From positions 1 to 39,842 of the forward strand of contig JAUWZP010000007.1 of the NCBI GenBank assembly GCA_030615265.1: a stretch of 39,842 bases of DNA, read 5' to 3'. The translations under genes were made by a program, and so were the position numbers. Numbering within the stretch: position 1 is the first letter of the stretch; every line of letters begins with the position of its first letter. The DNA is from Candidatus Bathyarchaeota archaeon. GTDB taxonomy: Archaea > Thermoproteota > Bathyarchaeia > Bathyarchaeales > Bathyarchaeaceae. Shown here piece by piece: positions 1-39,842 of this stretch. The notes under the pieces are model-generated. The model saw only the letters and a list, made by a program, of their open reading frames with translations. It did not search any database and had not been told where the DNA came from.

Positions 1-1
1 A

Positions 2-694
2 ATAATGAAAGTTATTGTTTTTGTGTCTGATGGTTCCGGACCTACCACTAAGGCTCCGCTGCCTTATGTTGGATTAACTGTTGAGGCGCATTTTAACTCG
101 TCAATAAGCATTCAACATTTCAATGTTACAGTTCAGAACGCGGAATCTTCTTTCACCTACGTTAACGTTACAGAGTTAACCATAAACGGAGAAATCATTC
201 CGCCTGAAAATATAACTGTAAATGGCGAGCCAACTTCATTTCCATATTTCCTTGATTCAAGTGAATCCGTTTTGTTTACATGCGCATGGAACTGGAGAGG
301 TAGTCAAGGTGAAAATGTCGCAGTTGCTGTAAAAACGTTGCAAGGATACACTGCAAAACATATTGTAACTGCTCCTCAGCCAGTAGAGTTAACAATCACA
401 GAAGTTGTTTTCAACTCCACCGTAAGCACGGATCACTTCAACTTAACTCTCGTAAATTCTGAAACTTCTGGGGCGTATGTTGACATCAGCGAAATAACTG
501 TGCACGTAAACAACGAGACCATTAACATAACCGAGTGGACTGCCTACCCGTCACCGAGACTTGAATCAAATTCCTCCATCCTACTCGTCTGCCCTTGGAA
601 TTGGCAAGACCATGCAGGCAAAGGCGAAACAGCAACTATCGTTGTAAATACACTTCAAGGCTTCCAAGTTTCCGACCAAAAAGAGATTCCTTAA
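2..694 (+). CDS. 3' part of a secreted surface protein with two CARDB-like repeats (left-truncated)
   Basis: The reading frame is open to the left edge, so the gene probably begins outside the window; the first ATG is at 5. Two tandem beta-rich repeats of about 105 residues are visible. Each begins with a LT(V/I)xxxxFNS-type strand, carries an HFN(V/L)T motif, and ends with a C(A/P)WNW...TLQG(Y/F) motif, at about residues 25-118 and 125-224. This resembles CARDB or other Ig-like repeats of archaeal cell-surface proteins. Many NxT/S sequons fit an extracellular, possibly glycosylated protein. There is no membrane segment at the C-terminus. The function is unknown. The fold assignment is by pattern only. 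Confidence 0.6.
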   Translation: MMKVIVFVSDGSGPTTKAPLPYVGLTVEAHFNSSISIQHFNVTVQNAESSFTYVNVTELTINGEIIPPENITVNGEPTSFPYFLDSSESVLFTCAWNWRGSQGENVAVAVKTLQGYTAKHIVTAPQPVELTITEVVFNSTVSTDHFNLTLVNSETSGAYVDISEITVHVNNETINITEWTAYPSPRLESNSSILLVCPWNWQDHAGKGETATIVVNTLQGFQVSDQKEIP

Positions 695-759
695 CAAGAG
701 TCTCTCTAGAAACAATGGGAAAGACTTTTTAGAATTGTAATGCAACAGACAAGGCGGTT

Positions 760-1965
760 GTGAAAATGTTTCAAGTCACAGATCGAGTACGCACCATTGA
801 ATATGCCATCCGAGACGTTTTAGTCCAAGCTAAACAGTTGGAGAGAAAGGGCAAAAAAATAATTTACCTCAACATAGGTGACCCTATAAAGTTTGATTTT
901 GACACTCCAAATCACATTAAACAAGCGTTAACGAAAGCTGTAAAGGAAGGTGCCAACTGGTATGCACCTTCGGAAGGCTTGCCAGAACTTAGAGAAGCCA
1001 TCTGCGAAAAAGAAAAGAAAGTTAACCAAGTGGAGATCCAGCCAGAAGACGTGGTTGTCACGCAGGGCCTCTCTGAAGGCATCCAGATGACTATGGCTGC
1101 CATCGTGGAAAACGGCGACGAAGTTTTGGTGCCCGGCCCGACATATCCCCCTTACCTTTCTCATGTCAAGTTTTTCGGAGGCAAGCCTGTTGCATATGAA
1201 ACCGTGGAAGAAAACGGTTGGCAACCTAATGTAAATGACCTCAGGTCAAAAATAACCGAGAAGACTCGAGCGATTGTCGTTATTAATCCTAACAATCCCT
1301 GTGGCGCCCTCTACAGAGAGGAAGTTGTAAAGGACATTGTTGATCTAGCCGGCGAACACAACCTGCTGCTTATTTCTGACGAAATCTATGACAGAATAGT
1401 TTACACAGAAAGGTTTGTCAGCACTTCTCGCATTGCCTCCGATGTGCCTGTTGTTGGGTTAAATGGCTTCTCTAAAACATATCTCATGACTGGCTGGCGA
1501 CTGGGCTATGTATACTTTCACGATGGCAACGGAAGATTAACTGAACTCAGAGGAGGCGTTGAGAAGGAAGCGCGGGTGAGGCTCAGCGCTAATACACCAG
1601 TGCAGAAGGCTGGAGTTGCCGCGTTACGAGGGTCTACCGACCACATCTCGCTTATGGTGGAAAAACTTCGAAAAAGAAGAGACTATGCTTGGAAAAGGCT
1701 GAACGAAATAGATGGAATAAGCTGCACCAAGCCTGAAGGAGCCTTTTATGTTTTTCCAAGAGTTGAAGCTGTGGGGTCAAGATGGAAAACTGATGCCGAG
1801 TTTGTCTATGATCTTCTAGAAGAAACGGGCGTACTTTTCGTTCATGGTTCAGGGTTTGAGCCAACCTATGGCAATGGGCATTTCAGGTCTGTTGTTCTGC
1901 CACCAATCGAGATTCTTGAAGCGGCATTTAATCTACTGGAACAGTTTATGTCAAAGCATTCTTAA
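760..1965 (+). CDS. Class I/II PLP aminotransferase (alanine/aspartate aminotransferase-like)
   Basis: This is a cytosolic fold-type I aminotransferase transferring amino groups between an amino acid and a 2-oxo acid. The length (about 400 residues) is normal for the AlaT/AspC group. Visible landmarks are YAPSEGLPELREAI near residue 68, the cofactor-contact segment NPNNPCG at about 176-182, SDEIYDR at about 206-212, and the Schiff-base lysine in GFSKTYLMTGWRLGY, about K239. The start is GTG at 760 after an aaggcgg purine tract, or ATG two codons later. It converges on the branched-chain aminotransferase. The close match in style to archaeal alanine aminotransferases favours alanine/pyruvate, but substrate cannot be fixed from sequence alone. 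Confidence 0.9.
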   Translation: MKMFQVTDRVRTIEYAIRDVLVQAKQLERKGKKIIYLNIGDPIKFDFDTPNHIKQALTKAVKEGANWYAPSEGLPELREAICEKEKKVNQVEIQPEDVVVTQGLSEGIQMTMAAIVENGDEVLVPGPTYPPYLSHVKFFGGKPVAYETVEENGWQPNVNDLRSKITEKTRAIVVINPNNPCGALYREEVVKDIVDLAGEHNLLLISDEIYDRIVYTERFVSTSRIASDVPVVGLNGFSKTYLMTGWRLGYVYFHDGNGRLTELRGGVEKEARVRLSANTPVQKAGVAALRGSTDHISLMVEKLRKRRDYAWKRLNEIDGISCTKPEGAFYVFPRVEAVGSRWKTDAEFVYDLLEETGVLFVHGSGFEPTYGNGHFRSVVLPPIEILEAAFNLLEQFMSKHS

Positions 1966-1986
1966 CAGCCCTTGCATTGCAGCGAG

Positions 1987-2877
1987 TTAAGGAATCAAAG
2001 TTCCTTCTTTAGGGTCTCTTGTAAGCTTGTTGAACTCTTTCGTCAGTCGTTGAGTTACAGGTCCAGGCTTTCCGTTACCGATAACTCGATTATTTATTTC
2101 TCTAACAGGTATTATTTCCGCCGCAGTTCCAGTGAAGAACACTTCATCTGCAATGAAAAGCTCGTTTGGAGTAATGTTTCTTTCAACCATCGAGTACCCC
2201 AACTTCTTCGCCAATTTCATGGTAAAACCTCGTGTAATTCCGGGCAATGCCCCAGTAGAGATCGGCGGGGTCACAATTCTCCCGTTTTCGACCTTGAAGA
2301 TGTTTTCGGCGACTCCCTCGCAGACGAAACCTCTCTTGTCAAGGCATATGGCTTCGTCTACGCCGGTTATGTTGGCTTCTATCTTGGCGAGGATGCTATT
2401 TAGATAGTTTAACGACTTGATCTCGTGGGTTGTGGCGTCAACTGGGTCTCTTTTCACCCATGAAATCATTGCTGTTATGCCGTTTTTCTTCCTGTCTTTG
2501 CTATGTAACTGTATTAGTGGTTCAGTGATTACTATAACGGTTGGTTTAGGGCATTTCCTTGGGTCTAGTCCGAGGTCTCCGACTCCTCTTGTGACAACAA
2601 GGCGTATGTAACCGTTTTTCAGATTGTTCTTCTTTAAGGTGTCCAAGACGGCCTTTTTCATTTCATCTTTGGTCAATGGTATTTGCAGCATTATTGCGTG
2701 CGCAGACCGGTATAGGCGGTCTAAGTGTTCATCTAATTTGAAAACTGTGCCTTCGTAGGCTCTTATTCCTTCGAAGATTCCGTCGCCGTAGAGCAAGCCG
2801 TGGTCGTAAACTGAAACTTTTGCTTCTGATTTTGGGTGGAAGTTGCCATCAATATAAACTAGTAATTCTCCCTTCAC
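1987..2877 (-). CDS. ilvE: Branched-chain amino acid aminotransferase (class IV PLP)
   Basis: This enzyme performs the last transamination in valine, leucine and isoleucine synthesis using pyridoxal phosphate. It has the fold-type IV signature: YIDGxF near the N-terminus, DHGLLYGDGIFEGIRAY at about 25-41, and the PLP lysine in HEIKSLNYLNSILAK (about K154). It also has E(A/S)ICLDKRGFVCEGVAENIF at about 175-194 and FFTGTAAEIIPV near 250. The length of 296 is typical. The start is GTG at 2877, with a strong GGAGG seven bases upstream. D-amino acid or aminodeoxychorismate lyase relatives share this fold; the full set of motifs favours IlvE. Confidence 0.93.
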   Translation of the reverse strand: MKGELLVYIDGNFHPKSEAKVSVYDHGLLYGDGIFEGIRAYEGTVFKLDEHLDRLYRSAHAIMLQIPLTKDEMKKAVLDTLKKNNLKNGYIRLVVTRGVGDLGLDPRKCPKPTVIVITEPLIQLHSKDRKKNGITAMISWVKRDPVDATTHEIKSLNYLNSILAKIEANITGVDEAICLDKRGFVCEGVAENIFKVENGRIVTPPISTGALPGITRGFTMKLAKKLGYSMVERNITPNELFIADEVFFTGTAAEIIPVREINNRVIGNGKPGPVTQRLTKEFNKLTRDPKEGTLIP

Positions 2878-2986
2878 TTATTAGCCTCCTAGGTTAGAAT
2901 ATGTATGCAGACTTCAATTCTCTTTTATGCTTTTTGGCAAAAATGGTAATAACATTTAGAACACTACGGCATCTGCGCTGTTGTAG

Positions 2987-3919
2987 CTAGGAGAACTCTT
3001 GCGCCACAGATATGAAGCCTACAAAAGAGGAGATCACAAGTAAGATGCCTCCGATGGCTATAAGGATGAGGCTGGCACTCCAAAAAACAACGGTGCTTAG
3101 GACCCAGTTGGGCATCTCATGGAAAGGTCCAATCCACGGAGATTTCCATATCCAATTCCAAAAGCTGAGAGATAGGAATAACGAACCGACGAAAAGGCCG
3201 ATTCCATAGATCAATCCGATAAGCGATAGAAAAACATGAGTTAACGGTTTTCCTTCGCTGTGATTTGAAGAGAATAAGTGAGCAAGAGCAGCAATTGGAC
3301 CTAATACAATTACAATGCCCTCTAGGATAGCCATTGACATGAAAGGGCCAGTAAACGGAATGTCCCATTTAAAGACAAGCTCGAGAATAGAGACGTTATA
3401 TATAACTCGAGCTATGACAACGCCTCCTAAAACTCCAATTATGGCTCCTCCGATCTTGATGGGGGAAGAAGGCATGATGTATAAGGCAACGCTTAATACA
3501 ATGAGTACTGAGCCGCTGAGCATCAGCAGCGCGTCTATATTTGTCTCTTGAATCAGCAGTATGGAGCCTACACCTAAGCAGAGTAGATAAAATGATGCCA
3601 CAAGTGTGCCGAGAAACACAACGCCTTTGGTTATGGTTCTCTCATAATACTGAACTGCTCCCACAACAAACAGTAAGCCTACAACCATCAAAGCTATCGA
3701 GGCTAGAATGAACAATATTTTGCCAGAAATTTCAGCAACAATTTGCTGGGAAGAGATTTCAAACTGGGCGATCGAGTAGCCTAACAAAATTGTTATGGGC
3801 ACATTGACTAGAATGAAACCTATTCCTAGAATTGTGAAAGCTACTAGAACCATCTTCTTAAGAAGCGGCTCTTCACCAACACTTCCTTTTTTTGTTGATT
3901 TTGAACGGTTACTCACCAT
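2987..3919 (-). CDS. Polytopic membrane protein of unknown function
   Basis: I do not recognise a family. The 310-residue product has a short basic N-terminus (NRSKSTKKG) and about eight hydrophobic segments, near residues 25-50, 66-90, 98-125, 130-150, 156-175, 190-215, 228-255 and 275-305. It is therefore an integral membrane protein with little soluble sequence. No catalytic or transport motif stands out. The ATG start at 3919 follows a gaggt SD-like stretch, and a clean TATA-like element lies about 50 bases upstream at 3971-3979. This makes it a monocistronic unit downstream of, but not fused to, the thrS transcript. Confidence 0.7.
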   Translation of the reverse strand: MVSNRSKSTKKGSVGEEPLLKKMVLVAFTILGIGFILVNVPITILLGYSIAQFEISSQQIVAEISGKILFILASIALMVVGLLFVVGAVQYYERTITKGVVFLGTLVASFYLLCLGVGSILLIQETNIDALLMLSGSVLIVLSVALYIMPSSPIKIGGAIIGVLGGVVIARVIYNVSILELVFKWDIPFTGPFMSMAILEGIVIVLGPIAALAHLFSSNHSEGKPLTHVFLSLIGLIYGIGLFVGSLFLSLSFWNWIWKSPWIGPFHEMPNWVLSTVVFWSASLILIAIGGILLVISSFVGFISVAQEFS

Positions 3920-3968
3920 CAGACCTCACTATTACAAACGTTATCAAATGGCGGAATGTCTTCGCAAC

Positions 3969-3981
3969 CGTATATAACCTA
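3969..3981 (-). promoter_or_regulatory. TATA-box promoter of the 2987-3919 membrane protein gene
   Basis: On the reverse strand the sequence aggTTATATAcgg matches an archaeal TATA element. It lies about 25 bases upstream of an inferred transcription start near 3945, giving a leader of about 25-30 bases before the ATG at 3919. Confidence 0.5.
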
Positions 3982-4011
3982 TGAATTTTTAATATTTACT
4001 ACACGTAAATT

Positions 4012-5874
4012 TCAGAAAGAAAACTGAGGTCTCTTTGAGAGATGTCTGGGAAGAGTCAGCGGCTGAAAAGGCTTGTCTTCTGTCTTCTCCTTTATCATCT
4101 CTATTAGCTTTTGAAGACGCATCTTCCTAATCTCTTTGGCTTCTCTGTCTCGAACTGGCAGAACACCTGAATCGATCTCCCTCTGCCCGACAACAAGGAT
4201 GTAACTGATCCACTCGGTTTCGGCTGCTCTAACTTTTTTTCCCAGTGTTAACGCGCGGTCGTCAACATCAACTCTTATGCAGTTTTTCTCGATTTCATGT
4301 GCAATTTTGTCTGCTTCATCGAGAAAGCTGTCTGAAACTGGTATGACTCTGACCTGAACTGGTGCGAGCCACAATGGAAGTGTTGGGACGCCGCCCTTTA
4401 GCTGGTCTCTATGGGCTTTCTCTAGCATCGCATAGATGCATCTCTCGATAGCGCCGCTGGGGCTGCAGTGTAAAACCAATGGGTACCGTTTCTCTCCTTT
4501 TTCATCTGTGTAGGTCATGTCATATCTCTCAGCGTTTTCTATATCTATCTGGTCTGTGGATAGGGCTGAAGCTTTGTCGAGGTTGTCTATGAAGTTGAAT
4601 TCCCATTTTAGTATAAAATAGAAGAAGCGTTCATCCCATATTTCAATAAGTGCAGGTTTGCCGAATCGCTTGCCAATTGAAACAATGAAGTCTCTGTTTT
4701 TCTCGTAGAAATCCTTTGTGAATCTTATGGCTAATTCAAAATCTTCTTTTCCAAACCCCAGAGCTTCCATTATTTCAAGGCATAGATTAAACCTTTTAAG
4801 GAATTCCGTTTTGACCTGTTCGATGTCAGCGCACAAAGCGTGGCAGTCTGGCATCGTGAACGCTCGAAGTCGACGAAGCCCAACGAGTTCGCCGCTTTTT
4901 TCTCGTCTAAAGCTGTATCTAGTCAACTCATAAATTCGGAGCGGAAGCTGCTTATACGAAAACTGAGTGTCATGCACCATAAGAAACTGTCCGAAGCAAG
5001 CGCTAAACCGTAGGAAGAGGTCTTTGTCTTCCGACTTTACAGTGTATTGTCTAGCTGGAAACCGATCCAAGTAACTGGCGAGGCTGGGATGATTAAAATC
5101 GTACATGACAGGCGTTTCAACTTCCATGGCCCCATATTCCACGACTTTCCGCGTGACATATTGCTCAAGCAAGCCTTTTATTAATCGACCTTTAGGAGGC
5201 CACCTGAAATTGCCAGGGTCACTGCCTGGTTCATAGTCAGCGATTCCCAGTTTTTTCATCAATTTGACATGGGGCGGAATCTGCTGGACAGCACGTACTT
5301 TTGAGATTTCATATCCTGCGAGCTTTTCCAGCATTTCATGTTTTTTGAAATCAAACTTTTCTATCGGAATCTTTTTGCCGTCAGGTTGAAGGATAAACCA
5401 GTGGGACTTTAGTTTTTCTTCGGCCTTTACTGCCTTGGAGACTTTTTCTTCCTTTTCTTCTTCCACTGAAGATATTATGTGAAGTTGTTCGGCTAGTGGG
5501 TGACCTTTAATGGAGAGGGAAAACTGTTTGCACCAGCCAAAAGGAGTGCTGTAGGTTTCTATTCCTGTGTCTTCAGCGTATTTCCTCATGGCTTTTAAAA
5601 CGTTGAGAGCCTTGTATGGCTTGGCAAGGTTGCTGCTTAGGTGAGCGTATGGATAGATTAGAATGCGATTAGCCCCTAACTTTTTCAACGAATTCTTAAT
5701 CTCATCTATCGCTTTTTCAGCGACCTCTTCGTTGTCTTCCTCTTCTACGCTTGTGAACAATACAACGACTTCTTCCAGTCTTTGCACTTTCTTCTCCGCT
5801 GGTTCAACTATAGTTGCCTCCTTCTTTACTGGTTTGTATTCTATGAAGTTGGAGTGCAACTGGAGGATTCTCAT
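4012..5874 (-). CDS. thrS: Threonyl-tRNA synthetase, archaeal type
   Basis: This enzyme charges tRNA-Thr with threonine. The N-terminus (MRILQLHSNFIEYKP..., to about residue 145) is the archaeal editing domain related to D-aminoacyl-tRNA deacylase. It replaces the bacterial TGS/editing modules. A class II catalytic core follows: motif 1 region around RKVVEYGAMEVETPVMYD, motif 2 around RYSFRREKSGELVGLRRLRAF, and motif 3 in HCSPSGAIERCIYAMLE. A C-terminal anticodon-binding domain (PLWLAPVQVRVIPVSD...LVVGQREID) completes it. The length of 620 is normal. The start is ATG at 5874 behind gatgattt. It sits last in a reverse-strand run with the zinc-site protein and the sugar kinase. Confidence 0.96.
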   Translation of the reverse strand: MRILQLHSNFIEYKPVKKEATIVEPAEKKVQRLEEVVVLFTSVEEEDNEEVAEKAIDEIKNSLKKLGANRILIYPYAHLSSNLAKPYKALNVLKAMRKYAEDTGIETYSTPFGWCKQFSLSIKGHPLAEQLHIISSVEEEKEEKVSKAVKAEEKLKSHWFILQPDGKKIPIEKFDFKKHEMLEKLAGYEISKVRAVQQIPPHVKLMKKLGIADYEPGSDPGNFRWPPKGRLIKGLLEQYVTRKVVEYGAMEVETPVMYDFNHPSLASYLDRFPARQYTVKSEDKDLFLRFSACFGQFLMVHDTQFSYKQLPLRIYELTRYSFRREKSGELVGLRRLRAFTMPDCHALCADIEQVKTEFLKRFNLCLEIMEALGFGKEDFELAIRFTKDFYEKNRDFIVSIGKRFGKPALIEIWDERFFYFILKWEFNFIDNLDKASALSTDQIDIENAERYDMTYTDEKGEKRYPLVLHCSPSGAIERCIYAMLEKAHRDQLKGGVPTLPLWLAPVQVRVIPVSDSFLDEADKIAHEIEKNCIRVDVDDRALTLGKKVRAAETEWISYILVVGQREIDSGVLPVRDREAKEIRKMRLQKLIEMIKEKTEDKPFQPLTLPRHLSKRPQFSF

Positions 5875-5974
5875 GTCAAATCATCTTTCAAACTGTCTTG
5901 AAGACGCGATAATCGCGCAACCCATTGATAAAAAGAGTTCTCCATAGATTAGTTTTGCGTAGGATTCGACGCGG

Positions 5975-6184
5975 TCACGGTGTTCCATGTCTCCATTTTT
6001 CCAGCATTCGATCCTTTTTTGTTTCCTTCTTGAACTCTTTGTAATGTTCCTTGCACAGATACGCCCGTCTTGTTTCGCCTACTTTGAGTCCGGCGCCCGT
6101 CACCTTGTCTACTGGCAACGAACGTACCGCTCCTTTTTCGCAACCCGTTACCGAGCATTTAACGCCTTTTGCCACTCGCCCCAA
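5975..6184 (-). CDS. Small zinc-site protein, conserved hypothetical
   Basis: A 69-residue basic protein with a likely zinc site built from CSVTGC near the N-terminus (about C9 and C14) and CKEH near the middle (about C44 and H47). A lysine-rich helical tail follows (EFKKETKKDRMLEKW). The size, charge and metal site suggest an RNA- or ribosome-associated protein, but this is inference; I do not recognise a named family. The TTG start at 6184 is supported by GGAGGC seven bases upstream. It lies 25 bases after the sugar kinase and about 100 bases before thrS, all on the same strand, so co-transcription with thrS is plausible. Confidence 0.75.
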   Translation of the reverse strand: MGRVAKGVKCSVTGCEKGAVRSLPVDKVTGAGLKVGETRRAYLCKEHYKEFKKETKKDRMLEKWRHGTP

Positions 6185-6209
6185 GCGTAAGCCTCCAAGA
6201 CTTTACATA

Positions 6210-7127
6210 TTAGATGCCGAGTGGTTTAAGTCCTTTTTCATAAATTCCCCTTGCTCTCATATAGGTCTCTTCTTTTTCTCCAAACACAGCTGGCCCAATG
6301 CCTTCAACTACAAAGGAAGACGCCGCGGAACCGACGCATGCACACCACAAAGGCTCTTTTCCCTTCAGGTATTCAGCGAGGAAGCCGCCAATGAAAGCGT
6401 CGCCAGCGCCAGTTGGATCTCGAATAACCCTAGGCCTGCATGGAGGTATTTGATAAAACTCATCGTCCACCAGTAAGATTGTTCCTTTCACGTCCTGAGT
6501 TACCATCACTATTTTGACCCCGTAATCTCGAATCTTTCTCATGGCTAGCGGCAATTCCTTCAGTCGTGTTATCATCGTGATTTCGCGGCTTGAAGACTTG
6601 TATATGTCAATTTGCGTAAGCGCTTGGTCGGCTTTCCATGGTCTCGGACGCATGTTTCCCTTTTCGTCAAAGGTTCGGATGAATCCTTGAGGGTCAAGCG
6701 CGACGATTTGTGTAAGTCCACGGAGGTTGGCGATAACTGCTCTTTGAATTTCGTTTGCGACGGGTGCTATATGGAGGGCTTTGGTTTGTAAAGAGTCTGG
6801 TACATCCTGCGTTGAGATGGGTGGCGCACGATTTCGTAGTTGAAGTTTTCGTTGTCCATTCTTGTATGTTAGAATGAACTTTGTTGTGGCGGCGCTCCTA
6901 ACTCGTTTCAGCCCAGAGAGGTCAACGCCATTAGCTTTCAACCATTCTAAATTTGCATTATGAAAATCTTTGCCTACTTTGGAGATTACCGAAACTTTGG
7001 CGCCAAGTTTAGCCGCTGCAATAGAAGTGTAGGTTGGCGGTCCGCCTAGAGTGGGCTGGGGGAAAGCGATTTTGGGTGATGTTATGAAATCTACGGCGAA
7101 ATGTCCAACCGTTACCAAGTCAAACAT
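6210..7127 (-). CDS. PfkB-family carbohydrate kinase
   Basis: This is a ribokinase-like kinase that phosphorylates a sugar or nucleoside with ATP or another phosphate donor. The N-terminal signature is GGPPTYTSIAAAKLGAKVSVISKVGKD (from about residue 28). The C-terminal signature is DPTGAGDAFIGGFLAEYL, with the catalytic Asp in GAGD at about residue 243. The length of 305 is typical. The region between (about 110-200) is divergent, so the substrate cannot be assigned; archaeal relatives act on fructose 6-phosphate, nucleosides, inositol or KDG. The start is ATG at 7127. It heads the reverse-strand run kinase - zinc protein - thrS and is divergent from S26e. Confidence 0.88.
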   Translation of the reverse strand: MFDLVTVGHFAVDFITSPKIAFPQPTLGGPPTYTSIAAAKLGAKVSVISKVGKDFHNANLEWLKANGVDLSGLKRVRSAATTKFILTYKNGQRKLQLRNRAPPISTQDVPDSLQTKALHIAPVANEIQRAVIANLRGLTQIVALDPQGFIRTFDEKGNMRPRPWKADQALTQIDIYKSSSREITMITRLKELPLAMRKIRDYGVKIVMVTQDVKGTILLVDDEFYQIPPCRPRVIRDPTGAGDAFIGGFLAEYLKGKEPLWCACVGSAASSFVVEGIGPAVFGEKEETYMRARGIYEKGLKPLGI

Positions 7128-7186
7128 GCTGGCTTTGCATCCTGCACAATATTAGCTTACGCTGGCAATAAATTGTTAACTTTGAG

Positions 7187-7200
7187 GAAAAATATATAGA
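7187..7200 (+). promoter_or_regulatory. TATA-box promoter for the S26e gene
   Basis: The sequence gaaaaATATATAga is a strong archaeal TATA element in the 121-base divergent gap between the sugar kinase and S26e. It is about 50-60 bases upstream of the S26e start, leaving a leader of about 25 bases. The same AT block could also serve the reverse strand. Confidence 0.5.
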
Positions 7201-7248
7201 ATTGGTTATAAACGCGCTTTACATTCATTATGCCCGAGATGGTAAACT

Positions 7249-7554
7249 GTGCCGATGAAACGGAAAAGCCGCGGAAGATCTAAAGGCGGCAAAGGCAGAG
7301 GTTCACTTGTGCAGTGTAGCCAATGCGGATCTCTGGTTCCCCAAGACAAAGCCAAAAAAATTTTTCGCAGGACCACATTAATTGAGCCAGTTCTAGCTCG
7401 GGAACTCCGCCAAAAAGGCGCTTATATTCCTTCCAATGTGAGCGTTCGATACTACTGCATTTCATGTGCTGTTCACCGCGGCGTAGTGAAGGTTCGGGCA
7501 AAAGGTGAACGAAAACAACGTTGGAGACACGGCAGACGCCCCCGTCCCCGTTAA
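7249..7554 (+). CDS. rps26e: 30S ribosomal protein S26e
   Basis: A small-subunit ribosomal protein shared by eukaryotes and TACK/Asgard archaea, near the mRNA exit channel in eukaryotic ribosomes. The 101-residue product has the expected basic N-terminus (KRKSRGRSKGGKGRG). A four-cysteine zinc site follows (CSQC at about 23-26 and CISC at about 72-75), and the tail is arginine-rich (RKQRWRHGRRPRPR). The start is GTG at 7249, or ATG at 7255. The gagatggt stretch upstream acts as a Shine-Dalgarno site for either. It converges with the phosphatidyltransferase, whose stop codon overlaps its end by four bases. Its presence argues against a euryarchaeal host. Confidence 0.93.
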   Translation: MPMKRKSRGRSKGGKGRGSLVQCSQCGSLVPQDKAKKIFRRTTLIEPVLARELRQKGAYIPSNVSVRYYCISCAVHRGVVKVRAKGERKQRWRHGRRPRPR

Positions 7555-8168
7555 ACTACTCCTATCAACCGCTCCTTTTGTGAGGCTCTTCTGAAGTAGA
7601 TCACCCGTTGAAGCACAGTTAAGTTAGTCGAAACCGCTAAGAAGACTATCCCCCACTGCAATGCTTCTCCCCATGCCAAAGTGAGAAAGCTAGCGACAAC
7701 GAGTATTAATATGCGTTCAGCGCGTTCCATCAAGCCAACGGTCTCCATCTTCACCCCAGCCGCTTCTGCCCTTGCCCTACAATAGCTTACCAGTAACGAA
7801 CCTATCAACGCCAAAAGCCCCCAGCGAACATCGCTTAACCCACCAAGAATCATACCCGCATAAACCATTGCGTCGGTGTAACGGTCAAGTAACGAGTCTA
7901 AGAAACCGCCGAATGCCGTGGCTTCGCCAAACCGCCTTGCCAGAACACCGTCCAAAGCATCGCAAAAACCAGAAGCAAGGAGGAAAAGTGGCGCTAATAC
8001 TAAGAGAAGTGCTGGTTGAGACTCCCACTGCCAGTAGCTAACTGCAGAAAGCACGGCGAAGAAAATGCCGATTACGCTGACCTTGTTAGGTGTTAACCCT
8101 AGACTATGGGCAAGTTTAGCTTCGCCAACCAGCCACAACTGAACTTTCTCTTTCAATTTGGTAAGCAA
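7551..8168 (-). CDS. CDP-alcohol phosphatidyltransferase (archaetidylinositol-phosphate synthase-like)
   Basis: A membrane enzyme that displaces CMP from a CDP-lipid or CDP-alcohol to make phospholipid headgroups; the archaeal relatives make archaetidylinositol phosphate. The family motif DxxDGxxARx8Gx3Dx3D is complete (DALDGVLARR...GGFLDSLLDR). Several hydrophobic segments surround it. The frame is open up to 8333, but a TATA-like element at 8207-8219 would place the transcript start near 8187. I therefore prefer TTG at 8168, preceded by ggcgga, giving about 205 residues, which is normal for the family. An ATG at 8225 would lie upstream of the promoter and also run toward the divergent DUF1805 gene. 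Confidence 0.88.
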   Translation of the reverse strand: MLTKLKEKVQLWLVGEAKLAHSLGLTPNKVSVIGIFFAVLSAVSYWQWESQPALLLVLAPLFLLASGFCDALDGVLARRFGEATAFGGFLDSLLDRYTDAMVYAGMILGGLSDVRWGLLALIGSLLVSYCRARAEAAGVKMETVGLMERAERILILVVASFLTLAWGEALQWGIVFLAVSTNLTVLQRVIYFRRASQKERLIGVV

Positions 8169-8205
8169 TTCTATTCCGCCACAGTTGAGATAGGTATTAT
8201 CGTAA

Positions 8206-8220
8206 TCTTTATTTAAAAAC
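8206..8220. promoter_or_regulatory. Shared TATA element between two divergent genes
   Basis: The sequence ctTTATTTAAAaacc reads as a TATA-like element on both strands (reverse: ggTTTTTAAATAAag). Starts would fall near 8187 on the reverse strand (phosphatidyltransferase) and near 8240 on the forward strand (DUF1805 protein). Both agree with the Shine-Dalgarno-supported start codons at 8168 and 8255. Confidence 0.45.
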
Positions 8221-8254
8221 CACATATGAACAAATAACGCTAAAGGTGTACCAC

Positions 8255-8548
8255 ATGATCGAAGTTTCTCCTTTAAGAATTGATGACAAAACAGCAACGG
8301 GACTTCGAGTGGAGTTGCCGGACTCTCCGCCATTGCTGATGATAATTGGAAAAACAGGCTTTGTTGGATGCGGCTTCATAAACATCGATGCGGCTGAAAA
8401 ACTTAACGTAGCGGCAGCCATTGTAAGCGGGGTCAAAACTTTCGAGGATGTCTTTAACGCTGAAGTCCAAGCGGTTACTTCAAAGGCGAAAGCTAGAGGA
8501 GTTAGAGTTAGAATGAAAGGAGAAGAAGCGGTGAAGTTGCTTCTTTAA
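8255..8548 (+). CDS. DUF1805 (YunC-like) protein
   Basis: A 97-residue protein of the DUF1805 family, found in archaea and in Bacillus as YunC. It has no established biochemical role. Features typical of the family are the central GKTGFVGCGFINIDAAEKL segment and the following VSGVKTFEDVFNA. I chose ATG at 8255 because aaaggtg sits 5-10 bases upstream; an in-frame GTG at 8246 lies inside that Shine-Dalgarno sequence. The gene is divergent from the phosphatidyltransferase and is followed by an inverted repeat and the proS promoter region. Confidence 0.85.
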   Translation: MIEVSPLRIDDKTATGLRVELPDSPPLLMIIGKTGFVGCGFINIDAAEKLNVAAAIVSGVKTFEDVFNAEVQAVTSKAKARGVRVRMKGEEAVKLLL

Positions 8549-8563
8549 TCTCAGCTGGCTACA

Positions 8564-8581
8564 CAATGATGAGGGTCATTG
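8564..8581 (+). promoter_or_regulatory. Perfect 6-bp inverted repeat just upstream of the proS TATA element
   Basis: CAATGA and TCATTG flank a 6-base loop, and the element ends about nine bases before the TATA-like tttaaatag at 8591. It could be a terminator hairpin for the DUF1805 gene or a repressor-binding site over the proS promoter. Only the symmetry is seen; the role is a guess. Confidence 0.3.
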
Positions 8582-8587
8582 AGGGAA

Positions 8588-8600
8588 ACTTTTAAATAGT
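8588..8600 (+). promoter_or_regulatory. proS: Probable proS TATA box
   Basis: The sequence actTTTAAATAgt fits an archaeal TATA element. Transcription would start near 8620, leaving a leader of about 105 bases before the proS ATG. That leader contains a short ATG frame of eight codons at 8631-8657 (MGDCVPQR). This is longer than most leaders in this window. Confidence 0.45.
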
Positions 8601-8728
8601 TTTTTTAGAGTTGGTGAAAGAGTGGTTGCAATGGGTGACTGTGTTCCACAACGTTAACTTCTTCTCAGGGGTCAGTCCTACATTAATGTCTAGCTTCTTC
8701 GAAACAATGTTGCGAGAGAGTGATTAAA

Positions 8729-10174
8729 ATGGCAAAAGCAGCAGGAATTACCGCCAAAAAGTCCAAACAATTTTCAAAGTGGTACACTCAGCTGGTCTTA
8801 AGGTCGGAGCTGGCTGACTACGCTCCTGTTAAGGGCTGCATGATCTTCAGAGAATATTCATATGCCATATGGGAAAAAATCCAGAAATACTTCGATGAAA
8901 GAATAAAGGAAACTGGACACAAAAACGCCTACTTTCCCCTGTTCATACCTGAGAGATTCTTGAAAAAAGAGGCTAAGCACTTCAAGGGATTCGTTCCCGA
9001 ATGTGCATGGGTTACCATCGGCGGAGAAAGCGAGCTAAAGGAGAGGCTGGCGGTTAGGCCCACGTCGGAAACTGTCATTTACACCATGTTTAAGAAGTGG
9101 ATAAGAAGTTGGAGAGACCTTCCCCTCAAGCTAAATCAATGGTGCAACATAGTAAGATGGGAAACAAAAGCCACTAAACTCTTCCTTAGAACAAGGGAGT
9201 TTCTGTGGCAAGAAGGCCACACAGCCCACGCAACCTTTGAAGAGGCTGACAAGGAAGTCATGGACATTCTCAACATCTACAGGGATCTAATGGAAAACTT
9301 GCTCGCCATTCCTGTTCTCGTCGGAAAGAAAAGCGAGCTTGAAAAGTTTGCTGGAGCCTCTTATATAGCTGCACTAGAAGCTTTGATGCCAGACGGAAAA
9401 GCGTTGCAGATGGGAACATCGCACAATCTGGGGCAAAACTTTTCGAAAGCGTTTAAAATCCAATTCGTCGGAGAAGATGAAAAGAAACATTATGTTTGGA
9501 CAACCTCGTGGGGTATAACCACCCGACTCATCGGTGCGATAGTCATGGTTCACGGCGACGACAAAGGGTTGGTGCTTCCTCCCGAAATAGCTCCGTACCA
9601 AGTTGTAATTGTTCCCATATTCTACAAGGAAGTTGAAAGAGACGTAATCCTCAATAAAGCTCGAGAAGTCTCTAAGAGGCTTAACCAAAACGGGATAACC
9701 ACCATAATTGACGACCGAACGGAATACACGCCAGGATGGAAATTCAACCAGTGGGAATTGAAAGGCGTACCCATAAGAATCGAGATTGGCCCTAGAGACA
9801 TAGAAAGAAAACAGGTTGTGGCGGCGAGGAGAGACACGTTTGAACGAGCTGAAGTGAAGGAAGAACAATTAGTCAGCACAATAAGCGAAATGCTGACGGC
9901 AGTTCAAAACAATCTTTTCAACCGGGCAAAAAAGTTCCTAGACGACAACATCACACCCGTGAAAAGCTACAGTGAATTCAAGAAAACTTTGAGGAAAAAA
10001 CGCGGCTTCATCAAGGCCAGCTGGTGTTCAAGTAAAGAGTGTGAAGAAAAGGTAAAGGAAGAGACAGGTGCAACCATCTCCCTGATTCCATCTGAAAAAG
10101 AGAAACCGTTCTCCGACTGTTTTTACTGCGGCAGCAAAGCTAAGGAAATTGCTTTGTTTGCAAAGTCGTATTAG
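8729..10174 (+). CDS. proS: Prolyl-tRNA synthetase, archaeal/eukaryotic type
   Basis: This enzyme charges tRNA-Pro with proline. Class II motifs are present: motif 1 around NAYFPLFIPE, the proline-site TSE in RPTSETVIY, motif 2 around NIVRWETKATKLFLRTREFLW with QEGHTAH, and motif 3 in TTSWGITTRLIGAIVMVHGDD. It has the short archaeal form without the bacterial editing insert. A C-terminal zinc-binding domain contains WCSSKECEEK and CFYCGS, and the chain ends in Tyr, as usual in this group. The start is ATG at 8729, with gagagtgatt as Shine-Dalgarno; the in-frame GTG at 8720 overlaps that site. Confidence 0.96.
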   Translation: MAKAAGITAKKSKQFSKWYTQLVLRSELADYAPVKGCMIFREYSYAIWEKIQKYFDERIKETGHKNAYFPLFIPERFLKKEAKHFKGFVPECAWVTIGGESELKERLAVRPTSETVIYTMFKKWIRSWRDLPLKLNQWCNIVRWETKATKLFLRTREFLWQEGHTAHATFEEADKEVMDILNIYRDLMENLLAIPVLVGKKSELEKFAGASYIAALEALMPDGKALQMGTSHNLGQNFSKAFKIQFVGEDEKKHYVWTTSWGITTRLIGAIVMVHGDDKGLVLPPEIAPYQVVIVPIFYKEVERDVILNKAREVSKRLNQNGITTIIDDRTEYTPGWKFNQWELKGVPIRIEIGPRDIERKQVVAARRDTFERAEVKEEQLVSTISEMLTAVQNNLFNRAKKFLDDNITPVKSYSEFKKTLRKKRGFIKASWCSSKECEEKVKEETGATISLIPSEKEKPFSDCFYCGSKAKEIALFAKSY

Positions 10175-10360
10175 GCTCTGAAGTAAGTTAGCCTACATCG
10201 TTACATGATGTGCATGCGTACCTAATGTCTCCCAAAGGAAGTATCAGAATGAAAATTTAAGTGGTGAAACTGAAATAAAGGAAAGCTAGAAAGGGGAGAT
10301 TTAAACGAGATTAAAAGGATTGGCTTAACATGCAAAATCATATTCAAAGGTGGTCGGTGC

Positions 10361-10372
10361 TAAATTTTAAAG
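10361..10372 (+). promoter_or_regulatory. Probable TATA box of the phosphoglycerate mutase transcript
   Basis: The sequence taaattttaaag lies about 30-40 bases before the ATG at 10402. It follows a 190-base stretch after proS with no supportable gene. It probably drives the forward run from the phosphoglycerate mutase to endonuclease Q. Confidence 0.35.
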
Positions 10373-10401
10373 AAAAACAGTCTTTACTAGGATGAAAACT
10401 T

Positions 10402-11643
10402 ATGAAAGCCATCGTTATTATCGGAGACGGCATGGGAGACCGCCCTCTTGCTGCGTTGAATGGCAAAACCCCGCTTGAAGCTGCAAGGAAACCTTCTCTT
10501 AACATGTTAGCGGAAAAAGGCGTTTGCGGGATAATAGATGTCATTGCACCTGGGGTTCCTCCCGGTAGCGATGTGGCGCATCTGGCCCTGCTTGGATACG
10601 ACGCCGAAAAGGTTTATTCAGGAAGAGGAGCCTTCGAAGCCATAGGATTTGGCGTAGAAGTCTTACCCAACGATGTGGCTTTCAGATGCAATTTCGCCAC
10701 TGTAGACAGCAAGCTTAAGGTGATTGATAGAAGGGCAGGTAGAATCGCAAATGTAGATGCTGCCCGGCTTGCCGAAGAGTTTAAGGAAGTAACTCTTCAA
10801 GGCCATGAGGATGTTCAAATACTATTCAAAAACACCATTCAACATCGAGCTATACTTCTGCTTAGAGGAGCCCATCTATCCACAATGGTGAGCGACTCTG
10901 ACCCACATATAGTAGGGAAAAAAGTTCTAGAAGTGCGTCCTCTTAACAGCACAGCCGAAGCGGAAAAGACCGCCCAATTGCTCAACGAACTCACCCATCA
11001 TTTCCATAAGGTTCTTAAAAACCATCCAGTGAACATTGAAAGAGAAAGCGCCGGATTGCTTCCCGCCAACATTGTGTTGTGTCGAGGCGCTGGTAAACTG
11101 CCCGATTTGAAGCAGTTTCCCCTCCAGTATGGCATCAACGCAGTTGCCATCAGCGCCATGCCGCTGGTTAAGGGAGTGTGCAAAGCCGCGGGAATGAAGC
11201 TTATCAACGTTTCTGAGGCTACGGGGACCTACGATACTAATGTTTTGGCTAAAGCTCATGCTGCTGTTAAAGCCCTTCGCTCTTATGATTTCGTGTTTGT
11301 GCATGTGAAGGCAACGGACCTTGCTGGCCATGATGGTCGAGTAGATGAAAAGGTGAGGATGATAGAGAAGCTTGACCAATTGGTGGGTTATATTATTCGT
11401 AATGTTGATTTGGGCACAACCTGCATCGCCGTGACTGCAGACCACACAACCTCTTCTCGTACGAGGGAACATGAAGGTGACCCGGTGCCAGTGGTCATCT
11501 ATGGACCCGAAGTACGCACAGATGACGTAAAAGAGTTCACCGAAAGAGCCTGCGCAAGAGGGGGACTCGGCAGAATCAGAGGTAAAGACTTCATGCCAAT
11601 TATCATGAATCTGCTTGGGAAAACCAAGAAGTTCGGAGCTTAA
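10402..11643 (+). CDS. apgM: 2,3-bisphosphoglycerate-independent phosphoglycerate mutase, archaeal type
   Basis: This enzyme interconverts 3- and 2-phosphoglycerate in glycolysis and gluconeogenesis. It belongs to the alkaline-phosphatase superfamily. The start KAIVIIGDGMGDRP gives the first metal ligand (Asp in GDGMGD). The catalytic serine lies in PPGSDVAHLALLGYD (about residue 56). YSGRGAFEA follows, and the C-terminal half has HVKATDLAGHDG and TADHTTSSRTREHEGDPVPV, with the remaining metal ligands. The length of 413 is normal. The ATG at 10402 follows aggatga. The next gene starts about 35 bases after its stop, so the two are likely co-transcribed. Confidence 0.94.
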   Translation: MKAIVIIGDGMGDRPLAALNGKTPLEAARKPSLNMLAEKGVCGIIDVIAPGVPPGSDVAHLALLGYDAEKVYSGRGAFEAIGFGVEVLPNDVAFRCNFATVDSKLKVIDRRAGRIANVDAARLAEEFKEVTLQGHEDVQILFKNTIQHRAILLLRGAHLSTMVSDSDPHIVGKKVLEVRPLNSTAEAEKTAQLLNELTHHFHKVLKNHPVNIERESAGLLPANIVLCRGAGKLPDLKQFPLQYGINAVAISAMPLVKGVCKAAGMKLINVSEATGTYDTNVLAKAHAAVKALRSYDFVFVHVKATDLAGHDGRVDEKVRMIEKLDQLVGYIIRNVDLGTTCIAVTADHTTSSRTREHEGDPVPVVIYGPEVRTDDVKEFTERACARGGLGRIRGKDFMPIIMNLLGKTKKFGA

Positions 11644-11678
11644 CCCGCAACAGTTAGAAAATTTGCTGAGTTGCGAAC

Positions 11679-12284
11679 TTGTCCAAAGATCAGATACGGA
11701 TGAAAATTTGGAAGCTAATGGAGCAAAAAGGAATTGCAACTTTTCCAAAACCCGTGTATCACCGTATACCCAATTTCATTGGCGCCGAAAAAGCTGCTCA
11801 AATCCTGAGAAACCTGCCAGAGTATAAGAAAGCAAAAGCTATTTTCTGCAACCCCGATTTTCCCCAGAGACCAGTTCGAGAAATGACCCTAAAAGACGGA
11901 AAGATTTTGGTTATGGCTACTCCTAGACTTAAACACGGCTTTCTCGTAATTGCTCCAGAAACAATAACTGGAAAAGAACGGGTTGCTTCAACAATTAGAG
12001 GTGCTTTCAAATATGGAAAAGAAACAACGGATTTCCCAAAGCCAGGCCTAATCGTAACGGGCAGTGTAGCTGTTGACGAAGACGGGAATAGACTTGGAAA
12101 AGGTCGCGGTTATGGAGACCGCGAAGTAAAGATGATAAAGGAAAAGTTTGGAAAGGTGCCTGTCGCCACTACAATACATGACGTTCAACTAGTAGATTAC
12201 GCACCATCTACGCCACAGGATGAAAAGATCGACGTTATTGTTACGCCAACAAAGATTATTAGGATTAGACACAATAAGCGTTAA
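11679..12284 (+). CDS. 5-formyltetrahydrofolate cyclo-ligase-family protein
   Basis: This belongs to the MTHFS/YgfA family, which converts 5-formyl-tetrahydrofolate to 5,10-methenyl-tetrahydrofolate with ATP. The C-terminal motif GSVAVDEDGNRLGKGRGYGDRE (about residues 129-150) is the family signature. The central part (KILVMATPRLKHGF...) matches archaeal members. In an organism probably using methanopterin, the real substrate may differ from folate. TTG at 11679 gives 201 residues; ATG at 11700 is an alternative without a clear Shine-Dalgarno site. It sits between apgM and the DedA-like gene, all forward with short gaps. Confidence 0.82.
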   Translation: MSKDQIRMKIWKLMEQKGIATFPKPVYHRIPNFIGAEKAAQILRNLPEYKKAKAIFCNPDFPQRPVREMTLKDGKILVMATPRLKHGFLVIAPETITGKERVASTIRGAFKYGKETTDFPKPGLIVTGSVAVDEDGNRLGKGRGYGDREVKMIKEKFGKVPVATTIHDVQLVDYAPSTPQDEKIDVIVTPTKIIRIRHNKR

Positions 12285-12292
12285 AACTAAAT

Positions 12293-12976
12293 GTGAGACC
12301 TAGCTTTCGAGAAGGGGCTTATTTGCAGATCGTACTTCAAGATGTGCTGCAGCAACTAGTTGAGTGGATGCAACAACTCGCTCAGAACTACGGCTACTTC
12401 GGAATTTTTCTCATCAGCCTAATCGGCGCCTTATCCATCTTTTTCCCCTTACCCTACACAGTAGTAATTTTCTGGCTGGGAAGCACTGGAGCTTTCAATC
12501 CATTCTTAATCGCAGTTGCTGCAGGAATAGGCTCAGCAGTAGGCGAATTCTCGGGATATCTGATCGGCTTTTACGGAGGGAAAATCATAAGCGCGGAACG
12601 ACGCAGAAAAATGGAGTTCATGATAAAAGTCTTCGACAGATATGGGCCCATCACTATCTTCCTCTTCGCCTTAACACCTTTACCCGATGATCTCCTTTTT
12701 ATCCCATTGGGCATGATGCACTATAGCATCGTAAGGGCTTTCATTCCAGCCCTAATTGGAAAAATGTGCATGAACTTTATTGTAGCCTATGGGGGAAGCG
12801 TCACAAATCAGTACATCAAGCAAATCTTTGGCGAGGGAAGCGACTGGATAGCCACTTTAATAGGAGCCTTACTTGGAATAATACTGTTCATCATCGTAAT
12901 GGTCATCATGCTCAAAATTGACTGGGAAAAAATCTTCATGAAATATGTGAAAGAAAAGGAGCAAAAACCTCAATGA
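12293..12976 (+). CDS. VTT/DedA-family membrane protein
   Basis: A polytopic membrane protein of the VTT (SNARE-associated/DedA) family. Members are linked to lipid flipping and membrane homeostasis. Typical features are the G-rich GYFGIFLISLIGALSIFFPLP entry helix and GIGSAVGEFSGYLIGFYGG. The conserved FDRYGPITIFLFALTPLPDD segment has Arg and acidic residues inside the membrane region, and two further hydrophobic helices follow. The frame starts with GTG at 12293, eight bases after the previous gene. A TTG at 12323 with aaggggc upstream is also possible. Its TGA overlaps the ATG of the endonuclease Q gene (ATGA), indicating translational coupling. Confidence 0.85.
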   Translation: MRPSFREGAYLQIVLQDVLQQLVEWMQQLAQNYGYFGIFLISLIGALSIFFPLPYTVVIFWLGSTGAFNPFLIAVAAGIGSAVGEFSGYLIGFYGGKIISAERRRKMEFMIKVFDRYGPITIFLFALTPLPDDLLFIPLGMMHYSIVRAFIPALIGKMCMNFIVAYGGSVTNQYIKQIFGEGSDWIATLIGALLGIILFIIVMVIMLKIDWEKIFMKYVKEKEQKPQ

Positions 12977-14259
12977 GAGTCATCGCAGACTTGCACATTC
13001 ACAGCCGTTTCAGCCGTGCCACAAGCCAGAAAATTAACATAGGCGAACTTACCCGTTTCGCCCAAATCAAAGGCTTGAACCTTATGGGCACAGGCGACTT
13101 TACGCATCCTAAATGGATTGAAGAATTAAAACGCGACTTGGCGGAAATTCAGGAAACAAGCCTCTGCAAACCCGCCAAAGACCCAGCGTCTCCCGTTCAC
13201 TACATGATAACTGGCGAAGTTTCCACGTTTTTCACCTTTGAAAATAATGTAAAGAAAATTCATCACCTAATTCTAACTTCCAACATTGAAACAGCAGTTC
13301 AAATCAATGAACGATTAGCACGATATGGCAATTTAGCTATTGACGGCAGACCTCGGCTGGACATGACCGCGCCGCAACTAGTCGAAGAAATAATGCAAAT
13401 ATCCAGTGAAAACGTTGTCATTCCTGCTCATGTTTGGACGCCGTGGTTCAGCCTCTTCGGCGCTTTCAGCGGTTTCGACCATGTGGAAAGCTGCTATCAA
13501 GATATGACGAAGCATATTTCAGCCATCGAAACTGGGCTCTCTTCTGACCCCCCAATGAATTGGCGATTAAGCACGTTAGACAAGTATACTTTGGTCTCTA
13601 ACAGCGACAGTCACAGTCATTGGCCATGGAGAATAGGACGGGAAGCAAACGTTTTCGAACTTGTATCATTAACTTATCGTGAAGTGATAGATGCCATTCG
13701 GCAAAAAGACCCAAAGCGCTTCAAGTTCACAATTGAAACCACCCCCGACTATGGAAAGTATCATTGGACAGGGCACAGAAACTGCAAGGTGACATTTTCT
13801 CCTCAAGAGGCAGTTAAATTTGGAAATCGATGCCCAGTCTGCAGAAAAAGTTTAACAAAAGGTGTGGAACAACGCGTTGAAGAACTTGCAGATCGTTCAA
13901 CGGGATTTAAGCCTTCCAACGAAATAGGCTTCATGCGTCTTCTGCCTCTATCCGAAATAATAGTTACAGTCTTGGGGGTCACGTATCCTGGCATCCAAAA
14001 GGTTTGGGGCATCTACAACCGTTTAATCGCGAAATTCGGCAACGAATATCACGTGCTGATTGACGCCTCTGAAGAAGAGCTGTCTAGCGTTGTCAATCCT
14101 AAAATCGCAGAAGCTATCGTACGCGTGAGAGAAGAGAAGGTTGAAGTAATCCCGGGCTACGATGGCGTCTATGGGCAACTCATAATATTCCCCGAGCAAA
14201 AGGAAGCCGTTCCAAAGAGAGAGAAGATTAACCAGCTAAACCTAGCCGACTTCATGTAA
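12973..14259 (+). CDS. Endonuclease Q-like DNA repair nuclease (PHP domain)
   Basis: Known endonuclease Q enzymes nick DNA 5' to deaminated bases (uracil, hypoxanthine, xanthine) and abasic sites. The 428-residue layout matches. The N-terminal PHP metal site is DLHIHSRFSR (D6, H8, H10), with GTGDFTHPKW near 40, PAHVWTPW near 151 and NSDSHSHWPWR near 210. A zinc finger follows, with H264, H268 and C271 and then CPVC at about 287-290. A C-terminal helix-hairpin-helix-like region (VTYPGIQKVWG ... VVNPKIAEAI) completes it. It is the last gene of the apgM run and overlaps the DedA-like gene by four bases. Assignment rests on architecture and motifs. Confidence 0.88.
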   Translation: MRVIADLHIHSRFSRATSQKINIGELTRFAQIKGLNLMGTGDFTHPKWIEELKRDLAEIQETSLCKPAKDPASPVHYMITGEVSTFFTFENNVKKIHHLILTSNIETAVQINERLARYGNLAIDGRPRLDMTAPQLVEEIMQISSENVVIPAHVWTPWFSLFGAFSGFDHVESCYQDMTKHISAIETGLSSDPPMNWRLSTLDKYTLVSNSDSHSHWPWRIGREANVFELVSLTYREVIDAIRQKDPKRFKFTIETTPDYGKYHWTGHRNCKVTFSPQEAVKFGNRCPVCRKSLTKGVEQRVEELADRSTGFKPSNEIGFMRLLPLSEIIVTVLGVTYPGIQKVWGIYNRLIAKFGNEYHVLIDASEEELSSVVNPKIAEAIVRVREEKVEVIPGYDGVYGQLIIFPEQKEAVPKREKINQLNLADFM

Positions 14260-14338
14260 GTTACCGCTTGGCAACGGTAGTTTTAAATGGCAGAATGAAG
14301 CCAAATTAACAACTCCTAAGAAACAAGAGGCGCAGTAA

Positions 14339-14620
14339 ATGGGTTACCCTAAACTTGCAGAATTGGTTCCGAGAGAAAAACGAAAAAGCACTGCGGATAA
14401 ACTCGTTGACTTAATTCTCAAGTCCAAAAACGACGACAAAATGCCTAGTGACTTAGCCAACATCATTCTTCGCCAATGGCAACAGAACCTTCTCACCAGC
14501 GAACATGGGCTTTCAGCACTTCTTAAAGCCGCAGTTTCGCTTGAACAAGAAAAAACCCTCTCAGTTTTACGAGAACTCCAACTAAATGAACTAGCTGACA
14601 AAATTGAAGGGGAAGCCTAG
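14339..14620 (+). CDS. Small helical protein paired with mer
   Basis: A 93-residue, predominantly alpha-helical and charged protein, with no membrane segment or metal motif. I do not recognise a family. Its TAG stop at 14618-14620 is immediately followed by the ATG of mer at 14621, with no intervening base. Tight translational coupling is therefore likely, and a role tied to Mer (stability, assembly or regulation) can be proposed. The start is ATG at 14339. Confidence 0.7.
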   Translation: MGYPKLAELVPREKRKSTADKLVDLILKSKNDDKMPSDLANIILRQWQQNLLTSEHGLSALLKAAVSLEQEKTLSVLRELQLNELADKIEGEA

Positions 14621-15616
14621 ATGGTTAAGTTTGGAATAGAATTTGTGCCCAAAGAACCTTACTGGAAAATAACTTTTTACGCTATTCAAGCCGAAAGAGG
14701 CGGCTTCAGCAATCTCTGGATTACTGACCACTTCAACAACCGCAATGTATACGTTACGCTCACAACCGCGGCAATCTACACAAATAAGATAACAGTTGGT
14801 CCAGGAGTAACCAACCCATACATGGTGAACCCAGTTTTCACTGCTCAAGCATTGGTCACCTTAAACGAGTTGGCTCCCGGCCGTGTAGTTTTAGGCATTG
14901 GTGCTGGAGACAAGACAACGCTTGCCAGTGTAGGGGTTGAAATGCGAAAGCCACTTAGCGCGGTTCGAGAAGCTGTTGACATATTTAGAAATATGGCTCG
15001 CGGAGAAAACGTAGCCTATGAGGGGAAAGTCTTTCAGATAGCTGGAGCGAAATTTTTCTTTAAACCGAAAGGCGAAATTCCAATTTACGTCGGGGCTCAA
15101 GGACCAAAAATGCTGGCGTTAGCTGGAAAAATCGGTGATGGAGTTCTCATCAACGCGTGCCATCCTGATGATGTTGAATACGCCGTCAATTGTGTCAAGA
15201 ATGGAGTCCAAGAAATTGGCAAACAATTCAATGAATTAGACGTTGCCGCGTACACTTCGTTTTCCGTGCATAAAGACTTGAAGAAAGCAATGAAGGCAGC
15301 AGTTCCCGTTGTCGCGTTCATCGTTGCCGGCAGTCCAAGCCAAGTGTTAGAAAGGCATGAGATAGACCTAAAGAAGGCTGAAGAGATACGTGAGGCCTTG
15401 AAAACGAACGATTGGGGTGGCGCTTTCGGTGCGGTCTCTAAAGAAATGATTGACGCCTTCTCTGTATGTGGCACTCCTATCATGTGCATCGAACGCATAA
15501 ATCAACTTCTCAAATTTGGCATATCACAGTTCGTTGTAGGCTCGCCTATTGGACCAAAAGTAAAGGCGGCAATAGATCTCATAAACGAAGAAATAATTCC
15601 GAGTTTCACGAAATAG
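14621..15616 (+). CDS. mer: F420-dependent 5,10-methylene-tetrahydromethanopterin reductase (Mer)
   Basis: Mer reduces methylene-H4MPT to methyl-H4MPT with coenzyme F420H2, in the methyl branch of the archaeal Wood-Ljungdahl or methanogenic pathway. The 331-residue protein is a luciferase-like TIM barrel. Landmarks are FGIEFVPKEP at the start, WITDHFNNRNVYVTL near 35, GPGVTNPYMVNP at about 63-74, and PGRVVLGIGAGDKTTL at about 90-105. IYVGAQGPKMLALAGKIGDG follows at about 159. The Mer-type DHFNNRNVY and TNPYMVNP segments separate it from generic F420-dependent oxidoreductases. It is translationally coupled to the 93-residue protein. Confidence 0.9.
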   Translation: MVKFGIEFVPKEPYWKITFYAIQAERGGFSNLWITDHFNNRNVYVTLTTAAIYTNKITVGPGVTNPYMVNPVFTAQALVTLNELAPGRVVLGIGAGDKTTLASVGVEMRKPLSAVREAVDIFRNMARGENVAYEGKVFQIAGAKFFFKPKGEIPIYVGAQGPKMLALAGKIGDGVLINACHPDDVEYAVNCVKNGVQEIGKQFNELDVAAYTSFSVHKDLKKAMKAAVPVVAFIVAGSPSQVLERHEIDLKKAEEIREALKTNDWGGAFGAVSKEMIDAFSVCGTPIMCIERINQLLKFGISQFVVGSPIGPKVKAAIDLINEEIIPSFTK

Positions 15617-15646
15617 GCAACTTTGCCAACTTAACCTTGAAAGTCT

Positions 15647-15686
15647 ATGCTCGGCTAAAACACCTCTGAGAAGTCACTATTCAAAA
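15647..15686 (+). repeat. 40-bp direct repeat, copy 1
   Basis: This stretch, about 30 bases after the mer stop, matches 23765-23804 at 36 of 40 positions in the same orientation; both contain gctaaaacacctctgaga. No third copy was noticed. The two copies bracket most of the decayed region. Confidence 0.7.
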
Positions 15687-15743
15687 ACATTCAACTTTTT
15701 TGAAGATCTTTCATACGTTTCATAATATCCTAGTCCTGTAACA

Positions 15744-15964
15744 TCATTTGGTGTGGGTATTCTTCACCCAACTAACGACTGTGTCGCCTACGTTGAATCC
15801 ATATGGGCTTGTCCTGAGTTTTAGTTGCACGTGGGATATCCGTCGGGGTTTAGTTAAATAGCATGTTTCGATGACGTATGCGCGCGCGACCGGAATGGAC
15901 TTTCGAAAATAAACTATGGGTCCTCAGCTAGTGTTCCATTGAACTTCACAATTAGTACGAGCAT
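15744..15964 (-). pseudogene. Frameshifted small protein gene (about 73 residues)
   Basis: Reading the reverse strand from ATG at 15964 gives MLVLIVKFNGTLAEDP and then a TAG. One base out of frame, at the ccc run, the text continues as IVYFRKSIPVARAYVIETCY...VGDTVVSWVKNTHTK and stops at 15744. Adding one C gives an uninterrupted 73-codon protein with natural composition. I do not recognise the family. It lies immediately downstream of the 15984-16673 membrane gene on the same strand. It may be a real pseudogene or a sequencing error. Confidence 0.5.
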
Positions 15965-15983
15965 ATTTTCACTACTGATATGG

Positions 15984-16673
15984 TCAATTGATCGGTTCTT
16001 TCTTAATCTGCCTTAACTTTTTGCTGATAATGAAGAGCAACTTTTTGATCAGTATCAGCGGGAGTGCAAAAAATAAGGCAATAACGATCATGCCGAGAAA
16101 ACTGAATGGTTTGGCTACTTCCAAACCAAGAGTAGCGTATGAGAAAAGACCATATATGGTACTGTAAAGAATTTGGGGAATAAATGGTCCAGCAGCCGCG
16201 AAAACAACTCCAGCTAAGGTGAAACGTGTAAGGGACATTTCTAAAGTTTCCTTTACTTCATCTAGATACCTTCGGTCTCCTAAATTGAGTAGATTAGGCT
16301 CTTTTTTCTGAGTTTTCTGCATTTCACGACAGTAACGAAATGCTTCGAAAACATCTGTGTCTAGTAAAATTTCTAGTCCTATTAAACATATGAAGAATAC
16401 GTATCCGGTAAAGGCGAGAACAATCGTCAATGTAATTCCGATGATGAGGATTGCAATCGTAATGGTTGTCATCAGCAATGCCGATGGAGATATCAAATGT
16501 CTAGCCGGAAAAAGGAAATTGAAACTCCAAGTGCCATTTCCCTCCTTCTTTAGTTTGTCCTTCAAAGAGTTCAAGGAATGTGAGTATCTTTTAGATAGGA
16601 AAACCATTAGAAAATAGAGTAAGGCAAAGGCTTCCATCATAATAACAGCGATCGTGTTCAGTTCAATCTCCAA
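15984..16673 (-). CDS. Membrane protein, paralogue of the 25014-25802 product
   Basis: A 229-residue integral membrane protein with about five hydrophobic segments (near 7-25, 65-90, 92-108, 150-175 and 190-215). A basic loop follows the first helix. It shares with the 25014-25802 product the ordered motifs (L/I)I(S/A)PSA, LL(D/E)T..FEA..Y, RF...G..FA.AGPFIP and a final basic tail, so the two are paralogues. The family is not recognised. TTG at 16673 is the start; it aligns with the TTG start of the paralogue. There is no clear Shine-Dalgarno site, so it may be leaderless. Confidence 0.68.
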   Translation of the reverse strand: MEIELNTIAVIMMEAFALLYFLMVFLSKRYSHSLNSLKDKLKKEGNGTWSFNFLFPARHLISPSALLMTTITIAILIIGITLTIVLAFTGYVFFICLIGLEILLDTDVFEAFRYCREMQKTQKKEPNLLNLGDRRYLDEVKETLEMSLTRFTLAGVVFAAAGPFIPQILYSTIYGLFSYATLGLEVAKPFSFLGMIVIALFFALPLILIKKLLFIISKKLRQIKKEPIN

Positions 16674-16814
16674 ATTACATTCCTCTGAAGTAGTGAAGAC
16701 ACAGCGAACCCAAAAAAGTTTCGCTGGCTAATGTGACCTAAAGAAGTTTCTTGCCTGTAACTCTTTACAGGCTTATCGTTCGTATTTCAAAATTCCCTTT
16801 AGTGCCTTATATTC

Positions 16815-17602
16815 TCACAATGATTTGTGCCAGTTGACGTTTATTATTGACACGTCGAGTATGTTGGTTTTTCCGTCGTTGTTTATGTCGGCGATTGGAT
16901 CGTAGCCTAAAGGGCCATCGGGGAAGGGAGGGCTGTGCCAGTGAGCAATGATCTGACCAGCATCCGATATGTCAACCGTTCTGTCGCCATTGATATCGCC
17001 TGGAATAGTCACAAGAACGGTGCCGTCGATGTAGTTGTTGTCATCTGTAAAGGTTTCACCTGCAACAGGAGTGGCGTATGCGCTTATTGTGTAGTTATCA
17101 GTGACGAAGCCTGTTGTGTTCCAATTGAAGGTAAGTGTTAGGTTTTCGCTCGGATCCAGGCTGGTTACGGTTTGTGCCTCGATTGCTATAGTGTCTGCAT
17201 AGGCTGTTACGTTGAAGGTTTCGGTTACTTCGCCATGATTTGTGACGTTTACATTTATGTTTGCAAAATATCCTTGGCCGACTATTGTTTTTGAGACGCT
17301 GAGGCTTGCTATTGTAATGTCATGTGTTGTTTCGCTTAGGCCCTTCCATAGGATGTACCAGGATTGAAAACCTGAAGAAGGGTACTTCAGTGTAAAAGCA
17401 TCTCTCAAACCGACTTCCAAAGACTCCGTCGTACCAGCCATAACAATGGTGTTTGTGGAGTCAACAGCAACCCCGTATCCATAGTCAGATCCACTTCCTC
17501 CCCACACACGGTTCCAAAGCTCATGCATGTATGCAGAAAAAGAACTCACAACAAGTAAAACTGCTCCTACGGCAACAGAGCTAAAGGGAAAAACATTTTC
17601 AT
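16815..17602 (-). pseudogene. Dockerin-like surface protein with a frameshifted signal peptide
   Basis: From GTG at 17549 the frame encodes 244 residues: one SBBP-type beta-propeller repeat (GGSGSDYGYGVAVD...VMAG, about 17-56), a CARDB domain (about 76-182) and a dockerin-like pair of EF-hand loops (GDINGDRTVDISD and ADINNDGKTNILD, about 184-244). Upstream, ATG at 17602 (Shine-Dalgarno gggagatt) starts MKMFFPLALLP and hits TAG. Adding one T to the T5 run at 17589-17593 instead gives MKMFFPFSSVAVGAVLLVVSSFSA, joined in frame to the GTG region: a convincing secretion signal. A single propeller repeat is far fewer than usual, so an internal deletion is likely too. Confidence 0.65.
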
Positions 17603-17761
17603 TCCAGAGAATCTCCCTTCCATCAAATTATCTCATTTCAAGTTGCATTAATAATTTAAGGAGAAAAGTTCTATACCCACGAGGTTTGGAGAGCAATTAA
17701 ACTAATTAATATCTAATATGTTAAATGATTTGAAGTGATGATTATGGAGGGAACACAAGGT

Positions 17762-17779
17762 CATATGCGCGCGCGCACA
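17762..17779 (+). repeat. Alternating purine-pyrimidine tract (CGCGCG core)
   Basis: The stretch catatgcgcgcgcgcaca lies in the gap upstream of the metallopeptidase gene. Similar CGCGCG cores occur between genes near 15881, 20110, 20993, 24240 and 31585. Such tracts can adopt left-handed DNA; here only the pattern is seen. Confidence 0.45.
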
Positions 17780-17867
17780 ATTCTCTAGAACAAAGTTCCA
17801 TAAAGCTCAAATTATGAAACAGCACAATATGGGAATACCGGAAAATTGAAAGGAGAAAGGAAAAAAA

Positions 17868-20018
17868 TTGAAAACAAAACTATTTGCAATCGTGATAATT
17901 GCAGCGTTTCTAGCAAGTACGGTGCTATTTGCAGTGCCAGTGAAGGCAACGGTGCTTCCAGACTACAAAGCAGTTGACGGAAATAATCCTCTGGGAGGAG
18001 AAGTATATCTCCCAACCACTGAGGATGCGCCTTACGTTGGACCGATGGAAAAAAAGAAAGGGAAATACAAAGGCGGCGACACTCCCCCAGTAGGCACAAC
18101 GGTATATGACTGGTATCTCTCTGCAATAGGATGTTCTCCGCCCACTATGACTTTGAGGGCTATGATTGGTAAGGCCGAAATTTGGGTTGCCGACGATCTC
18201 GCGTATCCAGAGGGCGACCCAAGGAACGAGTTCCCAATAAACTGGACTGTGACTGATGAGATGGCAGAATACCTAGCACAAGAATTCGATGACGTCATCT
18301 ACCCCACGGATACATCCTACTTCGGGATGCCCTTGGATAGAGACGGGACAAACACCATCTTTCAGCAGATGGGTTGGCCAGCATATACGTATGACTGGGC
18401 TGAGACTACTGATCCCTGGGATCCTCAAAGAACTATCATCAAGGTTCTCAACATACGTGATGAGAACTACGACAATCCTGATTATCCATACTTTGTCATA
18501 GGATTCTTTAGCTCTACATACACCGGCTACTACAACAGGAACATAATACACATCGATAATTGGCAATGGTGGCGCCGACTTGGTGAAGAGGGACACGAGT
18601 GGTACCCTGAATTCCCATGGAAGAGCGTCGAACGACCTTACACGTACGAAGGGACAGTAGCCCACGAGTATCAACATTTAATTCATGCCGACTGGAATCC
18701 TGCCGGCCCGTCCTTCATGAATGAAGGATGCTCCATGTACGCGGAGATACTATGTGGCTATGGAGTTTCATGGGGACATGTAAACAGCTACCTCTACACG
18801 CCAGACAACTCACTCACCGAGTGGGGAGACCAAGGCGACATCAATATACTCGCCGACTATGGCGCAGCCACCCTCTGGGCTGTATACCTAAGCGATCATT
18901 ACGGCGGGCCTGCCATACTAAGTCGCTATGTGGAAGCAGGGATTCCTGGAATCGAAGGCGTCAACGCCGCCTTAGGATACCTTGGTTATACTGAAACATT
19001 CGACGACGTTTACTACGACTGGAGAATCGCTAACTTCATCCACAAAGATGACCCAGGCGAAGGTAAGTACAACTACGTATCCCTCGATTTGGGAGGGGCA
19101 GAAGCGACACCAGCAATGACTCATCCTGTTCCACATCGATGGACCGCCGGAACCGATTTCGGAAACACCTTCACCAATTTAGGCTACGACACAGGAGTTG
19201 CAAAGTTGGGAGGTTACGGCTCAGACTACATATTCACCAAGTACCTAGATGAACCAGGTGAACTGTTCTTTGACGGCGATGACGTTGCGGCTTTCGGTTG
19301 GCAACTGGTGGAGGTTGATGGACGCCTTGCATGGTATTCCGACGGCGTAAGTTTAGGGAATTTCCTCATATCAACCACAATTGACGTACCTACTGAGGCC
19401 CCTGTCTTGACCTTTGACACTAAGTACGACATCGAAATCTATTGGGACTTCGGCTTCGTCCAAGTATCCACAGACGGAGGAGCAACATGGACCTCACTAG
19501 AGAATCCTTATACAACATATGACCATGACGCCGCTGCACACCCAGACATAATCGCAAATCTCCCAGGACTCACTGGAACGAGTGAAGGCTGGCCAGAATG
19601 GATGACCATGTCATTCGATCTGACGGATTACGCAGGACAAACAGTGATGTTGGGATTCCGTTACATGACCGACTGGGCATCCCTTTGGGAAGGCTGGTAC
19701 GTCGACAACGTCAGAATCAACGATGTAGCCATCTCGAATGAAGCGTTCGAAGTAGATCCTCCATACCCTGACGCCGATTTCTTTGTCACTCTGCTTGGAG
19801 TCAAAAAGGCTTCGCCTCCAATGAAGCTGGACTTTGCGCAGTTAGTCATCGAAGATGCAGACACGGTGGACTACCTGGGTGAAGTGCCGCTTGACGACGA
19901 TACAGAGACTGGCACCTTCGACGTCTCATACACACAAGAGTACGACTACCTAGTCCTCATAGTGAGCCCTGACCGCGGACCAGTGGACTACGTCTTCAAG
20001 TTCGACTACTCAAGTTAA
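17868..20018 (+). CDS. Secreted zinc metallopeptidase (HEYQH; M6-like C-terminal domain)
   Basis: A 716-residue exported protein with a clear signal peptide (KTKLFAIVIIAAFLASTVLFAVPVKA). The zinc site is HEYQH at about 266-270, followed by NEGCSMYAE at about 285-293, which would supply the third ligand. The region from about 480 to 640 (FVQVSTDGGATW ... LTDYAGQTVMLGFRY ... EGWYVDNVRI) resembles the jelly-roll domain of immune inhibitor A (M6) peptidases. The N-terminal catalytic part is too divergent to name firmly. The start is TTG at 17868, behind aaggagaaagg. It carries no dockerin. It could release extracellular peptides for the Opp system. A hairpin terminator follows. Confidence 0.82.
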   Translation: MKTKLFAIVIIAAFLASTVLFAVPVKATVLPDYKAVDGNNPLGGEVYLPTTEDAPYVGPMEKKKGKYKGGDTPPVGTTVYDWYLSAIGCSPPTMTLRAMIGKAEIWVADDLAYPEGDPRNEFPINWTVTDEMAEYLAQEFDDVIYPTDTSYFGMPLDRDGTNTIFQQMGWPAYTYDWAETTDPWDPQRTIIKVLNIRDENYDNPDYPYFVIGFFSSTYTGYYNRNIIHIDNWQWWRRLGEEGHEWYPEFPWKSVERPYTYEGTVAHEYQHLIHADWNPAGPSFMNEGCSMYAEILCGYGVSWGHVNSYLYTPDNSLTEWGDQGDINILADYGAATLWAVYLSDHYGGPAILSRYVEAGIPGIEGVNAALGYLGYTETFDDVYYDWRIANFIHKDDPGEGKYNYVSLDLGGAEATPAMTHPVPHRWTAGTDFGNTFTNLGYDTGVAKLGGYGSDYIFTKYLDEPGELFFDGDDVAAFGWQLVEVDGRLAWYSDGVSLGNFLISTTIDVPTEAPVLTFDTKYDIEIYWDFGFVQVSTDGGATWTSLENPYTTYDHDAAAHPDIIANLPGLTGTSEGWPEWMTMSFDLTDYAGQTVMLGFRYMTDWASLWEGWYVDNVRINDVAISNEAFEVDPPYPDADFFVTLLGVKKASPPMKLDFAQLVIEDADTVDYLGEVPLDDDTETGTFDVSYTQEYDYLVLIVSPDRGPVDYVFKFDYSS

Positions 20019-20036
20019 GATGCACTAACAACACTA

Positions 20037-20069
20037 TCTGCTCACAAAAGAGCAGACCCCCACTTTTTT
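20037..20069 (+). terminator. Hairpin terminator after the metallopeptidase gene
   Basis: TCTGCTC and GAGCAGA form a perfect 7-bp stem around a 6-base loop, beginning 19 bases after the stop codon. A short C/A spacer and T6 follow. This looks like an intrinsic terminator for the forward transcript. Confidence 0.65.
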
Positions 20070-20182
20070 CTGAAGAATCGATTTGGAATTCTAAAGTCAC
20101 CACCAACAAGCGCGCGTTCGATCTTTCACCAGTTAAATAATTGCATGGAAAATGATAGTTTATCTCTAGAAACTTGCAAGAC

Positions 20183-20632
20183 TCATTTAATCCATTGAGG
20201 CTTTCCCTTCAGAAATTCTGCCAGAAACCTGGCGAATTCCATGTTGCTCCTATAAAGCTTCAAGACTTCTCTATTCACGTAAACTTTGAGGGTATCTGAT
20301 ATAGCTTGAGAAATAAGGTTGGCGATGCCAACTTGTCTTCCGCCGTTTCTAATCTTTTCAAACAGCAAATTCGATGCGTCAGTATATTCGCGTTTTATCT
20401 CAAAAACCCATCTGCATTCTTCAATGCGCGGTCCAGAAATTGTGCTTGGCGAACCAACATGCTTCCTCAAGAATTTCTCACAATCTGCCCTCTTCTCAAT
20501 AGGCGGACCCAAATGCCTCTTTATAGATGGAAGAAAACGATGTTCAACCTCAAACACGAACACGTTAAAGTTTCGTTCATCACTCCATACGCCGCTACGG
20601 ATAACATCGAAATCGTGTCGCTGAAGCATCAT
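20183..20632 (-). pseudogene. cca: C-terminal fragment of an archaeal CCA-adding tRNA nucleotidyltransferase
   Basis: The 149 residues match the tail of archaeal class I CCA-adding enzymes: VFEVEHRFLPSIKRHLGPP, the Cys/Arg segment KFLRKH, GPRIEECRWVFEIKREY, and a closing EFLKGKPQW. Full enzymes are about 440-450 residues. The nucleotidyltransferase head (GS...DxD catalytic motif) and central domain are missing. Upstream in frame there is a TGA eight codons before the ATG, and no catalytic remnant was seen in the next 450 bases. The ATG at 20632 abuts a TGCATGCA tract at 20631-20640. This looks like a truncated remnant; a stand-alone function of this domain cannot be excluded. Confidence 0.75.
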
Positions 20633-20640
20633 GCATGCAT
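20631..20640. repeat. ATGCATGCAT tract at the cca breakpoint
   Basis: A short palindromic TGCA repeat lies exactly where homology to the CCA enzyme ends. A longer version, (TGCA)5, sits at the truncation point of the C39-like peptidase at 23729. Confidence 0.5.
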
Positions 20641-21090
20641 TTTTAAGGTGAATTCAATTATATTGTCTCTTCTTTTTAATCTTGTGGAACTTTGTTCTGT
20701 AGGTTAAATAAGTCATCCAGTGTTCTTCTTCAAGCTTGCGGACTCGATTTGCTTGGAATTACATGCACCGAACTTCGTAGCACTAACTTCTCAATGCTTG
20801 ATCTTCCCCCGATTCTGCCAGTTCAAATCATGCCAGTCACTTTCTGTGCTTTAATCTGAGAATTAACTAGTGAAGGCAAATTCTGAACCTGCCATATTTC
20901 TTGAGAAATGTGTAGTGAAATTTGTCGCAGCCAAGTTCCTTCGAGTTCGTTCGATCGAAAGCCCATTCTATGATGTAAACCTTCCAAGTAATCGCGCGCA
21001 AACTACTTCATTTCCGTGTGGGCTTAAGTTCTTTTGAGTTACTTTAGATCTGACCAACTTCGAGAGTCTTCCAAAATGCTATACGTCTGT
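20641..21090. other. 450-base stretch without a firm gene; one possible 44-residue frame
   Basis: No gene can be supported with confidence. On the reverse strand, TTG at 21001 to TAG at 20867 encodes 44 residues with a protein-like composition (WKVYIIEWAFDRTNSKELG ... FLKKYGRF). A purine stretch lies upstream. It may be a gene fragment. The TTG overlaps a CGCGCG tract at 20993-20999. The rest appears non-coding. Confidence 0.3.
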
Positions 21091-21702
21091 TTAAGCCTGA
21101 TTTATTTCAATGGTTTCAGGAACGAATTGCTGGATGAGGTTTAGGCATTTTTGTAGTTTACCCCTGTCTAAAATGAACGAATGTTTTTTCGCGCACGTGA
21201 TGAAATCGATTTTATATCGATTCTCTTGAAAGGAAGGAAACAAATAGTTTACTCCAGGATATGTTTTAAATGTTATAACAACAACTTTCACAATTTTTGC
21301 ATAGCTGATCTCAAAGTTCTTTTCGTTCATCTCTAAAATACGCCTTGGATTGAGCCGTTTCATCTCGCCTATTTTTCGTTGTCGGATGACAAAATTAACT
21401 AATCCGACGAGAAGAACAGCTATCATCCATGCGACTAATCCGGCAAGTAACAGAACGATATTTCTAAAAAGCATCCCCATGAAACTAGCAGCAAATGCAA
21501 CTGCCACCGAAACAAATATCCACCGGTTTACTCCTTCGGTTGATACCACAATAATTCTGTTCCGAGTAAGAAACAAGGTGCAAGACTTGATAACATCATG
21601 TTCACCCAGTATTAGATGACGGACATTTAAGATACCCAAATATTCTTCTTTCATCTTTACTGCCCACATGCATGTACGCATGAAGAACTCAAATGTGTTC
21701 AC
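21091..21702 (-). CDS. Membrane-anchored protein of unknown function (PH-like pattern)
   Basis: The product has 203 residues from the first start, or 187 from ATG at 21654 (MKEEYLGILNVRH...). The N-terminal part (VRHLILGEHDVIKSCTLFLTRNRIIVVSTEG) resembles small bacterial-PH-like domains, in which a strand-rich domain reports an expression or voltage-independent threshold. Two adjacent hydrophobic helices follow (about 62-105), then a basic turn (RQRKIGEMKRLNPR) and a second strand-rich domain. The function is unknown and the PH resemblance is tentative. The later start is attractive because it removes a poorly folded N-terminus. It is 10 bases downstream of the 21712 gene on the same strand, so the two may form an operon. 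Confidence 0.55.
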   Translation of the reverse strand: MNTFEFFMRTCMWAVKMKEEYLGILNVRHLILGEHDVIKSCTLFLTRNRIIVVSTEGVNRWIFVSVAVAFAASFMGMLFRNIVLLLAGLVAWMIAVLLVGLVNFVIRQRKIGEMKRLNPRRILEMNEKNFEISYAKIVKVVVITFKTYPGVNYLFPSFQENRYKIDFITCAKKHSFILDRGKLQKCLNLIQQFVPETIEINQA

Positions 21703-21711
21703 TTCACATTT

Positions 21712-21975
21712 TTAGATTACTAGCCTCATTCCTAGAATTGCTTCCATCATGCCCTTCCTACGAAAGTAATCATGAAGATATCTTTGAATCTGCTTGTGAC
21801 TAACGTTTCTTCCAACCAGCAAACCGCTTAAATCGCCGGTGATGGGTCTCGTTCTAAATTTAGGCGTAATAGTGTCTGGTTTCATGTTGAATCTTCTGAC
21901 GATCTTAATTTTGAAACGTTCTAATCCGTGTTCAGGACATTTCATCTCTACCAATAGGCTTACCAAGGTTACCAC
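21712..21975 (-). CDS. Small protein with CxxH motif, intact member of a local paralogue pair
   Basis: An 87-residue protein without a named family. Key segments are MKCPEHGLERFKIK (a C-P-x-H metal-like motif), VRRFNMKPDTITPKFRTRPI, SGLLVGRNVSHKQIQ and the closing YFRRKGMMEAI. The 23906-24225 sequence repeats these segments and is frameshifted. The start is GTG at 21975. The coding-like frame extends four codons further to an ATT at 21987, where the copy has ATG, so the original start may have been there. A TATA-like tattta lies upstream. It leads into the 21091 gene. Confidence 0.5.
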   Translation of the reverse strand: MVTLVSLLVEMKCPEHGLERFKIKIVRRFNMKPDTITPKFRTRPITGDLSGLLVGRNVSHKQIQRYLHDYFRRKGMMEAILGMRLVI

Positions 21976-22121
21976 GTCACGGTTAATGGATAGAAAAAGA
22001 GAAATAAATATCTTTGATGAACCGCACGCGATTTTAGCGATAGTTTTCAGGAGCGAGCCGTGGCTAACTTCAGGGGAAAAGGTAAAATATTGTTCTTACG
22101 TATAATTCCTTGATGGGTGAA

Positions 22122-22586
22122 ATGAGAAAGCGGAGAAAGAGAAGAAAAAGTCGGAAATGGGTATGGATTCTACTCGCCTTCATAATTGTCTTGAGCATTA
22201 TTATTGTGCCAAGGTTATTCCAAGGCCAATATGAACTGCAAAAGAAATCGGTGGAAGAGTATTTTGAGATTTTTGACGCTACAGTCAACGATGGTGAGTT
22301 TCGTGGGGGTTTGACTTACGAGAATAGTTCGGCGGTGATCATATATGGAATATCTTATAAAATTAGAGCGAAAGGAGGAGACGCTCATGACGTGATCATC
22401 CAAAGTTGGGCACGAGCAGAACCTTTAGATCTCTTAACAATACTGGAGGGGCAATATAAATACGTTGAACAATCATCTGCTCCTCCGTTTGGATACCTAA
22501 CTGAAAAAGCTGAGAATGGAATGTTTCCATTTGACGTTAAAATAAAATCAGCAGAAGCAGAAGGGACTATTACTATTAATCTTTAG
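22122..22586 (+). CDS. Membrane-anchored exported protein, paralogue of the 26016-26501 product
   Basis: The protein begins with a very basic cytoplasmic stretch (MRKRRKRRKSRK), one hydrophobic anchor (WILLAFIIVLSIIIVP) and an extracytoplasmic beta-rich domain of about 125 residues. EEYFEIFDAT and GGDAHDVIIQ recur as EEYFEISDLT and GGDAHQVRIP in the 26016 product, so they are paralogues. I choose ATG at 22122 because the paralogue starts with the same basic run and gggtga precedes it; ATG at 22113 and TTG at 22110 are also in frame. The family is not recognised. Confidence 0.65.
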   Translation: MRKRRKRRKSRKWVWILLAFIIVLSIIIVPRLFQGQYELQKKSVEEYFEIFDATVNDGEFRGGLTYENSSAVIIYGISYKIRAKGGDAHDVIIQSWARAEPLDLLTILEGQYKYVEQSSAPPFGYLTEKAENGMFPFDVKIKSAEAEGTITINL

Positions 22587-22696
22587 TTAAGCGTGCATCT
22601 CGTCTATTTTGAATTATCATTGAATAATATGTTGCTTGCGATGTTTACGTCGTTTCTTTTGGCAAAGAGATTTCACGGGAAGGTATAAGATTCTTA

Positions 22697-23369
22697 ATGA
22701 CCGTTGGTTTTGCTCTTGCATCATTCTTATCCATTGAAGTGCCCCAATGTATGTCCATCCAAGAATCCACCCGTGATACGCATATACAGCCCTTTACTGA
22801 GGTGTACTGCTGAAGAATCCTGTTCTACTTTCCTTTCTATGCTTCTCTATACCACGAACGACAAGCATTTGGGCTTAAGAGCACAGAAACGGAAACTTAT
22901 CAACTCCGTTTCTTAACGTTAATTTTTCATGATTCCCTTGTCTATAGAACATATTGGGTGGGTACTCCTCCGATCACTTTCATGAATATAACATGGGACC
23001 ATTACATCCTCTACTACTCATCCTTCATGCTGGTCAACACCGTTGGAGCGATAATAGGTTATTGGATAAACAAAACAACATTTATAGAGAAACTGGTCAA
23101 AAAGAGAAAGAGGCAAACTTACGAAGAGAAGAAACCACTTGTGGATTTCACTTATTATTATGGTGCTCTTTATCGTCACGAATGCGATAACTATGCTAGT
23201 TTACGCCAGTGGTAGCACTGCCGTGCTTTCTGCCTCCATCATTGTGGATAGGATCGCGACCGTAGTCCAATGCGAATGTTTCTCCAGCCTCTACCTGGCG
23301 TCGAGATTATTAAGGATTCAAAGAGCCTACTTTCTTTGGGATATCCCATCATGTTGGTTTGAGTTTTGA
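22697..23369 (+). pseudogene. Decayed membrane protein gene (in-frame TGA plus frameshift)
   Basis: One frame reads MTVGFALASFLSIEVPQC... to a TGA at 22811-22813. It then continues in the same frame for about 130 codons of protein-like, membrane-rich text (ILFYFPFYASLYHERQAFG, VYRTYWVGTPPITF, MLVNTVGAIIGYW) and ends at 23215. Near 23140 the sense passes to another frame (LWISLIIMVLFIVTNAITMLVY ... VDRIATVVQCE), ending at 23369. Together this is a membrane protein of about 220 residues broken by a nonsense codon and a frameshift. The family is not recognised. Confidence 0.45.
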
Positions 23370-23728
23370 ATTATAGAAGATCTTTCCAAAAAGGATAATA
23401 GTGAATAAGGAGAATTAAATTTTGTAGAAACCTTAGAAAGGGACAGAGGGAAAGTGAAGAAAGCAGTATCGGGAATAATCTTAGTACTACTTTTTACTAG
23501 CGTACTCAACGTTGCATTTCAAGTTAAGCCGGCTATGGCCGAATCGGCTGGGTCTTATATTTCTGTGCCATATCACCGTCAGATTACAAATTATTATTGT
23601 GGACCTGCCTCGCTTGAAATGGTCTTCGACTTTTATGGTCCAGACATACCTCAAATTGAGATTGCTGATGTAGCGAGAACCTCATACATGTATGGGGGAA
23701 CATTTACCGACGACATGAGAAGAGCTGT

Positions 23729-23748
23729 TGCATGCATGCATGCATGCA
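23729..23748. repeat. (TGCA)5 tandem repeat
   Basis: Five perfect TGCA units lie at the point where the C39-like peptidase loses homology. The tract is self-complementary, so it could form a hairpin, and its copy number could vary by slippage. Confidence 0.8.
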
Positions 23749-23764
23749 TTAACCTCAGAAGCAC

Positions 23765-23804
23765 ATGCTCTGCTAAAACACCTCTGAGATGTTACTGTTC
23801 AAAA
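23765..23804 (+). repeat. 40-bp direct repeat, copy 2
   Basis: It matches 15647-15686 at 36 of 40 positions in the same orientation. Here it lies just after the (TGCA)5 tract, inside the nonsense tail of the truncated peptidase. Confidence 0.7.
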
Positions 23805-23905
23805 TTGACTAACTAATCACAACTACCTCTGTAACGTTGACGAAGCGAAACAACTCGCTTAAACAAACATAGCGGAGGCTTGGAGACTGACAAGCAGGAC
23901 ACCCT

Positions 23906-24225
23906 TTAGACTATCAACTTAGTCCTCACAATCGCCTCCATCAAACCCTTTCTGCGGAAATACTCGACCAGACAGCTTCAATTTCCTTGTTGCTAACGCT
24001 TCTCCTAACCAACAGACAACTCATATTAGTAACCGTAGGCCTCTGTGTAAACCTAGGCAGTAACTTGTCAGGCTTCATATTGAACTTTCTGACTGTCTTT
24101 ATCCTGTAACGCTCCAAAGCGTGTTTTGGGCATCTCAACTCGATCCATAAGCTCGCCAACTTTCGCACACCAATCTTTGTCCATTGCAAAATGAGAAAAA
24201 AGAGGAATAAAAATCTTAAACCCAA
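23906..24225 (-). pseudogene. Frameshifted paralogue of the 21712-21975 gene
   Basis: The frame gives LRCPKHALERYRIKTVRKFNMKP...RPTVTNMSCLLVRRSVSNKEIEA, a clear copy of the 21712 product, then ends in VWSSISAERV. Shifting one base at that point restores the family ending LVEYFRRKGLMEAIV and a TAA at 23906, so a single base is missing around 23964-23970. A second indel is suggested near the start. There an ATG at 24184, well placed behind a TATA-like element, is out of frame with the conserved part. Confidence 0.6.
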
Positions 24226-24260
24226 AGGACAAAATGAACGCGCGCGGTCAAGTTTGTTAC

Positions 24261-24773
24261 TTAAGGAAGTAACGTTCCATTGATTATGGACACCCCTATT
24301 AGAATTGCTCCAGTAATCATCATGAGTTTGCTAGGTGGTATCCATTTTTCATGAGTTTGCATCTCATTATCGGTTGTCTGCGTCGATGGCTTATGGGATG
24401 GCTCCTTTTCTTGTGTGGATCTTGATATTGCAATAAAGGTTCCAATAGCGAAAGTTACTGTTCCCTCGAGGAACAGGAGGTCACTTACGATAACCCTTCT
24501 TGACTTACCTAAGAAGAGTCCGATGTTCTTGCTAAGGTAAGGAGCGCCTAAAACAGCCACTAAGGCATCGAAAATTAACAGAGATACAACAATTAAGAGA
24601 ACGTTCTTAGCTGCTTTAGGCAACTCGAAACGTCTTATTTTTGTTTTTATTTTCTTCAAAAGCGTCAGCTTCGAAGGAAATTGTTGTTTAAGCGAGTTTA
24701 ATAAGTTTTCTAAATGTTCAATGCGACAAAAATGCTTTCCGCGTTTATATATTCTTATTTTCAACGTTACCAT
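24261..24773 (-). CDS. Membrane protein of unknown function
   Basis: A 170-residue product with a basic, helical N-terminal region (to about residue 55). Hydrophobic segments lie near 58-78 (NVLLIVVSLLIFDALVAVLG), 97-116 (LLFLEGTVTFAIGTFIAI) and 148-168 (KLMMITGAILIGVSIINGTLL). A polar linker of about 28 residues rich in Gln, Thr and Lys lies between the last two. Three membrane passes are likely. I do not recognise the family. It is alone on the reverse strand, with a 240-base gap on its upstream side. Confidence 0.6.
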   Translation of the reverse strand: MVTLKIRIYKRGKHFCRIEHLENLLNSLKQQFPSKLTLLKKIKTKIRRFELPKAAKNVLLIVVSLLIFDALVAVLGAPYLSKNIGLFLGKSRRVIVSDLLFLEGTVTFAIGTFIAISRSTQEKEPSHKPSTQTTDNEMQTHEKWIPPSKLMMITGAILIGVSIINGTLLP

Positions 24774-25013
24774 AGGTATTCAACGCTTTTCAACCGATGC
24801 TCTGTATCTCAAAAATTAGTGGATTTATTTACGAGTTTTTCTTATAAAAAGGATCTTGAATAAAAGTGTCCTAGTGGTAGATAAACACAAAACGATAACA
24901 ATGACTACTGATTGGACTCTGCTATAATAGATGGCTCTTTGGATGCTTATTATGGTTGTCGGAGCAGGTTTGATAGAATTATCGGTATTTGGTGACTTAA
25001 GGGAATGGTAATC
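24774..25013. other. 240-base gap with a possible small membrane-peptide remnant
   Basis: Nothing firm is seen. On the forward strand a frame reads VLVVDKHKTITMTTDWTLL, two stops, then MALWMLIMVVGAGLIELSVFG up to a TAA near 25010. This could be the relic of a small membrane protein, but the evidence is weak. Confidence 0.2.
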
Positions 25014-25802
25014 CTAGAAAATAATCTTCGCTTTTGGGTCCCTATTCTTTTTGTGTTTTCGGCTTTTTCGAATTGCTGCCTTCATCTTAGCGAGTGTGGT
25101 TCGTCCCACAAGCTCCGGCAAATAAAGGAGGATCACTGAAAGAATAATGATCACCACTATAGCGAGGATTTTAGAAACGTTCTGGACGGTTTCGGCTGTA
25201 TGGAATACTATACTCAAATATAATACGAGAGCATAAATCAGAGTATCGAAAATCAATGGAATAAACGGTCCAGCTATGGCAAAAGTGGTTCCTACCACAA
25301 TGAAGCGTATTGTCCCGAATTTTAGGGCTTCCATTGCAATCTCCATGTAACCCAGATCCTCTTCAGTTAGTTGATCTAGTGCGGCTTTCTGAATTGCTTT
25401 ACTGTAATTATAGGCTTCGAAAGTACTGGTTTCGAGTAGGACTGCAGCCCCTACTAGAGCCAATAGTAGGCTATACCCCGCGCTGAAAAAAACGATGAAG
25501 AATGTGACAACTATAACTCCAGTTAGAGCCATGACAAAAAGTGGCAGAAAAGCACTGGGTGCAATTATTCTTTTCGGTTTCAATGTTTTGTTTATTACCC
25601 ACTTATAACTATAGCATGGGCCTTCCTCGCCCCCTTCACTCGTCGTCGTTGCCTTTACCAGCGCGTCTTGCAGGGCTTCCATTTTGCCACGGACTCTTCG
25701 AAAATGCCTGATAAACATGAAACTCACGATAAACGAAATCGCCCCGAAGATTTCCATGAGGATTATAGCAACGACGTCAATATTTGTTGGCAAATGGATC
25801 AA
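25014..25802 (-). CDS. Membrane protein, paralogue of the 15984-16673 product
   Basis: A 262-residue integral membrane protein sharing motif order with the 15984 product: (I/L)I(A/S)PSA, LLETSTFEAYNY, RFI.VGTTFAIAGPFIP and a basic C-terminus (AIRKSRKHKKNRDPK). It has about five hydrophobic segments and a longer soluble loop (about 45-70) than its paralogue. TTG at 25802 is the probable start. A TATA-like attTAAATttt about 25 bases upstream suggests a leaderless transcript. The family and role are unknown. Duplication within 10 kb suggests a locally expanding family. Confidence 0.68.
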   Translation of the reverse strand: MIHLPTNIDVVAIILMEIFGAISFIVSFMFIRHFRRVRGKMEALQDALVKATTTSEGGEEGPCYSYKWVINKTLKPKRIIAPSAFLPLFVMALTGVIVVTFFIVFFSAGYSLLLALVGAAVLLETSTFEAYNYSKAIQKAALDQLTEEDLGYMEIAMEALKFGTIRFIVVGTTFAIAGPFIPLIFDTLIYALVLYLSIVFHTAETVQNVSKILAIVVIIILSVILLYLPELVGRTTLAKMKAAIRKSRKHKKNRDPKAKIIF

Positions 25803-26015
25803 TAGGGAAAGCTCGCGCTATGGGATTTAAATTTTGTCCATAGCGACCCTATAAGAACCTTACAAGTTCGCCTTCATTAGCCAGAACTTGTCAGTGTCAG
25901 ACTTAGGTGCACTCAGGGCTGAGAGGGTTCTTTTGGAGCTCGCAAGCACATGTAGATGTTGAAAGAACTTGGAAAAGCGTAAATATTTGATTGTGCCATA
26001 TACTTTTGTGGCGAA

Positions 26016-26501
26016 ATGAGAAGGAAAAAGAAGAAAGGAAAAAAGAAATTGATTCTATTATCCTCCATAGTTGCTGTGATCGTCGTTGCTGTGGGCGGGG
26101 CACTATACCAAAGTCAGAGAGATAAGCCGAGACCCACGGCTGAAGAGTATTTTGAGATTTCCGATTTGACGTGGGATGGTTTCATTGAAGACAACGGTTC
26201 GTTGCTTATTCTGAATATACTGACATTTAACCTTACAGCTGTTGGAGGAGATGCTCATCAGGTTAGAATTCCGAATTTGGGGCCAGATGAGCCTTCTCCA
26301 TGGCGGGAGGATTATGTGGATTTAGGAACCATGTCGCAGGGAGAAGTTAGAACAGTTCTTCTCAGTACTGAAAAAGGCGTTTACATTCATCTTAAAGAGG
26401 AAGGTTTTCCTGTTAGAATTAGAATAATTTCTGAGGAAATATCTAGAGACCCGAAAGACCAGTTTATTACCGTCTATGTAACCCAAGAAGAACATGAATA
26501 A
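26016..26501 (+). CDS. Membrane-anchored exported protein, paralogue of the 22122-22586 product
   Basis: A 161-residue protein with a lysine-rich cytoplasmic start (MRRKKKKGKKK), a single anchor (LILLSSIVAVIVVAVGGAL) and an external domain with EEYFEISDLT and GGDAHQVRIP, the same signature segments as the 22122 product. ATG at 26016 follows tggcg. The family is not recognised. Upstream organisation (AT-rich promoter, very short leader) also resembles its paralogue, so whole transcription units may have been copied. Confidence 0.68.
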   Translation: MRRKKKKGKKKLILLSSIVAVIVVAVGGALYQSQRDKPRPTAEEYFEISDLTWDGFIEDNGSLLILNILTFNLTAVGGDAHQVRIPNLGPDEPSPWREDYVDLGTMSQGEVRTVLLSTEKGVYIHLKEEGFPVRIRIISEEISRDPKDQFITVYVTQEEHE

Positions 26502-26605
26502 GTGAATAGCAAGGAGCGCCAATTTTGCAAACTTTGCAGATGGCAAAAGATACTGCTATTATGCTGGAGGTGCATGTACCCAAAATCTCCTATGCAGACT
26601 CTATA

Positions 26606-26744
26606 CTACATTATCTGTTTCTCTTCTAATCTTTTTATTTCTTCACAATATGTCTTGAAGAATTCTCCGATTGTTACCACGCGTTAGTTGGTTTAAGCTG
26701 ATTGTTTGTAGGGTTGTTTCTTCTTCGAATATTTCCACGGACAT
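26606..26744 (-). pseudogene. Frameshifted small protein gene (about 45 residues)
   Basis: From ATG at 26744 (behind aggaag) the reverse strand reads MSVEIFEEETTLQTISLNQLT. At the acgcgt sequence near 26680 the sense shifts by one base to VVTIGEFFKTYCEEIKRLEEKQIM, ending at TAG 26606. Removing one C gives an uninterrupted acidic, helical protein of about 45 residues. The remainder of the gap 26502-26872 shows nothing else supportable. Confidence 0.4.
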
Positions 26745-26872
26745 AGTCTTCCTATGATTGATGATAGCCAATGTCTAAGTTGCGTACCTGTCCAGTTAAA
26801 CCAGCTTTATTTTGTATTTCCTTTAATATTTTAACATCTTTGAGAGGGAGGTTGTTTTGTCACCTTCAAAGA

Positions 26873-27247
26873 CTATAATCGGCTTTTGGAAGAAGTAGTG
26901 GATATTTGTTCATTGATTTTATTCACCCCATGCATAAGAACAAGTGACAATAGGATATACAGAGTTAAGTCTAAAGCAAATCCAACCCATAGAATCTCAA
27001 GCTTAGTAACAGTGCTCGAAGAGTAGTGTAAGTGGCTTCTCAATTTAACCCATTCTAAGGGAAGGCCGAAGAAGGAAACATAAAGTCCGTCTATATCAAA
27101 GGTAGGGGAAGGTTCAGTTCTGATGTGTCCGATGAATGATAAGAAAGTGAAAAGGGATGTCAAGATAGCAATGTAAATAAATTCTTTAAGGGTTACGAGG
27201 AAGAAGTCTTGAGCTCTGTCTTTAAATTTGGCGTATGTGCGTTCCAT
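26873..27247 (-). CDS. Small membrane protein of unknown function
   Basis: A 124-residue protein with two hydrophobic segments (about 18-42 and 86-108). An extracytoplasmic loop rich in aromatic and His residues separates them, and the ends are charged. No family is recognised. It lies about 85 bases downstream of the oppF stop on the same strand, but nothing ties it functionally to the transporter. ATG at 27247 is the start. Confidence 0.5.
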   Translation of the reverse strand: MERTYAKFKDRAQDFFLVTLKEFIYIAILTSLFTFLSFIGHIRTEPSPTFDIDGLYVSFFGLPLEWVKLRSHLHYSSSTVTKLEILWVGFALDLTLYILLSLVLMHGVNKINEQISTTSSKSRL

Positions 27248-27330
27248 TTTTGAACACTCATGTTATTTACGTTTAACTAATTAAAAAGTTGGGGGGTCAT
27301 TTTCTGTAGGCGTCGTGATAACAGTATAAG

Positions 27331-28380
27331 TTAGCTATTGACGAAGTGGCAAGCCACCAAATGCCCATTTCTGACATCTATAAGTTGAGGTTCTTCTTTA
27401 CGACAAATATCCATTGCTTTGGGGCATCTGGGATTGAATCTGCAACCCTTAGGGGGATTAACCGGGCTCGGCACTTCTCCCTTGAGCACAATTTTCTCTC
27501 TCTTTACGGTGGGATCGGGAATTGGAATTGAAGAGATGAGAGCTATTGAATAAGGATGGAGCGGCTCACGGTAAAGCTCTGTTGTTGATGCCAGTTCCAC
27601 CACTTTTCCAACGTACATGACAGCAACTCTGTCACTTATGCATTCAACGATACTTAAATCGTGACTGATAAACATGTATGTCAAGCCCAAGTCTTTGCGT
27701 AAGTCTTGGAAGAGGTTGAGCAACTGAGCTCTTACAGAAACGTCGACGGAAGATGTTGGCTCATCTAGAATCACAAACTTGGGATTAACCACAAGGGCTC
27801 TAGCTATAGCGATTCTTTGCCTTTGCCCCCCGCTGAATTCGTGTGGATATCTATATAGGTGTTTTTCCGTTAGCCCTACCTTCTCCAGCATTTCCAGCAC
27901 CCTCTGCCTAAGTTCCGCTCCCTTCGCCAGCCCTTGCACCTTGAGTGGCTCTTCGATTATGTCCTTAACAAGCATTCGAGGGTTAAGGGAGGACGAAGGA
28001 TCTTGGTAAACTATCTGCATATTTCTCCTTAAGGGTTTCAGTTTCCGTCCCTTGTATGTGGAAAGATCATATTGCTTCCTCAGTTTTTTGAGTATCTGGG
28101 AATCTTGACCTGAAGTTTCAAGTTTCTCTATTTCCTCTCTAACGTCAGCTGGAGTATCGAAGTAGATGTGACCCGCAGTCGGTTTAAGTAACCGGATCAG
28201 AGTTTTGCCAAGTGTAGTCTTGCCACATCCCGACTCGCCAACTAGGCCAAAGCATTCTCCTTTGGCTATGCTTAGGTTAACGTTGTCTACCGCTCTGACG
28301 TCGCCTACCTTTCTCCTGAATATTCCGCCAGTCAGCTTATAGTACTTTTTTAATCTTCGTGTTTGTAGAAAGACTATCAT
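27331..28380 (-). CDS. oppF: Oligopeptide ABC transporter ATPase OppF/DppF
   Basis: One of the two ATPase subunits that power peptide import. It has Walker A GESGCGKTT, the ABC signature FSGGQRQRIAIARAL, Walker B FVILDEPTSSVDV and the H-loop SHDL. It ends with the oligopeptide-specific C-terminal extension CRFNPRCPKAMDIC, which in relatives holds cysteines that can bind an Fe-S cluster. An insert of about 35 residues (DVREEIEKLETSGQ...) separates Walker A and the Q-loop. I choose ATG at 28380 because it overlaps the TGA of oppD (ATGA); an in-frame start at 28407 would run 31 bases into oppD. Confidence 0.92.
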   Translation of the reverse strand: MIVFLQTRRLKKYYKLTGGIFRRKVGDVRAVDNVNLSIAKGECFGLVGESGCGKTTLGKTLIRLLKPTAGHIYFDTPADVREEIEKLETSGQDSQILKKLRKQYDLSTYKGRKLKPLRRNMQIVYQDPSSSLNPRMLVKDIIEEPLKVQGLAKGAELRQRVLEMLEKVGLTEKHLYRYPHEFSGGQRQRIAIARALVVNPKFVILDEPTSSVDVSVRAQLLNLFQDLRKDLGLTYMFISHDLSIVECISDRVAVMYVGKVVELASTTELYREPLHPYSIALISSIPIPDPTVKREKIVLKGEVPSPVNPPKGCRFNPRCPKAMDICRKEEPQLIDVRNGHLVACHFVNS

Positions 28381-29537
28381 TCGAGACGCCCCGTGAACAG
28401 GTGACATGAAACGAAATGATCTTTCTTTAATTCCATCATCTCCGGTCTTATTCTAGGACATATTTGCATGGCGTAAGAACATCTTGGGTGAAACCTGCAA
28501 CCTGAAGGAGGTTCTATTAGGTTGGGCACTGTACCTGGGATGGACTTGAATTCCTTTCCAGGGGTTGGAATGGATTCCAGCAGGCCCTTAGCATATGGAT
28601 GGAGTGGATTCTTAAAAATTTCGATAACATCAGCAATCTCACAGATTGTCCCAGCGTACATTACAGCCACGCGATCGCACATTTCTGCAATGACTCCCAT
28701 GTCATGAGTTACGAAAAGGACAGATGAACTGAATTTGCTCTTAAGTCTCCTTATCAAATCTAGGATCCGTGCTTGGATGGTCACGTCTAGAGAGGTTGTT
28801 GGCTCATCGGCAACCAAGAGGGCTGGATTACATGCGAGGGCCATGGCTATCACGACCCGCTGTTGCATGCCTCCGCTGAGTTCGTGAGGATACATGTCGG
28901 TGACTCTTTCTGGGTCCGGGATTTCCATCTCACGAAGGATCTTAATAACAGCCTTCTTGAGCCCTATGTTTATTCTGCGTTTATAACGGTTGATGAGGGG
29001 AATTTTTGAAAGAAGCTTCAGGAAGATGGAATTAGGGTTTTTTATCATTTTCTTGTAAATTTTTCTTTCGAGTCTGTATATGCGTCCCTTTAGCGATCTC
29101 TGACCTACGGTTTCAATGTCTTTTTCAAGTTCCTCTAACGCATTTTCGGTTAATCCTTTTTTTCTATGCTTTAAGAAGGCTTCTGAAATTTGTTCGCCAG
29201 CAGTAAGTACAGGGTTCAGAGCGGATGCTGGCTCTTGAAAAACCATGGAAATGTCTTTTCCCCTAATTTTCATTAGAGTGGACTCTTCTTCTTTTAGGAT
29301 ATCTATGGTTCCATCTTTGCTTTTGAAGATAACCTTTCCGCCCTCTATTCTTCCAGGTTGCGGAATGAGATGGAGAATGGAGAGGCTTGTCATAGTTTTT
29401 CCGCATCCCGTCTCGCCTACGAGTCCAAGCGTTTCGCCGTCTTTTATGTAGAAGTTGACTCCTTCGAGGGCTTTAACTACTCCTTCATATGTGTAGAATC
29501 TTAACACGAGATCTTTGACTTCGACGATTTTGCTCAT
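28377..29537 (-). CDS. oppD: Oligopeptide ABC transporter ATPase OppD/DppD
   Basis: The second ATPase of the importer. Walker A is GETGCGKTM, the Q-loop region is [14 protein letters not shown], the signature is [15 protein letters not shown], Walker B is [13 protein letters not shown] and the H-loop is THDMG. The C-terminal extension [14 protein letters not shown] is the oligopeptide-family tail. Between the Q-loop and the signature lies a long basic insert of about 70 residues ([15 protein letters not shown] ... [14 protein letters not shown]), which makes the protein 386 residues instead of the usual 330 or so. Similar inserts occur in other archaeal Opp ATPases. ATG at 29537 is one base after the oppC stop. 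Confidence 0.92.
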
Positions 29538-29538
29538 G

Positions 29539-30471
29539 TCATCTTCTCCTAAGCGTTGGATCCATGATGTCTCTAAATGCGTCGCCTAGCAGATTCCATG
29601 CTAGACAGAAAGTGAATATGAATATGCCGGGTATCCAGTATGCGAACCAGTACTTGTAAGGCTCTGTCGCCGTCCCCATAATCCAGTTTCTGGAGAAACT
29701 TATCATTTGCCCCCAGTCTGCGTAACCTTTAGGAGCGCCCAGACCTAGAAAGCTTAAGGCAGCAGCGCTTAGGACGATTCCTCCTATATCAAGGGAGGCC
29801 ATAATTAGAATCGGATATATAGAGTTTGGAAGAATGTGCTTGGTCATGATCCTGAGATCGGAGCATCCAACGGCCTTGGCCGCCTCGACGTAATCCTCCG
29901 CTTTGACCCTTAATATTTCCGCGCGTATTACCCTCGCATAGCCTGGCCATGCAACCAGCGTAAGAGCTATCAAAACGTTGTCTAAGGTGGAACCTAAAGC
30001 TACTACCACTGCCATAGCGAGGATCAAACCTGGAAAGGCCCAAATGATGTCGGTGAACCGCATCAACAGTTCGTCAATGATACCTCCGTAGTAGCCACTA
30101 ACACATCCAATGGCAAGGGCTATTGCTAAAGCACCTAACACGACCAGGAAGCCCACACGGAAAGCTGTTCTAGTTCCCCAGATAACTCCATAATAGAGGT
30201 CATATTCGCCCTCTGTGAGTCCAAATGGGTGGTCTGCGCTCGGAGGTTTCGGCTCAAGACCATAGCCTGCTCTCGGAATCATATATGGGTCTCCCGAGAG
30301 TGGTGGGGCTAAAATTGGCGCCAGCAATGCGATTGCAACGTAGAATGCGAGCATTGCAATGCCCAGAATCGAAAGGGGGCTTTTCCTTGTTCTGTGCATC
30401 ATGAATTTCAGTTCTTTTATGGCAGGAGCCATTCCAGCCCTAAATTCCTTTAATCGAGACTTCTCGGGCAT
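29539..30471 (-). CDS. oppC: Oligopeptide ABC transporter permease OppC/DppC
   Basis: Membrane permease of the BPD_transp_1 family, forming the channel with OppB. The N-terminal OppC-type helix (SPLSILGIAMLAFYVAIALLAPIL) precedes a periplasmic-type segment and five more helices. The EAA loop that contacts the ATPases is YVEAAKAVGCSDLRIMTKHILPNS. The C-terminus contains LSFLGLGAPKGYADWGQMI, typical of OppC. I prefer ATG at 30471 because ggttgatc precedes it by three bases. A TTG at 30480 overlapping the oppB stop is the alternative. Confidence 0.92.
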   Translation of the reverse strand: MPEKSRLKEFRAGMAPAIKELKFMMHRTRKSPLSILGIAMLAFYVAIALLAPILAPPLSGDPYMIPRAGYGLEPKPPSADHPFGLTEGEYDLYYGVIWGTRTAFRVGFLVVLGALAIALAIGCVSGYYGGIIDELLMRFTDIIWAFPGLILAMAVVVALGSTLDNVLIALTLVAWPGYARVIRAEILRVKAEDYVEAAKAVGCSDLRIMTKHILPNSIYPILIMASLDIGGIVLSAAALSFLGLGAPKGYADWGQMISFSRNWIMGTATEPYKYWFAYWIPGIFIFTFCLAWNLLGDAFRDIMDPTLRRR

Positions 30472-30476
30472 TTTGA

Positions 30477-31511
30477 TCAACCCAGCCTAATGCGAGGATC
30501 TATATACGCGTAAAGTATGTCCACTATCAGGTTTGCTGTTACATAAATGGCTCCGGTAACGATGGCAAAACCGAGTATAGCTGGCGCGTCAAGATTAAGA
30601 GCGGCGTTAGCGGCATATTCTCCGATGCCATGAATGTTGAAGATGTACTCAACTATGACCAAGCCCGTTAACATACCTGCAACTAACATTCCCGAAATGG
30701 TGACCACAGGGATGAGGGCATTTCTTCTTGCGTGCTTGTTAATAACTTCGCCTTGATCTAAACCTTTTGCCCTAGCCGTAACGATGTAGCCTTTGTTTAG
30801 GGCCTCAAGCATGCTCGACCGCATCACTCTCACAATAAGCGCTATGATGACTACAACCAGGGTTACAATTGGAAGCACTAGATGTCTCAGAGCATCTAGG
30901 GTTATCCAGAGTTGTCCGTTTAGTATGCCATCAATGCTGTTCATTCCAGTGTACACGATAAATTCTGAGGAGTGGACAAAGACATTGGCTTCTGCTCCTA
31001 GCCTTCCTGTTGGAAACCAAGGTAAACTGATAGAAAAAATTGAGACTAATATCAAACCAAACCAGAAGGTTGGAAGGGACCACCCAACTATTGAGAAGAT
31101 CCTTGTAGCATGGTCAATGAGTTTGTCTTGGTGCACCGCTGATTTAACGCCTAAGTATATACCCAACAGGATGATGAGCGGCGCTGATAATATCGCGATC
31201 TCCGCGGTGGCAGGCAATCTTTCAAGAATACTCTTTGTGACAGGGTAGTTAAGGGTTCTTGACCAGCCTAAGTTGCCACTCATAACTTCTCTGACCCAGC
31301 GGAAATATTGGGTAATAATTGGATCGTTTAGGCCGTATTTTTCCATTATCTCTGCAACACTGCCGAGTTCCTTTGGGCTTTCACTGACGTATAGGCTAAC
31401 TCTCTGCATTGGGCTGAAGAATTGCATGACGCCAAAGATGAGCAAAGAAACGCCGATTAGGGTCGGTATCATGAGTAACACCCTTCTTATTATGTATTCT
31501 CGTAATCCCAT
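30477..31511 (-). CDS. oppB: Oligopeptide ABC transporter permease OppB/DppB
   Basis: First gene of the reverse-strand oppBCDF operon. The 344-residue product has the N-terminal YIIRRVLLMIPTLIGVSLLIFGVMQF helix, six predicted helices and the EAA loop ALNKGYIVTARAKGLDQGEVINKHARRNALIP. It ends in DILYAYIDPRIRLG, the usual OppB ending. ATG at 31511 is preceded by a strong ggaggtc. A TATA-like stretch near 31555-31565 on the reverse strand may drive the operon. It is divergent from the oppA-like gene across a 344-base gap. Confidence 0.93.
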   Translation of the reverse strand: MGLREYIIRRVLLMIPTLIGVSLLIFGVMQFFSPMQRVSLYVSESPKELGSVAEIMEKYGLNDPIITQYFRWVREVMSGNLGWSRTLNYPVTKSILERLPATAEIAILSAPLIILLGIYLGVKSAVHQDKLIDHATRIFSIVGWSLPTFWFGLILVSIFSISLPWFPTGRLGAEANVFVHSSEFIVYTGMNSIDGILNGQLWITLDALRHLVLPIVTLVVVIIALIVRVMRSSMLEALNKGYIVTARAKGLDQGEVINKHARRNALIPVVTISGMLVAGMLTGLVIVEYIFNIHGIGEYAANAALNLDAPAILGFAIVTGAIYVTANLIVDILYAYIDPRIRLG

Positions 31512-31855
31512 TTTGGTTGACCTCCGTCGGATGTTAACTTGAGAAACAGAGGTTAATAAGCTTTAACTGTAACAACCGCGGCGTGCGCGCATGGTGATGC
31601 AAAAAAGATGGATCAGTAAGCTTTTGTGGATAGGGTCTTCGGGCCAAGGGAATTCTCTTCTCATGTTTCGTCCTTCAGTTTTTTATCTAGATTCTTCGGC
31701 GTATCCAGGATATACCTTCCTTAAGTGTTTGCGTTCGATACAGTTTAGAGAGATGCTAAAAATTGGCAACTAGAGAAGTATTCCATAAGAGATAAATATC
31801 GCTGACTGCATAGCTTTGTTTGCTGTAAATAAAAAAGAGAAAGGAGAAAAGAAAA
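31512..31855. other. Divergent control region between oppB and oppA
   Basis: This 344-base gap separates the two arms of the transporter. It holds the oppB Shine-Dalgarno site and a TATA-like ttattaa on the reverse strand near 31555-31565. A gcggcgtgcgcgcatg tract lies at 31578-31593 and an AT-rich agataaatatc near 31788-31798 that could be the oppA promoter. A 60-codon forward frame from 31591 has unconvincing composition and is not called. Confidence 0.35.
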
Positions 31856-33946
31856 TTGAACAAAAAGACTTTACCTATGGTTTTTCTTTGGCTACTATTG
31901 CTTCCAATGTTCGCTTTAAGTGTTTCAGCGCCGACAGTTGTGATACCTAATCAAAGCCATCTCATAATTGAGTCAATAGGCGATCCTGAGACTGTTGATC
32001 CAGCTTGGGCATACGACACAGCCAGCGCAATGCTGATCTTTAACGTGTATGACACCCTGATTTTCTTTGACCGTGAGTCAGTAGGCGACTTTGTCCCATC
32101 TCTAGCCACTGAATGGCTGATCAATCAGCCTCCAAAACCGGGCTCTCCAACAGGCACGGACAGCACTTGGTATTTCAAGATAAGAACAGGTGTGAAGTTC
32201 CATGATGGTTCTACGCTTACGCCTGCGGATGCGGAGTATTCCTTTGAAAGGGCGATGGTTATGGACCGATCTGGTGGTCCGGTATGGATGATCAATGAAC
32301 CTCTAATCGGCAGTGGATGGCCAGACAAGAGTGGTTGGCCACAAGACTCCAGTGTTAAAATAAACACTGCTGTAGAGAGCAACTCGACGCACGTTTGGTT
32401 CAACCTCGCCATGCCTTATCCGCCGTTCATGCAGATTCTAAGCCAGTCATGGGCTTCCATAATGAGCGAAGCATACAGTATTGCAAATGGATGCTTTGAT
32501 GGAGACTGGACAAACTGGAAGGCCTACGAGGACCCCGGGATGTCACCGCTAGACGCCGCTGGCAACGTCATGATGGGAACCGGTCCGTACAAGCTCGACT
32601 ACTGGTCACATGGAGTAGAATGGTCCATCATAAGACACGCTGAATACTGGGGACTCTGGCCTGCTCCGCACTGCTCGGGCTATGTGGACAGGTTTACGGA
32701 GAAGGTGGTTTACGAATGGGGTACACGCTATGCAGATTTCATCGGTGGATATGCCGATTCAGTGTACGTTCCTAGAGCTTATCTGCCCCAGATGATACTG
32801 AACTGGCCAACAAAGTGGAACCCTGGAATGCCCACGAACCCAGAGGATTACGCCGCGGGTATACGTGGTCTACCTGGCCTACCATCACTGCAAATGGCTA
32901 ACTACTTCTTCAACTTCAACACTAACCCCGCAACCGGATACGTAGGAACCGGCTCACTGGTAAATGGAGACGGAATTCCGTTGGACTTCTTCGCCGACAT
33001 CAACATAAGGAAGGGCTTCGCCTACAGCTTCGACTACCAAGAGTTCCTTGATACCATGTTCTGGGGTGAGGCGGTTCAGCCAAAAAGCTCTGTCATAGAG
33101 GGAATACTATACCACAACCCAGCCAACCCGACGTACAGCTACGACTTAACGGCGGCTAGAGATCATTTCATATTGGCAAACAACACCGTGGGAGGAATAG
33201 CGGAAGGCGTGACGACATCAGGGTTCAAGATGACCATAACCTTCAACACAGGCAACGTCCCGAGGCAAACCACCGCAGAGATGCTCAGAGACGGCGTCCA
33301 GCAGGTCTTTACTGACAACGGCTGGGGGCCAGTCCAAATCAGTGTGCTAGGCGTTCCTTGGCCCACGTATCTAGGCGAGCTCGTTGGATATCCAACCTTC
33401 AGGTCGCTGATGCCTATATTCATCATAGGTTGGCTCGCCGACTACCCAGATCCTCATAACTGGGTGGTCCCGTACCAACACTCCGACGGAGACTTCACCT
33501 ATTTCCAGAGCTACAGTAACTCAACAGTTGACGCACTAATCGAACTAGCCATCGCCACTCCAGACGGACCAGTAAGAAAAGGTTACTACTACGACCTTCA
33601 ACTCATGTACTTCCAAGACATTCCAAGCGTCGGCACGAGTCAAGCTCTTGGACGTCGTTGGGAACGCGACTGGTACCAAGGATGGTACTTCAACCCGATA
33701 TACCCAGGTACCTTCGTGTATCACCATTGGAAGGGCTTGAACGGCGACATAAACGGCGACAACCGGGTTAGCATAACCGACGCAGGCAAAGTCAGCGCCC
33801 ACTGGAACATACCACCATTCATCTCCGGGCCATCCGGCTACGACGTCATCGCCGACATCGGACCTGTCAAACAATACCCAACACTAGGAACAATTAACAT
33901 CGTCGACGCTGGAGTCATAAACGCTCACTACAGAGAAGAAATTTAG
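31856..33946 (+). CDS. oppA: Oligopeptide-binding protein OppA with C-terminal dockerin-like module
   Basis: An extracellular family-5 solute-binding protein that captures peptides for the Opp permease. The signal peptide (LPMVFLWLLLLPMFALSVSA) is followed by the family entry DPETVDPAWAYDTASAMLIFNVYDTL, then VKFHDGSTLTPADAEYSFERA and MGTGPYKLDYW. Later typical segments include IGWLADYPDPHNWV. From about residue 630 a separate module begins: GDINGDNRVSITDAGKVSAHW, then ADIG...LGTINIVDAGVINAHY. These are two dockerin-type EF-hand/helix repeats, the second with its calcium loop altered by an insert. There is no lipobox or C-terminal anchor, so docking could hold it at the surface. TTG start at 31856 after aaaggag. 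Confidence 0.9.
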   Translation: MNKKTLPMVFLWLLLLPMFALSVSAPTVVIPNQSHLIIESIGDPETVDPAWAYDTASAMLIFNVYDTLIFFDRESVGDFVPSLATEWLINQPPKPGSPTGTDSTWYFKIRTGVKFHDGSTLTPADAEYSFERAMVMDRSGGPVWMINEPLIGSGWPDKSGWPQDSSVKINTAVESNSTHVWFNLAMPYPPFMQILSQSWASIMSEAYSIANGCFDGDWTNWKAYEDPGMSPLDAAGNVMMGTGPYKLDYWSHGVEWSIIRHAEYWGLWPAPHCSGYVDRFTEKVVYEWGTRYADFIGGYADSVYVPRAYLPQMILNWPTKWNPGMPTNPEDYAAGIRGLPGLPSLQMANYFFNFNTNPATGYVGTGSLVNGDGIPLDFFADINIRKGFAYSFDYQEFLDTMFWGEAVQPKSSVIEGILYHNPANPTYSYDLTAARDHFILANNTVGGIAEGVTTSGFKMTITFNTGNVPRQTTAEMLRDGVQQVFTDNGWGPVQISVLGVPWPTYLGELVGYPTFRSLMPIFIIGWLADYPDPHNWVVPYQHSDGDFTYFQSYSNSTVDALIELAIATPDGPVRKGYYYDLQLMYFQDIPSVGTSQALGRRWERDWYQGWYFNPIYPGTFVYHHWKGLNGDINGDNRVSITDAGKVSAHWNIPPFISGPSGYDVIADIGPVKQYPTLGTINIVDAGVINAHYREEI

Positions 33947-33957
33947 AGGTGAAAATA

Positions 33958-35145
33958 GTGAGAGGAAAAATAACAATTTGGAAAAAAACTTTGCTGTTAG
34001 CTAGCATCGCACTGTTTCTTCTGGCCGTTCTGCCAGTTGGACTGGTCTTCGCTGGAACTACAACACTTGCCGCGCCAGACATAACTGATGTAACCAAAAC
34101 ACCTGGTTCATCCTTCTACATCGACATCACCGTCGCAGACGTCAGCGCAATGTGGGGCTTCGACATCACTTTAGAATATGACATAACAATCCTAACGGCT
34201 ACTGGTTACTCATCCTATAGCCCCTTCATGATGCCATGGCCTAGTGAAATAAACACCGGGGAAGGCTACGTTAAAGCATCCTACAGCATGATGCTCGGCG
34301 AGCTAGTGGGATTCTCAACCATTGCACCCGCGCCAATACTGAGAATAGACTTCGATGTCATAGACTCTGGAGCGTCTCAGCTAAACCTCGACAATACAGA
34401 AATCAGCGACATATACGGCGAACCCATCCCTCACGCGGCCGTTGACGGCTCATTCCGCAACATTGCAGGGGCTCCCCTCGCTGACTTCTACTACACCCCG
34501 TCGACTCCAATCGAGCGCGAGACCGCGACCTTCACATCAACCAGCATTGATATAGACGGCTTCATAGTCGCTGAGGACTGGGACTTCGGAGACGGAAACA
34601 CTGGAACCGGTGGAGCAACAACCCACTCGTATAGAACTGCAGGAACTTATACTGTGACGCTAACCGTCACCGACAACGACGGAAAGACCGACAGCTCTTC
34701 GGACACTATAGAAGTGCTTTCGCCACCGCATCCTATAGGCGTCGACCTGAGAGAGAGCAAAGCTGATTCTCGTCGATTCGACGTATCGGTAAGGGACCCA
34801 GACACGAGCAACACCTTCACAGCATGGGTTAAAAGCCTAAACACCAAGGAAGATACGCTGGTTAGGATCGTCTGGAGTATATGGGAATTCCCAGCCATGC
34901 AGGCCCTCGGATCAATAGAGGCTGAAGTATCGATAGGTCCTAAAGATCTGGCAAGATTCACAGCCGACTTTGATGTCTTCGATGACAGATGGGGTTTCGA
35001 CGGCAGTAGTAAGATGAACTACGAAGTCAGAACAGAAATATACTACGTCGACTTCTACCTCCCAGGCGGATTTCCCCATTGGGAAAAAGGAACAGTAAAC
35101 TCAGAGAAAGGAACAGAGTGGTTCAGTGTAACCACCTTACCATAA
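33958..35145 (+). CDS. Secreted cohesin-like and PKD domain protein
   Basis: After a signal peptide (KKTLLLASIALFLLAVLPVGLVFA) comes a cohesin-like domain of about 130 residues. It includes TPGSSFYIDITVADVSAMWGFDITLEYD near its start and ILRIDFDV and EISDIYGEP...VDGSF near its end. These match the strand order of cellulosomal cohesins. A PKD domain follows (WDFGDGNTGTGGATTHSY...TVTVTDNDG-type text), then a C-terminal beta-rich domain of about 140 residues that I cannot place. There is no C-terminal anchor. The start is GTG at 33958, with gaggtga five bases upstream; GTG at 33949 overlaps that site. It lies 11 bases after oppA, so the two are probably co-transcribed. Cohesins bind dockerins, and oppA carries one. 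Confidence 0.82.
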   Translation: MRGKITIWKKTLLLASIALFLLAVLPVGLVFAGTTTLAAPDITDVTKTPGSSFYIDITVADVSAMWGFDITLEYDITILTATGYSSYSPFMMPWPSEINTGEGYVKASYSMMLGELVGFSTIAPAPILRIDFDVIDSGASQLNLDNTEISDIYGEPIPHAAVDGSFRNIAGAPLADFYYTPSTPIERETATFTSTSIDIDGFIVAEDWDFGDGNTGTGGATTHSYRTAGTYTVTLTVTDNDGKTDSSSDTIEVLSPPHPIGVDLRESKADSRRFDVSVRDPDTSNTFTAWVKSLNTKEDTLVRIVWSIWEFPAMQALGSIEAEVSIGPKDLARFTADFDVFDDRWGFDGSSKMNYEVRTEIYYVDFYLPGGFPHWEKGTVNSEKGTEWFSVTTLP

Positions 35146-35190
35146 GACAAACCTAGAAAAACCAAAGCGTGCAAAACGCACCAACACCCC

Positions 35191-35198
35191 TTTTTTTT
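35191..35198 (+). terminator. T8 terminator tract after the cohesin-PKD gene
   Basis: A run of eight T follows a short GTGC/GCAC inverted repeat about 45 bases after the stop codon. Oligo-T is the usual archaeal terminator. It would separate the oppA-cohesin transcript from the propeller gene. Confidence 0.5.
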
Positions 35199-35238
35199 CT
35201 AATTATTGCAGATCCATGGAAAGAAGAGGAAGAATTAT

Positions 35239-37056
35239 ATGTGTCAAAAGATTGTTCCGATGATATTAGCTTCAACTTTGTTCTTAGTTATGCTTGCGTC
35301 CATAATATCAATTGGCAACGCAGTCGAATGGTCACCTGAGATGAGGCTCACCTGGGACTATGAGATTGACGCGAATCCATCGATCACCCAGACAACCGAT
35401 GGAAGAATATGGCTTGTCTGGCAATCGTACAGAACCGGGAACAATGAAATCTTCTACAAAGTTTATAATGAATCCTTAGTGCACCCGTGGTCACTTGGCA
35501 CTCAACTGACCAACGACACAAGCAATGACTTTACACCATCGATTATGCAGGCTACTGATCATACCCTATGGGTTGTTTGGACTTCAGGCCGGACAGGAAA
35601 CCATGACATATATTACAAGACTTTTAACGGATCATGGTCATCTGATGAGCCTCTAATCACAGACCCAAAGGAAGACGAGTACCCATCCGTCATGCAGACA
35701 GTAAACGGCACGATTTGGGTTGTTTGGGCCTCAGATAGAACAGGGGACTTCGAAATATACTATAAAACTTCATCTGACAACGGTGAAACCTGGTCACAGG
35801 AAAGACTGACCACGAATCTAGGCATTGAGGATTCGCAACCATCGGTTATGCAGACCGCGGACGAAAAGATCTGGATTGCATGGGTGAGGAACAACGACAT
35901 ATTCTACACCTTCCATAATGGAACGTCATGGTCATTTGAGACGCCGGTAACCACTCATTCCGATTCAGATTGGCAGCCATCAATCATGCAAGGTCTAGAC
36001 GAACGGATATGGGTCGTTTGGGCTTCGGATAGGGGACCACAATTTAACATAGACATATACTACAACATTTTTGATGGTAGCTGGTCTGGGGACACCCGGC
36101 TCACCACGGATGGTTCAACCGACGCGGGGCCGTCGATCCTTCAGACGAATGCCGGCACCATATGGATCTCTTGGTCGTCAGGGAGGGAATACAACCTGGA
36201 CATTTACTATGTGTCAGACTCGATACCCGCTCAGGACGATGTGGCCATATTTAGCGTTGAACCTTCCTCAGAAATAGTAACCCAAGGGGAAACCACCCAA
36301 ATTGAAGTTGTGCCCCGAAACAAAGGAACGGTGGCTCAAACCTTCCAAGTAAGTTACTACGTCAACTCGACATTGCTCGGATCCGAAACAACCTCTTTAG
36401 ATCCTGGTCAGCTAAATCAAATAGACTTTTTATGGAACACGTCAAATTTCGACATTGGAACTTATGTAATATGGGCTGAAGCAAGCATCGTCGCTGGCGA
36501 AACCTACATAGCCGACAACACGTACATCGACGGCACAGTCATCGTTGTAACGCACGATGTGGCTATAGAAAGCGTTACACCTTCCAAAACGATAGTTCAC
36601 CGAGGATACGGATTATACGTCTATGTCGAAGTTAGAAACGAAGGAAATTTCACCGAAACCGTCGATGTCACAGCGTATTACAACACAACCGCTATGGGAA
36701 CCCAAACATTCATAGGCTTGGCTCCAAACACTGGCATAACACTAACCTTTCCTTGGAGCGCAGGCACTCCTTACGGCTATTACACCATATCGGCAAAGGC
36801 AAAACCCGTTCCAGACGAAAATGACCTCTCAGACAATTTCTTCACCGACGGCACAGTTATGGTGACCATTCCAGGCGACGTCAACTTCGACAGAATAGTA
36901 GATATATTAGACGCGGGTAAAATCAGCGCCCACTGGTATCCCGGCCCACCCGCTGGACCCTTAGGCTACGACTTAAACGTTGACATCAACGACGACGGGA
37001 AAATCGGCATACATGACGCTGGAATCATTAGTGCCAACTGGCAGAAATCCTGGTAA
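35239..37056 (+). CDS. Secreted beta-propeller, CARDB and dockerin-like protein
   Basis: A signal peptide (VPMILASTLFLVMLASIISIGNA) precedes six repeats of a P-S-(I/V)-x-Q-T...I-W-(V/I)-x-W...(D/E)-I-(F/Y)-Y pattern, covering about residues 45-325 from the ATG. This is a sialidase-like, probably six-bladed propeller. Two CARDB domains follow (about 333-435 and 440-543). The C-terminus is a complete dockerin-like pair: GDVNFDRIVDILDAGKISAHW and VDINDDGKIGIHDAGIISANW. The propeller would bind or act on an extracellular ligand; no catalytic set is clear. I prefer ATG at 35239 (gaggaag upstream). TTG at 35206 would add a charged stretch before the signal peptide. It is a likely partner of the cohesins at 33958 and 37167. 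Confidence 0.82.
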   Translation: MCQKIVPMILASTLFLVMLASIISIGNAVEWSPEMRLTWDYEIDANPSITQTTDGRIWLVWQSYRTGNNEIFYKVYNESLVHPWSLGTQLTNDTSNDFTPSIMQATDHTLWVVWTSGRTGNHDIYYKTFNGSWSSDEPLITDPKEDEYPSVMQTVNGTIWVVWASDRTGDFEIYYKTSSDNGETWSQERLTTNLGIEDSQPSVMQTADEKIWIAWVRNNDIFYTFHNGTSWSFETPVTTHSDSDWQPSIMQGLDERIWVVWASDRGPQFNIDIYYNIFDGSWSGDTRLTTDGSTDAGPSILQTNAGTIWISWSSGREYNLDIYYVSDSIPAQDDVAIFSVEPSSEIVTQGETTQIEVVPRNKGTVAQTFQVSYYVNSTLLGSETTSLDPGQLNQIDFLWNTSNFDIGTYVIWAEASIVAGETYIADNTYIDGTVIVVTHDVAIESVTPSKTIVHRGYGLYVYVEVRNEGNFTETVDVTAYYNTTAMGTQTFIGLAPNTGITLTFPWSAGTPYGYYTISAKAKPVPDENDLSDNFFTDGTVMVTIPGDVNFDRIVDILDAGKISAHWYPGPPAGPLGYDLNVDINDDGKIGIHDAGIISANWQKSW

Positions 37057-37166
37057 GAATGTTCGTGTCTTCTGCAATTCGCGATTTATGATAGTTGCAA
37101 AAAACTATAATACTTCCAAACTGCTTTAATTAGTTAGAGAGAAAGAGGAAGAAGGAGAGGTCCATA

Positions 37167-39419
37167 TTGCGTTTCAGATACAGAAAAAACCTTTTGTGGA
37201 TCTGGCTTGTCATAACGCTTCTTGTCAGCATAACTATAGCAAGTTTACCATTGTCAGTCGGTATGCCAAGCACCGTGCTTTCCGCCCCCACCATTATAGA
37301 CGAGGCCTTGACGCCTGGCTCAACCTTCTACATTAACATCACCGTCGCCGATGTCAGCGCGATGTGGGGCTACGATTTCATCTTAAGCTATGACACGACT
37401 GTCCTAACCGCCACCAGCTACAGTTCTTATGATCCCTTCATAATTCCTTGGCCTAGCCTAATAAACGACCCAGAAGGCTACTTAGCCGTCTCTTACAGCA
37501 TGATGTTCGGCGAGCTAGTGGGGTTCTCAACCGTTGCCCCCGAGCCAATAGCGAGAATCGACTTCACCGTTGACGCCCTAGGCACATCCATGCTAGGCAT
37601 GGGTCCCACAGAAATCAGCGACATATATGGAGAACCCATGCCTCACGACACGGTAGACGGTTTCTTCGCAAATGTGGATGTGCCCCTTCATGACATAACT
37701 GTCAAGGAAATCACGGCGTCCCCAACCGGGGGCCCAGATGATGAGGTGATGCTAGGCGACATTGTAACAATCAACGTAACTGTCTTCAATGGGGGTGCCA
37801 CAACGGAGTCTTTCAACGTCACCGCCAAATACAACAACACCGATATCGAAACCAAAACTGTCACCGATTTGGCTTCACTAACAGAAAAACCTCTGAGCTT
37901 CAGCTGGAACACAACTGACGTCAGTCCCGGCTACTATGTCGTAAAAGCTGAAGCTATCCTCGTTGGCGATGAGGATCCAGCCGACAACACGCGTACCTTT
38001 GACGGCCAGGTGATGATAGGTCGTCGAGACATAGCCGCCACCGTCCCGCCCACGGCCTGGCCAACCAATGTAACGGTCGGCGAACCCGTATACGTCAACG
38101 CAACCTTCAAAAACCAAGGCAATTTCACCGAAACCTTCAATGTGACCGTGACGTACAGTTCGGTAACTCCACACGGGCAACCTCCGAGTTCTGGCGACAT
38201 TGGAACGCGAGAGAATATAATCCTGCTTCCAGGGGCCAGCATAACCTTGGACTTCGTCTGGGACACAACAGGAAGCAGAAATTACACGTACAATATAAGA
38301 GCTGAGGCAACAGAGGTTCCAGATGAAATCGATCCTGATAACAATGGAGACACGCGCCTTAATGCGGTGACTCTTACTCGCCCACTCGGGACCCCTGAAG
38401 TGGTAGGCGCCGAGTATTCACCTAGGCCGCCAATCGAGGGGGAAACAGTAACGTTCAAGGCAATCGCCACCGATCCAGACGGCTACATCGTCGCTTGGGA
38501 CTGGGACTTCGGCGATGGAACCCCACATGGAACAGGCGAAACAACGACCCACATCTACACAACGAAAGGAACATACTTTGTGACCCTAATCGTCACAGAC
38601 AACGATAGTCTAACGTCCGCCGCATGGGAGCTGGCAGGAGGCTTGACCATTTACAGTCTTGACATAGCTATAGTCAGCGTTACTCCGTCCACCACTGAGG
38701 TGGTCGCAGGAGAATCCTTGGTCATAAACGTGACCATTAAGAACGAGGGTAATCTTCCGGAGCTACAAACATTCAATGTCACCACCTACTACGACGGCAC
38801 CGTCATCAATGAAACCGAAACCGGTTTAGCTGGACTAGCAGATACAACGCTAGAATTCAGCTGGGACACAACTGGCGTGAGTCGAGGCACTTACACTATA
38901 AGGGCTGTTGCGAGCAACCTAACCCGAGAAATCCAAACAGACAACAACATGCTCCAATTTAACGGTACAATTACAGTTTTGGCCCACGACATAGCCGTCA
39001 CCGCCGTCACAGTCTCTTCAACCAATGCAACAGTCGGCGAATCCGTATCCATCAACGTAACCATTGAAAACCAAGGTGATTTCACCGAGACCTTCAACGT
39101 CACTGTCAAATACGACGACACTGAGATTGAAACGAAAACAGATGTTACGCTATCTGTTGGGGCCAGCACAACGTTAACCTTCACTTGGGACACAACGGGT
39201 GTTGATGCGGGCACCTATGCCATAAGCGCGAATGCTAGCGTGGTTTCAGGCGAAATAGACATGACCGACAACACTTATGTCGGCGACATAGTCACCGTGA
39301 AAGAGGCACCAGGCGGAACAGACTTCGTTCTGTATGTGGTTGCTGGAACAGTGATAGCCATTGTGGCGGTAACAACATTGGTCTACTTCTTGAGGGTGAG
39401 AAAACCCAAACCGACATAG
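37167..39419 (+). CDS. Membrane-anchored cohesin-CARDB-PKD scaffold protein
   Basis: A 750-residue surface protein. Signal peptide about 1-39. Cohesin-like domain about 42-170 (TPGSTFYINITVADVSAMWGYDFILSYD ... EISDIYGEPMPHDTVDGFF), close to the domain at 33958. CARDB domains about 173-284 and 287-402. PKD about 410-495 (WDWDFGDGTPHGTGE). Two more CARDB domains about 498-604 and 607-712. A C-terminal helix (FVLYVVAGTVIAIVAVTTLVYFL) with a basic RVRKPKPT tail anchors it in the membrane. This is the layout of a single-cohesin anchoring scaffold: the CARDB/PKD stalk lifts the cohesin through the S-layer. TTG start at 37167, behind ggagaggtcc. Dense N-glycosylation sequons fit the exterior location. 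Confidence 0.85.
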   Translation: MRFRYRKNLLWIWLVITLLVSITIASLPLSVGMPSTVLSAPTIIDEALTPGSTFYINITVADVSAMWGYDFILSYDTTVLTATSYSSYDPFIIPWPSLINDPEGYLAVSYSMMFGELVGFSTVAPEPIARIDFTVDALGTSMLGMGPTEISDIYGEPMPHDTVDGFFANVDVPLHDITVKEITASPTGGPDDEVMLGDIVTINVTVFNGGATTESFNVTAKYNNTDIETKTVTDLASLTEKPLSFSWNTTDVSPGYYVVKAEAILVGDEDPADNTRTFDGQVMIGRRDIAATVPPTAWPTNVTVGEPVYVNATFKNQGNFTETFNVTVTYSSVTPHGQPPSSGDIGTRENIILLPGASITLDFVWDTTGSRNYTYNIRAEATEVPDEIDPDNNGDTRLNAVTLTRPLGTPEVVGAEYSPRPPIEGETVTFKAIATDPDGYIVAWDWDFGDGTPHGTGETTTHIYTTKGTYFVTLIVTDNDSLTSAAWELAGGLTIYSLDIAIVSVTPSTTEVVAGESLVINVTIKNEGNLPELQTFNVTTYYDGTVINETETGLAGLADTTLEFSWDTTGVSRGTYTIRAVASNLTREIQTDNNMLQFNGTITVLAHDIAVTAVTVSSTNATVGESVSINVTIENQGDFTETFNVTVKYDDTEIETKTDVTLSVGASTTLTFTWDTTGVDAGTYAISANASVVSGEIDMTDNTYVGDIVTVKEAPGGTDFVLYVVAGTVIAIVAVTTLVYFLRVRKPKPT
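37205..37303 (+). repeat. 99-bp perfect repeat, copy 1
   Basis: This segment, encoding the signal peptide and first residues of the scaffold cohesin, is identical to 39744-39842, the last 99 bases of the window. Confidence 0.9.
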
Positions 39420-39711
39420 AGAACAAGACTTCATTCGTACATGCAAATTAGCTTTCCTTAAAGAACGAATAATTTAGCCAATGCAATTACTAAAAAACAG
39501 CAGTTAGCATTCTGAATCGGCACGCCTGGCACACCTGTCGCAACCATGTCTACGAATGGAGCATGTAAGAAAGCAGGCTTATCAAAACTTGCGTAACGAG
39601 TTCTTTTAAACACGTATAAACAACTAGAAGATTTTTCCATATACTTTTTATTCATGAAATCGAATTTAATAATAGCAACACTATTAAAACCATCTTTGGA
39701 GAAAAAGAGAA
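39420..39711. other. 292-base gap between the two scaffold genes
   Basis: No convincing gene is seen. AT-rich stretches near 39640-39690 could form the promoter of the next scaffold gene. A reverse-strand frame across 39458-39724 overlaps the next signal peptide and shows no motif. Confidence 0.3.
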
Positions 39712-39842
39712 ATGAAAAAAACAAGAAACCTGTTATGGATTTCGCTTGTCATAACGCTTCTTGTCAGCATAACTATAGCAAGTTTACCATTGTCAGTCGG
39801 TATGCCAAGCACCGTGCTTTCCGCCCCCACCATTATAGACGA
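39712..39842 (+). CDS. Start of a second scaffold cohesin gene (cut by the window edge)
   Basis: From ATG at 39712 (behind gagaaa) the text MKKTRNLLWISLVITLLVSI... continues to the last base. After the first few residues it is identical, at the DNA level, to the start of the 37167 gene. It therefore encodes the signal peptide and first strand of another cohesin-like surface protein, the product of a recent tandem duplication. Only 43 codons are visible. The rest of its architecture is unknown. Confidence 0.85.
   Translation, partial: MKKTRNLLWISLVITLLVSITIASLPLSVGMPSTVLSAPTIID

Follow-up and report, generated by a model that had tools for sequence, protein, structure and literature searches.

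What does a dockerin do at the end of a binding protein of an ABC importer, and why do cohesin genes lie next to it? Cohesin-dockerin pairs are known chiefly from polysaccharide-degrading bacterial complexes, and their role in archaea has so far been unclear. The window (the whole stretch of DNA that was analysed, 39,842 nt) probably encodes a surface-tethering module for family-5 ABC import: as judged from sequence and a structural model, OppA would be clipped onto a membrane-anchored cohesin by a predicted docking. The features on which this reading is built are collected in Table 1.

Table 1. Features of the importer and cohesin-dockerin locus (positions are those of the window).
Feature	Position	Strand	Description
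oppF, oppD, oppC, oppB	27331..31511	-	Full oligopeptide/nickel-class ABC transporter: two ATPases and two permeases
oppA	31856..33946	+	Secreted family-5 solute-binding protein; SBP_bac_5 E 2.5e-43
OppA C-terminal dockerin	33737..33943	+	Order-specific dockerin profile E 1.5e-11
Secreted cohesin protein	33949..35145	+	Cohesin 34042-34479, PKD 34471-34716, then uncharacterised C-terminal ~130 aa
BNR-type beta-propeller + CARDB + C-terminal dockerin	35206..37056	+	Dockerin 36868-37053
Membrane-anchored cohesin protein	37167..39419	+	Cohesin 37260-37700, CARDB/PKD stalk, C-terminal membrane helix
Truncated gene start at contig end	39712..39842	+	Signal peptide resembling that of 37167
Distal CARDB protein with C-terminal dockerin	16815..17549	-	Dockerin 16815-17006(-); possibly 5'-shortened

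The four complete ORFs lie at the places given by a sequence-only reading. The gene oppA is the first of its cluster and is separated from the following cohesin gene by 2-11 bp, depending on whether that gene starts at 33949 or at 33958 (the latter preceded by GAGGTGA); the propeller gene starts at 35206 or, a few codons further, at 35239. By ORF positions, oppA and oppBCDF are divergent neighbours, as a sequence-only reading of this DNA had noted, so that OppBCDF adjoins an SBP_bac_5 gene. The four transporter genes gave NCBIfam matches of the OppF/DppF, OppD, Opp4C and Opp2B types, every one under the equivalog cut-off. No SBP_bac_5 gene other than oppA was found in this genome, and this single contig holds the sole SBP_bac_5 gene, the sole cohesins and three like-typed dockerins. 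Matches to an archaeal-type ThrRS (NF003068/PRK03991) and phosphoglycerate mutase (apgM, PRK04024) show that the genome is archaeal.

Dockerin identity was assessed with Pfam Dockerin_1 (PF00404) and with an order-specific profile built from relatives. Against Dockerin_1, the OppA module stayed under the cut-off (E 0.014, 16.0 bits), the propeller module reached E 1.8e-4 (22.1 bits against a cut-off of 22.9) in the protein search and 26 bits, above the cut-off, in the six-frame search, and the 16815 module was the best dockerin of the genome (E 3.8e-8, 34.7 bits, six-frame search). The Pfam search that had been proposed as a check is thus weak by itself, in part below cut-off, and identity was settled by the relatives' profile, which gave E 1.5e-11 for OppA, 1.2e-16 for the propeller protein and, for the remaining dockerin, 7.3e-19. 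The earlier claim that OppA and the propeller protein end in dockerins was therefore upheld; as to the EF-hand pairs it described, the paired form of a dockerin is present, but in OppA only the first Ca loop is canonical and the second EF loop is degenerate (DIGPVKQYPTLGTINIVD). The propeller and 16815 modules show the trait of type I dockerins, an internally symmetric pair of EF-like loop-helix repeats. Both recognition helices of the OppA dockerin are of the DAGxIxAH[WY] kind, and the 16815 dockerin (motif DAGQIIAHW) is of the same type as the others in the window. The OppA dockerin is ~50% identical to each of the other two (32/63 for 16815, compared with 16/56 for an unrelated dockerin on another contig, C11). 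The propeller assignment is based on Reg_prop (1e-5) and BNR_4 (8e-5) matches in the 35206 protein, which also matched CARDB (1.4e-7), and on BNR_2 matches (up to 4e-12) in its counterparts in L048, L049, L052, L057 and L058. The distal CARDB protein is probably a further cargo.

The proteins encoded at 33949/33958 and 37167 had been said to begin with cohesin-like domains, and this was borne out by profiles built from relatives (E 1.7e-32 and 1.2e-30, respectively); with Pfam Cohesin (PF00963) the former fell just under the cut-off (E 4.1e-4) and the latter scored 25.5 bits (cut-off 24.1, six-frame search). The 37167 cohesin was modelled by AlphaFold with a pLDDT of 92.7, and the best PDB matches of the model in Foldseek were cohesins, including 6kgc (E 2.6e-10) and 2xdh of A. 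fulgidus (E 1.5e-9). Chance or a profile artefact as the source of the cohesin and dockerin calls was rejected on the order-specific profiles, the fold and the conservation described below. The 33949 protein carries a PKD_4 domain (5e-18) and shows no membrane helix and no visible anchor. The expected membrane helix of one cohesin protein was located in 37167 by hydropathy (peak 2.5 within the last 55 residues; ~39324-39395, followed by a basic tail); this protein also has a weak match to an S-layer model. Each cohesin protein of the window has one cohesin, and proteins with three cohesins and a dockerin of their own occur in relatives only. The third cohesin gene proposed at 39712 was not accepted: 131 bp (43 codons) are present, the cohesin region is absent from the sequence, and the fragment repeats the start of 37167 (120/131 bp identical, the last ~95 bp exactly; 88% amino acid identity over 42 residues). 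Additional cohesin-TM genes do lie at the equivalent position in L048, L049 and L057.

The layout is no accident of one genome. The suggested survey of related genomes recovered oppA-dockerin genes beside cohesin genes, usually adjoining opp permease genes, at 12 or more further loci of the order (at least L030, L037, L039, L040, L046, L048, L049, L052, L056, L057, L058 and L059), although the sampled loci are related to one another and are a non-random sample. Divergent permease genes lie next to oppA-dockerin in L037, L040, L048, L049, L052, L056, L057 and L058, and, going by the called ORFs, L049 and L057 repeat the 2-bp junction between oppA and the cohesin gene. Among loci from new genomes that were chosen by cohesin alone, the layout was seen again in L191, L194, L195, L197, L199, L200 and L202, and L193 and L198 contain opp genes with the receptor lying beyond the fetched stretch. 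In eight single-contig genomes, 6/22 receptor genes were within 10 kb of a cohesin (0.95 expected, P 0.0006, circular shifts). Dockerins were detected in 63/101 genomes and cohesins in 49/101; dockerin-bearing receptors were found in cohesin-encoding genomes only, and many cohesin loci of relatives are without opp genes.

OppA has an N-terminal signal sequence, and its sequence contains neither a lipobox cysteine nor a C-terminal membrane helix. Among 61 sampled family-5 binding proteins, 26 had a dockerin only, 23 a C-terminal helix only, none had both and 12 had neither (Fisher P 2e-8); in comparison receptors from mostly cohesin-free genomes, a dockerin was found in 0/20 and a helix in 17/20. 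Because dockerin and helix never co-occur among the 61 receptors, the former apparently stands in for the membrane anchor that such receptors usually have. The 23 helix-anchored archaeal receptors sampled from relatives are alike in receptor family and transporter class and differ in having a membrane helix where the OppA of the window has a dockerin. A link between the dockerin and circular permutation of OppA was dropped: the OppA of the window is non-permuted, and permuted-looking receptors are also helix-anchored (L187, permuted-looking by profile order and motif position).

Dockerin types tend to follow the locus. OppA dockerins resembled the partner dockerins of their own locus more (0.387) than those of other loci (0.240, P 5e-5), a difference partly confounded by relatedness, and the own partner ranked first in 9/12 loci; in genome G012, which has three paralogous loci, the rule holds for two and fails for L057. 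In relatives, the dockerins of docked S8 and InhA-like peptidases are of the type that OppA has in the respective genome (G017, G059 and G087). No peptidase was seen among the five dockerin matches of the present, 96%-complete genome; a strict 'peptidosome' with docked peptidases is found in relatives only. A cellulosome was rejected as a reading: there were no glycoside hydrolases on the dockerin proteins of the window, and a Pfam scan of 20 dockerin proteins from relatives (a non-random sample) gave none above threshold.

Domains, gene order, conservation, the exclusivity of dockerin and helix, and locus-wise similarity were read from sequence and the fold from a model; cohesin-dockerin binding, its stoichiometry, localisation and a peptide ligand of OppA are what we infer from them. 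OppA would be exported free of a lipid or helix anchor, and its C-terminal dockerin would be received by a cohesin on one of the neighbouring gene products. The C-terminal helix of the 37167 product would fix that protein in the membrane while its CARDB/PKD stalk holds the cohesin outward, and the soluble 33949 cohesin would probably serve as an adaptor or offer docking at a second site. The propeller and 16815 proteins may compete for, or fill, further cohesins; since they share the dockerin type, receptor and accessory binding proteins would be displayed jointly near OppBCDF. Multi-cohesin scaffoldins and dockerin-bearing secreted peptidases extend this principle in relatives and could make of it a cellulosome-like complex for the capture, and perhaps digestion, of peptides. 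Anatomy, neighbourhood, exclusivity and locus-wise similarity thus point to the binding protein docked on a membrane-anchored scaffold that the sequence-only reading had proposed, and the docked peptidase is the part not seen in this genome.

It is very improbable that specific pairing is lacking, with the dockerin-like ends being Ca-stabilised terminal modules and the cohesin-like domains stalk or adhesin sandwiches, co-located as surface proteins. The marginal Pfam scores, the degenerate Ca loop of OppA and the dockerins of some genomes with no detected cohesin would fit such an account; it is opposed by solved cohesins as best matches of the cohesin model, by the confinement of dockerin receptors to cohesin-encoding genomes, by conserved gene adjacency, by the dockerin in place of the helix anchor and by dockerins that are similar locus by locus. 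We also think it quite unlikely that the cohesin-dockerin network, with its PKD, CARDB, propeller and S-layer-like proteins, serves mainly to form a lattice on the cell surface or a layer by which cells adhere to one another, with OppA as a passenger and uptake incidental. Passages of two papers propose an adhesion role for ANME dockerin/cohesin proteins (PMC5244752, PMC9012536), and PKD and CARDB domains throughout, the S-layer match in 37167 and the relatives' cohesin loci without opp genes lean the same way. The head position of oppA, close to the cohesin gene and beside oppBCDF, nevertheless recurs in many genomes, and oppA is the only family-5 receptor here.

Family-5 receptors also take nickel-complex and oligosaccharide ligands, and the same tether might serve one of these instead of peptides, which we consider rather unlikely. 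The family-5 matches include NikA- and chitin-oligosaccharide-binding types, the best NCBIfam matches of OppA are NikA-like Opp5A and Opp4A, and OppB is closest to the nickel-type Opp2B, all of them weak and far under the cut-offs; the closest solved receptors by sequence, however, are mostly annotated as peptide-type, and secreted peptidases abound among the dockerin cargo of relatives, where 0/20 of the proteins scanned had a glycoside hydrolase above threshold. Beyond the tethered receptor itself, we offer tentatively, as a possibility somewhat short of even, an order-wide protein-scavenging assembly in which peptidases, peptide receptors and propellers with locus- or genome-specific dockerin codes would sit on cohesin scaffolds beside Opp and couple extracellular proteolysis to peptide uptake, the window being its minimal form.

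A conserved, importer-tied locus in which a dockerin stands in for an anchor would assign the archaeal modules a definite function open to experiment, and it hints at how uncultured members of this order may retain nutrients derived from protein; as the modules are small and single-domain, the binding claim is directly testable. The cohesin of Archaeoglobus fulgidus (2xdh) is non-cellulosomal and has the archaeal cohesin fold seen here; to our knowledge, its cohesin/dockerin is an isolated pair to which no transporter receptor is attached. Archaeal pairs have been verified to bind (Peer et al. 2009 and Haimovitz et al. 2008, as cited in PMC9012536). The earlier view that no described system has this layout was overstated, since the passages on ANME archaea in Chadwick et al. 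2022 (PMC9012536) already report OppA/NikA- and TroA-dockerin proteins, together with scaffoldins that bear as many as five cohesins. As there, the window combines a substrate-binding protein of an ABC transporter (an OppA receptor) fused to a dockerin with cohesin proteins of the same archaeal genome, probably in a different archaeal lineage; those passages say nothing of oppA, opp permease and cohesin genes being linked, of a membrane anchor being replaced, or of peptidases having the same dockerin type. What is new here is the conserved locus, the apparent anchor replacement and the dockerin type common to receptor and peptidases. The bacterial cellulosome, amylosome and mucinolysome (PMC12997984) are alike in type-I-like cargo dockerins and in cohesins on anchored scaffolds. 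Glycoside hydrolases and carbohydrate-binding modules, parts of the bacterial cellulosome, were not found in the system of the window, where the cargo would instead be a transport receptor and binding proteins, the anchors bear single cohesins and the anchoring element is an archaeal C-terminal helix.

The cohesin and dockerin domains proposed by the sequence-only reading scored marginally with Pfam alone but strongly with order-specific profiles, which were built iteratively from relatives' DNA (40 stretches surrounding matches to cohesins or receptors) before the window was re-scored. The E values were 1.7e-32 (33949) and 1.2e-30 (37167) for the cohesins and 1.5e-11 (OppA), 1.2e-16 (propeller protein) and 7.3e-19 (a further one, at 16815) for the dockerins, and are somewhat optimistic because window sequences were among the profile seeds. 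The 37167 cohesin was also modelled with AlphaFold (pLDDT 92.7, 57 sequences in the alignment); the PDB structures it matched best were cohesins from bacterial cohesin-dockerin complexes, together with 2xdh, a cohesin of A. fulgidus. The OppA dockerin has one full calcium loop; its second loop is degenerate, with the recognition helix (IVDAGVINAHY) retained.

The source genome (1.86 Mb, 96% complete) carries one family-5 receptor gene, two cohesins plus a truncated start at the contig end and, at a lax threshold, five dockerin matches. The three DAGxIxAHW-type dockerins are all on contig C20, the whole of which is the window, and the other two (contigs C11 and C113) are clearly different. Since the window cohesins are 65% identical to each other, a single type of dockerin paired with a single type of cohesin would be the simple reading. 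The importer genes are divergent from oppA, as had been noticed (see table). The oppA-cohesin gene junction is 2-11 bp and the following two are about 60 bp and about 110 bp; the four complete plus-strand genes are therefore interpreted as an operon in which dockerin and cohesin proteins alternate, dockerin first. The supposed third cohesin gene is present as its first 43 codons: the last ~95 bp of the contig exactly repeat the start of the 37167 gene, which likely caused the assembly break.

Features of the window and of loci from relatives (L-numbers)
Feature	Position	Strand	Remarks
oppFDCB and five divergent genes	27331 to 39842	minus; plus	
oppA, receptor with dockerin	31856	plus	first of five
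Soluble cohesin protein	33949	plus	second
Propeller protein with dockerin	35206	plus	third
Membrane-anchored cohesin protein	37167	plus	fourth
Start of another gene	39712-39842	plus	43 codons
Distal CARDB protein with dockerin	16815	minus	
Secreted InhA-like metallopeptidase	17868-20018		MAM domain E 2.5e-22; divergent from 16815
Short ORF, C39-like peptidase domain start	23454-23816		PF13529 E 7e-7; apparently truncated or frame-shifted
Swapped-order receptors	L049:1106-3172, L048:2928-4952, L053:4388-6502, others		SBP_bac_5 profile order
Receptor, dockerin, cohesin, dockerin in a single chain	L055:8452-11865		
Subtilase (genome G087), ~2190 aa	L220:1490-8056		cohesin and dockerin together

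The arrangement is conserved. On gene maps, a receptor-dockerin gene adjoins cohesin genes in 12 loci (L030, L037, L039, L040, L046, L048, L049, L052, L056, L057, L058, L059). The nearest family (L048, L049, L052, L057) shares the window order of receptor-dockerin, cohesin, propeller-dockerin and membrane-anchored cohesin, as does its member L058, with two cohesins on the membrane protein. The dockerin partner is a BNR propeller throughout this family and a PKD and/or CARDB protein in others; genome G012 has three paralogous copies of the locus. Among loci from new genomes, held out and selected by cohesins only, seven had a receptor-dockerin beside cohesins (L191, L194, L195, L197, L199, L200, L202); L193 and L198 had opp genes, the receptor being outside the fetched stretch, and loci with few cohesins mostly lacked the arrangement. 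Across eight single-contig genomes, a cohesin lay within 10 kb of 6 of the 22 receptors versus 0.95 expected (P 0.0006, positions from listed matches). Many relatives additionally encode a three-cohesin scaffoldin that itself carries a dockerin, C-terminal in L030, L032, L033, L037, L039, L046, L191 and L200, so that branched assemblies would be possible.

Among 61 family-5 receptors sampled from these genomes, 26 had a dockerin, 23 a C-terminal membrane helix, 12 neither and none both (Fisher P 2e-8, optimistic because the receptors are related and were partly picked for nearness to cohesins). The dockerin was at the extreme C-terminus in most of the 26, the chain extending past it in L067, L068 and L163. 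For 20 receptors mainly from cohesin-free genomes (three source genomes gave a cohesin match in a more sensitive census), the counts were 0/20 dockerins and 17/20 helices. The window OppA has neither lipobox cysteine nor membrane helix. Together with the exclusivity, this suggests that receptor anchoring passed to the dockerin, with the cohesin protein now carrying the helix.

Receptor dockerins resembled the neighbour's dockerin more within a locus than across loci (mean normalised similarity 0.387 versus 0.240, P 5e-5), and the own-locus partner ranked first for 9 of 12. Dockerins elsewhere in the same genome were less similar on average than the locus partner (P 0.037, nine loci); in G012 the likeness was found in two of three paralogous loci. 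The local OppA dockerin's recognition motifs recur on a subtilase and an InhA-like peptidase (G017), on subtilases (G059, G087) and on a second receptor-like protein (G059). Pfam scanning of 20 dockerin proteins, picked non-randomly by dockerin score and ORF length, gave four subtilases, two M14 carboxypeptidases, one C13 peptidase, two InhA-like peptidases, two arylsulfotransferases and no glycoside hydrolase. The window InhA-like peptidase lacks the dockerin present on similar proteins in G017 and G021. The proposed peptidosome-like complex would have docked peptidases in relatives; the window version has none.

Many relatives' receptors match SBP_bac_5 with the two profile segments exchanged (146-365 preceding 3-147) and look circularly permuted; receptors of this appearance are found with helix anchors too. 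The window OppA is non-permuted. In the L049 receptor model (pLDDT 78.9), only about 310 of 689 residues align to NikA/AppA/DppA, as a permutation would give. In other receptors (L055, L157, L158, L159 and L161), about 280-300 residues precede the family-5 motif (profile 1-281 falls late in the chain), which may mark a second permutation point. TpMglB-2 is a permuted glucose-binding protein (PMC4990184); the literature search returned no report of permutation for family-5 receptors.

Our preferred reading is a tethered capture module serving an Opp-class importer, in which dockerins would bind cohesins, the complex would be anchored at the cell and the ligand would be a peptide; in relatives, this module may grow into a peptidase-bearing scaffold. 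The literature searched, with most subscription papers and preprints outside it, held no account of the locus, the anchor replacement or the dockerin type that receptors share with peptidases, which we consider new. The claim that no such layout had been described is overstated for the components: OppA/NikA-dockerin proteins are reported from ANME archaea, along with scaffoldins bearing up to five cohesins (PMC9012536), and a non-cellulosomal cohesin is known from A. fulgidus.
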